Positions 1 to 41,584 of a DNA stretch of 41,584 nucleotides are shown here, one piece after another. The notes under the pieces were generated by a model. The model searched no databases. It saw only the letters and a program-made list of their open reading frames with translations, and was not told where the DNA came from. Origin of the DNA: Desulfuromonadales bacterium (GTDB lineage Bacteria > Desulfobacterota > Desulfuromonadia > Desulfuromonadales > Geoalkalibacteraceae); the NCBI GenBank assembly GCA_024636255.1, contig JAGXHK010000068.1:1-41584 (forward strand), read 5' to 3'. The first letter of the stretch is position 1. Each line of letters starts with the position of its first letter. The position numbers and the translations under genes were made by a program.

Positions 1-30
1 AGTGGGCTCGGAGATGTGTATAAGAGACAG
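1..30 (+). other. Nextera read-2 transposase adapter (not genomic)
   Basis: Bases 2-30 match the 3' part of the Illumina Nextera read-2 adapter and end in the 19-base Tn5 mosaic end AGATGTGTATAAGAGACAG. Genomic sequence begins at base 31. The first base differs from the adapter. This is library sequence left on the contig end and should be trimmed. Confidence 0.97.
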
Positions 31-511
31 AGATAAACCATGCGACAAGAAAGAAACGAAGGCTTCGGCTGACGAGTGACGCCCCAACAAAAACAGGGAA
101 ATTGATGTGAAAGACCCCGGCGCCGATGGTAATCACTTTGTAGGGGATCGGTGTGAAGCCTGCAGTAAAGACAGCCCAGAAATCATAGTTTTCAAACAGC
201 TGCTGAACTTTCAGAAAGCCGTGAGGAGTAAAACCGGGAATATAGGAATAGAAAAATCCCTCAACCAACTCCCACACGCCGAATCCAACTCCATAGCCGA
301 GAATCCCACCTGCCACCGAACCAAGGGAGGCGACAAGAGCGAAGTGGAAGGCCCGGTTCGGCAGGGAAAGCGCCAGAGCGATGAGCAGCACATCGGGCGG
401 GACCGGGAAGAAAGACGATTCGGCAAATGCGAGGGAAAAAAGAGCGGGAACTCCATACGGAGTCTGTGCCCAGGACAGAACCCAATCGTAGAGGCGACGC
501 ACCCAGAGCAT
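31..511 (-). CDS. YqaA/DedA-family inner-membrane protein, 3' end missing
   Basis: This frame is absent from the ORF track because it has no stop before the contig end. Translated from ATG at 511 it begins MLWVRRLYDWVLSWAQ and stays open for about 160 codons to the adapter junction at 31. Hydrophobic stretches alternate with short loops, and the FAESSFFPVPPDVLL and GFTPIPYKVITIGAG segments fit the SNARE-associated/DedA (VTT) family, YqaA branch. Such proteins are inner-membrane proteins, some with a proposed role in lipid movement; a precise function cannot be given here. The ATG lies 4 bases after the pcm stop and AGGAG inside the end of pcm serves as ribosome site, so it is translationally coupled to surE-pcm. 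The C-terminus lies beyond the contig; the apparent codons before base 31 are adapter. Confidence 0.85.
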
Positions 512-515
512 GAGA

Positions 516-1166
516 TCAGCGCTCCTGATCCCAGCCATGGTCACCGACCAAGGGCACAAAGTGGCACTCGAGAAGCGATTCTTCTTCGAAGCGTTCTTCG
601 CCCCTGCGGATAATTCGCTTCAGAACCTGACCGCCGCGCGTGCCAACCGGAATCACAAGCCGACCTCCGATGGCGAGTTGTTTGAGATAATGCTTCGATA
701 CTTCAGGAGCGCCGGCGGTAACGAGAATACCGTCAAAAGGTTGCTCTTCCTCCCAGCCGTACGTGCCGTCAGTGACCTTGATGTTGACATTGCTGCCCCC
801 GATCTGATCCAGGATCCGACGCGCGCGACGCGCCAGGGCCGGCTTGCGCTCCACGGTGAACACCTTTCCGGCGATATGAGAGAGGATCGCCGCCTGATAG
901 CCTGATCCGGTGCCGATTTCAAGGACCTTCTCGCCGCCTTTAAGTTCGATGGCGGCCGTCATGGCCGCAACCATATACGGCTGCGAAATCGTCTGTCTCT
1001 CACCGATCGGCAAGGGACTGTCCCCATAGGCCTGACTCTGCAGTGCCTCTTCGACAAAGAGGTGCCGCGGCACACGCATCATGGCTGCAATCACGAGCGG
1101 ATCTGTGAGGCCTTTGCCCTTGATCTGGCGCTCGACCATGAGCCGCCGGGAAATCGCATAATCCAT
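516..1166 (-). CDS. pcm: Protein-L-isoaspartate O-methyltransferase
   Basis: The 216-residue product is a SAM-dependent methyltransferase that repairs proteins by methylating isoaspartyl residues formed by ageing of Asn and Asp; it acts in the cytosol. The SAM-binding motif [14 protein letters not shown] is at about residues 81-93. The N-terminal part with RVPRHLF and the [13 protein letters not shown] segment are hallmarks of the PCMT family, and the length is normal. It starts 24 bases after the surE stop. The surE-pcm pair is a conserved stress-survival neighbourhood, with rpoS often nearby in proteobacteria; here only a membrane-protein gene follows before the contig ends. Confidence 0.96.
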
Positions 1167-1190
1167 AAAGAGCTTTCTCGATGGAGGAGA

Positions 1191-1943
1191 CTATGGATGG
1201 GGAAGATCCCACTTGCCGATCTCTTCAAAAGAGCGGTAGTTGGTCAGATCCATGTGAAGCGGGGTCACGGAAATGTGACCGCGGTGTACGCTGTGAAAAT
1301 CGGTCCCTTCAAGATCTCGAAAGCCGAGTTCTCCCGCGCCGATCCAGTAGTATTTTCGCCCGCGCGGATCGACGTTTTCAACCACAAGGTCGCCATAGAC
1401 CCTTTTTCCCTGCCGGGTGACCCGTGCAGCCTTGATTTGTTCGGCGGGCAATTCAGGTATGTTGACATTGAGAAACGTATCGGGCGGCAGTCCCCTTTGA
1501 GCGATAAAACTGGAAAGCTTTGCCGCAAAATCACTTGCCGCGGAGAAATCAGGATACGGTGACTCGCAGGCTAGAGAGATGGCAAAGGCGGGAACACCCA
1601 TCAGCGTCGCCTCCATTGCGGCGGAGACGGTCCCTGAGTACGTGATGTCATCCCCCATGTTGGCGCCTCGGTTGATCCCCGAGACCACGAGGTCGGGCCG
1701 GCGCTCGAAAAGACCGTGAATACCGAGGTTGACGCAGTCGGTCGGGGTGCCGTCTACGGCATACACGCCAGGTCGGATCTCGTCAGCGCGCAAAGGCGCA
1801 TGCAGGGTCAGAGCGTGTCCTGTAGCGCTTCGCTCCCGATCAGGCGCAACGACCACGACTTCGGCGACAGATTTGAGGGCTTCGACGAGGGTCGTCAGAC
1901 CGGGAGAATGGATCCCGTCATCATTGGTGGTGAGAATCAGCAA
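1191..1943 (-). CDS. surE: 5'/3'-nucleotidase SurE
   Basis: SurE is a metal-dependent nucleoside monophosphate phosphatase of stationary-phase survival loci. The product has 250 residues and opens with the metal-binding TNDDG motif right after the first beta strand. The other signatures are present: VVVAPDRERSATGHALT around residue 35, GTPTDCVNLG around residue 85, and VSGINRGANMGDDITYSGT around residue 107. The start is TTG at 1943, forced by the position of the first strand, with AAGAG about 7 bases upstream. The gene follows the MerR-type regulator by 45 bases and precedes pcm, consistent with one transcript. Confidence 0.96.
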   Translation of the reverse strand: MLILTTNDDGIHSPGLTTLVEALKSVAEVVVVAPDRERSATGHALTLHAPLRADEIRPGVYAVDGTPTDCVNLGIHGLFERRPDLVVSGINRGANMGDDITYSGTVSAAMEATLMGVPAFAISLACESPYPDFSAASDFAAKLSSFIAQRGLPPDTFLNVNIPELPAEQIKAARVTRQGKRVYGDLVVENVDPRGRKYYWIGAGELGFRDLEGTDFHSVHRGHISVTPLHMDLTNYRSFEEIGKWDLPHP

Positions 1944-1988
1944 GAAGCTTCTCTTTGGTCCCCTGGAGAAAACCTGCCCGGAAATCTG

Positions 1989-2357
1989 TCATGAAAAGGG
2001 TGTCCGCCGAAGTTCAGCGCGCAACTTGAGAAGATCGTGGCGAACTTCCCGCAAAAGGTCGGCGCAATCAGATGCCGGCGGATCGGCGGCCAGGAGGGGC
2101 TCCTCCTGCCGGGACGATTCTTTGATTTTCTTTCGCGCGCCGGCAATCGTGTAGCCCTGCGCATAAAGCAACTCTTTGAGTTTGAGAACCAGAAGAATGT
2201 CGTCGCGCCGGTAGAGACGCTGGTTGCTGCGGCTTTTCACCGGAGCGATGGCAGTAAACTCTGATTCCCAATAGCGCAGCACGTGGGGTTTTACACCCGC
2301 AATCTGAGCCACTTCACCGATCTTGAAGTAAAGTTTATCTGGAATACGAATGTTCAT
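1989..2357 (-). CDS. MerR-family transcriptional regulator
   Basis: This is a 122-residue DNA-binding protein. The winged helix-turn-helix occupies about residues 9-78 (YFKIGEVAQIAGVKPHVLRYWE, then SNQRLYRRDDILLVLKLKELL), as in MerR proteins. The C-terminal ~40 residues are short and charged and lack the cysteines of metal sensors or an obvious ligand domain, so the signal it senses cannot be predicted. It lies 40 bases after ihfA on the same strand, and the pair ihfA-merR is commonly adjacent in Geobacter-like genomes. It may be co-transcribed from the ihfA promoter. Confidence 0.88.
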   Translation of the reverse strand: MNIRIPDKLYFKIGEVAQIAGVKPHVLRYWESEFTAIAPVKSRSNQRLYRRDDILLVLKLKELLYAQGYTIAGARKKIKESSRQEEPLLAADPPASDCADLLREVRHDLLKLRAELRRTPFS

Positions 2358-2397
2358 ATCCCTTCAGTCAATCCGCTGTCCCGAGACTAGCGCAACT

Positions 2398-2682
2398 TTA
2401 CTCAGTCTCTTCATTGATGACAGACTTGAGAACCTGGCTGGGCTTGAAGGTCAGTATCCGCCGGGCCGAAATTTCGATCTCATCGCCAGTCTGGGGATTG
2501 CGACCGCGACGGGACTCCTTTTCTTTGACCACGAAATTGCCGAATCCCGCAATCTTGATCTTCTCACCGTTTTCGAGGGTTGACTTGATAAGATCGAAGA
2601 CCATCTCGACGATCTCAGCGGATTCCTTTTTGGAAAAGCCGGTCTTCAGATAAACGCTTTCGATAAGATCCGCTTTCGTCAT
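2398..2682 (-). CDS. ihfA: Integration host factor subunit alpha
   Basis: The 94-residue protein is a DNABII-family DNA-bending protein that pairs with IHF-beta in the nucleoid and acts in transcription, recombination and replication. It shows the family's alpha-helical N-terminus, the IAGFGNFVV segment, and the DNA-intercalating arm RRGRNPQTGDEIEISARR with the conserved proline. It sits downstream of pheST, exactly where ihfA is found in E. coli and many proteobacteria, and this supports alpha rather than HU or beta. The ATG at 2682 has GGAGGTGGT immediately upstream. A plausible private promoter lies in the pheT-ihfA gap. Confidence 0.95.
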   Translation of the reverse strand: MTKADLIESVYLKTGFSKKESAEIVEMVFDLIKSTLENGEKIKIAGFGNFVVKEKESRRGRNPQTGDEIEISARRILTFKPSQVLKSVINEETE

Positions 2683-2723
2683 ACCACCTCCGCATTAAAA
2701 TGCATGTCCTTGATTTTTCAGGT

Positions 2724-2752
2724 CTTATAACACACCAGTCGGGGGACCGCAA
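2724..2752 (-). promoter_or_regulatory. Candidate sigma-70 promoter for ihfA
   Basis: On the minus strand, TTGCGG and TATAAG are separated by 17 bases in the 80-base gap between pheT and ihfA. The -10 is a good match and the -35 a partial one. Transcription would start about 35 bases before the ihfA ATG. Confidence 0.5.
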
Positions 2753-2762
2753 CCGATTTTTT

Positions 2763-5180
2763 TCAACGAATTTCGGCACCTATCTGTTTCTTCAATGAGG
2801 CAAGAATTTTTTCATGGATTTTGCTGATTTCCGCATCGGTCAGGGTTTTTTCGGCAGAACGGTAGCGAATGCGGACTGCGACGCTCTTTTTGCCTTCTGG
2901 AATATTTGCGCCACGATAGATGTCGAACAAGATGACTTCTTCGACATCGCGGGCTTTTCCATGTTCAATGACGTCGAGTATCGTCTGTGCCGGAACGTTT
3001 TCATCGACCAGCAAGGCGCTGTCCCGATAAACGTCAGGAAACCTTGAGAGAGGCTTGAATCCATCAAAATCGCGACGCTTTGAGACCAGAGTATCGACGT
3101 TGAGATCAAGCAGGAAAACCGGCCGGTCTATCTCGAAATTAGCCAGAACAGTGGGGTGGACCTCGCCCAGCACGCCGAGAGCAGCCCCATCGCTGATTAT
3201 TGCGCAGGATTTACCCGGGTGCAGATAGGGCTCACTGCCGGCGCTGTCCCAGGACATGGAGGAGACTCCAAAATGCCCGCAGACCTCTTCGACAACCCCC
3301 TTGATATCATAGAAATCCACCTGCTCATTCGATTGGGACCAGCTCAGGGGGTGGCGACGCCCACAGAGTGCGGCGCACAGGCGCAGTTTCTCCTCTGGGA
3401 GTTCTTCCCCGGCGAGAGGGTGAAACGTCGGGCGCAGCTCAAAGAGCCGCAGATCCCCGGACCGGTAAGCCAGGTTTTTGACAACCGTCTCGAGCAAGCT
3501 CGGAACCAAGGTGGTGCGCATAACCGCCTGGTCTTCAGACAGAGGATTGAGCAGGCGAACCTGCCGGCGTCTCTCATCCTTGGGATCGAGAAGAATTTTA
3601 TCCAGAACGTCCGGCGAATTGAAAGAGTAATTTATGATTTCGCTGAACCCCGCCGCAGCCATGGCATTTCGCAATTCGCGCTGGGTGCGCCGCCGGACCG
3701 GAGTGCGGTGACACACCATGCGGCCTGCAGGCATTGTGGTGGCGATCCTGTCGTAGCCGTTAAGGCGCGCCACATCTTCGATCAGATCGACCTCGCGTTC
3801 CAGATCAGGTCGGAAGGTCGGCACGGCTACAGCAAGCGACTCGACCCCGCTGCGCTCTGAAACAATTTTAGTATCCAGTTCGATGGACCGCAGCAGCCGT
3901 TGGACCTCTAGAAGGTCAAGATCAAGGCCGAGCAGATCGTTCGTGCGGCGCAGGCTGAGTTGTATCCGCCGTTGTCTAATCTTTTTCGGGTAGATATCGA
4001 TCCGCCCCTTGGCGACCTTCCCAGAAGCGATTTCGTGCAGCAGGGCCGCAGCACGATCGAGCGCGCGTGGGACCATGTTCACATCGGCGCCGCGTTCAAA
4101 ACGATGGGAAGATTCGGTGTGAATTCCCAGCCGCTTGCTGGTGCGGCGAATGGCGGTCGGCTGGAAATAGGCGCATTCGAGGAGAATATCCGTAGTGCTC
4201 TCCTGGACTTCGGAATTCTCGCCCCCCATAATTCCCGCCAGAGCAACCGGGCCGCCGGCATCGCAGATGACGAGATCGGAAGATTTCAGATCGCGCGACT
4301 GGCTGTCGAGCGTGGTGAAAGACTGGCCTTCTCTGGCCCGTTTGACAATGATTCGTCCTTCGCGCAGCTCGTTGAAATCAAACGCATGCAGCGGATGGCC
4401 AAGCTCCATCATGACGTAGTTTGTCACGTCGACGACGTTATTGATCGAGCGCATTCCCAAGGCCTCGAGTCGCCGAACCAGCCAAGACGGCGAAGGACCG
4501 ATTTTGACGGATCGGACCAACCGCGCAGCATAACGCGGACAGTAATCTGGATCTTCAACGAGGACGGAGGCCTGATCAGCGATTTCGGCTACATCCTCCG
4601 GCAGATTGTTGACAGGAAGATGCATTTCCCGGCCGACCATCGCAGCAATTTCTCGGGCGACACCGACTACGCTGAGACAATCCGGACGATTCGGAGTCAA
4701 TCCGATTTCGTATCGGACATCCTTTAGACCAAGGGCCTGGAAAACAGGCTGGCCCAAGGGCAGGTTCTCCGGCAGAATCATGATCCCGGCAGAGTCCTCG
4801 GCCAGACCGAGTTCTTTTTCGGAGCAGAGCATGCCCATGGAAACCTGACCGCGAATTTTCGATTTTTTGATCTTGAAGTCCCCGGGAAGTCCGCTCCCGA
4901 CCTGCGCAAGGGCTACAAGGTCTCCCTGCTTGTGGTTTTTGGCGCCGCAGACGACCTGAACAGTATCCGTTCCCTTATCGACTTCACAAACGGTCAGGCG
5001 ATCAGCATCCGGATGAGGCGAAACCGAGCGCAGCCGGGCAACAATCACAGAATCGAAGCCCTCGCCCAGCTTATCGACGGCATCGACTTCGAGGCCGGCC
5101 ATAGTCAATCGGTGGGCGAGTTCATCCGCATCAAAGTCGAAATCGACGAATTCTTTAAGCCAGGAGTGGGTGACGATCAT
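2763..5180 (-). CDS. pheT: Phenylalanyl-tRNA synthetase beta subunit
   Basis: The 805-residue product is the tRNA-binding and editing subunit of the (alpha-beta)2 enzyme that charges tRNA-Phe. Domains in order: N-terminal strands, an EMAP/OB tRNA-binding domain at about 40-150 (VCGAKNH), the B3/B4 editing domain at about 210-385, the B5 DNA-binding-like domain at about 405-480, a catalytic-like core, and the C-terminal ferredoxin-like anticodon-binding domain starting near FKPLSRFPDVYRD. Length is typical for the bacterial long form. It starts 52 bases after pheS with AAGGA about 10 bases before ATG, and forms the pheST operon with it. Confidence 0.98.
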   Translation of the reverse strand: MIVTHSWLKEFVDFDFDADELAHRLTMAGLEVDAVDKLGEGFDSVIVARLRSVSPHPDADRLTVCEVDKGTDTVQVVCGAKNHKQGDLVALAQVGSGLPGDFKIKKSKIRGQVSMGMLCSEKELGLAEDSAGIMILPENLPLGQPVFQALGLKDVRYEIGLTPNRPDCLSVVGVAREIAAMVGREMHLPVNNLPEDVAEIADQASVLVEDPDYCPRYAARLVRSVKIGPSPSWLVRRLEALGMRSINNVVDVTNYVMMELGHPLHAFDFNELREGRIIVKRAREGQSFTTLDSQSRDLKSSDLVICDAGGPVALAGIMGGENSEVQESTTDILLECAYFQPTAIRRTSKRLGIHTESSHRFERGADVNMVPRALDRAAALLHEIASGKVAKGRIDIYPKKIRQRRIQLSLRRTNDLLGLDLDLLEVQRLLRSIELDTKIVSERSGVESLAVAVPTFRPDLEREVDLIEDVARLNGYDRIATTMPAGRMVCHRTPVRRRTQRELRNAMAAAGFSEIINYSFNSPDVLDKILLDPKDERRRQVRLLNPLSEDQAVMRTTLVPSLLETVVKNLAYRSGDLRLFELRPTFHPLAGEELPEEKLRLCAALCGRRHPLSWSQSNEQVDFYDIKGVVEEVCGHFGVSSMSWDSAGSEPYLHPGKSCAIISDGAALGVLGEVHPTVLANFEIDRPVFLLDLNVDTLVSKRRDFDGFKPLSRFPDVYRDSALLVDENVPAQTILDVIEHGKARDVEEVILFDIYRGANIPEGKKSVAVRIRYRSAEKTLTDAEISKIHEKILASLKKQIGAEIR

Positions 5181-5232
5181 TTAACTGCAATCCTTTTTTG
5201 TTTGGTTTTACATCGCCTTACAATGCCTGAGC

Positions 5233-6252
<1,020 letters not shown>

Positions 6253-6270
6253 TCAACCCTGGGTGGCGGT

Positions 6271-6298
6271 AAAAAAGAGAAAGCCGCATCTGCGGCTT
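6271..6298 (-). terminator. Terminator-like hairpin in the pheS leader (possible attenuator)
   Basis: On the minus strand AAGCCGC-AGAT-GCGGCTT is followed by TCTCTTTTTT. It lies about 22 bases before the pheS ATG, so any transcript arriving from rplT must pass it. This position fits an attenuator for pheST, although no antiterminator fold was worked out. Confidence 0.65.
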
Positions 6299-6302
6299 CC
6301 GT

Positions 6303-6323
6303 TCATGGAAGAAAATTTTTCAT
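6303..6323 (-). other. Six-codon mini-ORF in the pheS leader (speculative leader peptide)
   Basis: Between the two terminators the minus strand reads ATG AAA AAT TTT CTT CCA TGA, that is MKNFLP. E. coli pheST is controlled by a Phe-rich leader peptide in the same place, but this one has a single Phe codon and no good ribosome site. It may be chance. Confidence 0.2.
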
Positions 6324-6324
6324 G

Positions 6325-6360
6325 AAAAAAAAGGAGATGAGGCAGCCCCCATCTCCTTTT
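6325..6360 (-). terminator. Rho-independent terminator after rplT
   Basis: On the minus strand AAAAGGAGATG and CATCTCCTTTT form an 11-bp stem with a 10-base loop, followed by a run of eight T (6325-6332). It starts 12 bases after the rplT stop and separates the ribosomal genes from pheST. Confidence 0.85.
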
Positions 6361-6372
6361 GTCGCGTCCGAC

Positions 6373-6729
6373 TTACTGGAGCTGCGCCTTGGCCTTATCG
6401 ACCACGCCTGCGAACCCCTTGGGATCTTCCACCGCAAGCTGGGCCAGCACCTTCCGATCCAGGCCGATCTCGGCTTTTTTCAGCCCATTGACCAGGCGAC
6501 TGTAAGGAAGCCCGTTTTCGCGCGATGCGGCGTTAATCCGGGCGATCCAAAGCGCACGAAAATCGCGCTTCCGTACTTTGCGATCGCGATATGCATAATT
6601 GAGGGCACGATCAACAGCCTCAGTTGCGCTGCGAAACAACTTGCCGCGTGCGCCACGATAGCCTTTAGCAAGCTTCAACACCTTGTTGCGTCTTCGTCTC
6701 GCTTTAAAACCTCTTTTTACTCTCGGCAT
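6373..6729 (-). CDS. rplT: 50S ribosomal protein L20
   Basis: The 118-residue protein is a basic early-assembly protein of the large subunit that binds 23S rRNA. The N-terminal [22 protein letters not shown] tail region, cut here at twenty residues as [20 protein letters not shown], is diagnostic. The ORF track extends to 6771, but ATG at 6729 is the right start: it gives the standard L20 length and has AAGGAG 6-7 bases upstream. In many bacteria L20 represses its own operon by binding the infC-rpmI leader; no such fold was identified here. It follows rpmI by 108 bases and ends just before a strong terminator. Confidence 0.97.
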
Positions 6730-6837
6730 GTTTGACTCCTTGTGAAAAAATAGACGACCGTTAGCCGCCACCGGATCTGAAGGGGGAGACTGAATAGCCC
6801 CTCAGTTCACGGATTTAAAGCCGAGCCGTGCCCTTTT

Positions 6838-7035
6838 TTAGATATAGGGGATCAGACGGCTGACGTTCTTTTCGTCGGCACTGTGCACCAGAGCAGTACC
6901 ACGTAGGTTGCGTTTGCGGTTAGCGCTTTTCTTGGTCAGAATATGACTGTGAAAAGCTTTATTCCGGCGAATTTTGCCCGTGCCGGTCTTGCGAAAGCGC
7001 TTGGCCGCACCTCGGTTGGTTTTGATCTTAGGCAT
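6838..7035 (-). CDS. rpmI: 50S ribosomal protein L35
   Basis: The 65-residue basic protein belongs to the large ribosomal subunit. It begins [20 protein letters not shown], the family signature, and ends RLIPYI, as is usual. The longer frame in the ORF track (to 7086) adds an unlikely leader that overlaps infC; ATG at 7035 has AAGGAG 5-7 bases upstream. The gene lies in the infC-rpmI-rplT order found in nearly all bacteria, 31 bases downstream of infC. Confidence 0.97.
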
Positions 7036-7066
7036 GCTTAACTCCTTTTTGGCAAATCGCTTCTGG

Positions 7067-7582
7067 CTATTTCTTACTAGGGGCAATAATCATCGACATG
7101 AAGCGCCCCTGCATGTTGGGGCGGCCCTCGACCTGGCCGATATCTGCAATTTCTTCGGCCACGCGCCTAAGGAGCTTCTGCCCGAACTCCGGATGGGTGA
7201 CTTCCCGACCGCGGAACATGATCGTCAGCTTCACCTTATGGCCGGCCTCAAGAAACCGCCTGGCATTGCGCACCTTGACCTGGAAGTCGTGCTCCTCGGT
7301 CTTGGGGCGCATTTTGACTTCTTTAAGTTCAACCCGTGCCGTCTTCTTTTTGGCCTCGGCAGCCTTCTTGCTTTGCTGGTACTTATACTTGCCGAAGTCC
7401 ATGATGCGGCAGACCGGCGGAGAAGCATTGGGAGAAACCTCGACCAGGTCGAGGCCACGCTCCTGAGCGGCGGCAAGGGCATCGGAAAGGCTCATGATAC
7501 CGAGCTGGTCGGACTCGTCATCAATGACGCGAACCTCTTTAGCACGGATAGCGCGGTTAATATTGGTCTCTTGCTTAGCTAT
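7067..7582 (-). CDS. infC: Translation initiation factor IF-3, with an AUA start codon
   Basis: IF-3 binds the 30S subunit, prevents premature subunit joining and discriminates against non-standard start codons. The ORF track starts at an internal ATG (7495), which would remove about 29 conserved residues. The frame stays open upstream and reads [20 protein letters not shown], the normal IF-3 N-terminus. The only start compatible with this is ATA at 7580-7582, preceded by TAGGAGGT with a 7-base spacer. No ATG, GTG or TTG occurs in frame before 7495. The product is then 171 residues, the usual size: N-domain to about 75, linker [16 protein letters not shown], then the C-domain. E. coli infC uses AUU for autoregulation by IF-3, and the AUA here would serve the same end. 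The ribosome site overlaps the thrS stop. Confidence 0.95.
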
Positions 7583-7593
7583 GGTGCAACCTC

Positions 7594-9510
7594 CTAATGA
7601 TATTGCCGGGATTCTTCCTGCACGAAGCGGACAAAATCAGCCGGCGTCATGGGATCAAGGCTCTTGCCGGAGCGGTGACGCGGCGCGACTGTGCCGCCTT
7701 CCATCTCACGGTCACCGATGACAAGCATATATGGGATTTTTTCCATCTGGGCCTCGCGGATCTTGAAACCTAGCTTTTCATTGCGCAGATCTTTCTGAAC
7801 ACGAACACCTTCGGAACGCAGATGATTGAAGACCTGCTCGGCGTACTCGGCTTGATTATCCGTCACATTGACAACTACAGCCTGGACCGGTGAAAGCCAG
7901 AGCGGAAAATTTCCGGCATAATGTTCGATAAGTACACCGATAAACCGCTCGATCGCGCCCAGGATGACACGATGGACCATAACCGGACGATGTCTTTCTC
8001 CGTCGCTGCCGATATAAGAGAGATCAAAGCGCTCTGGCAGGGTAAAATCGCACTGGATTGTAGCACACTGCCAACGCCTGTCAAGCGCATCCTTGAGCTT
8101 GATATCGATCTTCGGGCCATAAAAAGCCCCGTCGCCTTCGTTGATCTCGAAAGGCAGTCCAGAGTCTTTCAAAGCGCTGAGCAGAGCAGTGGTGGCACGT
8201 TCCCAATCTTCTGTCGTGCCAATGGACTTTTCGGGGCGGGTTGAGATTTCCATCTCATATTCGAAACCGAAAATTTCCATCACATCCTGAACAAAAGTCA
8301 GCACGTTCTTGATTTCGCCATCAAGCTGCTCCGGAGTGCAGAGGATATGAGCATCATCCTGGGTGAAACCACGCACCCGCAACAGACCGTGAAGCACCCC
8401 GGATTTTTCATGCCGATGAACTGTCCCCAGTTCAAAAAAACGCAGAGGCAGATCCCGGTAGGAGCGGATCTGTGATTTGTAGATCAGCATATGTGCGAGG
8501 CAGTTCATGGGCTTGATGCCGTATCCCTGCCCTTCCACCTCGGTGAAATACATATTCTCGCGGTAATTTTCGTAATGCCCCGAGGTCTTCCAGAGCTCCG
8601 TGCGCAGGATCTGCGGCCCCATCACAATGTCGTAGCCGCGCTTGAGATGCTCACGTCGTTCGAAGTCTTCGAGCAGGGTCCGGAGCATCGCGCCCTTTGG
8701 ATGCCAGATGACCAGTCCGGCACCCGCCTCTTCGCTGAACGAGAAAAGATCAAGTTCTTTTCCAAGCTTGCGATGATCGCGCTTTTTCGCCTCATCCAGC
8801 TTGTGCAGGTACTTTTTAAGGTCTTTTTTATCCGGAAAAGCCGTAGCGTAAATGCGTTGTAACATGGCGTTTTTCTCATCGCCACGCCAGTAAGCACCGG
8901 CAACGCTGGTAAGCTTGAACGCTTTAAGAAAGCCAGTGGAAGGAAGGTGAGGACCGCGGCAGAGGTCGGCAAAATCGCCTTGCCGGTAAACAGAAACGGT
9001 CGGCTCGCCCAGATCTTCGATCAGCTCGACCTTGTACTGCTCACCCATCCGCTGAAAGAGATCAATCGCCTGCTCGCGGCTCATGACTTCACGCTCGACG
9101 GGCAGGTCAGCCTTGGCCAGTTCGGCCATTTTCTGCTCGATAATATCGAACTCTTCCGGAGTAAATTTGTGCGTGTCGCTATAGAAGTCGTAGTAGAATC
9201 CGTGTTCGATCGCCGGTCCGATCGTGACCTGCACGTCATGGCCGAACAGAGACTTGACGGCATGAGCCATCAGATGGGCGGCAGAGTGACGATAGATCTC
9301 GAGCCCCTCGCGGCTGCCAAGGGTCACAAGTTCGAGCCGGGCATCGCGCTGGAGAGGCAGCTGCGCATCGACCAGCTCTCCGTCCACCTTTGCGGCGACT
9401 GTCTGCCGGGCCAGCCGCTCGCCGATGGAGCGGGCGAGATCAAGCGGTGTGGTCTCTGCCGGGACTTCCTTGATCGTACCGTCGGGAAGTTCAACACGAA
9501 TTTGATCCAT
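7594..9510 (-). CDS. thrS: Threonyl-tRNA synthetase
   Basis: The 638-residue class II synthetase charges tRNA-Thr and edits Ser-tRNA-Thr. Domains in order: TGS at about 3-63, the editing domain with [11 protein letters not shown] (HxxxH) and CRGPHLP, the catalytic core at about 240-535 with the zinc cysteine in [11 protein letters not shown] and [15 protein letters not shown] (motif 2), and the C-terminal anticodon-binding domain from about 540. The track's start at 9516 (MVM) leaves no room for a ribosome site. ATG at 9510 has GGGGG 7 bases upstream and is preferred. The gene begins only 17 bases after the terminator that follows tRNA-Val. Confidence 0.97.
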
Positions 9511-9527
9511 CACCATACCCCCGGAAT

Positions 9528-9552
9528 AAAAAGAGGCATCCGAAGATGCCTC
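9528..9552 (-). terminator. Rho-independent terminator between tRNA-Val and thrS
   Basis: On the minus strand GAGGCATC-TTCG-GATGCCTC forms an 8-bp stem with a stable UUCG tetraloop, followed by TTTTT. It starts 21 bases after the tRNA 3' end and ends 17 bases before the thrS ATG. No promoter fits between it and thrS, so it may also limit thrS transcription. Confidence 0.88.
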
Positions 9553-9573
9553 ACCAATTCCTGCTGTAGAATC

Positions 9574-9648
<75 letters not shown>

Positions 9649-9668
9649 ACAGCAACAATGCCGCTACC

Positions 9669-9697
9669 TTTTATCAAAAGAACGAAAGGGATGTCAA
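9669..9697 (-). promoter_or_regulatory. Promoter of tRNA-Val (and possibly the thrS operon)
   Basis: On the minus strand a perfect TTGACA (9692-9697) is followed after 16-17 bases by GATAAA/ATAAAA. Transcription would start a few bases before the tRNA 5' end. No other good promoter is visible before thrS. Confidence 0.75.
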
Positions 9698-9815
9698 GCA
9701 CTTTGTTGACCGCGTGAGGTTTTCCTGCCGCCCTGAGAGATGCGCAGGACGTCAACGCGGGATTAAGGTATTGCCTCGAGGCGACTTGAATTCAGGACAA
9801 AAGTTGAACCCGCGG

Positions 9816-9843
9816 AAAAGGCGCCCTTGGGAGGGCGCCTTTT
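9816..9843 (-). terminator. Strong terminator after hom (symmetrical)
   Basis: AAAAGGCGCCC-TTGGGA-GGGCGCCTTTT is an 11-bp stem, 25 bases after the hom stop, flanked by A and T runs so it can work in both directions. It closes the ~15-kb minus-strand gene block that starts at yceD. Confidence 0.88.
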
Positions 9844-9868
9844 CACAAGAAGCAAAAGTCAAAGAAGC

Positions 9869-11179
9869 TCAGAACAGGTCGCTTTCAATGCGGATCAGGT
9901 GGCTTTTCTCGCGAACCAGACCGCCAGCGTCGATTTCGGCAAAGGCCGAACGGATATCGGCCTCACGTGCCTCATGCGTCATCATCACGATCGGCACGGC
10001 ACCCCCGACCTGGCGCTCTGGTTGTATCATCGAGGAGATGCTGATGTCATACGTGCCGAGCACCCCGGCGAGTTGAGCCAGGACGCCGGGCTGGTCGGGG
10101 ATGGCGAACCGCAGATAGTACTGGCCGATGAGCTCGTCCATGGGACGCACGGGCAGATCTTTGCGCTGTGCCAGAGGATACCCCAGAGAGGGCGTCCGCA
10201 CAGGAGCACCTGCCAGCAGGTTGCGAGCGACTGCGACTGCATCCCCCATCACGGCGCTGGCTGTGGCCTCCATTCCGGCGCCCTGTCCATGCAGCGTGAC
10301 CGGACCGACAAAATCACCGACCAGACGCACGGCATTATAGACGCCATCGACGTCCGCCAGAGGGTGCGACACCGGTATCATGGTGGGGTGCACGCGGGCC
10401 TCGACCTTTCCATAACCCATCTTGCCGATCGCCAGAAGTTTGATCTTGTATCCGAATTGCCGGGCGAACTGAATGTCGACGGCTGAAATTCCGGTGATCC
10501 CTTCGGTGTAGATATCATTGAAATCCACCCGCGTGCCGAAGCACAGAGCAATAAGGATTGCCAGTTTGTGCGCGGTATCCACGCCTTCGATATCAAAGGT
10601 CGGGTCGGATTCGGCATATCCTTGTTCCTGGGCCTCCTTGAGTACATCATCGAAGTTTTCCTCCGCATCCGTCATGCGGGTCAGGATATAATTGCAGGTC
10701 CCATTGAGAATGCCCTGAACGTTGCGGATATGGTTGGCACAGAGGTTTTCTTTGATGGAGGAGATGACCGGAATCCCTCCAGCCACCGCAGCTTCAAACT
10801 GAACTTCTACCCCTTTGGCTTCTGCGGCGGCATAAATTTCGTCGCCGTGCAGCGCCAGCAGTGCCTTGTTGGCAGTAATGACATGCTTGCCGTTTGCAAT
10901 GGCGCGCAAAACAAAGCTGCGCGCCGGTTCATAACCGCCGATCAGTTCGATGACAATCTCGATATCGGGGTGATCGAGCACCTCTTCTGCTTTGGTCGTC
11001 AAAAGCTCCGGATCGATCTCGATGCCTCGATCCGTGATAATATCGAGATCGGCAATTTTCGTCAGAGTCAGTCTGGCTCCGAGCCGTTGTTGGATCAGTT
11101 CAGAATTTTTCTGGAAAACTTTCACGACCCCGGTCCCGATGGTACCGAGGCCAAGGATGCCGACTTTAATCTCTTTCAT
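9869..11179 (-). CDS. hom: Homoserine dehydrogenase
   Basis: The enzyme reduces aspartate semialdehyde to homoserine with NAD(P)H, the branch step to threonine, methionine and isoleucine. The product has 436 residues. An N-terminal Rossmann fold carries GILGLGTIGTGVV (about 6-18), followed by the catalytic domain with ANKALLALHGDEI and GILNGTCNYILTRM. A C-terminal ACT domain begins near YYLRFAIPDQPGVLAQLAGV and implies feedback control, usually by threonine. The start could be GTG at 11185 or ATG at 11179; AAGGA lies 4 or 10 bases upstream respectively. It is the last gene of the block, after the M17-N-like protein, and precedes a strong terminator. Confidence 0.96.
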   Translation of the reverse strand: MKEIKVGILGLGTIGTGVVKVFQKNSELIQQRLGARLTLTKIADLDIITDRGIEIDPELLTTKAEEVLDHPDIEIVIELIGGYEPARSFVLRAIANGKHVITANKALLALHGDEIYAAAEAKGVEVQFEAAVAGGIPVISSIKENLCANHIRNVQGILNGTCNYILTRMTDAEENFDDVLKEAQEQGYAESDPTFDIEGVDTAHKLAILIALCFGTRVDFNDIYTEGITGISAVDIQFARQFGYKIKLLAIGKMGYGKVEARVHPTMIPVSHPLADVDGVYNAVRLVGDFVGPVTLHGQGAGMEATASAVMGDAVAVARNLLAGAPVRTPSLGYPLAQRKDLPVRPMDELIGQYYLRFAIPDQPGVLAQLAGVLGTYDISISSMIQPERQVGGAVPIVMMTHEAREADIRSAFAEIDAGGLVREKSHLIRIESDLF

Positions 11180-11211
11180 GCTCACTTTTTCCTTTTCGTT
11201 CGGATTCTCAA

Positions 11212-11679
11212 TTAACGCCCCCTCTCGACCCCGGGGGTGAGCGAAAGCAGACAGGTCATCTGCTCATCCTGAAGCTCTGCGAGATGGTGTTCAACAAGGT
11301 CCCGGCAGATTTCGTGCGATTCCATAAGATCGTTCTCAAGACACAGGGCGATCTCGGTGAAACCCGCAGAGAGACAGGTGCATAGGATATCCCGCATAAT
11401 GACTCCATGGCCACAGTCACAAAAATCGTCTCGTCGACCTGCGCCCACAAACAGCGCCCAATTCGATCGCAGCTTGCCGTTGTTGTTGACGATCAAATGT
11501 TCCCCGCATCGTCCTTCGAGTTGCTGCTGAAGCAGCATTCGCGTAACCGGAGCGCTGAGGCGCCAATCGAGAAGTGCCTGCGGGCCACGCAGCGGGCGCT
11601 GGTCACAAAAGACAAGAGCGGCAACGATGTCGGCCTCGATCTGGTCAGCGGGGAGGCTGCAGAGCCTCACCCGGTTCAT
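11212..11679 (-). CDS. Stand-alone protein resembling the N-terminal domain of M17 leucyl aminopeptidase
   Basis: The 155-residue product is not identified with certainty. Its pattern (an acidic ADIVAALVFCDQRPLRGPQA start, then ALFVGAGRR, then a helical middle and ALCLEN) resembles the peptidase_M17_N domain, which has a macrodomain-like fold and regulates or oligomerises leucyl aminopeptidases. The metal-binding catalytic domain of M17 enzymes (NTDAEGR) is absent, so it should not be a peptidase. Eight cysteines, including CDCGH, are unusually many for its size. It has no signal peptide. The ATG overlaps the nusB stop by four bases (ATGA), so it is coupled to nusB, and hom follows after about 30 bases. 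Confidence 0.6.
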   Translation of the reverse strand: MNRVRLCSLPADQIEADIVAALVFCDQRPLRGPQALLDWRLSAPVTRMLLQQQLEGRCGEHLIVNNNGKLRSNWALFVGAGRRDDFCDCGHGVIMRDILCTCLSAGFTEIALCLENDLMESHEICRDLVEHHLAELQDEQMTCLLSLTPGVERGR

Positions 11680-12146
11680 TTCTCCGGAGCCCGGTGCTGA
11701 CGGGAAATCTTATCGAGGATACCATTGATGAACGCCGGAGATTCCTTGGTCCCGTACTGCTTACCAAGCTCAATGGCCTCATTGATGGCCACACTTGCAG
11801 GGACATCGGGTCTGTAGAGAAGTTCGAAAGCGGCAAGGCGCAGAATGGAAAGATCCACCTGGGCGATACGCTGAAGCGCCCAGTTGGTTGAATGCTGGCC
11901 GATAGTCTGATCGATCTGCGCCAGATTCTGAGCGACCCCGATGACTAAACCCTCGGTATAACGCGCGACTTCAACCGGCAGCGGCATTTCGACGTTGTCC
12001 AGCGGCTCTCCGAGAACATCATCGGCAAACCGGAAGTTCGCCCAGAAACTGTCCAGCAGCAACCGGACATCGAATTCCCCTTCAGGGAAGCAATAGATAA
12101 GCTTCAGAGCCAGTTCACGGCTCCGGCGGCGGGTACCTTTCTGCAT
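11676..12146 (-). CDS. nusB: Transcription antitermination factor NusB
   Basis: NusB binds boxA RNA with NusE (S10) in antitermination complexes on rRNA operons. The product has 156 residues, a little longer than the E. coli protein. It shows the N-terminal RRSRELALKLIY helix and the C-terminal signature DLSILRLAAFELLYRPDVPASVAINEAIELGKQYG, quoted in part, with AFINGILDKI at the end. It follows ribH by nine bases, the same ribH-nusB order as in E. coli, and overlaps the next gene by four bases. Confidence 0.95.
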   Translation of the reverse strand: MQKGTRRRSRELALKLIYCFPEGEFDVRLLLDSFWANFRFADDVLGEPLDNVEMPLPVEVARYTEGLVIGVAQNLAQIDQTIGQHSTNWALQRIAQVDLSILRLAAFELLYRPDVPASVAINEAIELGKQYGTKESPAFINGILDKISRQHRAPEK

Positions 12147-12155
12147 AATTTCCGT

Positions 12156-12620
12156 TTATAGCGTCTTGAAGAGGTTGGCCATCTCAATGGCACCGACGGC
12201 GGCTTCAAATCCTTTGTTTCCCGCCTTGGTACCGGCGCGCTCAATCGCCTGCTCAACGTTGTCCGTCGTGAGAACACCGAATGAAACCGGGACTCCGCTC
12301 TCGAGGCTAACGGTGGCGATCCCTTTGGAGACTTCGGAACAGACATAGTCAAAGTGGGGGGTTGAGCCGCGGATAACCGCTCCAAGACAGATAACGGCAT
12401 CATAGCGCCCGGAGGCCACGCACTTTTTCGTGGCAAGGGGAATTTCGAAGGCTCCGGGGACCCTGACCAGAGTCAGATCATCATCGTTTGCGCCATGGCG
12501 CACCAGGGCATCGAGGGCCCCCTCGAGCAACCGCTCGGCAATGAAGCTGTTGAAACGGCTGACGATCAGGGCGAAGCGCAGTCCTGTGGCGTCGAGTTTT
12601 CCTTCAAGGGTTCCGGGCAT
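12156..12620 (-). CDS. ribH: 6,7-dimethyl-8-ribityllumazine synthase
   Basis: RibH condenses 5-amino-6-ribitylaminouracil with dihydroxybutanone phosphate, the penultimate riboflavin step, and usually forms a 60-subunit capsid-like shell. The 154-residue product has the ALIVSRFN substrate loop, [26 protein letters not shown] with the catalytic histidine, and [13 protein letters not shown]. The ATG at 12620 has GGAG upstream. It lies between ribBA and nusB, completing the riboflavin set. Confidence 0.97.
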
Positions 12621-12643
12621 GACAATCTCCTCGTCTCTTCGGA

Positions 12644-13849
12644 TTACAGGTTTTCAAGCAGATGGCCCATTTTCTCGCGCTTGGTGCGCAGATACTTTAA
12701 ATTCCCGGGTTTCGCGGGCACTTCAATCGGTATCCGTTCGACGATTTTCAGCCCATAGCCTTCAAGACCGACGATCTTTTTGGGATTGTTTGTCATCAGG
12801 CGGATCTTGCCTATGCCCAGTTCGGCAAGGACCTGAGCACCGATACCGTAATCGCGCAAGTCGTCCTTGAACCCGAGCGCTTCGTTTGCTTCGACGGTGT
12901 CGTGTCCCTGGTCCTGCAAAGCGTAGGCACGCAGCTTATTGACCAGCCCGATCCCGCGCCCCTCCTGCCGCATATAGAGGATAACGCCGCAGCCGTGCTC
13001 GGCAATCATCTCCATCGCCGCGTGCAGTTGGTCACCGCAGTCACAGCGCAGGGATCCGAAGACATCACCGGTCAGACATTCGGAGTGAACACGGACGAGA
13101 ACCGGCACATCCGGATCGATTTCACCGCGCACCAGGGCCAGATGCTGAGCCTGGTCGACATCGTTATCATAGGCGATGGCCCTGAATTCGCCCCCGAAGG
13201 GAGTGGGCAGCAGGGTCTCGGCGGCGCGATGGACAAGCATTTCTTTGCGCATGCGATAGGCCACCAGATCGGCGATGGTCACGATCTTCAAATCGTGCTT
13301 CTCGGCGAACTTCTTCAGGTCAGGCATACGCGCCATCGTGCCGTCGTCATTCATGATCTCGCAGATGACGCCCGCTGGCTTCAGCCCGGCAAGACGAGCC
13401 AGATCGACGGACCCTTCCGTCTGGCCGGCCCGGACGAGAACGCCCCCCTTTTTGGCCCGCAGAGGAAAGACATGGCCCGGTCGGGCCAGATCCTGCGCCC
13501 GGGTTTCATCGGCGACGGCGACCTTGATGGTCTGTGCCCGGTCGGCGGCGGAGATCCCGGTGGTCACTCCGCTGCGCGACTCGATTGAGACCGTAAAGGC
13601 GGTGCCGAAGGAGGATGAATTGTCGCGAACCATTAACGGCAGATCGAGTTCGTCGGCGCGCTTTTCGGTCAGCGACAGACAGATCAGGCCCCGCCCTTCC
13701 TTCGCCATGAAATTTATAGCTTCGGGCGTGACCATCTCCGCCGCCATGGCAAGGTCACCTTCGTTCTCGCGGTCCTCATCATCGACCAGAATGACCATGC
13801 GACCCTGACGGATGTCTTTGAGAGCAGCTTCGACTTTAGTAATCGGCAT
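12644..13849 (-). CDS. ribBA: Bifunctional 3,4-dihydroxy-2-butanone-4-phosphate synthase / GTP cyclohydrolase II
   Basis: The 401-residue fusion carries out both entry reactions of riboflavin synthesis. The N-terminal half (about 1-200) is the DHBP synthase, with the metal-binding [10 protein letters not shown] motif near residue 23 and [13 protein letters not shown]. The C-terminal half (about 205-400) is GTP cyclohydrolase II, with the zinc motif [15 protein letters not shown] and RQEGRGIGL. Both active sites look intact. It follows ribE by 46 bases and precedes ribH by 23 bases. No FMN riboswitch is evident before any rib gene here. Confidence 0.97.
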
Positions 13850-13895
13850 CCCTGTTTCCCTTTACTCTGAACGGGTTATGTGGCTGGCAAATATG

Positions 13896-14552
13896 TCACA
13901 GATATCCGTTTCTGGCAAGAAGTTCCAGGTCAACAGCCCCCCTGCCCCCCCCCTTCTGCGCTGCTCCCGGAGCAAGCAGACGAGCAACGTATTTACCGAT
14001 CAGGTCCGTTTCGACATTGACCCGGTCTCCTGCTTTTCGCTCCCCGAGGTTGGTCCCCGCCAGAGAGTGAGGGATGATTGACACGGAAAAATTCTTATCC
14101 GTAACAGCGTTCACGGTCAGGCTGATGCCGTCGATCGCCACCGATCCTTTTTCAACGATATAGCGAAGGATGGGAACGTCAGCAGCGAATACGAAGATTT
14201 CAGCGTTGCCCTGTGCATATCGGCGCGCGACCGTTGCGATGCCGTCGACATGGCCGCTGACAAGGTGCCCGCCAAGTCGGTCGCCAAAGCGCAAGGCCCG
14301 CTCAAGATTCAACCGGGTACCCGGCCTGAGTTCAGCAAGAGCCGAACGACTCAGGGTCTCGGGAGAGACATCGACGTGAAAAACGCCTTGACCGAACTCA
14401 ACAACGGTCAGGCAGATCCCGCTGACTGCGATGCTTTCCCCCAGAACGAATTCATTTTGAGGAAAAGCGGTGTCAATGACGAGCCGATAACTCTCGCCCC
14501 CTCTGCGGATCTGTCGCAAGGTACCGACATCTTCGATCAATCCGGTAAACAT
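13896..14552 (-). CDS. ribE: Riboflavin synthase, alpha chain
   Basis: The enzyme dismutates two lumazines to riboflavin. The 218-residue product has two homologous lumazine-binding barrels: the first starts MFTGLIEDVG and contains SGICLTVVEF, the second contains SVAIDGISLTVNAVTD. The C-terminal trimerisation helix ends LARNGYL. The ATG lies inside the end of ribD (16-base overlap), so translation is coupled. A run of nine G followed closely by six G near the 3' end encodes KGGGRGAV and is a place where a sequencing or slippage error could shift the frame; the frame after it still reads like a normal RibE terminus. Confidence 0.96.
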   Translation of the reverse strand: MFTGLIEDVGTLRQIRRGGESYRLVIDTAFPQNEFVLGESIAVSGICLTVVEFGQGVFHVDVSPETLSRSALAELRPGTRLNLERALRFGDRLGGHLVSGHVDGIATVARRYAQGNAEIFVFAADVPILRYIVEKGSVAIDGISLTVNAVTDKNFSVSIIPHSLAGTNLGERKAGDRVNVETDLIGKYVARLLAPGAAQKGGGRGAVDLELLARNGYL

Positions 14553-15655
14553 AGCTCGACCTCCCCTTCAATCAGAAAGTCGTCATCAAAGCGCGAAGTG
14601 CGCAGGTCGATCAGTTTGACGCTTTGTTCCATCTGCGCCACGCCGCAACCGTCAAATACCCCTTTTGCATCGGCGCCGCCGACGATGCGCGGGGCGACAA
14701 AGACCATCATCCGATCAACTAGCTTATGGCGCAGCATTTCTCCGTTCAACTTAGCTCCCCCTTCGAGGAGAACGCTCTGCAGCCCTCTGTGACCAAGATG
14801 AGTAAGCAGGGCAGGTAGATCGACCTGATCGCCCTCTTGCGGCAATTCAACGACCTCGACGCCGCGTTCGCGTAGAAGCTCGACTTTCTGCCGGGCCCCT
14901 TGGGCGGTGGTGGCAATGATCAAAGGAGCGTCTTGAACTTCGTCGAAAATGCGGGAGCTAAGAGGCAGACGCAGGGTACTGTCGACGATGATACGCACCG
15001 GATTGCGACCATCGGCAATGCCCCGGACGGTGAGTTGCGGATTATCGGCAATGACGGTGCCGACTCCAACCATGACCCCATCAAAGCGGTTGCGGCACTG
15101 ATGCACATAGGCGCGGCTGGCTTCCGAGGTGATCCACTTGGAATCTCCTGTCGCGGTGGCCGTCTTGCCGTCAAGAGTCATGGCGGTCTTCAATATGACA
15201 TAAGGCAGGCCGGACCGGATGTATTTGGCGAAAGGGGCGATAAGACGCCGGCACGGTACCTCGAGCAGGCCTGTGGTGACCGCGATACCTGGCTGCCGCA
15301 ACCGCTCGATGCCCCGCCCGGCGACAAGGGGATTGGGATCACTGCAACCGACGAAAACGCGGGAGACTCCGGCAGCAATAACAGCTTCGGTGCATGGACC
15401 GGTACGCCCCTGGTGAGAACAGGGTTCAAGGGTTACATAAAGATCACTTCCCCTGCACGCCTCGCCGGCCTCGCGCAGAGCGAAAATTTCTGCATGGGGC
15501 TCGCCGGCAAGAGGATGAAATCCTTTACCGAGAATCCGCCCGGAGCGTGCGACGACCGCACCCACCGCAGGATTGGGTCGAGTGCGCCCTTCACCGCGTC
15601 GGGCAAGGTCTAAAGCGAGTTGCATCAGCGGTTCATGATCAACGTCAGATCGCAC
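14537..15655 (-). CDS. ribD: Bifunctional diaminohydroxyphosphoribosylaminopyrimidine deaminase / 5-amino-6-(5-phosphoribosylamino)uracil reductase
   Basis: RibD performs the second and third pyrimidine steps of riboflavin synthesis. The 372-residue product has an N-terminal zinc deaminase (about 1-145) with PNPAVGAVV, the catalytic GEPHAEIFALREAG and the zinc cysteines in LEPCSHQGRTGPC. The C-terminal reductase (about 150-370) has MTLDGKTAT and LLEGGAKLNGEML. The start is GTG at 15655 with AAGAG 8 bases upstream; a later ATG at residue 11 has no ribosome site. It follows nrdR by 83 bases, a gap with no clear riboswitch. Confidence 0.96.
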   Translation of the reverse strand: MRSDVDHEPLMQLALDLARRGEGRTRPNPAVGAVVARSGRILGKGFHPLAGEPHAEIFALREAGEACRGSDLYVTLEPCSHQGRTGPCTEAVIAAGVSRVFVGCSDPNPLVAGRGIERLRQPGIAVTTGLLEVPCRRLIAPFAKYIRSGLPYVILKTAMTLDGKTATATGDSKWITSEASRAYVHQCRNRFDGVMVGVGTVIADNPQLTVRGIADGRNPVRIIVDSTLRLPLSSRIFDEVQDAPLIIATTAQGARQKVELLRERGVEVVELPQEGDQVDLPALLTHLGHRGLQSVLLEGGAKLNGEMLRHKLVDRMMVFVAPRIVGGADAKGVFDGCGVAQMEQSVKLIDLRTSRFDDDFLIEGEVELCLPD

Positions 15656-15738
15656 GGATGATGCTCTTTCTGAACACAGTGGACATTCCGGATGGATCGA
15701 GGGCGATCGCGCCTTTGCTCAGCAGATCGATGACTGAG

Positions 15739-16200
15739 CTATTTCTCACCACGATCAAGCAGATCCTTGAGTTCGGACATGAACTCATTTATATCCTTGA
15801 ATTGCCTGTAAACCGAGGCGAAGCGGACATAGGCCACCTCATCGATATCATGCAAAGCCCCCATGACCGCCTGTCCGATACGGCTTGACTCGATTTCCTT
15901 CTCGCCACTTTCCTGCAGTTGAAGCTCGAGTCGATCGACAAGTTTTTCAATGGTCTCGATGGAGACCGGACGTTTTTCGCAGGCGCGCTGGATACCCGCG
16001 ATAATTTTACTGCGGTCAAACGGCTCGCGGCGACCATCTTTTTTGACCACCAGAGGCAGAATTTCCTCGACCCGCTCATATGTGGTGAAGCGACGTGTGC
16101 ACTCCATGCATTCGCGTCGACGGCGGATGTTGTTGCCTTCCTTGCCGAGACGTGAATCGATAACCCGGGTATCTGAAAAACCGCAGAAGGGACATTTCAT
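15739..16200 (-). CDS. nrdR: Transcriptional repressor NrdR
   Basis: NrdR represses ribonucleotide reductase genes when dATP/ATP binds its ATP-cone. The 153-residue product begins [17 protein letters not shown], with the zinc ribbon completed by CMECTRRF (about residues 3-34), and the ATP-cone runs from about 46 to 136 ([16 protein letters not shown]). The start ATG overlaps the stop of the dCMP deaminase gene (ATGA), so a regulator of deoxynucleotide supply is coupled to an enzyme of the same pathway. No nrd gene lies in this window. Confidence 0.97.
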
Positions 16201-16679
16201 GGTGTCCGCTCCCGGCCAAGCTTCGCCCGTTCATCGAAAGATCCAAACGGTATGCCCGCTTCACCGAGCATCTGCAGAGAAAGCTGATCCGGATATCCGT
16301 GATCGAAAATCACCGCCGCGATCCCCGCGTTAATGATCATCTTCGAGCAGATGATACATGGCGAATTGGTGCAATAGAGAGTTCCTCCGGCGATATTCAC
16401 GCCGTGCTTGGCGGCCTGGATAATCGCATTCTGTTCGGCATGCAACCCCCGGCACAGTTCATGGCGCTCTCCGGAGGGAACATCAAGCTGCTGTCTAAGA
16501 CAGCCGACCTGTGAGCAATGGGCGATCCCTGAGGGGGTGCCGTTGTATCCGGTGGCCAGCACATTCTTGTCCTTGACCACTACCGCCCCGACCTGACGCC
16601 GTAGACATGTGGAGCGTCGCGCCACCAACCGGGCGAGTTCCATGAAGTATTCGTCCCAGGAGGGGCGCTCAGGTTCCAT
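16197..16679 (-). CDS. dCMP deaminase (ComEB-like cytidine/deoxycytidylate deaminase)
   Basis: The product should deaminate dCMP to dUMP, the substrate of thymidylate synthase. It has the zinc site of the family, LHAEQNAI and [13 protein letters not shown], with the usual TGYNGTPSG near the N-terminus and extra cysteines (CSQVGC) of the dCMP deaminase type. The track starts at GTG 16691, but that overlaps the ribosome site GAGAGGTG; ATG at 16679 gives 160 residues and is preferred. It is flanked by glyA (upstream) and nrdR (downstream, overlapping), linking one-carbon and deoxynucleotide metabolism. Confidence 0.9.
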
Positions 16680-16694
16680 GCTGGTCTTCACCTC

Positions 16695-17945
16695 TCAGGA
16701 AAGCCGATGCGCGTAGAGGGGAAACGTCTTACAGAGTTCCTTGACTTCTCCACGGATCTCCTGCAGGGCCCCCTGATTCTCGACCTGACGCAGGGCGCGA
16801 TCGATCCAGTCGGCGATGCGCGTCATTTCGGCTTCCTTGAGCCCCCTGGTGGTCGCGGCCGGCGTTCCGATTCGAATGCCGCTGGTGACAAAAGGAGAGC
16901 GGGTGTCGAAGGGAACGGCGTTTTTATTGACGGTTATTCCGGCCGTTTCAAGAGCGGCTTCGGCCGCCTTGCCCGTCAAGTCAGAGCCCGTGAAATCAAG
17001 CAGCAGAAGATGGTTGTCGGTCCCCCCGGACACCAGTTTGTAGCCGCGCTGAGAAAGGCCGGCCGCCAGCGCCTTGGCATTGCGCACGATCTGCTCGGCG
17101 TAATCGCGGAACTCTTGCGATTGCGCCTCTTTGAGCGCGACTGCCTTGGCGGCAATGGCATGCATCAGCGGACCGCCCTGAATGCCCGGGAAAATATTGC
17201 TGTTGAGCTTCTTTCCCCACTCTTCAGTACACAGAATCATGCCGCCGCGCGGTCCCCGCAGCGTCTTGTGGGTCGTGGTGGTCACAAATTCGGCGTGAGG
17301 TACCGGGCTGGGGTGGACGCCCGCAGCGACAAGTCCGGCGATATGTGCCATATCCACCATGATCACCGCCCCGACTTTATCGGCAATTTTGCGGAAAGCC
17401 GCAAAATCAATCACCCGCGGATAGGCGCTCGCCCCGACCACGATGAGTTTCGGACGATGTTCCTCGGCGAGTCGCTCAACCTCTTCATAATCGATGACTC
17501 CGGTTTCCTTTTTGATGCCATAAGGAACGATATTGAAGAGTTTCCCGGAAAAATTGACGGGAGAGCCGTGGGTAAGATGACCTCCGTGTGCCAGGTTCAT
17601 CCCTAGAACCGTATCGCCGGGCTGGCAGACCGCGAAATAAGCGGCCATGTTCGCCTGAGAGCCGGAATGCGGCTGTACATTGGCATGTTCGGCACCGAAA
17701 AGTTCTTTGGCGCGATCAATAGCGACCTGTTCAGCGACATCGACAAATTCGCACCCACCATAATAGCGCTTGCCTGGATACCCCTCGGCATATTTGTTGG
17801 TCAGGACCGAGCCCTGGGCCTCAAGAACCCGCTCGCTGACAAAGTTTTCCGAGGCAATCAGCTCGAGGCTATGCTCCTGACGCCGGGTTTCATCGGCGAT
17901 GGCACGGGCAATAACGGGGTCGAATTTGTTGAGCATTTCAGACAT
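16695..17945 (-). CDS. glyA: Serine hydroxymethyltransferase
   Basis: GlyA is a PLP enzyme that interconverts serine and glycine and feeds one-carbon units to tetrahydrofolate. The product has 416 residues. It shows LIASENFVS near the N-terminus, [31 protein letters not shown] and the PLP-lysine motif [14 protein letters not shown] near residue 230. The track start at 17951 would put AAGG directly against the ATG; ATG at 17945 (MSEML) has AAGGA 5 bases upstream and is preferred. It follows rpiB after a gap with a strong hairpin. Confidence 0.97.
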
Positions 17946-17985
17946 ATTCATCCTTTCTTTTGAATCGAGATAGCATCAATGCGAA

Positions 17986-18010
17986 ACGGGCAGGCCGAAA
18001 GCCTGCCCGT
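17986..18010 (-). terminator. Hairpin between rpiB and glyA, weak terminator or processing site
   Basis: ACGGGCAGGC and GCCTGCCCGT form a 10-bp GC-rich stem with a 5-base loop, 26 bases after the rpiB stop. On the minus strand it is followed by TTCGCATT rather than a T run, so full termination is doubtful; it may stabilise the rpiB mRNA end. Confidence 0.5.
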
Positions 18011-18036
18011 GAGCGCCGGGTTGCGGCATCTCAATG

Positions 18037-18486
18037 CTATTCGGAACGAATTTCCTTTTCGATGCGAGCGATCTTATCGAGCCGTTTCTGATGACGCCCC
18101 CCCTCGTAGGAAGCATCGAGCCACGCGCCCACCATAGCACAGGCGCTATCCTGTGTCAGAACCCGACCGCCAAGCACCAGGACGTTTGCGTTGTTGTGCT
18201 CCTTGGCCATGCGCGCCATAAAATCATCCGTCACCAAGGCCGCGCGAATGCCGGGGAATTTGTTGGCGACAATCGACATCCCGACGCCGGTGCCGCAGAT
18301 AAGGATCCCCTTATCGGCTTGTCCTTTGCTGATCAGACGGGCGACGCGTTCACCGAAATCCGGGTAGTCGACGGAATCGGAATTCGACGTCCCCAGATCC
18401 TCAACGCTGATACCGCGGTTTTCCAGATACGATTTAATTATCTGTTTCAATTCAAGGCCGCCATGGTCACTGCCGATAATCATCAT
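18037..18486 (-). CDS. rpiB: Ribose-5-phosphate isomerase B
   Basis: RpiB interconverts ribose 5-phosphate and ribulose 5-phosphate in the non-oxidative pentose phosphate pathway. The 149-residue product starts MMIIGSDHGGLELK, with SDHGG binding the phosphate sugar, and has ILICGTGVGMSIVANK around residue 65 with the catalytic cysteine. The usual NVLVLGGRVL follows. The ATG has GGAAG 5 bases upstream. It sits between fabF (10 bases upstream) and glyA, a common order in Geobacter-like genomes. Confidence 0.96.
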   Translation of the reverse strand: MMIIGSDHGGLELKQIIKSYLENRGISVEDLGTSNSDSVDYPDFGERVARLISKGQADKGILICGTGVGMSIVANKFPGIRAALVTDDFMARMAKEHNNANVLVLGGRVLTQDSACAMVGAWLDASYEGGRHQKRLDKIARIEKEIRSE

Positions 18487-18496
18487 AACGGCTTCC

Positions 18497-19729
18497 TCAA
18501 ACTTTTTTGAAGATCAGCGTCGCATTGGTCCCGCCGAAACCGAATGAATTGCTCATGGTGATGCGCAAATCGGCCTGGCGGCTCTCGTTCGGCACGTAAT
18601 CAAGGTCGCATTCCGGATCGGGCTCTTCGTAGTTGATCGTCGGCGGAACGAAGCCTTTATCCATGCCGAGAAGCGTAAAGACAGCTTCCATTCCTCCGGC
18701 TGCACCCAGGCCGTGGCCGGTCATACTCTTCGTGGAACTCACCATGACTTTGCGCGCGTGGTCGCCCAGAACGGACTTGATTCCCAGCGTCTCATACAGA
18801 TCGTTGAAGGGAGTCGATGTCCCATGGGTGTTGATGTAGTCAAGATCTTCGGCATTGATCTCGGCTCCCTTGAGTCCCATCTTCATGCAACGTGCAGCCC
18901 CTTCACCACCGGGCGCCGGTGCGGTAAGGTGGTATGCATCCCCTGTCAGGCCATAACCGCAGACTTCTGCGTAAATTTTAGCGCCGCGGCGCTTTGCCGA
19001 CTCGTACTCTTCAAGAAAAACGATTCCGGCGCCTTCGGCCATAACGAAACCGTCGCGATTTTTCTCGAAAGGGCGGCTTGCCGCGGCGGGGTCGTCGTTG
19101 CGGGTGGACAATGCCTTCATGACATTAAATCCGGCAATTCCTAAGGGAGTAATGGTCGATTCGGTGCCGCCGGCAAACATGGCGTCAGCATCGCCGCGTT
19201 GAATGACTCGATATGCGTCCCCGATGGAGTGGGTACCAGTGGCACAAGCGGATACCGAAGAAAGATTGGGCCCCTTGGCGCCATAGCGAATCGAAATGTG
19301 GCCGGGCGCCAGGTTGATAATGAGCATCGGGATGAAAAAGGGCGTGATTTTTTTATAACTTCCCTCCGTCATCAGTTGGTGATATTTTTCGATGGTTGGC
19401 AGACCGCCCAACCCTGCACCGACCAACACGCCGACACGTTCTGCATTCTCTTCGGTGATTTCGAAGCCCGCGTCTTTAATCGCCATGTCTGCGGCACCCA
19501 GCGCGTACTGAATGAAGAGGTCCATTTTCTTGACCTCTTTCTTCTCGATATAGTCATGAGGGTTGAAGTCCGGGACTTCCCCGGCGATCTGGGTCGGAAG
19601 CTCGGAAGCATCGAAGCGGGTGATCCGGTTAATGCCGGATCTTCCCGCGGTAAGGGCTTCCAAGTTCTTTTCAATGCCTGTGCCGAGAGGAGATACGATC
19701 CCTAGACCCGTAACGACGACTCTGCGCAT
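18497..19729 (-). CDS. fabF: 3-oxoacyl-[acyl-carrier-protein] synthase II
   Basis: FabF is the elongating condensing enzyme of type II fatty acid synthesis. The product has 410 residues. It starts [15 protein letters not shown], carries the active-site cysteine in [18 protein letters not shown], the two histidines in [11 protein letters not shown] and [14 protein letters not shown], and ends [13 protein letters not shown]. The ORF track adds 41 non-homologous residues; ATG at 19729 is the true start, with GGAGG somewhat far (12 bases) upstream. It is separated from acpP by two terminator-like hairpins, which would give ACP more transcript than the synthase. Confidence 0.97.
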
Positions 19730-19782
19730 GGTGATATCGGTCCTCCGTAGAAACGAACGTGAAGTCGATGGGAATAATAGCG

Positions 19783-19820
19783 AAAAAGCGATCGCAGGAA
19801 ATCCCGATTGCGACCGCTTT
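19783..19820 (-). terminator. Second terminator-like hairpin between acpP and fabF
   Basis: On the minus strand AAAGCGGTCGCA and TGCGATCGCTTT pair with one G-U wobble around a 12-base loop, followed by a T run (TTTTT). It lies 11 bases past the first terminator. Confidence 0.55.
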
Positions 19821-19831
19821 CGAACATGCGG

Positions 19832-19862
19832 AAAAACAGGGAGGAAGAGCACTCTTCCTCCC
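19832..19862 (-). terminator. Rho-independent terminator after acpP
   Basis: On the minus strand GGGAGGAAGA-GTGC-TCTTCCTCCC is a 10-bp perfect stem followed by TGTTTTT, 22 bases after the acpP stop. Partial readthrough must supply fabF unless it has a promoter of its own. Confidence 0.8.
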
Positions 19863-19884
19863 CTTCTTACATGCTTAGTTCAGT

Positions 19885-20118
19885 TCAGGAATGCGCGTTA
19901 ATATATTCAGCAGCATCCTGAACGGTCTGGATCTTCTCAGCATCCTCGTCCGAAATTTCGATATCGAACTCTTCTTCAAGAGCCATGACCAGTTCCACCG
20001 TAGCCAGAGAATCAGCGCCGAGGTCGTCCATAAAGGACGCTTCGGGTGTCACCTGATCTTCGTCCACGCCGAGCTGTTCCGCAACAATCTGTTTTACTCT
20101 TTCGTCAATAGAAGCCAT
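19885..20118 (-). CDS. acpP: Acyl carrier protein
   Basis: ACP carries growing acyl chains on a phosphopantetheine arm. The 77-residue acidic protein has the modification motif [20 protein letters not shown] with the serine in DSL near residue 37, and ends in the [11 protein letters not shown] helix. The track start at 20127 is a GTG inside the ribosome site; ATG at 20118 has AAGGAGGTG with an 8-base spacer and is clearly better. This near-perfect ribosome site fits the high abundance of ACP. Order fabG-acpP-fabF is standard. Confidence 0.97.
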
Positions 20119-20173
20119 CTGCTTCACCTCCTTGGTTTATGGTCGAGCCGATCAATGATCGTGCAGGTAAAAC

Positions 20174-20911
20174 TTACATATACATACCGCCGTTGACACT
20201 GAGAACCTGTCCGGTGATATAGGCGGCGTTGTCCGAGGCCAGGAACAGAACCGCATTGGCGATATCCGCTGGTTCGCCGAGGCGGGCCAGGGGGATTTGC
20301 CCGATCAGGTCCTCGCGAGCCTTCTCGGGAAGAGCACTGGTCATCTCCGTCACGACAAATCCGGGGGCCACCGCATTCGCCGTAACATTTCGCCGCGCAA
20401 GCTCCCGGGCCACTGATTTGGTCAAACCTACCAGACCGGCCTTGCTGGCGCAGTAATTCGCCTGTCCGGGATTGCCCATTTCACCCACTACGGACGAAAT
20501 GTTGATGATGCGGCCTGAGCGCTGCTTACTCATAATTTTGCCGGCAGCCCGGGTGCAGAGAAATGCCCCTTTGAGGTTGGTGTCCATAACGAGATCCCAA
20601 TCCTCATCCTTCATGCGCACCAGCAGGCCGTCGCGCGTAATGCCGGCATTATTGACCAGGATATCGATTCTGTCAAAGCTTTTACCCGCTTCAGAAAAGA
20701 GATGTGCGACGTCTTCGCTGCATGCGACATCACCTGTTACGGCGAGGGCTCTGCGGCCCTTCCTCTTGATTTCGTGCGCCAGGCTCTCGAGTCCTTCCGC
20801 GCTGCGGGCGGAAAGGACAAGGTCGGCGCCGTTATCCGCCAGCGCGAGGGCGATTTCCCGTCCGATTCCGCGCGATGCGCCGGTCACAACCGCAACCTTT
20901 CCTGAGAGCAT
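20174..20911 (-). CDS. fabG: 3-oxoacyl-[acyl-carrier-protein] reductase
   Basis: FabG reduces beta-ketoacyl-ACP with NADPH in each elongation round. The 245-residue short-chain dehydrogenase has the cofactor motif VTGASRGIGREIALAL (about residues 9-24), DILVNNAGITRDGLLVRM, and the catalytic Ser in NISSVVGEMGNPGQ with YCASKAG (Tyr-x-x-x-Lys near 151). The C-terminus GQVLSVNGGMYM is typical. It follows fabD by 16 bases and precedes acpP by 55 bases. Confidence 0.97.
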   Translation of the reverse strand: MLSGKVAVVTGASRGIGREIALALADNGADLVLSARSAEGLESLAHEIKRKGRRALAVTGDVACSEDVAHLFSEAGKSFDRIDILVNNAGITRDGLLVRMKDEDWDLVMDTNLKGAFLCTRAAGKIMSKQRSGRIINISSVVGEMGNPGQANYCASKAGLVGLTKSVARELARRNVTANAVAPGFVVTEMTSALPEKAREDLIGQIPLARLGEPADIANAVLFLASDNAAYITGQVLSVNGGMYM

Positions 20912-20927
20912 GCACTCCTCCTTGCGA

Positions 20928-21842
20928 CTATAGTTTATTCAAACTGCCGGCATCTTCGACGTTCTGTACAGCAACCTGTTTGACGATTCGCTTGATCAGG
21001 CCGCCAAGAACTTTGCCGGGGCCGATCTCAATGAAGCGCTCGACGCCAAGGGCAGCCATCTTCTCGACCGATTCCTGCCAGCGTACCGGAGAACTGACCT
21101 GGGCTACGAGAAGTTCCTTGACGCGATTTCGGTCAGAGTTCGGTTCGGCTTCGACGTTTGTGACAACCGGCACGCTCAATGCGGACACATCGATATCAGC
21201 CAGAACCAGCTGCAACCGCTCGCCTGCCGGGACCATAAGCGGGCAATGAAAAGGGGCACTGACGGGCAGCAGAAGAGCACGTTTCGCGCCGCTGCCGCGG
21301 GCTAACTCCATCGCTCTTTCAACTGCGCTCGCATGTCCGGCAATAACGATCTGGCCGGGGCTGTTGAAGTTGGCTGGCGCCACGACCTCACCCTCGCCTG
21401 CTTCGATGCAGACCGCGTTCACGGCTTCAGCGCCGAGTCCGATGATCGCAGCCATGGCCCCTGCGCCGACGGGTACGGCCTGCTGCATGAATGTGCCGCG
21501 CTGCCGCACGATGCGCAGGGCGTCTGCAAGACCCAATCCCTGCGCATAAACAAGGGCGGAGAATTCACCCAGCGAATGCCCCGCAACGTACTGCGGCACC
21601 AAGCCGGTTTCCGCCTGCATGACGCGCAGAGCGGCAACGCTTGCAGCCAGAATAGCCGGCTGCGTGTTGGCCGTCAGCTTAAGGTCGGCTTCCGGACCGT
21701 TGAAACAGAGCTTTGCGAGATCGAAACCGAGCGCGTCATTCGCCTCTTCAAAGGTTTGCCGCGCAACAGGAAAATTCTCAGCCAGATCCCGCCCCATGCC
21801 GGGATACTGGGATCCCTGACCGGGAAAAACAAAAGCAATCAA
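20928..21842 (-). CDS. fabD: Malonyl-CoA:ACP transacylase
   Basis: FabD moves malonyl groups from CoA to ACP. The 304-residue product starts MIAFVFPGQGSQYPGMG, has the nucleophilic serine in VAGHSLGEFSAL near residue 92, the arginine in RIVRQRGTFMQ, and the histidine in SAPFHCPLM near 201. The start codon is TTG at 21842, fixed by the conserved first strand, with GAGG 5 bases upstream. It lies between fabH and fabG. Confidence 0.97.
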   Translation of the reverse strand: MIAFVFPGQGSQYPGMGRDLAENFPVARQTFEEANDALGFDLAKLCFNGPEADLKLTANTQPAILAASVAALRVMQAETGLVPQYVAGHSLGEFSALVYAQGLGLADALRIVRQRGTFMQQAVPVGAGAMAAIIGLGAEAVNAVCIEAGEGEVVAPANFNSPGQIVIAGHASAVERAMELARGSGAKRALLLPVSAPFHCPLMVPAGERLQLVLADIDVSALSVPVVTNVEAEPNSDRNRVKELLVAQVSSPVRWQESVEKMAALGVERFIEIGPGKVLGGLIKRIVKQVAVQNVEDAGSLNKL

Positions 21843-21872
21843 TGTTTCCTCTCCTTTTTCAACACCAGGCGC

Positions 21873-22853
21873 TTACCAGCGAACCAGGGCAGCGCCCCAG
21901 GTAAAACCACCGCCGAAGGCATCGAACATGAGCAAATCGCCCTCCTCGATCCGTCCCGCCCGATTCGCTTCGTCCAGTGCAATGGGGATTGAGGCGCCGG
22001 ATGTATTGCCATACGATTGCACGTTGATATAAACCTGATCGGCGCGAAGTTTTAAGCGCTTGGCGACCGCTTCGAGAATACGTCGGTTCGCCTGATGCGG
22101 TATAAAAAAGTCAAGGTCGCCGATTTCGATTTCGTTGGCAGTCAAAGCCTCCTGGGCGACCTCGCTGAGCATGCGTACGGCCACCTTGAAAACCTCATTG
22201 CCCTGCATTTTCAAAAAAGGCAAATGCTGCTCGATGCCTTCAACGGAAGCCGGGTTGCGTGCCCCGAAGCCTGCCTGGTAGAGCAGCTCCCAATAAGTTC
22301 CGTCGGAGCGCAGGTGAGTGGAAAGGATGCCGTTTGGCCCCTCTGCCGCTTCCAGAACGACCGCTCCGGCGCCATCGCCGAAAAGGACGCAGGTATTGCG
22401 GTCGGTCCAATCGATAATGCGACTGAGAATTTCACTGCCGATAACGAGCGCTTTGCGGGCAGCACCAGTCTGAATCTGCTTAACGGCAGCATCGAGCGCA
22501 AAAACAAAGCCGCTGCATGCAGCACTGATATCATAGGCCACCGCACGACTGGCACCGAGTTTCTGCTGAACAAGGCATGCGGTCGCTGGCCAGGGATAAT
22601 CTCCCGTTATTGTGCCGACGACGATGAAATCGATTTCTTCGGCCTTGACACCAGCCATGTCCATGGCGGCAATGGCAGCCTTGGTCGCCAGATCCGATGT
22701 TGTTTCGTTCTCTGCAGCGATACGCCTCTCTTCGATACCGGTACGCGCCTTGATCCATTCGTTCGATGTATCGACCATCTTCTCGATGTCGAGATTCGTC
22801 AGGACTCTCTCCGGCAGGTAGGAACCGGTTCCAATAATCCGCGCTTTTTTCAC
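21873..22853 (-). CDS. fabH: 3-oxoacyl-[acyl-carrier-protein] synthase III
   Basis: FabH condenses an acyl-CoA primer with malonyl-ACP and starts fatty acid synthesis; its specificity sets straight or branched chains. The 326-residue product has GTGSYLPERVLTN at the N-terminus, the catalytic cysteine in DISAACSGFVFALDAA near 112, His in FIPHQANRRI and Asn in QSYGNTSGASIP. The start is GTG at 22853 with AAGGAG 10 bases upstream. It follows plsX by 21 bases. Confidence 0.97.
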   Translation of the reverse strand: MKKARIIGTGSYLPERVLTNLDIEKMVDTSNEWIKARTGIEERRIAAENETTSDLATKAAIAAMDMAGVKAEEIDFIVVGTITGDYPWPATACLVQQKLGASRAVAYDISAACSGFVFALDAAVKQIQTGAARKALVIGSEILSRIIDWTDRNTCVLFGDGAGAVVLEAAEGPNGILSTHLRSDGTYWELLYQAGFGARNPASVEGIEQHLPFLKMQGNEVFKVAVRMLSEVAQEALTANEIEIGDLDFFIPHQANRRILEAVAKRLKLRADQVYINVQSYGNTSGASIPIALDEANRAGRIEEGDLLMFDAFGGGFTWGAALVRW

Positions 22854-22874
22854 GCCAGCGTATCTCCTTGGAGG

Positions 22875-23948
22875 CTAAAGGGTCTTTAACGTCATCTGTT
22901 CGTGCGATTCCGCCTCAGCGCCGTCCCCCTTGCACCCGGCCGCATCACCGATCTTATGCAACTGGGCCACAAGCTTGCCGTTAACATCCATAGCCACATA
23001 ATCGCGGGCCATGCGGATTGCATTCTTGACGGCCACTGGCGTCGATCCGCCGTGGCAGATCATCCCCACCCCTTCAATTCCCAGAAGAGGTGCTCCGCCA
23101 TACTCGGCATAGTCCACCTTCTTCTTAAATGCCTTGAAGGCAGGACGGGCCAGCAGATAACCCACCTTGGCCAGAAAGCGGTTTCCGATCTCGCGGCGCA
23201 GCATCGTCGAAATGGCATCGGCGAGCCCTTCCGAGACTTTGAGCACGACATTGCCGACAAAACCGTCACAAACGACAACATCAACTGTGCCCTGGTAAAT
23301 ATCGCGCCCCTCGACATAACCGATATAATTAAAGGCGGAATCCTTGAGAAGATGATGGGCTTCACGGGTCAGTTCCGTCCCTTTTTTCTCCTCGGAACCA
23401 TTCGATAGAAGCCCCACCCGTGGGTTGGGAGTATCAAGAATATTTCTGGCATATGCTTCGCCCATGAGTGCGAACTGTGCCAGATGGCTTGCCTTGCAAT
23501 CAACGTTTCCGCCGACATCAAGGACCAGGGTCTGGCCTTTGAGGTTCGGCAGGATCGTCGCGATTGCGGGACGGTCGATTCCCCGTATCCGCTTCGTTAC
23601 AAAAATGCCAGCCGCCATCGTGGCCCCGGAATTCCCGGCGCTGACTACGGCGTGCGCCTCACCGGTCTTAACCAGATTAAAGGCAACCCGGATGGAGGAG
23701 TCTTTCTTCTTGCGCACGGCGTCCGAGGCGGAATCGTGCATCCCGACCACCTCGCTGGCGTGCTTGATCTGAATATCAAGACCGCTGACATCGTATTTTG
23801 CAAGTTCTAGGTTGATACGATCGGTGTCACCGACCAACGCAACAGCGATATCCCATTGCCGGGATGCCGACACTGCCCCTTCAACTTCGGTAGCCGGGGC
23901 GTTATCGCCGCCCATCGCATCAACCGCAACGACAATTTGATCTCTCAA
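22875..23948 (-). CDS. plsX: Phosphate acyltransferase PlsX
   Basis: PlsX makes acyl-phosphate from acyl-ACP for the PlsY route to lysophosphatidate. The 357-residue product begins with [18 protein letters not shown], followed by [13 protein letters not shown] and [17 protein letters not shown], all family signatures. The C-terminus is slightly extended ([17 protein letters not shown]). The start is TTG at 23948, with AGGA 7 bases upstream; nothing better is in frame. The order rpmF-plsX-fabH is conserved in many bacteria. Confidence 0.97.
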
Positions 23949-23960
23949 GAGGCTATCCTC

Positions 23961-24143
23961 TTAGATCTCTTCGCTCGGAATAACTTCCCGCCCTTTATAA
24001 GTGCCGCAGCCACCGCATACACGATGAGGCTGCTTGGGCTCCTTGCACTGCGGGCAGATGGAAACAGCCGGAGCGGTCAGAGAATCGTGGGCGCGGCGCA
24101 TGTCACGTTTAGATTTGGATGTCTTCTTCTTCGGTACTGCCAT
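23961..24143 (-). CDS. rpmF: 50S ribosomal protein L32
   Basis: The 60-residue protein begins [20 protein letters not shown], the L32 signature, and has a zinc ribbon formed by CPQCKEP and [11 protein letters not shown], so this is the zinc-binding (C+) form. The ATG at 24143 has AAGGAG upstream. It lies between yceD and plsX, the usual place, which links ribosome output to lipid synthesis genes. Confidence 0.97.
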
Positions 24144-24205
24144 GTCTAAAATCTCCTTGCGAGCCGATTGCAGTCATCGGGCAAACGGGAAGTACGTTCA
24201 TGTCA

Positions 24206-24757
24206 TCAGTCTTTTTTCTTGACTTTAAAATCCTTCAAGGCGGCAAACTTGCTGTTGAAGGCCGGTCCCTGGCAGCCACAATCCCCCTGATTGAGATCAT
24301 GGCCGCAAAGCGGGCACAGACCACGGCAGCTATCGGCGCAAAGCGGACGGAAAGGGATATTGATCACAACCTGCTCCTGGACGGCTGCAGTCAGATCGAT
24401 CTCCTCGCCTGTAAAAGGGATCAGCCCCAGTTCTTCGGCGCTCAGTTCGATCTCATCCTCGCGGTCATTCTCAACCCGGGTCGCACCGGCGCTGAAAGTC
24501 ACCGCAAAATCGGCGGCCAAAGGCTGTGTTGTTTGTTTGAGGCAACGACTGCATGTCTGCTCGATCGTCGTCTCAAACCGACCTTCAACCTCAACGAAAT
24601 CCCCTGCGAGATAGGAGCGAATCCGCCCCCTGACAGGCTCGCGAAAACGACAGTCCCCGGCCTCCTCAACTTCGGCCAGCGCAGGAAAGAAATCCGCATC
24701 TTCTTGAAAATCGAAGAGGACCTCGCTCTTTTGCAGCTTCTCAAGATTTATAAGCAA
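24206..24757 (-). CDS. yceD: YceD family (DUF177) protein, 23S rRNA accumulation
   Basis: YceD/DUF177 proteins are needed for normal 23S rRNA levels and are almost always beside rpmF. The 183-residue product is acidic, with CSRCLKQ near residue 69 and a second cysteine-rich cluster (CADSCRGLCPLCGHDLNQGDC) near 142-165, quoted in part, that could bind zinc. The start is TTG at 24757 with AGGGG 6 bases upstream. It is the first gene of the block and follows a near-consensus promoter closely. The biochemical role is unknown. Confidence 0.88.
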   Translation of the reverse strand: MLINLEKLQKSEVLFDFQEDADFFPALAEVEEAGDCRFREPVRGRIRSYLAGDFVEVEGRFETTIEQTCSRCLKQTTQPLAADFAVTFSAGATRVENDREDEIELSAEELGLIPFTGEEIDLTAAVQEQVVINIPFRPLCADSCRGLCPLCGHDLNQGDCGCQGPAFNSKFAALKDFKVKKKD

Positions 24758-24786
24758 AAAACACCCCTGAAAACTTGCAAACGGTT

Positions 24787-24814
24787 AGTATATGAATCGC
24801 CCCTTTTTTGTCAA
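24787..24814 (-). promoter_or_regulatory. Strong sigma-70 promoter before yceD
   Basis: On the minus strand TTGACA (24809-24814) and TATACT (24787-24792) are 16 bases apart, about 30 bases before the yceD start. It is the best promoter in the window and probably drives the whole yceD-to-acpP part of the block. Confidence 0.85.
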
Positions 24815-24817
24815 GGG

Positions 24818-24838
24818 AAAAACCCCGCCCCTGCGGGG
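24818..24838 (-). terminator. Terminator hairpin just upstream of the yceD promoter
   Basis: On the minus strand CCCCGC-AGGG-GCGGGG is followed by TTTTT, ending 3 bases before the -35 box. No minus-strand gene precedes it, so it would stop transcription antisense to mazG from entering the promoter. Confidence 0.6.
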
Positions 24839-24967
24839 CCGGAGGCGACGTCATCTATTAGCCCATCGTGCCATAATTTGCAAGGGATAAATTCGAGTAA
24901 GATCATTGAAAACCTTGCCAAAATCTCCTCTATCAAGTAGAACGGCTCCGAGCAAAGGAGGTGATCA

Positions 24968-25639
24968 ATGAAGCAAAGCGATGCAAGTAAAGCGCTCCAG
25001 CGGCTGATGGACATCATGGCAAAACTGCGCGGACCTGGGGGCTGTCCCTGGGATCGGCGCCAGACACCTGCAAGTCTGGCTCCCTACATTATAGAAGAGG
25101 CCTGTGAAGTCGTTGAGGCCATCGAATGCGGGAATCCGGAGTCTATCCGTGAAGAACTCGGCGATCTTCTTCTCCAGATCGTTTTCCAGGCCGGCATTTT
25201 TGCCGAGCGCGGATCCTTTGACATGGCAGCGGTTGCCCGCGGGATTGGCGACAAGATGGTACGTCGGCATCCTCATGTATTTGCGGGGCTGGAGGTATCC
25301 GGTCCGGATGAACTCCGGCGCAACTGGGACAGGATTAAACGCGATGAGAAAAAAACGCGACCTGAGCCCTCTTTTGGCGGCATCCCTCCGCACCTGCCGG
25401 CCCTGATGCGAGCACAAAAACTCCTGGACAGAAACCAGGGAGAGGATACGGCAGTGCAGAAAATGGCGCCGGTTCTGTTGAAATTCGCCCAACCGGACCG
25501 GGAAATCAAACTCAGCGAAGATGAATTGGGCCAGGTGCTGTTCGGTCTGGCCGCCCTGGGAAATCGCCTCGGGATCGATTGCGAGCAGGCCTTGCGCAAT
25601 TGTACTCGGTCATTTTCGAAAGGACTCGAAAACCTTTGA
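24968..25639 (+). CDS. mazG: MazG-type nucleoside triphosphate pyrophosphohydrolase, C-terminal half degenerate
   Basis: MazG hydrolyses NTPs to NMP and pyrophosphate and is linked to stringent and nutritional stress. The 223-residue product is shorter than the ~260 usual. The N-terminal MazG domain is intact: GGCPWDRRQTPASLAPY, EEACEVVEAIECGNPESIREELGDLL with both acidic motifs, and RRHPHVF. The linker LPALMRAQKLLDR is also present. After it the second domain lacks the EExxE helix, and its ExxD motif reads ELGQ; the chain then ends at NCTRSFSKGLENL. The ATG has AAAGGAGGTGATCA upstream. It is transcribed divergently from yceD. Confidence 0.9.
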   Translation: MKQSDASKALQRLMDIMAKLRGPGGCPWDRRQTPASLAPYIIEEACEVVEAIECGNPESIREELGDLLLQIVFQAGIFAERGSFDMAAVARGIGDKMVRRHPHVFAGLEVSGPDELRRNWDRIKRDEKKTRPEPSFGGIPPHLPALMRAQKLLDRNQGEDTAVQKMAPVLLKFAQPDREIKLSEDELGQVLFGLAALGNRLGIDCEQALRNCTRSFSKGLENL

Positions 25640-25715
25640 AACTCCGAGCGCTTTTCCTTGTTTCCACAAATCCTGGGAGCAAGTTGTTCAATTCTCTGTG
25701 GATAATTCCTGCAGA

Positions 25716-25736
25716 CGGGGCGCACCCGGCGCCCCG
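25716..25736 (+). other. GC-rich hairpin in the mazG-fxsA gap
   Basis: CGGGGCGC-ACCCG-GCGCCCCG is an 8-bp stem about 75 bases after mazG. No T run follows, so it is a weak or non-canonical terminator for mazG. The rest of the 235-base gap (25640-25874) holds one DnaA-box-like 9-mer and no recognisable gene. Confidence 0.4.
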
Positions 25737-25874
25737 AAACGACCTGCACAAAATTTGATCATTCATTTTTCTTATCGAATTCCGATCAGTTGCGATCTTC
25801 CATTGACGGAACAATCCCTGATGTAGGAAGGTTAGCGGAAGACCTGAAAAACATTTTAGAGAAATGAGCCGTAT

Positions 25875-26267
25875 ATGTTTATTAAATTACTGTTGGCCTT
25901 CACCATCATTCCGGTCATAGAAATCTACGTTCTACTCAAGGTCGGCGGCACGATCGGCGCCCTGCAGACGATTGGGCTGATCATCGCGACCGGCATCGCT
26001 GGTGCCTACCTGGCTCGCACCCAAGGGTTCGATATCGTGCGGCGCATACAAGAGGAAACCGCCCAGGGCCGGCTTCCGGCCGAATCTCTTCTCGACGGCG
26101 CAATGGTTCTTGCGGGGGGACTGCTTCTACTGACGCCGGGTTTTTGCACTGATCTGTTCGGGTTTTTCCTGCTGGTGCCGGGAACCCGAAGGGTTTTGAA
26201 AAAATTGCTGCGCGGCTATCTGAAACATCTTATGGATAGCGGCAATATCCGCATTCACCGGCAGTAG
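25875..26267 (+). CDS. fxsA: FxsA family membrane protein
   Basis: The 130-residue protein has three to four hydrophobic segments (about 3-22, 27-46, 77-93, 95-105) and the family core VIEIYVLLKVGGTIGA, TGIAGAYLARTQG and LLLTPGFCTDLFGF. FxsA in E. coli is an inner-membrane protein whose overproduction relieves F-plasmid exclusion of phage T7; its normal role is unknown. The conserved domain is complete and the charged C-terminus is short. Its stop is 8 bases from the stop of the convergent ogt gene. Confidence 0.92.
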   Translation: MFIKLLLAFTIIPVIEIYVLLKVGGTIGALQTIGLIIATGIAGAYLARTQGFDIVRRIQEETAQGRLPAESLLDGAMVLAGGLLLLTPGFCTDLFGFFLLVPGTRRVLKKLLRGYLKHLMDSGNIRIHRQ

Positions 26268-26275
26268 GTCGCGAC

Positions 26276-26818
26276 TTAAGGCGTCGAGTTTTTGATGCGC
26301 TGTTCAAAATCGAGCAGCCAGGCCTTGGTCGCAATGCCCCGGCCGCCCGAATACCCGCGCAATCCACCGTCTTTGCCGATGACACGATGACAAGGCAGGA
26401 GCAGTGGCAAAGGATTGCGGGCCATTGCGGTGCCAACTGCACGGGCCGCGGTTGGCGGATCAAGTCTTTTTGCCAGCGCGCTGTAGCTGATAGCCTCTCC
26501 GTAAGGAATGAGGGCAAGAGTCTCCAGGACCCGAAGTTGAAAGACCGATAATGAAAAAAGATCGAGGGGAACCGAGAACCGGGTTCGCCGGCCGGAGAAG
26601 TATTCTTCGATCTGAGCATGGGCGCTTGCCAGTAAAGGATCCGTTTTTTCCTCGACCCCCGGAAAGGATTGCCCCAACTGGCGACAGACCTCGCTCCGGT
26701 CGCGGCAGAGAAAAACCTCAAGCAGCCCATTGACGCCCAAGACAAGAGCTCCGGCTCCCACCGGGGTGCTAAACCTCGAAAAGCCCCTGGCCCGCAACAA
26801 TCTGTTCGCGCGCAGCAT
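26276..26818 (-). CDS. ogt: Methylated-DNA--protein-cysteine S-methyltransferase
   Basis: The protein repairs O6-alkylguanine by moving the alkyl group to its own cysteine. The 180-residue product has the C-terminal DNA-binding/active-site domain with LALIPYGEAISYSALAKRL, ARAVGTAMARNPLPLLLPCHRV (reactive Cys near 143), quoted in part, and GLRGYSGG. The N-terminal domain (about 1-85) is short and divergent. The track's longer start overlaps murJ; ATG at 26818 shares one base with the murJ stop (TGATG) and has GAGGAAG upstream. Coupling to a lipid II flippase has no obvious functional logic. Confidence 0.93.
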   Translation of the reverse strand: MLRANRLLRARGFSRFSTPVGAGALVLGVNGLLEVFLCRDRSEVCRQLGQSFPGVEEKTDPLLASAHAQIEEYFSGRRTRFSVPLDLFSLSVFQLRVLETLALIPYGEAISYSALAKRLDPPTAARAVGTAMARNPLPLLLPCHRVIGKDGGLRGYSGGRGIATKAWLLDFEQRIKNSTP

Positions 26819-28386
26819 CACTTCTTCCTCAACTTTTTGCGCAACAGGTCGGCGGCATAATGAACCTCCGGAACCCGCAGCAGCCAACACCCACCCCCAT
26901 AGGCAGTCACTCCGATAAGGACCGCACCGAAAAGCACCAGCGCTTTTTCAAAATCATGCCCCTCCAGAGTCCAGGGACCGCGTTGCAGCAGGCTATAGAC
27001 AAGCCCGCTCATCAGCGCCGCCGGACCAAGAAGACGCAGAACAAAACCTCCCAGCTGACGCAATTCGAGAGAACCGAGCTTGCGGCGCAGGAGCCAGAAC
27101 AGCATCATGCAGTTGAACAGCGAAGATACGCTTAGCGCCAGTGCCAGGCCGACGTGAGCCCATACTTGCATGAATGCTACCCCGCAGACAGCATTCACGA
27201 GAAAGGTCCAGAAAGAAATCATTACGGGAGTGCGTGTATCCTTCAATGCATAGAACGTCGGCACCATCACCCGGCTGAGCCCGAGAAAAAACAGGCCCGG
27301 TGCATAAGCCATTAAGGCATAGGCCGTCTGTCGCACATCCTGCAAAGAAAATTCACCCCCGAAGAAAAAAAGACTGTAAATCGGACCGGCGCACAGCAGC
27401 AGGCCAAGGGATGCGGGGAGAGTCACCAGAGCAATCAGCTTGAAGGCGAACTGAAGGGAGTCGCGCAGGCCCTGTTCGTCGCCAAGTGCGGCCTGCTTGC
27501 TCATCGCCGGCAGAACCGCCTGCGCCAGTGACACCACGAATACGCCCTGGGGGAATTCGAAAAGACGCTGGCCGTAGTAGAGATAGGAGACACTTCCTCC
27601 AGGCAGAAAAGAAGCGAGCAGACGGGTGACGACCACATTGATCTGATAGATAGCCACCCCGGCCAGCCCGGGAAGCATGAGACAGGCGATCCGCCTGACC
27701 GCAGGATGACGAGGCGGCCACAGAAAACCAAGATTGACGCCGTGGCGGCTAAGAACCGGAACCTGTAGAAGCAGCTGGAGGAATCCGCCCAATAAAACGC
27801 CAAGGGCCAATGCCGTGATCGGCGTTGCAAAAAAAGGCCGCAGCCAGAAAGCGCTGCCAATCATTGCCAGGTTCAGAAGAACAGTGGAAAAGGATGGCAG
27901 AAAGTAGTGCCCGTGAACATTGAGAATTCCGGTGACCAGCGCCAGCAGGCTGACGAAGAAGATATAGGGGAACATAATGCGGTTGAGAATATCGGTCAGC
28001 GCCAGCTTTCCCGGAACCTCTGAAAACCCGTAACCGATCGCCTGCACAATCCACGGCGAAAGCAAAATGCCCACGGCGGTCACGATGAGCATGACCGCGA
28101 TCAACAACGTCCAGCATGCACGAGCCACCCGCTGCGCCTCTTCACGTCCCTCGCGATGAAGGATTTCTGAATAAACGGGTACGAACGCCGCAGTCAGTGA
28201 ACCCTCCCCGAAAAAGCGTCGCAGCAGGTTGGGGATGGTAAAGGCCATGAAAAACGCATCCGTGGCGAAACCGGCTCCGAAAAGCCGTCCCACCACCACA
28301 TCGCGCACCAGCCCCGAAATACGGCTGATCAGCGTGGCGCCTCCCATGATCCCGGTGGCGCGGGATATCCGAGCTTTTTCAGACAC
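26818..28386 (-). CDS. murJ: Lipid II flippase MurJ (MviN)
   Basis: MurJ moves lipid II across the inner membrane for peptidoglycan synthesis. The 522-residue protein is hydrophobic throughout, with about 14 segments as in the MOP/MVF family. It begins with ATGIMGGATLISRISGLVRD and has FGEGSLTAAFVPVYSE and RLFEFPQGVFVVSLAQAVLP, all MurJ signatures. The start is GTG at 28386, with no clear ribosome site. It is divergent from rpsT and overlaps ogt by one base. Confidence 0.96.
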   Translation of the reverse strand: MSEKARISRATGIMGGATLISRISGLVRDVVVGRLFGAGFATDAFFMAFTIPNLLRRFFGEGSLTAAFVPVYSEILHREGREEAQRVARACWTLLIAVMLIVTAVGILLSPWIVQAIGYGFSEVPGKLALTDILNRIMFPYIFFVSLLALVTGILNVHGHYFLPSFSTVLLNLAMIGSAFWLRPFFATPITALALGVLLGGFLQLLLQVPVLSRHGVNLGFLWPPRHPAVRRIACLMLPGLAGVAIYQINVVVTRLLASFLPGGSVSYLYYGQRLFEFPQGVFVVSLAQAVLPAMSKQAALGDEQGLRDSLQFAFKLIALVTLPASLGLLLCAGPIYSLFFFGGEFSLQDVRQTAYALMAYAPGLFFLGLSRVMVPTFYALKDTRTPVMISFWTFLVNAVCGVAFMQVWAHVGLALALSVSSLFNCMMLFWLLRRKLGSLELRQLGGFVLRLLGPAALMSGLVYSLLQRGPWTLEGHDFEKALVLFGAVLIGVTAYGGGCWLLRVPEVHYAADLLRKKLRKK

Positions 28387-28508
28387 CGGGCAGCTGTCCG
28401 TCGCAACAGCCGGAAGAAAAATGATTGACCTCTTTTAATCCCACTTCAATACGCCCTTTTTTCTTTTGAATTCGGAAAGTTACAGGAAAACATAAATTGT
28501 TTTTTAAC

Positions 28509-28537
28509 TTGACTCAAGGACGCCCAAGTGCTATAAA
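28509..28537 (+). promoter_or_regulatory. Strong sigma-70 promoter of rpsT
   Basis: TTGACT and TATAAA are 17 bases apart, with a T-rich stretch upstream of the -35. The start of transcription would be about 45 bases before the rpsT start codon. The remaining gap toward murJ shows no clear murJ promoter. Confidence 0.82.
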
Positions 28538-28590
28538 TCCACCCTTCCAAGCAAACAATAATCTTTATCCACGATTCGGAGGTCAGTCTT

Positions 28591-28851
28591 TTGGCTAATC
28601 ACAAATCAGCTATCAAGCGAATGAAACAGAACGAGAAGCGGGCAGCGCGCAACCGCCACATCCGTTCGACCATGCGCACCTTCGTCAAGCAGGTCCGTGA
28701 AGCCGCAGCTGCCGGCGATACAGAGGCTGCCAAAACCGCCCTTGAGCGTGCATTGCCGTTCATCGACAAGGCCGCCAGCAAAGGCGTGATTCACAAAGCA
28801 ACTGCCAGCCGGAAAATTTCGCGCCTGAGCAAGCTCGTCAATACTTTGTAG
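28591..28851 (+). CDS. rpsT: 30S ribosomal protein S20, UUG start
   Basis: The 86-residue basic helical protein binds 16S rRNA. It begins [20 protein letters not shown] and ends RLSKLVNTL, as S20 does. The start is TTG at 28591, with GGAGG 8 bases upstream and no alternative. E. coli rpsT also starts with UUG, where it limits translation and is linked to S20 autoregulation; the same choice here suggests a conserved control. Single-gene unit with its own promoter and terminator. Confidence 0.97.
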
Positions 28852-28870
28852 AACAAAGAACAGCGATTAT

Positions 28871-28912
28871 TGACAACAAAAAGGGGCCCGGGAGGGCTCC
28901 TTTTTGTTGTCA
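28871..28912. terminator. Bidirectional terminator shared by rpsT and holA
   Basis: TGACAACAAAAAGGGGCCC and GGGCTCCTTTTTGTTGTCA pair with one wobble into a 19-bp stem with a 4-base loop, with A and T runs in both arms. It ends rpsT on plus and holA on minus, and the holA TGA stop lies in its outer arm. Confidence 0.88.
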
Positions 28913-29908
28913 GCGCGTTTTCTTCATCAGCACCAGCAACAGATCTTCGAGCAACGCACTGGGATGTGCTCCGCTCGATTTCAGCGCCAGGTCCGTTTGC
29001 AGAAAATGCGCGAACGCCAGCCTGAAATCGGCTTCTGAGAAACACCGGGCCTGGGCCAGCAAACCGTCGAGGAAATATGGGTTGATCTTAACTCTTTTAA
29101 TGATCTCGCCACGCGATGCATTCTGGGCGAGCAGCTCATGCGCTTTCCATAGCTGCCGAAAGTGGCGAACCAGCATGGTCAGGATACGCAGTGGTGGCTC
29201 GCCCTCTGCCAACAACCGGCCGAGCAGCCGCAGAGATGGTCCGGTTTGCCCCTGCCCCACGGCATTGGTCAGATCGAAAATACTGTCTTCTCGCGTATCC
29301 GAGACGATATTCTTTACATCCTCGACATCGACCAGACTGCGCTCGCCGAGGTAAGTGAACAGTTTGATCAGTTCGGCATGCACTTCCTGCAGATTGGTGC
29401 CGACCCGCCTGCAGAACCAGGCCAACCCCTCTTCGGTAAAAGAGCGCCCGGCTGCTCGGGCCTGCTCGCGAACAAAGGCTGGAATCTGATTGTCATAAAG
29501 CCGTCGGAATTCCACAAGGGCTCCGCGCTTCTTGAATTCCTGGAAAAATTTGCGACGCGCATCGATGCTCTGGCCGACGAAGACCAGCACCGTTTCAGGA
29601 CAAGGGGCTTTTAGATAGTCGAGAAATCTTTCCTGCTCGGAGGCGTTAAATTGATGAGCATCATGAACGACAACCAGTCGGTGCGAAGACAAGACCGGCA
29701 GGGTACGTGCGGCATCGAGAATCTCGGGAACCGCGCTTTCGCGCGCATGAAATACACTGAGGTTGAAATCGCGGACGGCCTCAATAACAATCTTTTCACG
29801 CACCTCTTCCAGGGTCCGCTCCAGAAGGAATTTCTCCTCGCCGTACAGATAGACAAGTGAAGGAATCTTGCCTGTCTCAAGGCTCTTTTGAAATTCCGTC
29901 GGCTTCAA
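28910..29908 (-). CDS. holA: DNA polymerase III subunit delta
   Basis: Delta opens the sliding clamp within the clamp-loader complex. The 332-residue product has the N-terminal SLVYLYGEEKFLLERTLEEV (delta lacks a working Walker A), RLVVVHDAHQFNASEQERFL, LVFVGQSIDARRKFFQEFKK, quoted to twenty residues, and a C-terminal helical collar from about 210 (PLRILTMLVRHFRQLWKA). The start is TTG at 29908, eight bases after lptE, with only a weak ribosome site. The order leuS-lptE-holA is widely conserved in proteobacteria. Confidence 0.95.
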   Translation of the reverse strand: MKPTEFQKSLETGKIPSLVYLYGEEKFLLERTLEEVREKIVIEAVRDFNLSVFHARESAVPEILDAARTLPVLSSHRLVVVHDAHQFNASEQERFLDYLKAPCPETVLVFVGQSIDARRKFFQEFKKRGALVEFRRLYDNQIPAFVREQARAAGRSFTEEGLAWFCRRVGTNLQEVHAELIKLFTYLGERSLVDVEDVKNIVSDTREDSIFDLTNAVGQGQTGPSLRLLGRLLAEGEPPLRILTMLVRHFRQLWKAHELLAQNASRGEIIKRVKINPYFLDGLLAQARCFSEADFRLAFAHFLQTDLALKSSGAHPSALLEDLLLVLMKKTR

Positions 29909-29916
29909 AATACGAC

Positions 29917-30432
29917 TCAGAAATTTTCCAGCAGGGAAAAATAAAGGTTCTCAGCCAGGCGGCGACTTGCTGAACGTATTGCGACCTGCTCCCTTTTTTC
30001 CTGCTCGGTAATATCGTCAATACTGGCGGCGAATTCTTCAGCCCAGGTCAGCTCGGATTGCCACAGAACACGTCCGCTCTCCCTTTTTTGCAACTGAGCG
30101 CGAACTCCGATTCTGGCACTGAACTCGTTGATGCGATCCTCGCTGTCGAAACCGACCGGTCGCGAAGAGAAGTGGATAACACTGCCTTGCAGAAGCGCAT
30201 CGGCGCGCTCTGCCTGCTCGACCACCCTGAGACCGCGACGTCGGGCAAATTGCTCAACGATATCGTTGGTCAGAATATCTTCCAGAAACGGCTCGGTGGT
30301 GCGATTGGCGAACATCTCGATGTAAACGGTCTCAACCTCGCCGGGAAAGGGCGTGCCGCGCCCGACGACGTGATAGCCGCAGCCAGCGAACGCCAGGGAC
30401 GCGAGAAGCAGCAGAAGCGCAAATCTGCTCAT
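29917..30432 (-). CDS. lptE: LPS-assembly lipoprotein LptE
   Basis: LptE plugs the LptD barrel that inserts lipopolysaccharide into the outer membrane, so the organism has an LPS outer membrane. The 171-residue product has a lipoprotein signal peptide, [18 protein letters not shown], with Cys18 as lipidation site, followed by GYHVVGRGTPFPGEVETVYI, typical of the LptE/RlpB family. The track start adds 34 residues within leuS; ATG at 30432 shares one base with the leuS stop (TGATG). HolA follows after eight bases. Confidence 0.93.
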   Translation of the reverse strand: MSRFALLLLLASLAFAGCGYHVVGRGTPFPGEVETVYIEMFANRTTEPFLEDILTNDIVEQFARRRGLRVVEQAERADALLQGSVIHFSSRPVGFDSEDRINEFSARIGVRAQLQKRESGRVLWQSELTWAEEFAASIDDITEQEKREQVAIRSASRRLAENLYFSLLENF

Positions 30433-32987
30433 CAGGAAATAACGATATTGACCAGCCGACCGGGAACAACGATCACTTTGCGCACCGTTTTCCCCTCGAT
30501 AAATCGACTGACGTTGGGATTTTCGAGAGCGCATGTTTTAACGGTCTCCTCATCAGCGTCTGCAGCGACCTCGATCTTGCCACGCACTTTGCCGTTGACC
30601 TGAATAACGATGGTGAGGGCTTCTGCGGCGAGGGCCGCTTCGTCCCACTGGGGCCAGCCGGCCGCCTCGATGCCCTGCTGGTGTCCAAGAGCGACCCAGA
30701 GTTCTTCACTTATATGGGGGACAAAAGGGGCAAGTAACCGCACCGCCGCCTCAAGGGCTTCGCGCAAGGTGCCGGCGGCCTCGGCTTTTGACTCGAAGGC
30801 ATAGACGGCATTGACCAACTCCATGATCGCGGCAATCGCAGTATTGAAATGAAAGCGGCCATCGATATCCTGGGTGACTTTTTTAATCGTTCGATGCGTG
30901 GTGCGGCGCAGATCCCGGGCGGCGCCAGATACATCCTGCGGCACCGTGGCGCCCTCGATCAATGAAAGATTCTCGGCGACGGCGCGCCAGACGCGGTTGA
31001 GAAAACGATAGCAGCCCTCAACGGCCTGATCGCTCCATTCAAGGTCCTTCTCAGGCGGCGCGGCAAAAAGTATGAACAGGCGGGCGGTATCAGCCCCGAA
31101 GCGCTCGATCAGGCTATCCGGATCGATCACGTTTTTCTTCGATTTGCTCATCTTTTCAGTGCGGCCCAAAGTGACCGGCGCTCCGCACCGTCCGCATTTC
31201 CCGTCCTCCACCTCCTCGGGATAAAGCCAACCGTGCTCGGAACAGGCGATGGTCTCCATGCAGACCATTCCCTGAGTCAGCAGATTTGAAAACGGCTCGT
31301 CCAGATCGATCATACCCAGGTCGCGCAGAACCTTCGTGAAAAACCGGGCATAGAGCAGATGCATGACCGCGTGCTCGATGCCGCCGATATACTGATCGAC
31401 AGGAGCCCAGTAGCCGGCGCGCCAGCGATCGACGGGGCCTTGCTGATAATCGGGGCTGGCGTAACGCAGAAAATACCAGGAACTCTCGACAAAGGTATCG
31501 AAGGTATCGGTTTCGCGCCGTGCAGCGCGACCGCATTCAGGGCAGCTTGTCCGCACGAATTCGGCGTGCGTGGCAAGGGGGCTGCCCCCTTCCCCGGTCA
31601 GCGCCACGTCGGTCGGCAAAATGACCGGCAGCTGCTCGCGGGGCACAGGTACGGCTCCACAGTGTTCGCAATAGATGATGGGGATCGGCGTACCCCAGTA
31701 GCGCTGACGGGATACGCCCCAGTCGCGCAGGCGATAATTGATGGTTTTGCTCCCCAATTCGCGCCGGTCGAGATAGTTGGCAATCTGTTCTTTGGCTACA
31801 TCATTATCAAGGCCGTCAAATTCGCCGGAATTGACCAGACGCCCCGTGCCGACGTAGGCCTCTTCCAGAGTCTCGGCTTGCAGTTCCTGCCCCTCCGGCT
31901 GAATCACGACCACCATCGGCAGATCGTATTTGCGGGCGAACTGAAAATCGCGCTGGTCATGTGTCGGGACAGCCATAACGGCACCGGTGCCATACTCCAT
32001 GAGTATGAAATTCGCCAGAAAGACCGGCATGCGGCGGCCCGTAATGGGGTTGAGACAAAAGGATCCGGTAAAGACACCTTCTTTTTCGAACTCTTCGCTG
32101 GAGCGCTGGAATTTGTCCTGTTTTTTAACCCGGCGGATGAAATCTTCGACATCCTGGCGCTTTTCATCCGTCGTCACCTCGAGCGCCAGAGGATGTTCAG
32201 GGGCCAGGCTCATGAAAGTGGCGCCACACAACGTGTCTGGCCGGGTTGTAAAAACGCGGATCTTCTGCTCTGAATTCTCGAGAACGAAATCAATCTCGCA
32301 TCCGGTGCTGCGCCCGATCCAGTTTCGCTGCATGGTCAGAACACGTTCCGGCCAGCCCGTCAGCTTTTCGGTCTGCTCAAGAAGTTCTTCGGCATAAGCG
32401 GTGGTTTTGAAGAACCATTGATCGAGTTCCTTGCCTTCGACCTCAGATTCACAACGCCAGCAGCTGCCGTCCTCGACTTGCTCGTTGGCGAGCACCGTCT
32501 GACAGGTGGGGCACCAGTTGACGGCTGAGCTTTTCTTGTAAGCCAGGCCACGTTCGAACATTTCAAGAAAGACCAGCTGCTCCCAGGTGTAATAATCGAC
32601 GTCGCAGGTGGCGAACTCGCGATCCCAATCGTAAGAAAATCCCATTTTCTGGAGTTGGATGCGCATATTATCGATGTTCTTGTATGTCCATTCTGCCGGA
32701 TGGGTGCCATGCTGAATCGCCGCATTCTCAGCGGGCATGCCGAACGCATCCCACCCCATGGGATGAAGAACATTGAGCCCCTGCATCCGTTTGAAGCGAC
32801 CGACAACGTCCCCGATACTGTAATTTCGCACATGTCCCATGTGGATCCGGCCTGATGGATACGGGAACATTTCAAGGACGTAATATTTTTCTCTGCCGGC
32901 CTCGGCCTCGACCTTGAAGGTCTTGTTCTCTTTCCAGAGCCTCTGCCATTTTTCTTCAACCGCTGCAGGATTGTAGCGCTCTTCCAT
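30432..32987 (-). CDS. leuS: Leucyl-tRNA synthetase
   Basis: The 851-residue class I synthetase charges tRNA-Leu. It has the HMGH motif at residues 49-52, a zinc knuckle ([21 protein letters not shown]), quoted here as CPTC...CWRC, the CP1 editing domain (about 225-415) with [13 protein letters not shown] and [15 protein letters not shown], a second Cys cluster (CSEHG...CGRCG) in the leucine-specific insertion, and KMSKSKKN before the anticodon-binding domain. The ATG at 32987 has GGAGG upstream. It overlaps lptE by one base. A TATAAT box lies in the infA-leuS gap. Confidence 0.98.
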
Positions 32988-33019
32988 TTTTCCTCCGCTC
33001 CAACAGGGCCGCCCGCCCC

Positions 33020-33045
33020 AAAAAGTAAAACCGGCGAACGCCGGT
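33020..33045 (-). terminator. Terminator after infA
   Basis: On the minus strand ACCGGC-GTTC-GCCGGT is followed by TTTACTTTTT, about 90 bases after the infA stop. It lies directly next to a TATAAT sequence and 33 bases before leuS. Confidence 0.75.
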
Positions 33046-33051
33046 ATTATA
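33046..33051 (-). promoter_or_regulatory. Isolated TATAAT, possible -10 box for leuS
   Basis: A perfect TATAAT touches the 5' arm of the infA terminator on the minus strand. No convincing -35 is found 16-18 bases upstream (GAAGCG), so it is a weak candidate. Confidence 0.35.
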
Positions 33052-33132
33052 TCGATCCGTACCGGATACGCTTCCGGTCGAGCCGAACCGCCCCCGGCAC
33101 CAGGCCGGGAACAAGTTCAATCGCTGGGTCGA

Positions 33133-33351
33133 TTACTTTTCGCGGTAGGTAATACGACCGCGGGAAAGATCGTAAGGTGAGAGTTCGACGGTCACCCGGT
33201 CGCCTGGCAGGATGCGGATATAATATTTGCGCATTTTCCCGGATATATGGGCCAGTACCACATGCCCGTTATCGAGTTCGACACGAAACGTGGCATTCGG
33301 TAGTGGTTCAATAACTTTTCCTTCGACTTCAATGGCTTCTTCTTTTGCCAA
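33133..33351 (-). CDS. infA: Translation initiation factor IF-1
   Basis: IF-1 occupies the ribosomal A site during initiation. The 72-residue OB-fold protein begins [20 protein letters not shown] and has [20 protein letters not shown], the standard pattern and length. The start is TTG at 33351 with GGAGG 7 bases upstream; there is no ATG in frame. It has its own promoter and a terminator downstream, so it is probably monocistronic, sitting between the che operon and leuS. Confidence 0.97.
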
Positions 33352-33425
33352 AACCTTCCCTCCGCAAATGTAATTATTTTCGGTTATTTATTGCTTATGA
33401 CCGCACCGATTGACAATCCGGCCCT

Positions 33426-33454
33426 ATTTAACTAAGAGCAACACAGATTGTCAA
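33426..33454 (-). promoter_or_regulatory. Sigma-70 promoter of infA
   Basis: On the minus strand TTGACA and TTAAAT are 17 bases apart, about 75 bases before the TTG start. A second, weaker TTGTCA lies closer to the gene. The cheB-infA gap (33352-33514) holds nothing else recognised. Confidence 0.75.
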
Positions 33455-33514
33455 GCTTCCCTGCGAAAGCGACGATGGTTGGGCGATCTTTTTTTAATCA
33501 CCCCCCCCTGCACA

Positions 33515-34588
33515 TCAGGTCGGGTGGCGAAGGATCTCTGCTCCGATGCCATCCAGGGCCACAACCGCGTCGATCATTCCGGTGGCGATCGCTTCTTTCG
33601 GCATACCGAAGACAACGCATGAATCTTCGGCTTCGGCAATGGCTCGCCCGCCATGGCCCTTGATCGCCTTGACTCCGGCGGCGCCGTCGTTACCCATTCC
33701 GGTCAGGACCACCGCGATCAGCCGCTGGTCGCAGACCTGGACAGCGGATAGAAACATGGCATCGACCGAAGGGACATAGCGCTGAGCCGGGTCCGGATCG
33801 GCCAGATGCGCCACCAAACCACTGGCACCGCGCCGGAAAAGAAGATTTTTTCCCCCAGGGGCGACCAGAACTCTGCCTGGCTTGAACAAATCGCCGGTTT
33901 TGGCCTCGCACACTTCAAGATCACAATACCGGTCCAGGCGTTCGGCAAAAGCCCGGGTGAATTCTGCCGGCATATGTTGAGAGACGGCGAACATGAGCGG
34001 GGTATTGCCGGGGATCTGTGAAAGAACAGACTGCACGGCGGGCGGACCGCCGGTTGAAGAACCGATCAGGACCAGGCCCTGCGGATATCCGGTTCGGACA
34101 TCAGGGCGTAGCGCGGAGCGTCTGAGTGGATCGCGAGGCTGCGCTTTTAGCAGACCCTCGCTTCGCAGGGAAATCTTATCCATATCGGCACGCAAGGCGG
34201 CCAGCACTTTATGCACCAGGTCGTCGCGGATGTTGAAAAGCTGAGCATCGCTGCGCGCGGTCGGCTTGGCGACAAATTCGAAGGCGCCCAGTTCAAGGGC
34301 CTTGAAGACGTTTTCATCTTCTCCCTGGGACGAAATGACGATTACCGGGGTCGGACGGTTCTGCATGACAATACGCAGAAAGGTAAAGCCATCAATCTTC
34401 GGCATCTCGAGGTCGAGAGTGATCAGATCGGGCTTAAGATCGTAGACCTTGCGCAAACCATCTTCGCCGTCGACCGCATAGCCGACGATCTCGACTTGCG
34501 GCACCGCCTCAAGAATTTTAATGATGGTGCGCCGATTGAAAGCCGAATCGTCAACCACAAGGACGCGGATTTTTCCGGCGGTTCTCAT
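33515..34588 (-). CDS. cheB: Chemotaxis response regulator protein-glutamate methylesterase CheB
   Basis: CheB removes methyl groups from (or deamidates) receptor glutamates and is activated by CheA phosphotransfer. The 357-residue product has a receiver domain (about 7-125) with VVDDSAFNR, phospho-acceptor Asp59 in LITLDLEMPKIDG, and a C-terminal esterase (about 165-355). The catalytic triad is visible: Ser in LIGSSTGGPPAV, His in AVSQHMPAEFTRAF, and Asp in LTGMGNDGAAG. It overlaps cheR by four bases (ATGA) and is the last gene of the che operon. No clear terminator follows. Confidence 0.97.
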   Translation of the reverse strand: MRTAGKIRVLVVDDSAFNRRTIIKILEAVPQVEIVGYAVDGEDGLRKVYDLKPDLITLDLEMPKIDGFTFLRIVMQNRPTPVIVISSQGEDENVFKALELGAFEFVAKPTARSDAQLFNIRDDLVHKVLAALRADMDKISLRSEGLLKAQPRDPLRRSALRPDVRTGYPQGLVLIGSSTGGPPAVQSVLSQIPGNTPLMFAVSQHMPAEFTRAFAERLDRYCDLEVCEAKTGDLFKPGRVLVAPGGKNLLFRRGASGLVAHLADPDPAQRYVPSVDAMFLSAVQVCDQRLIAVVLTGMGNDGAAGVKAIKGHGGRAIAEAEDSCVVFGMPKEAIATGMIDAVVALDGIGAEILRHPT

Positions 34589-35463
34589 CGGGAATCCTCC
34601 AGCTTTCTTGACTGGAGCGGGCGCTGGTAGACCATATCGTGAGTGAAGTGTCGCAGAACGAACTGGTTGCTTATATTCATAAGGGATTCGGAATGACCCA
34701 AAAGTAAAAACCCTTCGGGCCGCAAACGACTGTTGAAACTTTCAACGACCTTCTTTTTCGCCGGAAGATCAAAATAGATAATCACGTTGCGGCAAAAAAT
34801 TGCATCGAGAGTACCGAGCAGCGCAACCCGGGAATCATCAAAGAGATTCAGATGGCTGATGCTTACCAGACTCTTCACTTCATCGGCAATGCGGTACTTT
34901 CCGTCGACTTCGTTAAAGTAGCGCTTCATATATCGTGCATCTGTCGTCCGGAAAGACGAGGCGCCGTAGACCCCTTTGCGCGCAACCTGCAGAACGCGCT
35001 GACTGATATCGGTGCCGATAATGTCGATATCCCAGCCTCGTAATTCGGGAGCCTCGAGCAGAAGCATGGCCAGCGTGTAGGGTTCTTCGCCCGTCGAACA
35101 GCCGGCGCTCCAGATGCGCAGGGTGCGTACGCCTTCCTTCTTCTTGCGCGAAACGATCTCGGGAACGATCTCGCGGGCGAATGTTTTGAGCTGGCTTTCT
35201 TCGCGAAAAAAATAGGTTTCGTTGGTGGTCAACAGATCAATGGCCGCGGAGACTTCTTCTTCTCTGTTCTTCCCGTAGCGCAAAAGATAATAATAATCCT
35301 TAAAATTTTTCAGCTTGTGCGTGCGGACCTGCTTGCTCAGGCGCTTCTCGATCAGATACTTGTTTTCTTCCGAAAAATAGAGGCCGCAATGATGGTAGAT
35401 GAAATCCCGCAGCAGCCGGAACTCCTCGTTCGTCATCGGAATATCGGGCGTGAATTGAAACAT
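34585..35463 (-). CDS. cheR: Chemotaxis protein methyltransferase CheR
   Basis: CheR methylates receptor glutamates using SAM. The 292-residue product has the N-terminal helical domain (about 10-75) and the catalytic domain with TTNETYFFREESQ, the SAM motif RIWSAGCSTGEEPYTLAMLL and DAIFCRNVIIYFD. It lacks the C-terminal TPR or pentapeptide-binding extension seen in some CheR proteins. ATG at 35463 overlaps the stop of the HEAT-repeat gene by one base; the track's first codon (TTG) precedes it. Presence of cheR and cheB implies a methyl-accepting receptor, which is not in the window. Confidence 0.97.
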   Translation of the reverse strand: MFQFTPDIPMTNEEFRLLRDFIYHHCGLYFSEENKYLIEKRLSKQVRTHKLKNFKDYYYLLRYGKNREEEVSAAIDLLTTNETYFFREESQLKTFAREIVPEIVSRKKKEGVRTLRIWSAGCSTGEEPYTLAMLLLEAPELRGWDIDIIGTDISQRVLQVARKGVYGASSFRTTDARYMKRYFNEVDGKYRIADEVKSLVSISHLNLFDDSRVALLGTLDAIFCRNVIIYFDLPAKKKVVESFNSRLRPEGFLLLGHSESLMNISNQFVLRHFTHDMVYQRPLQSRKLEDSR

Positions 35464-37541
35464 CAAACCTGCTTCCTGTCTTCGGAGACCGTTGAGAGCA
35501 GCTCTGTAATTTTTTCGCGGACCATGTCATCTTCCTCCACCAGCAGGCGCTCCTCCAGCCGCTCTCTGCACAGAGCCGCTTCCTGTGGCTGAAACGATGT
35601 GACAAAAGCCAAACGGACATCCCAATGGTCGTGATCGAGAAGGCTATCACAATGAGAAAACAGCCAGCTGCGATCCGAAAGACCGGACAATCCCCGAAGC
35701 GCGGTTTTAACGACTTCTTCGTCAGAATGAACAAGTGCCTGTAGAAGTTCATGGCGGGCAGCCTGCGGGTGGCGTTTCGCCAATGTCTCGAGGCCGGCAA
35801 TAACCACCAGCTCGACGGGATCGTGAAGCGCGCTCTTCACAAACGCCATCGCCCGCTCTGAGGGAAAATTTCCGAGAGCACGTACGGCGGCGGAACGAAC
35901 CCAGATATCCTCGTCATTGAGCGCCAAAGCCAGTGGCGCAACGCACATCGGATCGCCGCTGGCACCCAGAGCCTCGGCAGCCAGAGCGCGAACGCCGGAA
36001 TCCTCATCCGTCAATGCAAGCTGTAGCGCACGCAGATTCTCATCGCCGCGCGCTTCCAGGCCCCGTACGGCTGCCTGGCGAACTGCTGCTGATTCATCCT
36101 TCAGCGCACCGAGGATGTACCTCGCTGTTTCAGGGCCGCCAATTTGGCCGAGAATGCGTATGCATTCGGCACGCACCGCCCCGTCCGGACCCGCAGCCAG
36201 CTGGGAGATGTTTGCAGTAACCTCTCCCGGGCACACACCGCCCAGGATGCATAGGGCTTCGGCGGCGGCATCGCGTACGCCTTCTGCCTCATCGTTGAGA
36301 GCAGCACACAGAGGATCGATGCTTTCAACCTCGCCCAGGCGCCCGAGGGCGGCGGCGGTGACCTGCCGGCGCAGACTTTGAGGTGCACCAAGTTCTGGAA
36401 TCAGCATCTCTGTCAACTCTTTGCACTGAGCCCTCCCGGCAAGCTCAATGAGGTAGAGATCCTGTTCCTCGTTTTCCCCCAGGTGCTCGCGCACGAGATC
36501 GCAGATCGCGCCCGGACCACAGGCCAGGAGCGCAGCGCCCGCATTGTCGCACAAGGCGTCATCGCCAAGCAGAGGGAGCAATCTGTCTGCAATCCGCGCA
36601 TCGCCAATCCAGCCGAGAAGCTGAACGGCCGCCTTTTGCGTTTCGCGTTCACCGCCTTCGAGAAGCTCAGCGATCTGAACTACCTGCTGGGTGTCTCTCA
36701 GCTTCACCAGTGCATGGCGAACCTCTTCCCCATTGTGCCCGGCAATGCGGGTCAGAGCGCATGCGGCGGCGGCGCGAGCTTTTTTGCCCGCATCGCCCAG
36801 TCCTGCGATCAAAACGGGTACGACCTCTTCGCTGCCGATATGCCCAAGGCAGTCAAAAAGGGGTTTACGCAAAAGCGCATCCTCCTGAAATGCTAAAAGC
36901 TTTACAACCGGAACCCTCTCTCCGATCCGGGACAACGCTTCAAGTATGGTAAATCGCCAACTGAAATCAGGCACCTGCATCGCATCGAGCAGAGCGGGTA
37001 TCGCTTCGCTCGAACCCACTTTGCCCAGGTTTTCAACTGCGGCCGTGCGCACGTTCGGATCTTCGTCGGCAAAACATCCGATCATCGCGCCGACCGCTTT
37101 TTCATCGCCAATGTCCCCGAGAATATCGAGCACAAACTTTCGTACGTCCTGGTCGGAGCTTTTCAGCTCTTCCAGCAATTCCGGGGTGGCGAGAGACCCC
37201 AGCTTTATCAGAATTTCCAGTGCGGCATTGCGAAGACCCGCATTTTCCTGATCATGCAGCAAGGAGATAATTTCACCGAGCTGCTGCGACGGGTCCTTAC
37301 AGGAAAAAAAGTATAAAATAGCCTCTTTGCGCACGCGCCAGCTCGCGTCTCCAAGTCCTCTGCGAAGCAGCTCCGCTCTGAGGTCGATATTCTGCTCCCG
37401 GGCCTCGAGAAACGCCTGCAGACGAAGCTGTTCATCTTCACTATTGAGGTTACCGTTGATGCGTTGTTCAAGCTCATTCAAAATGCGCTTCTCCTCAAAT
37501 CCACTCACGGAATTAGCCGTCACTAATTTTATTTTTGGCAA
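35463..37541 (-). CDS. HEAT-repeat protein of the chemosensory operon
   Basis: The 692-codon frame encodes an almost continuous array of about 20 HEAT/PBS-lyase-like repeats of ~31 residues, e.g. DPNVRTAAVENLGKVGSSEA, DEAEGVRDAAAEALCILGG, DESAAVRQAAVRGLEARGD, and DEDIWVRSAAVRALGNFPSE. Such solenoids bind proteins; no catalytic motif, signal peptide or membrane segment is seen. The start is uncertain: TTG at 37541 has GGGG 4 bases upstream, while TTG at 37481 (residue 21) has AGGAG with a 9-base spacer and may be the real start. It lies between cheW and cheR and overlaps cheR by one base, so it should belong to the signalling complex, perhaps as a scaffold or output partner. Function is not known. 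Confidence 0.9.
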   Translation of the reverse strand: MPKIKLVTANSVSGFEEKRILNELEQRINGNLNSEDEQLRLQAFLEAREQNIDLRAELLRRGLGDASWRVRKEAILYFFSCKDPSQQLGEIISLLHDQENAGLRNAALEILIKLGSLATPELLEELKSSDQDVRKFVLDILGDIGDEKAVGAMIGCFADEDPNVRTAAVENLGKVGSSEAIPALLDAMQVPDFSWRFTILEALSRIGERVPVVKLLAFQEDALLRKPLFDCLGHIGSEEVVPVLIAGLGDAGKKARAAAACALTRIAGHNGEEVRHALVKLRDTQQVVQIAELLEGGERETQKAAVQLLGWIGDARIADRLLPLLGDDALCDNAGAALLACGPGAICDLVREHLGENEEQDLYLIELAGRAQCKELTEMLIPELGAPQSLRRQVTAAALGRLGEVESIDPLCAALNDEAEGVRDAAAEALCILGGVCPGEVTANISQLAAGPDGAVRAECIRILGQIGGPETARYILGALKDESAAVRQAAVRGLEARGDENLRALQLALTDEDSGVRALAAEALGASGDPMCVAPLALALNDEDIWVRSAAVRALGNFPSERAMAFVKSALHDPVELVVIAGLETLAKRHPQAARHELLQALVHSDEEVVKTALRGLSGLSDRSWLFSHCDSLLDHDHWDVRLAFVTSFQPQEAALCRERLEERLLVEEDDMVREKITELLSTVSEDRKQV

Positions 37542-37595
37542 ACTACCCCGTTCCGGAGCGTGCGTCGCCTTTATTATTACCTGCTTGCCGGCAGC

Positions 37596-38123
37596 TTAGG
37601 GACTCTGCCCGCTTCCGGCCTGGCGGATTTTCTCGACAGCGATCTTCTCTTCCGACGTCAGGATCCGCTCGAGGTTGAGAATCATCATCAACTCACCATG
37701 CACTCTGCAGACGCCGATGAAAAAATCCGCATCGCTGCCCTTCATATACTGAGGCGCAGGTTGAATCTCCTGGCGCGTAAAAGGCCTGACTTCAGTGACC
37801 TCATCGACGATCAGACCAATAACTTTCCCGGACAGAGAGCAGATGATCACGCGGTTCTTGCGCCCCGGTTCAAAAGATTGATCGAAGCGCTTGCGCAGAT
37901 CGACCACCGGGATGACCGCCCCGCGCAAGTTGATCACGCCTTCAATAAATGGCGGGGCCTTGGGCACAGGGGTCAATTTCTGGGGCTGGATAATCTCGCG
38001 AATACACATGATGTCCAGGGCGTACAGCTCTGAACCGATACGAAAACAGGCCAGTTTAGCTTCGTCGCGAGGCGCTTTTTTTTCTCTGTCTCCGGCCTGC
38101 ATACAGGACACCGTCTCTGTCAT
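37596..38123 (-). CDS. cheW: CheW coupling protein (short form)
   Basis: CheW bridges receptors and CheA. The 175-residue product has one CheW domain at about 22-165: ACFRIGSELYALDIMCIREI, PPFIEGVINLRGAVIPVVDL and GLIVDEVTEV are the family's strands. About 20 charged residues precede it. ATG at 38123 overlaps the stop of the response-regulator gene (ATGA). It is one of two different CheW proteins in this operon. Confidence 0.95.
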   Translation of the reverse strand: MTETVSCMQAGDREKKAPRDEAKLACFRIGSELYALDIMCIREIIQPQKLTPVPKAPPFIEGVINLRGAVIPVVDLRKRFDQSFEPGRKNRVIICSLSGKVIGLIVDEVTEVRPFTRQEIQPAPQYMKGSDADFFIGVCRVHGELMMILNLERILTSEEKIAVEKIRQAGSGQSP

Positions 38124-38491
38124 TTTGAAATATAGCGCTGAATCGTTTCGATCACCATCGCCGACTTGAACGGCTTGGTGATATAGCAGTCGGCTCCGGC
38201 TTCCCTGCCTTTTTCCATGTCTTCGCGTGTCTTTTTGGCGGTCAGCATAATCACAGGGATATCGCGGGTCTGCGGATCTTGTTTAATCTTTCGACACACT
38301 TCGAAACCGTCCATTTCCGGCAGCATGATGTCGAGAAGCACCAGATCGGGGAGGCATTTATGTATCTCCTCAAGAGCGGCCCTGCCATTGGTAGCCCCCT
38401 TGACCTCGAATCCCTTGGAGGTCAACAGAATGCTTTCAAGTTTAAGCAGGCTCTCTTCATCCTCGACGATCAGAATCTTCTTTTTGGGCAC
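38120..38491 (-). CDS. Single-domain response regulator (CheY-like)
   Basis: The 123-residue product is a lone receiver domain: acidic pocket E10-D11-E12 in ILIVEDEESLL, phospho-acceptor Asp54 in LVLLDIMLPEMDGFEVCRKI, Thr in VIMLTAKK, and Lys in YITKPFKSA. It has no output domain, so it probably acts by protein contact like CheY or PilG. The track begins at 38521, but GTG at 38491 has AAGGAG with a 7-base spacer and gives the normal N-terminus (PKKKILIVEDEE). It overlaps the next cheW by four bases. Confidence 0.94.
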   Translation of the reverse strand: MPKKKILIVEDEESLLKLESILLTSKGFEVKGATNGRAALEEIHKCLPDLVLLDIMLPEMDGFEVCRKIKQDPQTRDIPVIMLTAKKTREDMEKGREAGADCYITKPFKSAMVIETIQRYISK

Positions 38492-38507
38492 GTGCGGTCT
38501 CCTTCCG

Positions 38508-39245
38508 TCAGTGATCAACATGTTCAGAGATCAGGATTTCTGTCAGATTAAGCAGGATGAGCAAACGGCCCTGCTGCCGACCAACTCCCTTCACCAGATC
38601 TCCATCCAGATCAGGCAGCATGCTCGGTGGAGGCTCAATGTTGCGTTCGGCAATGCGGACGACCTGGGTAATCGACTCGACCAGCATGCCCGCGACCCGA
38701 TCATCCTGCTGGCAGACAACAATCCGTGAGGAAGAGGTCTCCTCGGTCACTCCGAGACGTAGCCTGCGTTTCAGGTCGAATATCGGTATGACGACCCCGC
38801 GTAGCGAAATTATACCAAGTATGTATTCGGGCGCACGAGGAATTTCGGTAATACCGATCGGTTTGATAATCTCACCGACCCCCTCGATATCCAATGCATA
38901 TTCTTCCTTCCCAAGGAAAAAAGTCAACCATTCCCTGCGCGCCTCGGCATAGTCTTCGCTCCCTCCCCCTCCGACCAGGCCCTGGTAGTACGTCTCTTCC
39001 GTCGCAAGTTGCAAATCTTTGCACTCGGAAAAAAGCACATCCAGAGGATCTTGCCTATCAGCGGGAGGAGCTAAGGGCTGCTTTTCCGGTGAATGCGCGG
39101 GCGGTTGGTGCCCATGCTCCTCAGGCACGCCCTGAATTGTCGAGGCGCGTCGGGCACTTGTCTGCCTGTTGCTCTCCCTGCGTGAGGAGGAGCCCTCGGC
39201 GACATTCTGCGCCTTGGCTTTTTTCCGAATTTCGGCTAAATCCAT
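38508..39245 (-). CDS. CheW-domain protein with a long N-terminal extension
   Basis: The 245-residue product has a CheW domain at about 105-240 (WLTFFLGKEEYALDIEGVGE, APEYILGIISLRGVVIPIFD). The first ~100 residues are polar and low in complexity, rich in Arg, Ser, Gln and Pro (SSSRRESNRQTSARRAS, HQPPAHSPEKQPLAPPA), then a short helix (DVLFSECKDLQLATEETYY). This tail looks disordered and could tether a partner. It is 16 bases upstream of the response regulator and 22 bases after the AAA+ ATPase gene. Confidence 0.92.
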   Translation of the reverse strand: MDLAEIRKKAKAQNVAEGSSSRRESNRQTSARRASTIQGVPEEHGHQPPAHSPEKQPLAPPADRQDPLDVLFSECKDLQLATEETYYQGLVGGGGSEDYAEARREWLTFFLGKEEYALDIEGVGEIIKPIGITEIPRAPEYILGIISLRGVVIPIFDLKRRLRLGVTEETSSSRIVVCQQDDRVAGMLVESITQVVRIAERNIEPPPSMLPDLDGDLVKGVGRQQGRLLILLNLTEILISEHVDH

Positions 39246-39267
39246 CGATTCTTCCTTCGAAGCCGTT

Positions 39268-40074
39268 TCAGGCGCAGAGGTTAAGCTCCTCCATCACGGA
39301 TTCCATGATCCCCATGTCGATTTTATGAGCCTCACGGCCGAAGCCTTCGAGTAGTGCCAGCGATGCGGCATGATTGGCCTTGCGCGGAACACCCAGGCAG
39401 TAGTCATGAAGCAGATCGACCGCTTCGGGTAAAAAAAGCCCCGGCTTGCCGCCGGCAACCAGAAGACGGTGATCGAGGTAATCGGAAAGCTCTTCGCGGC
39501 TGAGCGGACGCAGATGATACTGCATGCCGATACGCTGGCGTAAAGCCTCGTAGGCGCGATGAGCCAGGCGGCGTCGCAATTCTGGCTGGCCGACCAGCAC
39601 GACGCTGAGCAGATTGCGGTCATCGAGCTGAAAATTAGTCAAAAGACGTATCTCGTCGAATGTTTCCTTGTAGGGAATCAGCTGCGCTTCGTCAATGACC
39701 AGCACCGGGCAGCGCCCCAGCTCGTAGAGCTGGTAGAGCTCGGCCCCGATCTGTTCGAGCAGATCGGTCTTGAAATGGGCTGGCTCCTCAACTCCCAGAC
39801 GCCGCGCAAGCGTCCTGAGAAACTCGAGCGGTGAAAGACGCGGGTTGATGATCAGAATGACCTTGTATGTTTCATCGAGCTCATCGAGCAAGGCTCTGGA
39901 CAGCGTCGTCTTTCCGCTGCCGATCTCACCGGTAAGCAGCGCCAAATCCCTTTCCTCAACCGCGTAAAGCAAGCGCGCCAGGGCTTCGCGATGCGCTTTG
40001 GCGAGAAAGAGAAAGCGCGGATCGGGCGTCTTGCTGAAGGGACGCTCGTTGAAGCCGTAGAAAGCCTCATACAT
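39268..40074 (-). CDS. ExeA/GspA-like AAA+ ATPase
   Basis: The 268-residue product starts MYEAFYGFNERPFSKTPDPR, the hallmark of the ExeA/GspA (type II secretion) and TniB-like ATPase family. Walker A is GEIGSGKTT at about 49-57, Walker B VLVIDEAQL at about 124-132, sensor-like LVGQPEL near 160, and an arginine-containing RIGMQYHLRPLS follows. It lacks the transmembrane helix and peptidoglycan-binding domain of full ExeA. The track start (GTG 40092) is less likely than ATG 40074, where homology begins; this overlaps the cheA stop by eight bases. Its place between cheA and cheW implies a role with the chemosensory system. The role is unknown. Confidence 0.9.
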   Translation of the reverse strand: MYEAFYGFNERPFSKTPDPRFLFLAKAHREALARLLYAVEERDLALLTGEIGSGKTTLSRALLDELDETYKVILIINPRLSPLEFLRTLARRLGVEEPAHFKTDLLEQIGAELYQLYELGRCPVLVIDEAQLIPYKETFDEIRLLTNFQLDDRNLLSVVLVGQPELRRRLAHRAYEALRQRIGMQYHLRPLSREELSDYLDHRLLVAGGKPGLFLPEAVDLLHDYCLGVPRKANHAASLALLEGFGREAHKIDMGIMESVMEELNLCA

Positions 40075-41551
40075 GAGTAACTGCATCTCCACGCAGGGAC
40101 TCGCTCATCAGCCCGCCGACATCAAGAACAAGAATCGTCTTGCGGTTCCCGAGATCGGCCGCGCCGGCGAACCCTTGTATAAACGAGAGAATGTTCCCAA
40201 GCGGTTTGATCACCACATCCTGCTGCCCGAGAAGATCATCGACAACGATTCCCATCCGTTTGTCGGCCATTCCCACCACGACCACGAAAAAAGGCCGTTC
40301 GGTGACTGCCGCGCACGGAAATTTGAAAAGCCGGCTCAGGCGGGTCAATGGCAACGTGCTCTGGCGCAGCTCGATGACTTCGCGTCCTTCGATGGTACGG
40401 ATCACCGATTGATCGACCATGATGGTTTCCATGACCGAATTGATGGGAATCGCGTAATCGCGGTCACAAACTCGGATAATAAGCGCTTTGATGATCGCCA
40501 GGGTAATCGGCAGCGTAATGGAGGTCGTCGTACCGCGCCCCACTTCGCTTTCGATCTCGATCATGCCGGAGAGAGATGAAATATTGCTTTTGACCACATC
40601 CATTCCGACGCCTCGGCCGGAGAGCTCGGTGACCTGATCCGCGGTTGAGAAACCGGGCATGAAAAGAAGATCGAAAACCTCCTCACGGGTCATCTCAGCC
40701 CCCGTCTCGATCAGCCCCTTTTGAACCGCCTTTTGCTTAATCTTTTCCGGGTCGATTCCGCCCCCGTCGTCGGCGATGCGAATGACCACATGGTTGCCCT
40801 GCTGGGCGGCGCTCAACCTGATATCGCCTTTTTCCGGCTTGCCTGCGGCTTTCCGATCGGTAGGCAATTCAATGCCGTGGTCAATGGAGTTGCGGATAAT
40901 GTGCATCAAGGGATCCGCCAGATCTTCAATGATCAGCTTGTCCAGTTCAGTGTCGGCTCCATGCACAGTAAGAGCGACCTTCTTGCCGACCTCGGAAGCG
41001 GTCTGCCGCACGATCCGGCCCATCTTGTCGAAAAGCTGGCTGATGGGCACCATGCGAACTTCCATGACTCCCTTCTGGAGTTCGCTCAGGCGCCTCTCGA
41101 GAATGCGTGTCGCCTTCAGCAGATCGAGTCCGAATTCGTTCCCCTGGCCCTTGAGGCGCTCCGAAATATCGGATATAGCGCCTTTGGCGATCACCAGCTC
41201 ACCGACGATGTTCATAAGCGTATCGAGTTTATCGATATCGACACGGACCATGCGACTGATCGAGCGCAGGCTCCCCCCGCTGTCCTGGGTCTTATTCTCT
41301 TTTTTCTGAGCAGGCTCCGGCGGGCGCACGGCAATTTCGGGTGTGGTGCTTGATGCGATTGGATTTTTGCGTGCCACGGCCCTGATCCGGACGCTTTCCG
41401 AGTCAAGCAAGGCGGCAAGCTCCTCCTCGGAAAGAGGGGTGCCGAGCAAAATCTGAAAAGCAATAGCTTCAGGGTCTTCGCTGTCGGAGCTGGGCAGGGT
41501 GCTGACAACCTCACCGTCCTTTTTCAGCAATTCGGTCACGCGGGAGAGATC
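40067..41551 (-). CDS. cheA: Chemotaxis histidine kinase CheA, 5' end missing
   Basis: About 494 residues of CheA are present. The first five residues of the ORF track (MYKRQ) are translated adapter and must be removed; real sequence starts DLSRVTELLKK at 41551. Visible domains: a P2-like or inter-domain region with LLKKDGEVVSTLPS, a linker, the P3 dimerisation helices (VDIDKLDTLMNIVGELVIAK), the P4 ATPase with N box HIIRNSIDHGIE, G1 DDGGGIDPEKI and G2 GRGVGMDVVKSNI, and the P5 CheW-like domain to the end. The P1 histidine-phosphotransfer domain and any gene upstream lie beyond the contig. The stop overlaps the AAA+ ATPase gene. Confidence 0.95.
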   Translation of the reverse strand, partial: DLSRVTELLKKDGEVVSTLPSSDSEDPEAIAFQILLGTPLSEEELAALLDSESVRIRAVARKNPIASSTTPEIAVRPPEPAQKKENKTQDSGGSLRSISRMVRVDIDKLDTLMNIVGELVIAKGAISDISERLKGQGNEFGLDLLKATRILERRLSELQKGVMEVRMVPISQLFDKMGRIVRQTASEVGKKVALTVHGADTELDKLIIEDLADPLMHIIRNSIDHGIELPTDRKAAGKPEKGDIRLSAAQQGNHVVIRIADDGGGIDPEKIKQKAVQKGLIETGAEMTREEVFDLLFMPGFSTADQVTELSGRGVGMDVVKSNISSLSGMIEIESEVGRGTTTSITLPITLAIIKALIIRVCDRDYAIPINSVMETIMVDQSVIRTIEGREVIELRQSTLPLTRLSRLFKFPCAAVTERPFFVVVVGMADKRMGIVVDDLLGQQDVVIKPLGNILSFIQGFAGAADLGNRKTILVLDVGGLMSESLRGDAVTHV

Positions 41552-41584
41552 CTGTCTCTTATACACATCTGACGCTGCCGACGA
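41552..41584 (-). other. Nextera read-1 transposase adapter (not genomic)
   Basis: Read on the minus strand, these 33 bases are the Nextera read-1 adapter ending in the Tn5 mosaic end. Genomic sequence stops at 41551. Its translation in the cheA frame is the well-known artefact MYKRQ. Confidence 0.98.

Follow-up and report, generated by a model that had tools for sequence, protein, structure and literature searches.

An AAA+ ATPase and a HEAT-repeat solenoid in a Desulfuromonadales chemosensory cluster that very probably belongs to the beta-group/Esn type

The described system and the cluster in the window

Two lines of published work come closest to the cluster analysed here. Tran et al. (2008) named G. 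lovleyi and G. uraniireducens as hosts of the beta-group (PMC2577667). PMC5585712 gives for G. sulfurreducens the gene order GSU2220 (CheW, EsnB), GSU2221 (ATPase) and GSU2222 (CheA, EsnC), and reports electrode-growth defects by Tn-Seq for all three. It may be noted that the GSU2221 phenotype could reflect polarity on esnB. The same paper describes EsnA as a GAF, 40H receptor encoded outside the che cluster that pairs with EsnB and EsnC in the two-hybrid assay, and the Esn parts studied in the literature found are the CheA, the CheW, the receptor and a diguanylate cyclase. Also, cGAMP reporter activity is raised by an esnB insertion and likewise by esnD deletion (PMC8835794), and the beta cluster was found with EsnA homologues in 5 of the 5 Desulfuromonas genomes studied (PMC8235581).

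The window, i.e. the whole analysed stretch of 41,584 nucleotides from a Desulfuromonadales bacterium, carries a same-strand run of eight genes at 33515-41551 (-) in the order cheA, AAA, long cheW, response regulator, cheW, HEAT, cheR and cheB (Table 1). The earlier note had described this run from the bare sequence, and all eight genes were indeed found on the minus strand with the families it gave, as assigned by Pfam. It had also counted overlaps at five of the seven junctions, for which the agreement is partial. Four are clear (8 nt for cheA/AAA, 4 nt for response regulator/cheW, 1 nt for HEAT/cheR and 4 nt for cheR/cheB), and two junctions are gapped (22 nt between AAA and long cheW, 54 nt between short cheW and HEAT). 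The fifth, long cheW/response regulator, overlaps only if the regulator starts at 38521; the GTG at 38491, which has a good Shine-Dalgarno sequence ahead of it and is a better ribosome site than the 38521 start, leaves a 16-nt gap. The acid pair, D, T and K residues of the receiver are intact in the translation. The conserved neighbours of the che cluster are der, DUF4388 and leuS, none of them motility genes, and the window shows no HD-domain gene, the mark of the alpha-group, in the interval from cheA to leuS.

Nextera adapters are present at both contig ends, and the genomic sequence stops at 41551, which cuts cheA and removes its N-terminal Hpt (P1) domain; an apparent GTG start at 41566 is adapter sequence. 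The remaining fragment aligns at 70% identity with residues 187-677 of a 680-aa CheA from a related locus (L039). A search of the other contigs of the assembly for the CheA N-terminus gave no match, and the idea that the missing start lies on one of them was rejected.

Table 1. Positions of the cluster genes and associated features in the window
Feature	Position	Strand	Basis or remark
cheA (EsnC-like)	40067..41551	-	3' 494 codons only; Pfam H-kinase_dim, HATPase_c, CheW
AAA+ ATPase, GSU2221 position	39268..40074	-	268 aa from conserved MYE start; Pfam AAA_22 7e-25
Long CheW, EsnB/GSU2220 position	38508..39245	-	Pfam CheW 2e-34, residues 106-238
MDLAEIRKKA, conserved N-terminal docking-type peptide of long CheW	39216..39245	-	Conservation profile in orthologues
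Single-domain response regulator	38120..38491	-	Annotated start 38521; Pfam Response_reg 1e-29
Second, short CheW	37596..38123	-	Pfam CheW 7e-41
HEAT-repeat solenoid, 692 aa	35463..37541	-	Pfam HEAT_2 7e-71
cheR methyltransferase	34585..35466	-	Likely ATG 35463; Pfam CheR_N/CheR, CheR 1e-58
cheB methylesterase with receiver	33515..34588	-	Pfam CheB_methylest 4e-60 and Response_reg
leuS, conserved downstream neighbour of che cluster	30432..32987	-	Same neighbour at many loci
Nextera read-1 adapter, non-genomic	41552..41584	-	Adapter sequence

Spread across Desulfuromonadia and the receptor

Of 277 genomes of the class Desulfuromonadia, 198 have the AAA gene and 201 the HEAT gene, and 73 of the 75 neighbourhoods with enough room carry all eight genes. 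The shared order across the class is thus an arrangement far above chance. The search for this order that the earlier note had proposed shows that the cluster recurs class-wide and is not confined to one contig, and its idea that the HEAT and AAA genes belong to one conserved chemosensory system holds, both being regular members of the cluster. The two are also separable, and each is dispensable in some lineages: the AAA gene is lost alone in genomes G125 and G127, and the HEAT gene is lost together with a Zn-ribbon gene in G217. Most relatives carry Zn-ribbon/receiver, GAF and downstream receiver genes, whereas the window cluster is without them.

On this basis, the locus is very probably the Desulfuromonadales version of the beta-group/Esn chemosensory system, its genes being putative orthologues of the GSU genes as judged by gene arrangement and class-wide conservation. 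The earlier note could place the ATPase and the HEAT protein in no known pathway. The arrangement matches the beta-group/Esn cluster (PMC2577667, PMC8235581, PMC5585712), so that both are regular parts of a known system, and the reading of them as foreign to any known pathway is rejected on this literature. As the note itself had allowed, a published description of the cluster takes away most of the novelty.

A search with the MCPsignal profile gave no match within the contig, whose upstream side is cut by the contig end, which agrees with the earlier remark that no receptor is in view. Annotated relatives have no mcp gene upstream of the cluster either, and about nine MCP domain matches lie elsewhere in the genome. 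One of these proteins, on contig C141, has GAF and MCPsignal domains, a hydrophobic N-terminus and the tip sequence AAIIAAQAGE, and this EsnA-like, membrane-anchored GAF-MCP protein is the best receptor candidate. Order-wide, an EsnA-like receptor follows the HEAT gene, being found in 65 of 76 genomes with HEAT vs 1 of 60 without; the other 11 HEAT-positive genomes gave no full-length EsnA-like match.

The ATPase, the long CheW peptide and the HEAT solenoid

The AAA protein has conserved Walker A and the DEA of Walker B, and its AF2 model (pLDDT 94) has MuB, TnsC and ORC as nearest solved folds; its sequence relatives in the PDB are weak ones, MuB and VirB11. Against the XrtA/PEP-CTERM profile TIGR03015 it scores 232.8 bits, below the cut-off of 324.5. 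An apparent fusion of the AAA and CheW genes in two genomes (G208/G209) was discarded, the long AAA frames there owing their extra length to a frame that stays open ahead of the true start.

At the N-terminus of the long CheW lies the near-invariant peptide M[DN][LI]AxIRKKA, which a hypervariable linker of about 93 aa separates from the CheW domain. Over 84 orthologues, I6, R7 and K9 of the peptide are conserved in 100%, K8 in 96% and A10 in 94%, vs a mean of 26% for the linker. Of 100 loci with AAA, 99 have the peptide in some form. It is absent from both AAA-less clusters and is kept where HEAT alone is lost (L206), so that it is probably not a HEAT ligand. This peptide and its conserved association with AAA are new in the present analysis, the beta-group cluster itself being already known. 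They suggest that the tail may be the point at which the MuB/TnsC-like ATPase is docked to the receptor array, a reading to which we give about even chances. The earlier note had proposed that the ATPase remodels the system; the present evidence favours a tie to the long CheW tail. Alternatively, the tail may be unrelated to AAA and bind the response regulator or CheA, as FliM/CheZ peptides bind CheY, which we consider rather unlikely. Known CheY-binding peptides are short conserved terminal peptides on a disordered linker, a layout that the long CheW tail shares; also, since AAA and the tail are adjacent in the DNA, the absence of both from two congeneric species is probably due to a single event and may be one contiguous deletion. 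Yet the tail is lost at L053 and L198, which both retain CheA and the response regulator, and it is kept where the adjacent regulator is unrecognised (e.g. L137, L141) and in the very distant AAA-bearing loci L161, L163 and L167.

The HEAT protein was modelled by AF2 with pLDDT 96 and pTM 0.84, is most conserved around residues 60-165, and has only generic solenoids (importin-beta, CAND1, SF3B, alphaRep) near it in solved structures, with TMq <=0.52 among the matches listed. By analogy, the favoured reading, with about even chances, is an output partner that contacts the response regulator: Cpc7 is the HEAT partner of CheY7 in chemosensory signalling (PMC11514114), and OE2401F is a HEAT-type taxis protein of Halobacterium (PMC2666748). 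The earlier note had the solenoid as a scaffold of the array or its output. A structural role within the array, with CheA/CheW as its ligands in place of the regulator, is consistent with the large size of the solenoid, its conserved patch and the place of the gene, which has cheW on one side and cheR, at a short distance, on the other. This we hold to be unlikely, as the CheW tail survives HEAT loss and both published precedents act around or after CheY and not as array scaffold.

Proposed signalling and comparison with known systems

A receptor from elsewhere, for which the C141 protein is the candidate, would form an array with CheA and the two CheWs; CheA would phosphorylate the single-domain regulator and CheB, and CheR and CheB would adapt the receptor. 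The tethered peptide of the long CheW would most likely dock AAA, which by oligomerising in an ATP-dependent way could adjust the assembly of the array or its output, and the HEAT solenoid would most likely bind the regulator and relay the signal, as Cpc7 does with CheY7. The direction of signalling is itself presumed. The output would be surface colonisation, matrix and c-di-GMP and not flagellar switching. Taken as a whole, the proposal that a MuB/TnsC-type AAA+ protein is a constitutive array subunit held by the N-terminal 10-mer of CheW, that its ATP-driven oligomerisation sets assembly or output, and that HEAT is an effector under control of the regulator, is put forward tentatively.

The system is probably non-flagellar. 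No flagellar gene was found in or beside the cluster, and of the earlier inference of a non-flagellar, pilus or regulatory system there stands a real, conserved chemosensory system without an adjoining flagellar gene; it is the known cluster and not an unmatched one. A motility pathway that directly steers type IV pili or flagella is very unlikely. The genome does have a flagellin, on another contig, and several PilB/PilT/GspE-type (type IV pilus/type II secretion) ATPases elsewhere, and in G. sulfurreducens there is overlap between Esn-linked phenotypes and genes for pili and polysaccharide (PMC8835794, PMC5585712). But the cluster neighbours are not motility genes, flagellar genes are not near any che cluster of Geobacter according to PMC2577667, and PMC5585712 has esn mutants that are defective on electrodes yet reduce Fe(III) oxide normally.

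Few signalling systems are known to be tied to electrode and surface colonisation in electroactive bacteria, and Esn is one of them. The comparison places the AAA+ ATPase and the HEAT solenoid in it across Desulfuromonadia and points to a receptor candidate per genome, and the ten-residue CheW peptide is a handle on how the ATPase joins the array. If the proposal is true, it would define an ATPase-coupled class of chemosensory array.

Compared with the beta-group (cluster 5 of G. sulfurreducens, PMC2577667), the window cluster is alike in having cheA, cheW, cheR and cheB with no mcp and no alpha-group HD-domain gene, and window-type clusters may also share its taxa; the HEAT and ATPase genes, however, are unmentioned in the main text of that paper. 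With EsnABCD (Chan et al. 2017, PMC5585712, available text) it shares the adjacent CheW-ATPase-CheA genes in identical order and a membrane-anchored GAF receptor encoded away from the cluster, whereas function there is demonstrated in G. sulfurreducens alone and the HEAT gene is not discussed in that portion of the text. The Che7/Cpc7 system of M. xanthus (Darnell et al. 2014, cited in PMC11514114) also has a HEAT protein that works with a single-domain CheY, but the Che7 cluster includes an mcp of its own (PMC3945109), and Cpc7 is likened to the window HEAT protein by function and not by orthology. OE2401F of Halobacterium (HEAT_PBS, PMC2666748) is likewise a HEAT-repeat protein essential for chemosensory output, but is archaeal, tied to CheF (DUF439) and the archaellum, and lies in another gene neighbourhood. 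The ATPase resembles MuB and TnsC in the fold of its model (best PDB matches MuB 8xvb and TnsC 7m99) and the ExeA/XrtA-associated ATPases in its AAA_22 family and TIGR03015 match; unlike all of these, it sits in a che cluster and is a protein of 268 aa in which no further domain was found.

Gene content and recurrence of the cluster

The eight minus-strand ORFs were all placed by Pfam in the families named in the earlier note (cheA, an AAA+ ATPase, a long cheW, a response regulator, cheW, a HEAT-repeat gene, cheR and cheB). It had also counted five overlapping junctions, of which four are clear and the fifth overlaps only with one choice of response regulator start. The genome (2.2 Mb, 201 contigs) is 82% complete and the window is its entire contig C150, with Nextera adapters at both ends. 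Adapter was also seen at the ends of further contigs of this assembly, for example L085 and L176, and gene ends at contig edges there are therefore untrustworthy. The cheA gene is a fragment with its apparent start within the adapter, and its product aligns to the full-length relative of locus L039 only from residue 187 of that protein onward. A full-length CheA relative has an Hpt domain at the corresponding N-terminus; the missing N-terminus was searched for in the rest of the assembly and not found.

Coordinates of the features discussed
Feature	Record	Positions	Strand
Eight-gene che cluster	window	33515-41551	minus
Read-2 adapter	window	1-30	
Read-1 adapter	window	41552-41584	
Apparent GTG start of cheA	window	41566	minus
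Zn-ribbon/receiver protein	L047	11467-12417	
DUF4388/receiver protein	L047	17428-19152	
Cluster lacking the ATPase	L053 (genome G125)	7800-8040	
Cluster lacking the HEAT gene	L206 (genome G217)	9382-9459	

The gene order was searched for across Desulfuromonadia, as the earlier note had proposed, and it recurs, the cluster-type ATPase being found in 198 of the 277 genomes and the HEAT protein in 201. Of 136 genomes in the order Desulfuromonadales, 76 have a single match each to the HEAT protein (divided between two contigs in G078), and the same gene order is recurrent in 40 neighbourhoods drawn from these HEAT-positive genomes. It was seen again in 80 loci from a separate collection of titled records that shares some contigs with the set of 40 and covers Geoalkalibacter, Desulfuromonas, Geothermobacter, Malonomonas, Geobacter, Geomobilimonas, Pelotalea, Oryzomonas and some Nitrospirae/Thermodesulfovibrionales MAGs. 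The usual order in the 80 loci is der - DUF4388/receiver - receiver - cheA - AAA - long cheW - receiver - cheW - Zn-ribbon/receiver - HEAT - cheR - cheB - GAF - receiver - leuS. Where both flanks leave room (75 distinct loci), all eight core genes are recognisable in 73, and a simple gene-order check was passed in 63 of these roomy loci; the failures may reflect cross-assignment of paralogous cheW or receiver genes. The Zn-ribbon/receiver protein, which most relatives encode between the cheW and HEAT genes, is absent in the window's own family. Most relatives also have, upstream of the cluster, the DUF4388/receiver protein, whose layout is like that of PatA-type regulators.

The ATPase and the N-terminal tail of the long CheW

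Among the matches listed for the order, ATPase scores are bimodal, cluster copies scoring at least 317 bits and other ExeA-like ATPases no more than 214; the cluster protein also fails to reach the cut-off set for the family of XrtA-associated ATPases. Both Walker A and the DEA residues of Walker B are conserved in it, and its predicted structure (pLDDT 94) has as nearest folds MuB, TnsC and ORC/Cdc6, which are ATP-dependent oligomers.

The first ten residues of the long CheW (MDLAEIRKKA in the window) are near-fixed in 84 aligned orthologues as M, D/N, L/I, A, x, I, R, K, K, A. Here I6, R7 and K9 reach 100%, it being noted that the orthologues were chosen by a tail-motif pattern and that the fixity of R7 and I6 is partly by construction. 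An A/E/P-rich variable linker of 60-169 residues and then the CheW domain follow, the mean majority-residue share being 0.85 in the tail, 0.26 in the linker and 0.60 in the domain. Without motif selection, a loose pattern was matched by 92 of 100 intact long CheWs and the tail was visible on inspection in seven more (in another frame, or as a variant such as MDLAKIRQKA). It is present in some form in 99 of 100 ATPase-bearing loci, L153 being degenerate. Distant loci from Nitrospirae-type MAGs also carry it, as does L163, in which cheA and the ATPase are the sole further core genes recognised. The tail is absent in every frame from the ATPase-less clusters L053 and L198 (genome G127), and their congener G126 has both ATPase and tail. 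Beta cluster L206 keeps both and has lost the HEAT and Zn-ribbon/receiver genes. The tail thus tracks the ATPase and not the HEAT protein, with the proviso that the two are adjacent, so that their co-loss may be a single deletion. We give an even chance to the proposal that the tail would dock the ATPase.

The HEAT solenoid and a candidate receptor

The HEAT protein is predicted to be a confident alpha-solenoid (pLDDT 96), for which the matches listed in the structural search were generic solenoids. Residues strongly conserved outside the usual repeat consensus cluster at 60-165 (W62, R63, K66, N94, G96, N99, K129, F130, N157, E164), a sequence pattern that suggests one binding patch. By analogy with Cpc7-CheY7 (PMC11514114) and OE2401F (PMC2666748), its partner could be the response regulator, which we regard as evenly balanced. 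In G. sulfurreducens, the HEAT-like repeat protein KN400_2162 is mutated in two long-term anode-evolved strains (PMC13194489); the offset between locus numbers suggests that it could be this cluster's HEAT gene.

No chemoreceptor gene lies in the window, and about nine are present in its genome. The one on contig C141 (hydrophobic N-terminus, GAF domain, MCP signalling domain, tip AAIIAAQAGE) matches the description of EsnA (GSU1704, a GAF receptor of class 40H encoded outside the cluster) in PMC5585712. Of the 76 HEAT-positive genomes in the order, 65 have a relative of it above 300 bits, as against 1 of the 60 HEAT-negative ones; the counts were made by hand from two tables with at most 8 candidates scored per genome, which may have produced a few false absences. 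Fisher p is 7e-26 by genome, inflated by shared ancestry, and 8e-4 with families as units. The HEAT-negative genomes are rich in other receptors (up to 58 first-look candidates).

Relation to the beta-group and Esn systems

The earlier note could name no chemotaxis pathway with the HEAT protein and the ATPase as standard parts. A cluster of this arrangement is already described (PMC2577667, PMC5585712, PMC8235581). Tran et al. 2008 (PMC2577667) defined 'beta-group' clusters with cheA, cheW, cheB and cheR and without mcp, conserved among delta-proteobacteria, and cited unpublished hints of extracellular matrix control; all 5 Desulfuromonas genomes of PMC8235581 have such clusters and EsnA homologues. 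For G. sulfurreducens, Chan et al. 2017 (PMC5585712) demonstrate receptor-CheW-CheA association and, combining Tn-Seq with clean deletions, that GSU2220 (CheW, EsnB), GSU2222 (CheA, EsnC), EsnA and the diguanylate cyclase EsnD are needed for electrode growth and dispensable on Fe(III) oxide; GSU2221, between esnB and esnC, is labelled 'ATPase' with a reduced rate. A cGAMP reporter output is raised by esnB insertion and likewise by esnD deletion (PMC8835794). GSU2220-2222 and the window share the order cheA-AAA-cheW, and with the published descriptions this makes the window locus very probably a member of the beta-group/Esn system, the link to G. sulfurreducens resting on arrangement. Its output is very probably non-flagellar. 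In the main text of the open papers we found no mention of the HEAT protein and ATPase as class-wide members or of the conserved tail. M. xanthus Che8 (cheY8b-cheA8-cheW8b-cheW8a-(4755, 4754)-cheR8-cheB8-cheY8a, without mcp; locus table of PMC3945109) has no gene between cheA8 and cheW8b, which, going by locus numbers, fits a beta cluster without the ATPase.
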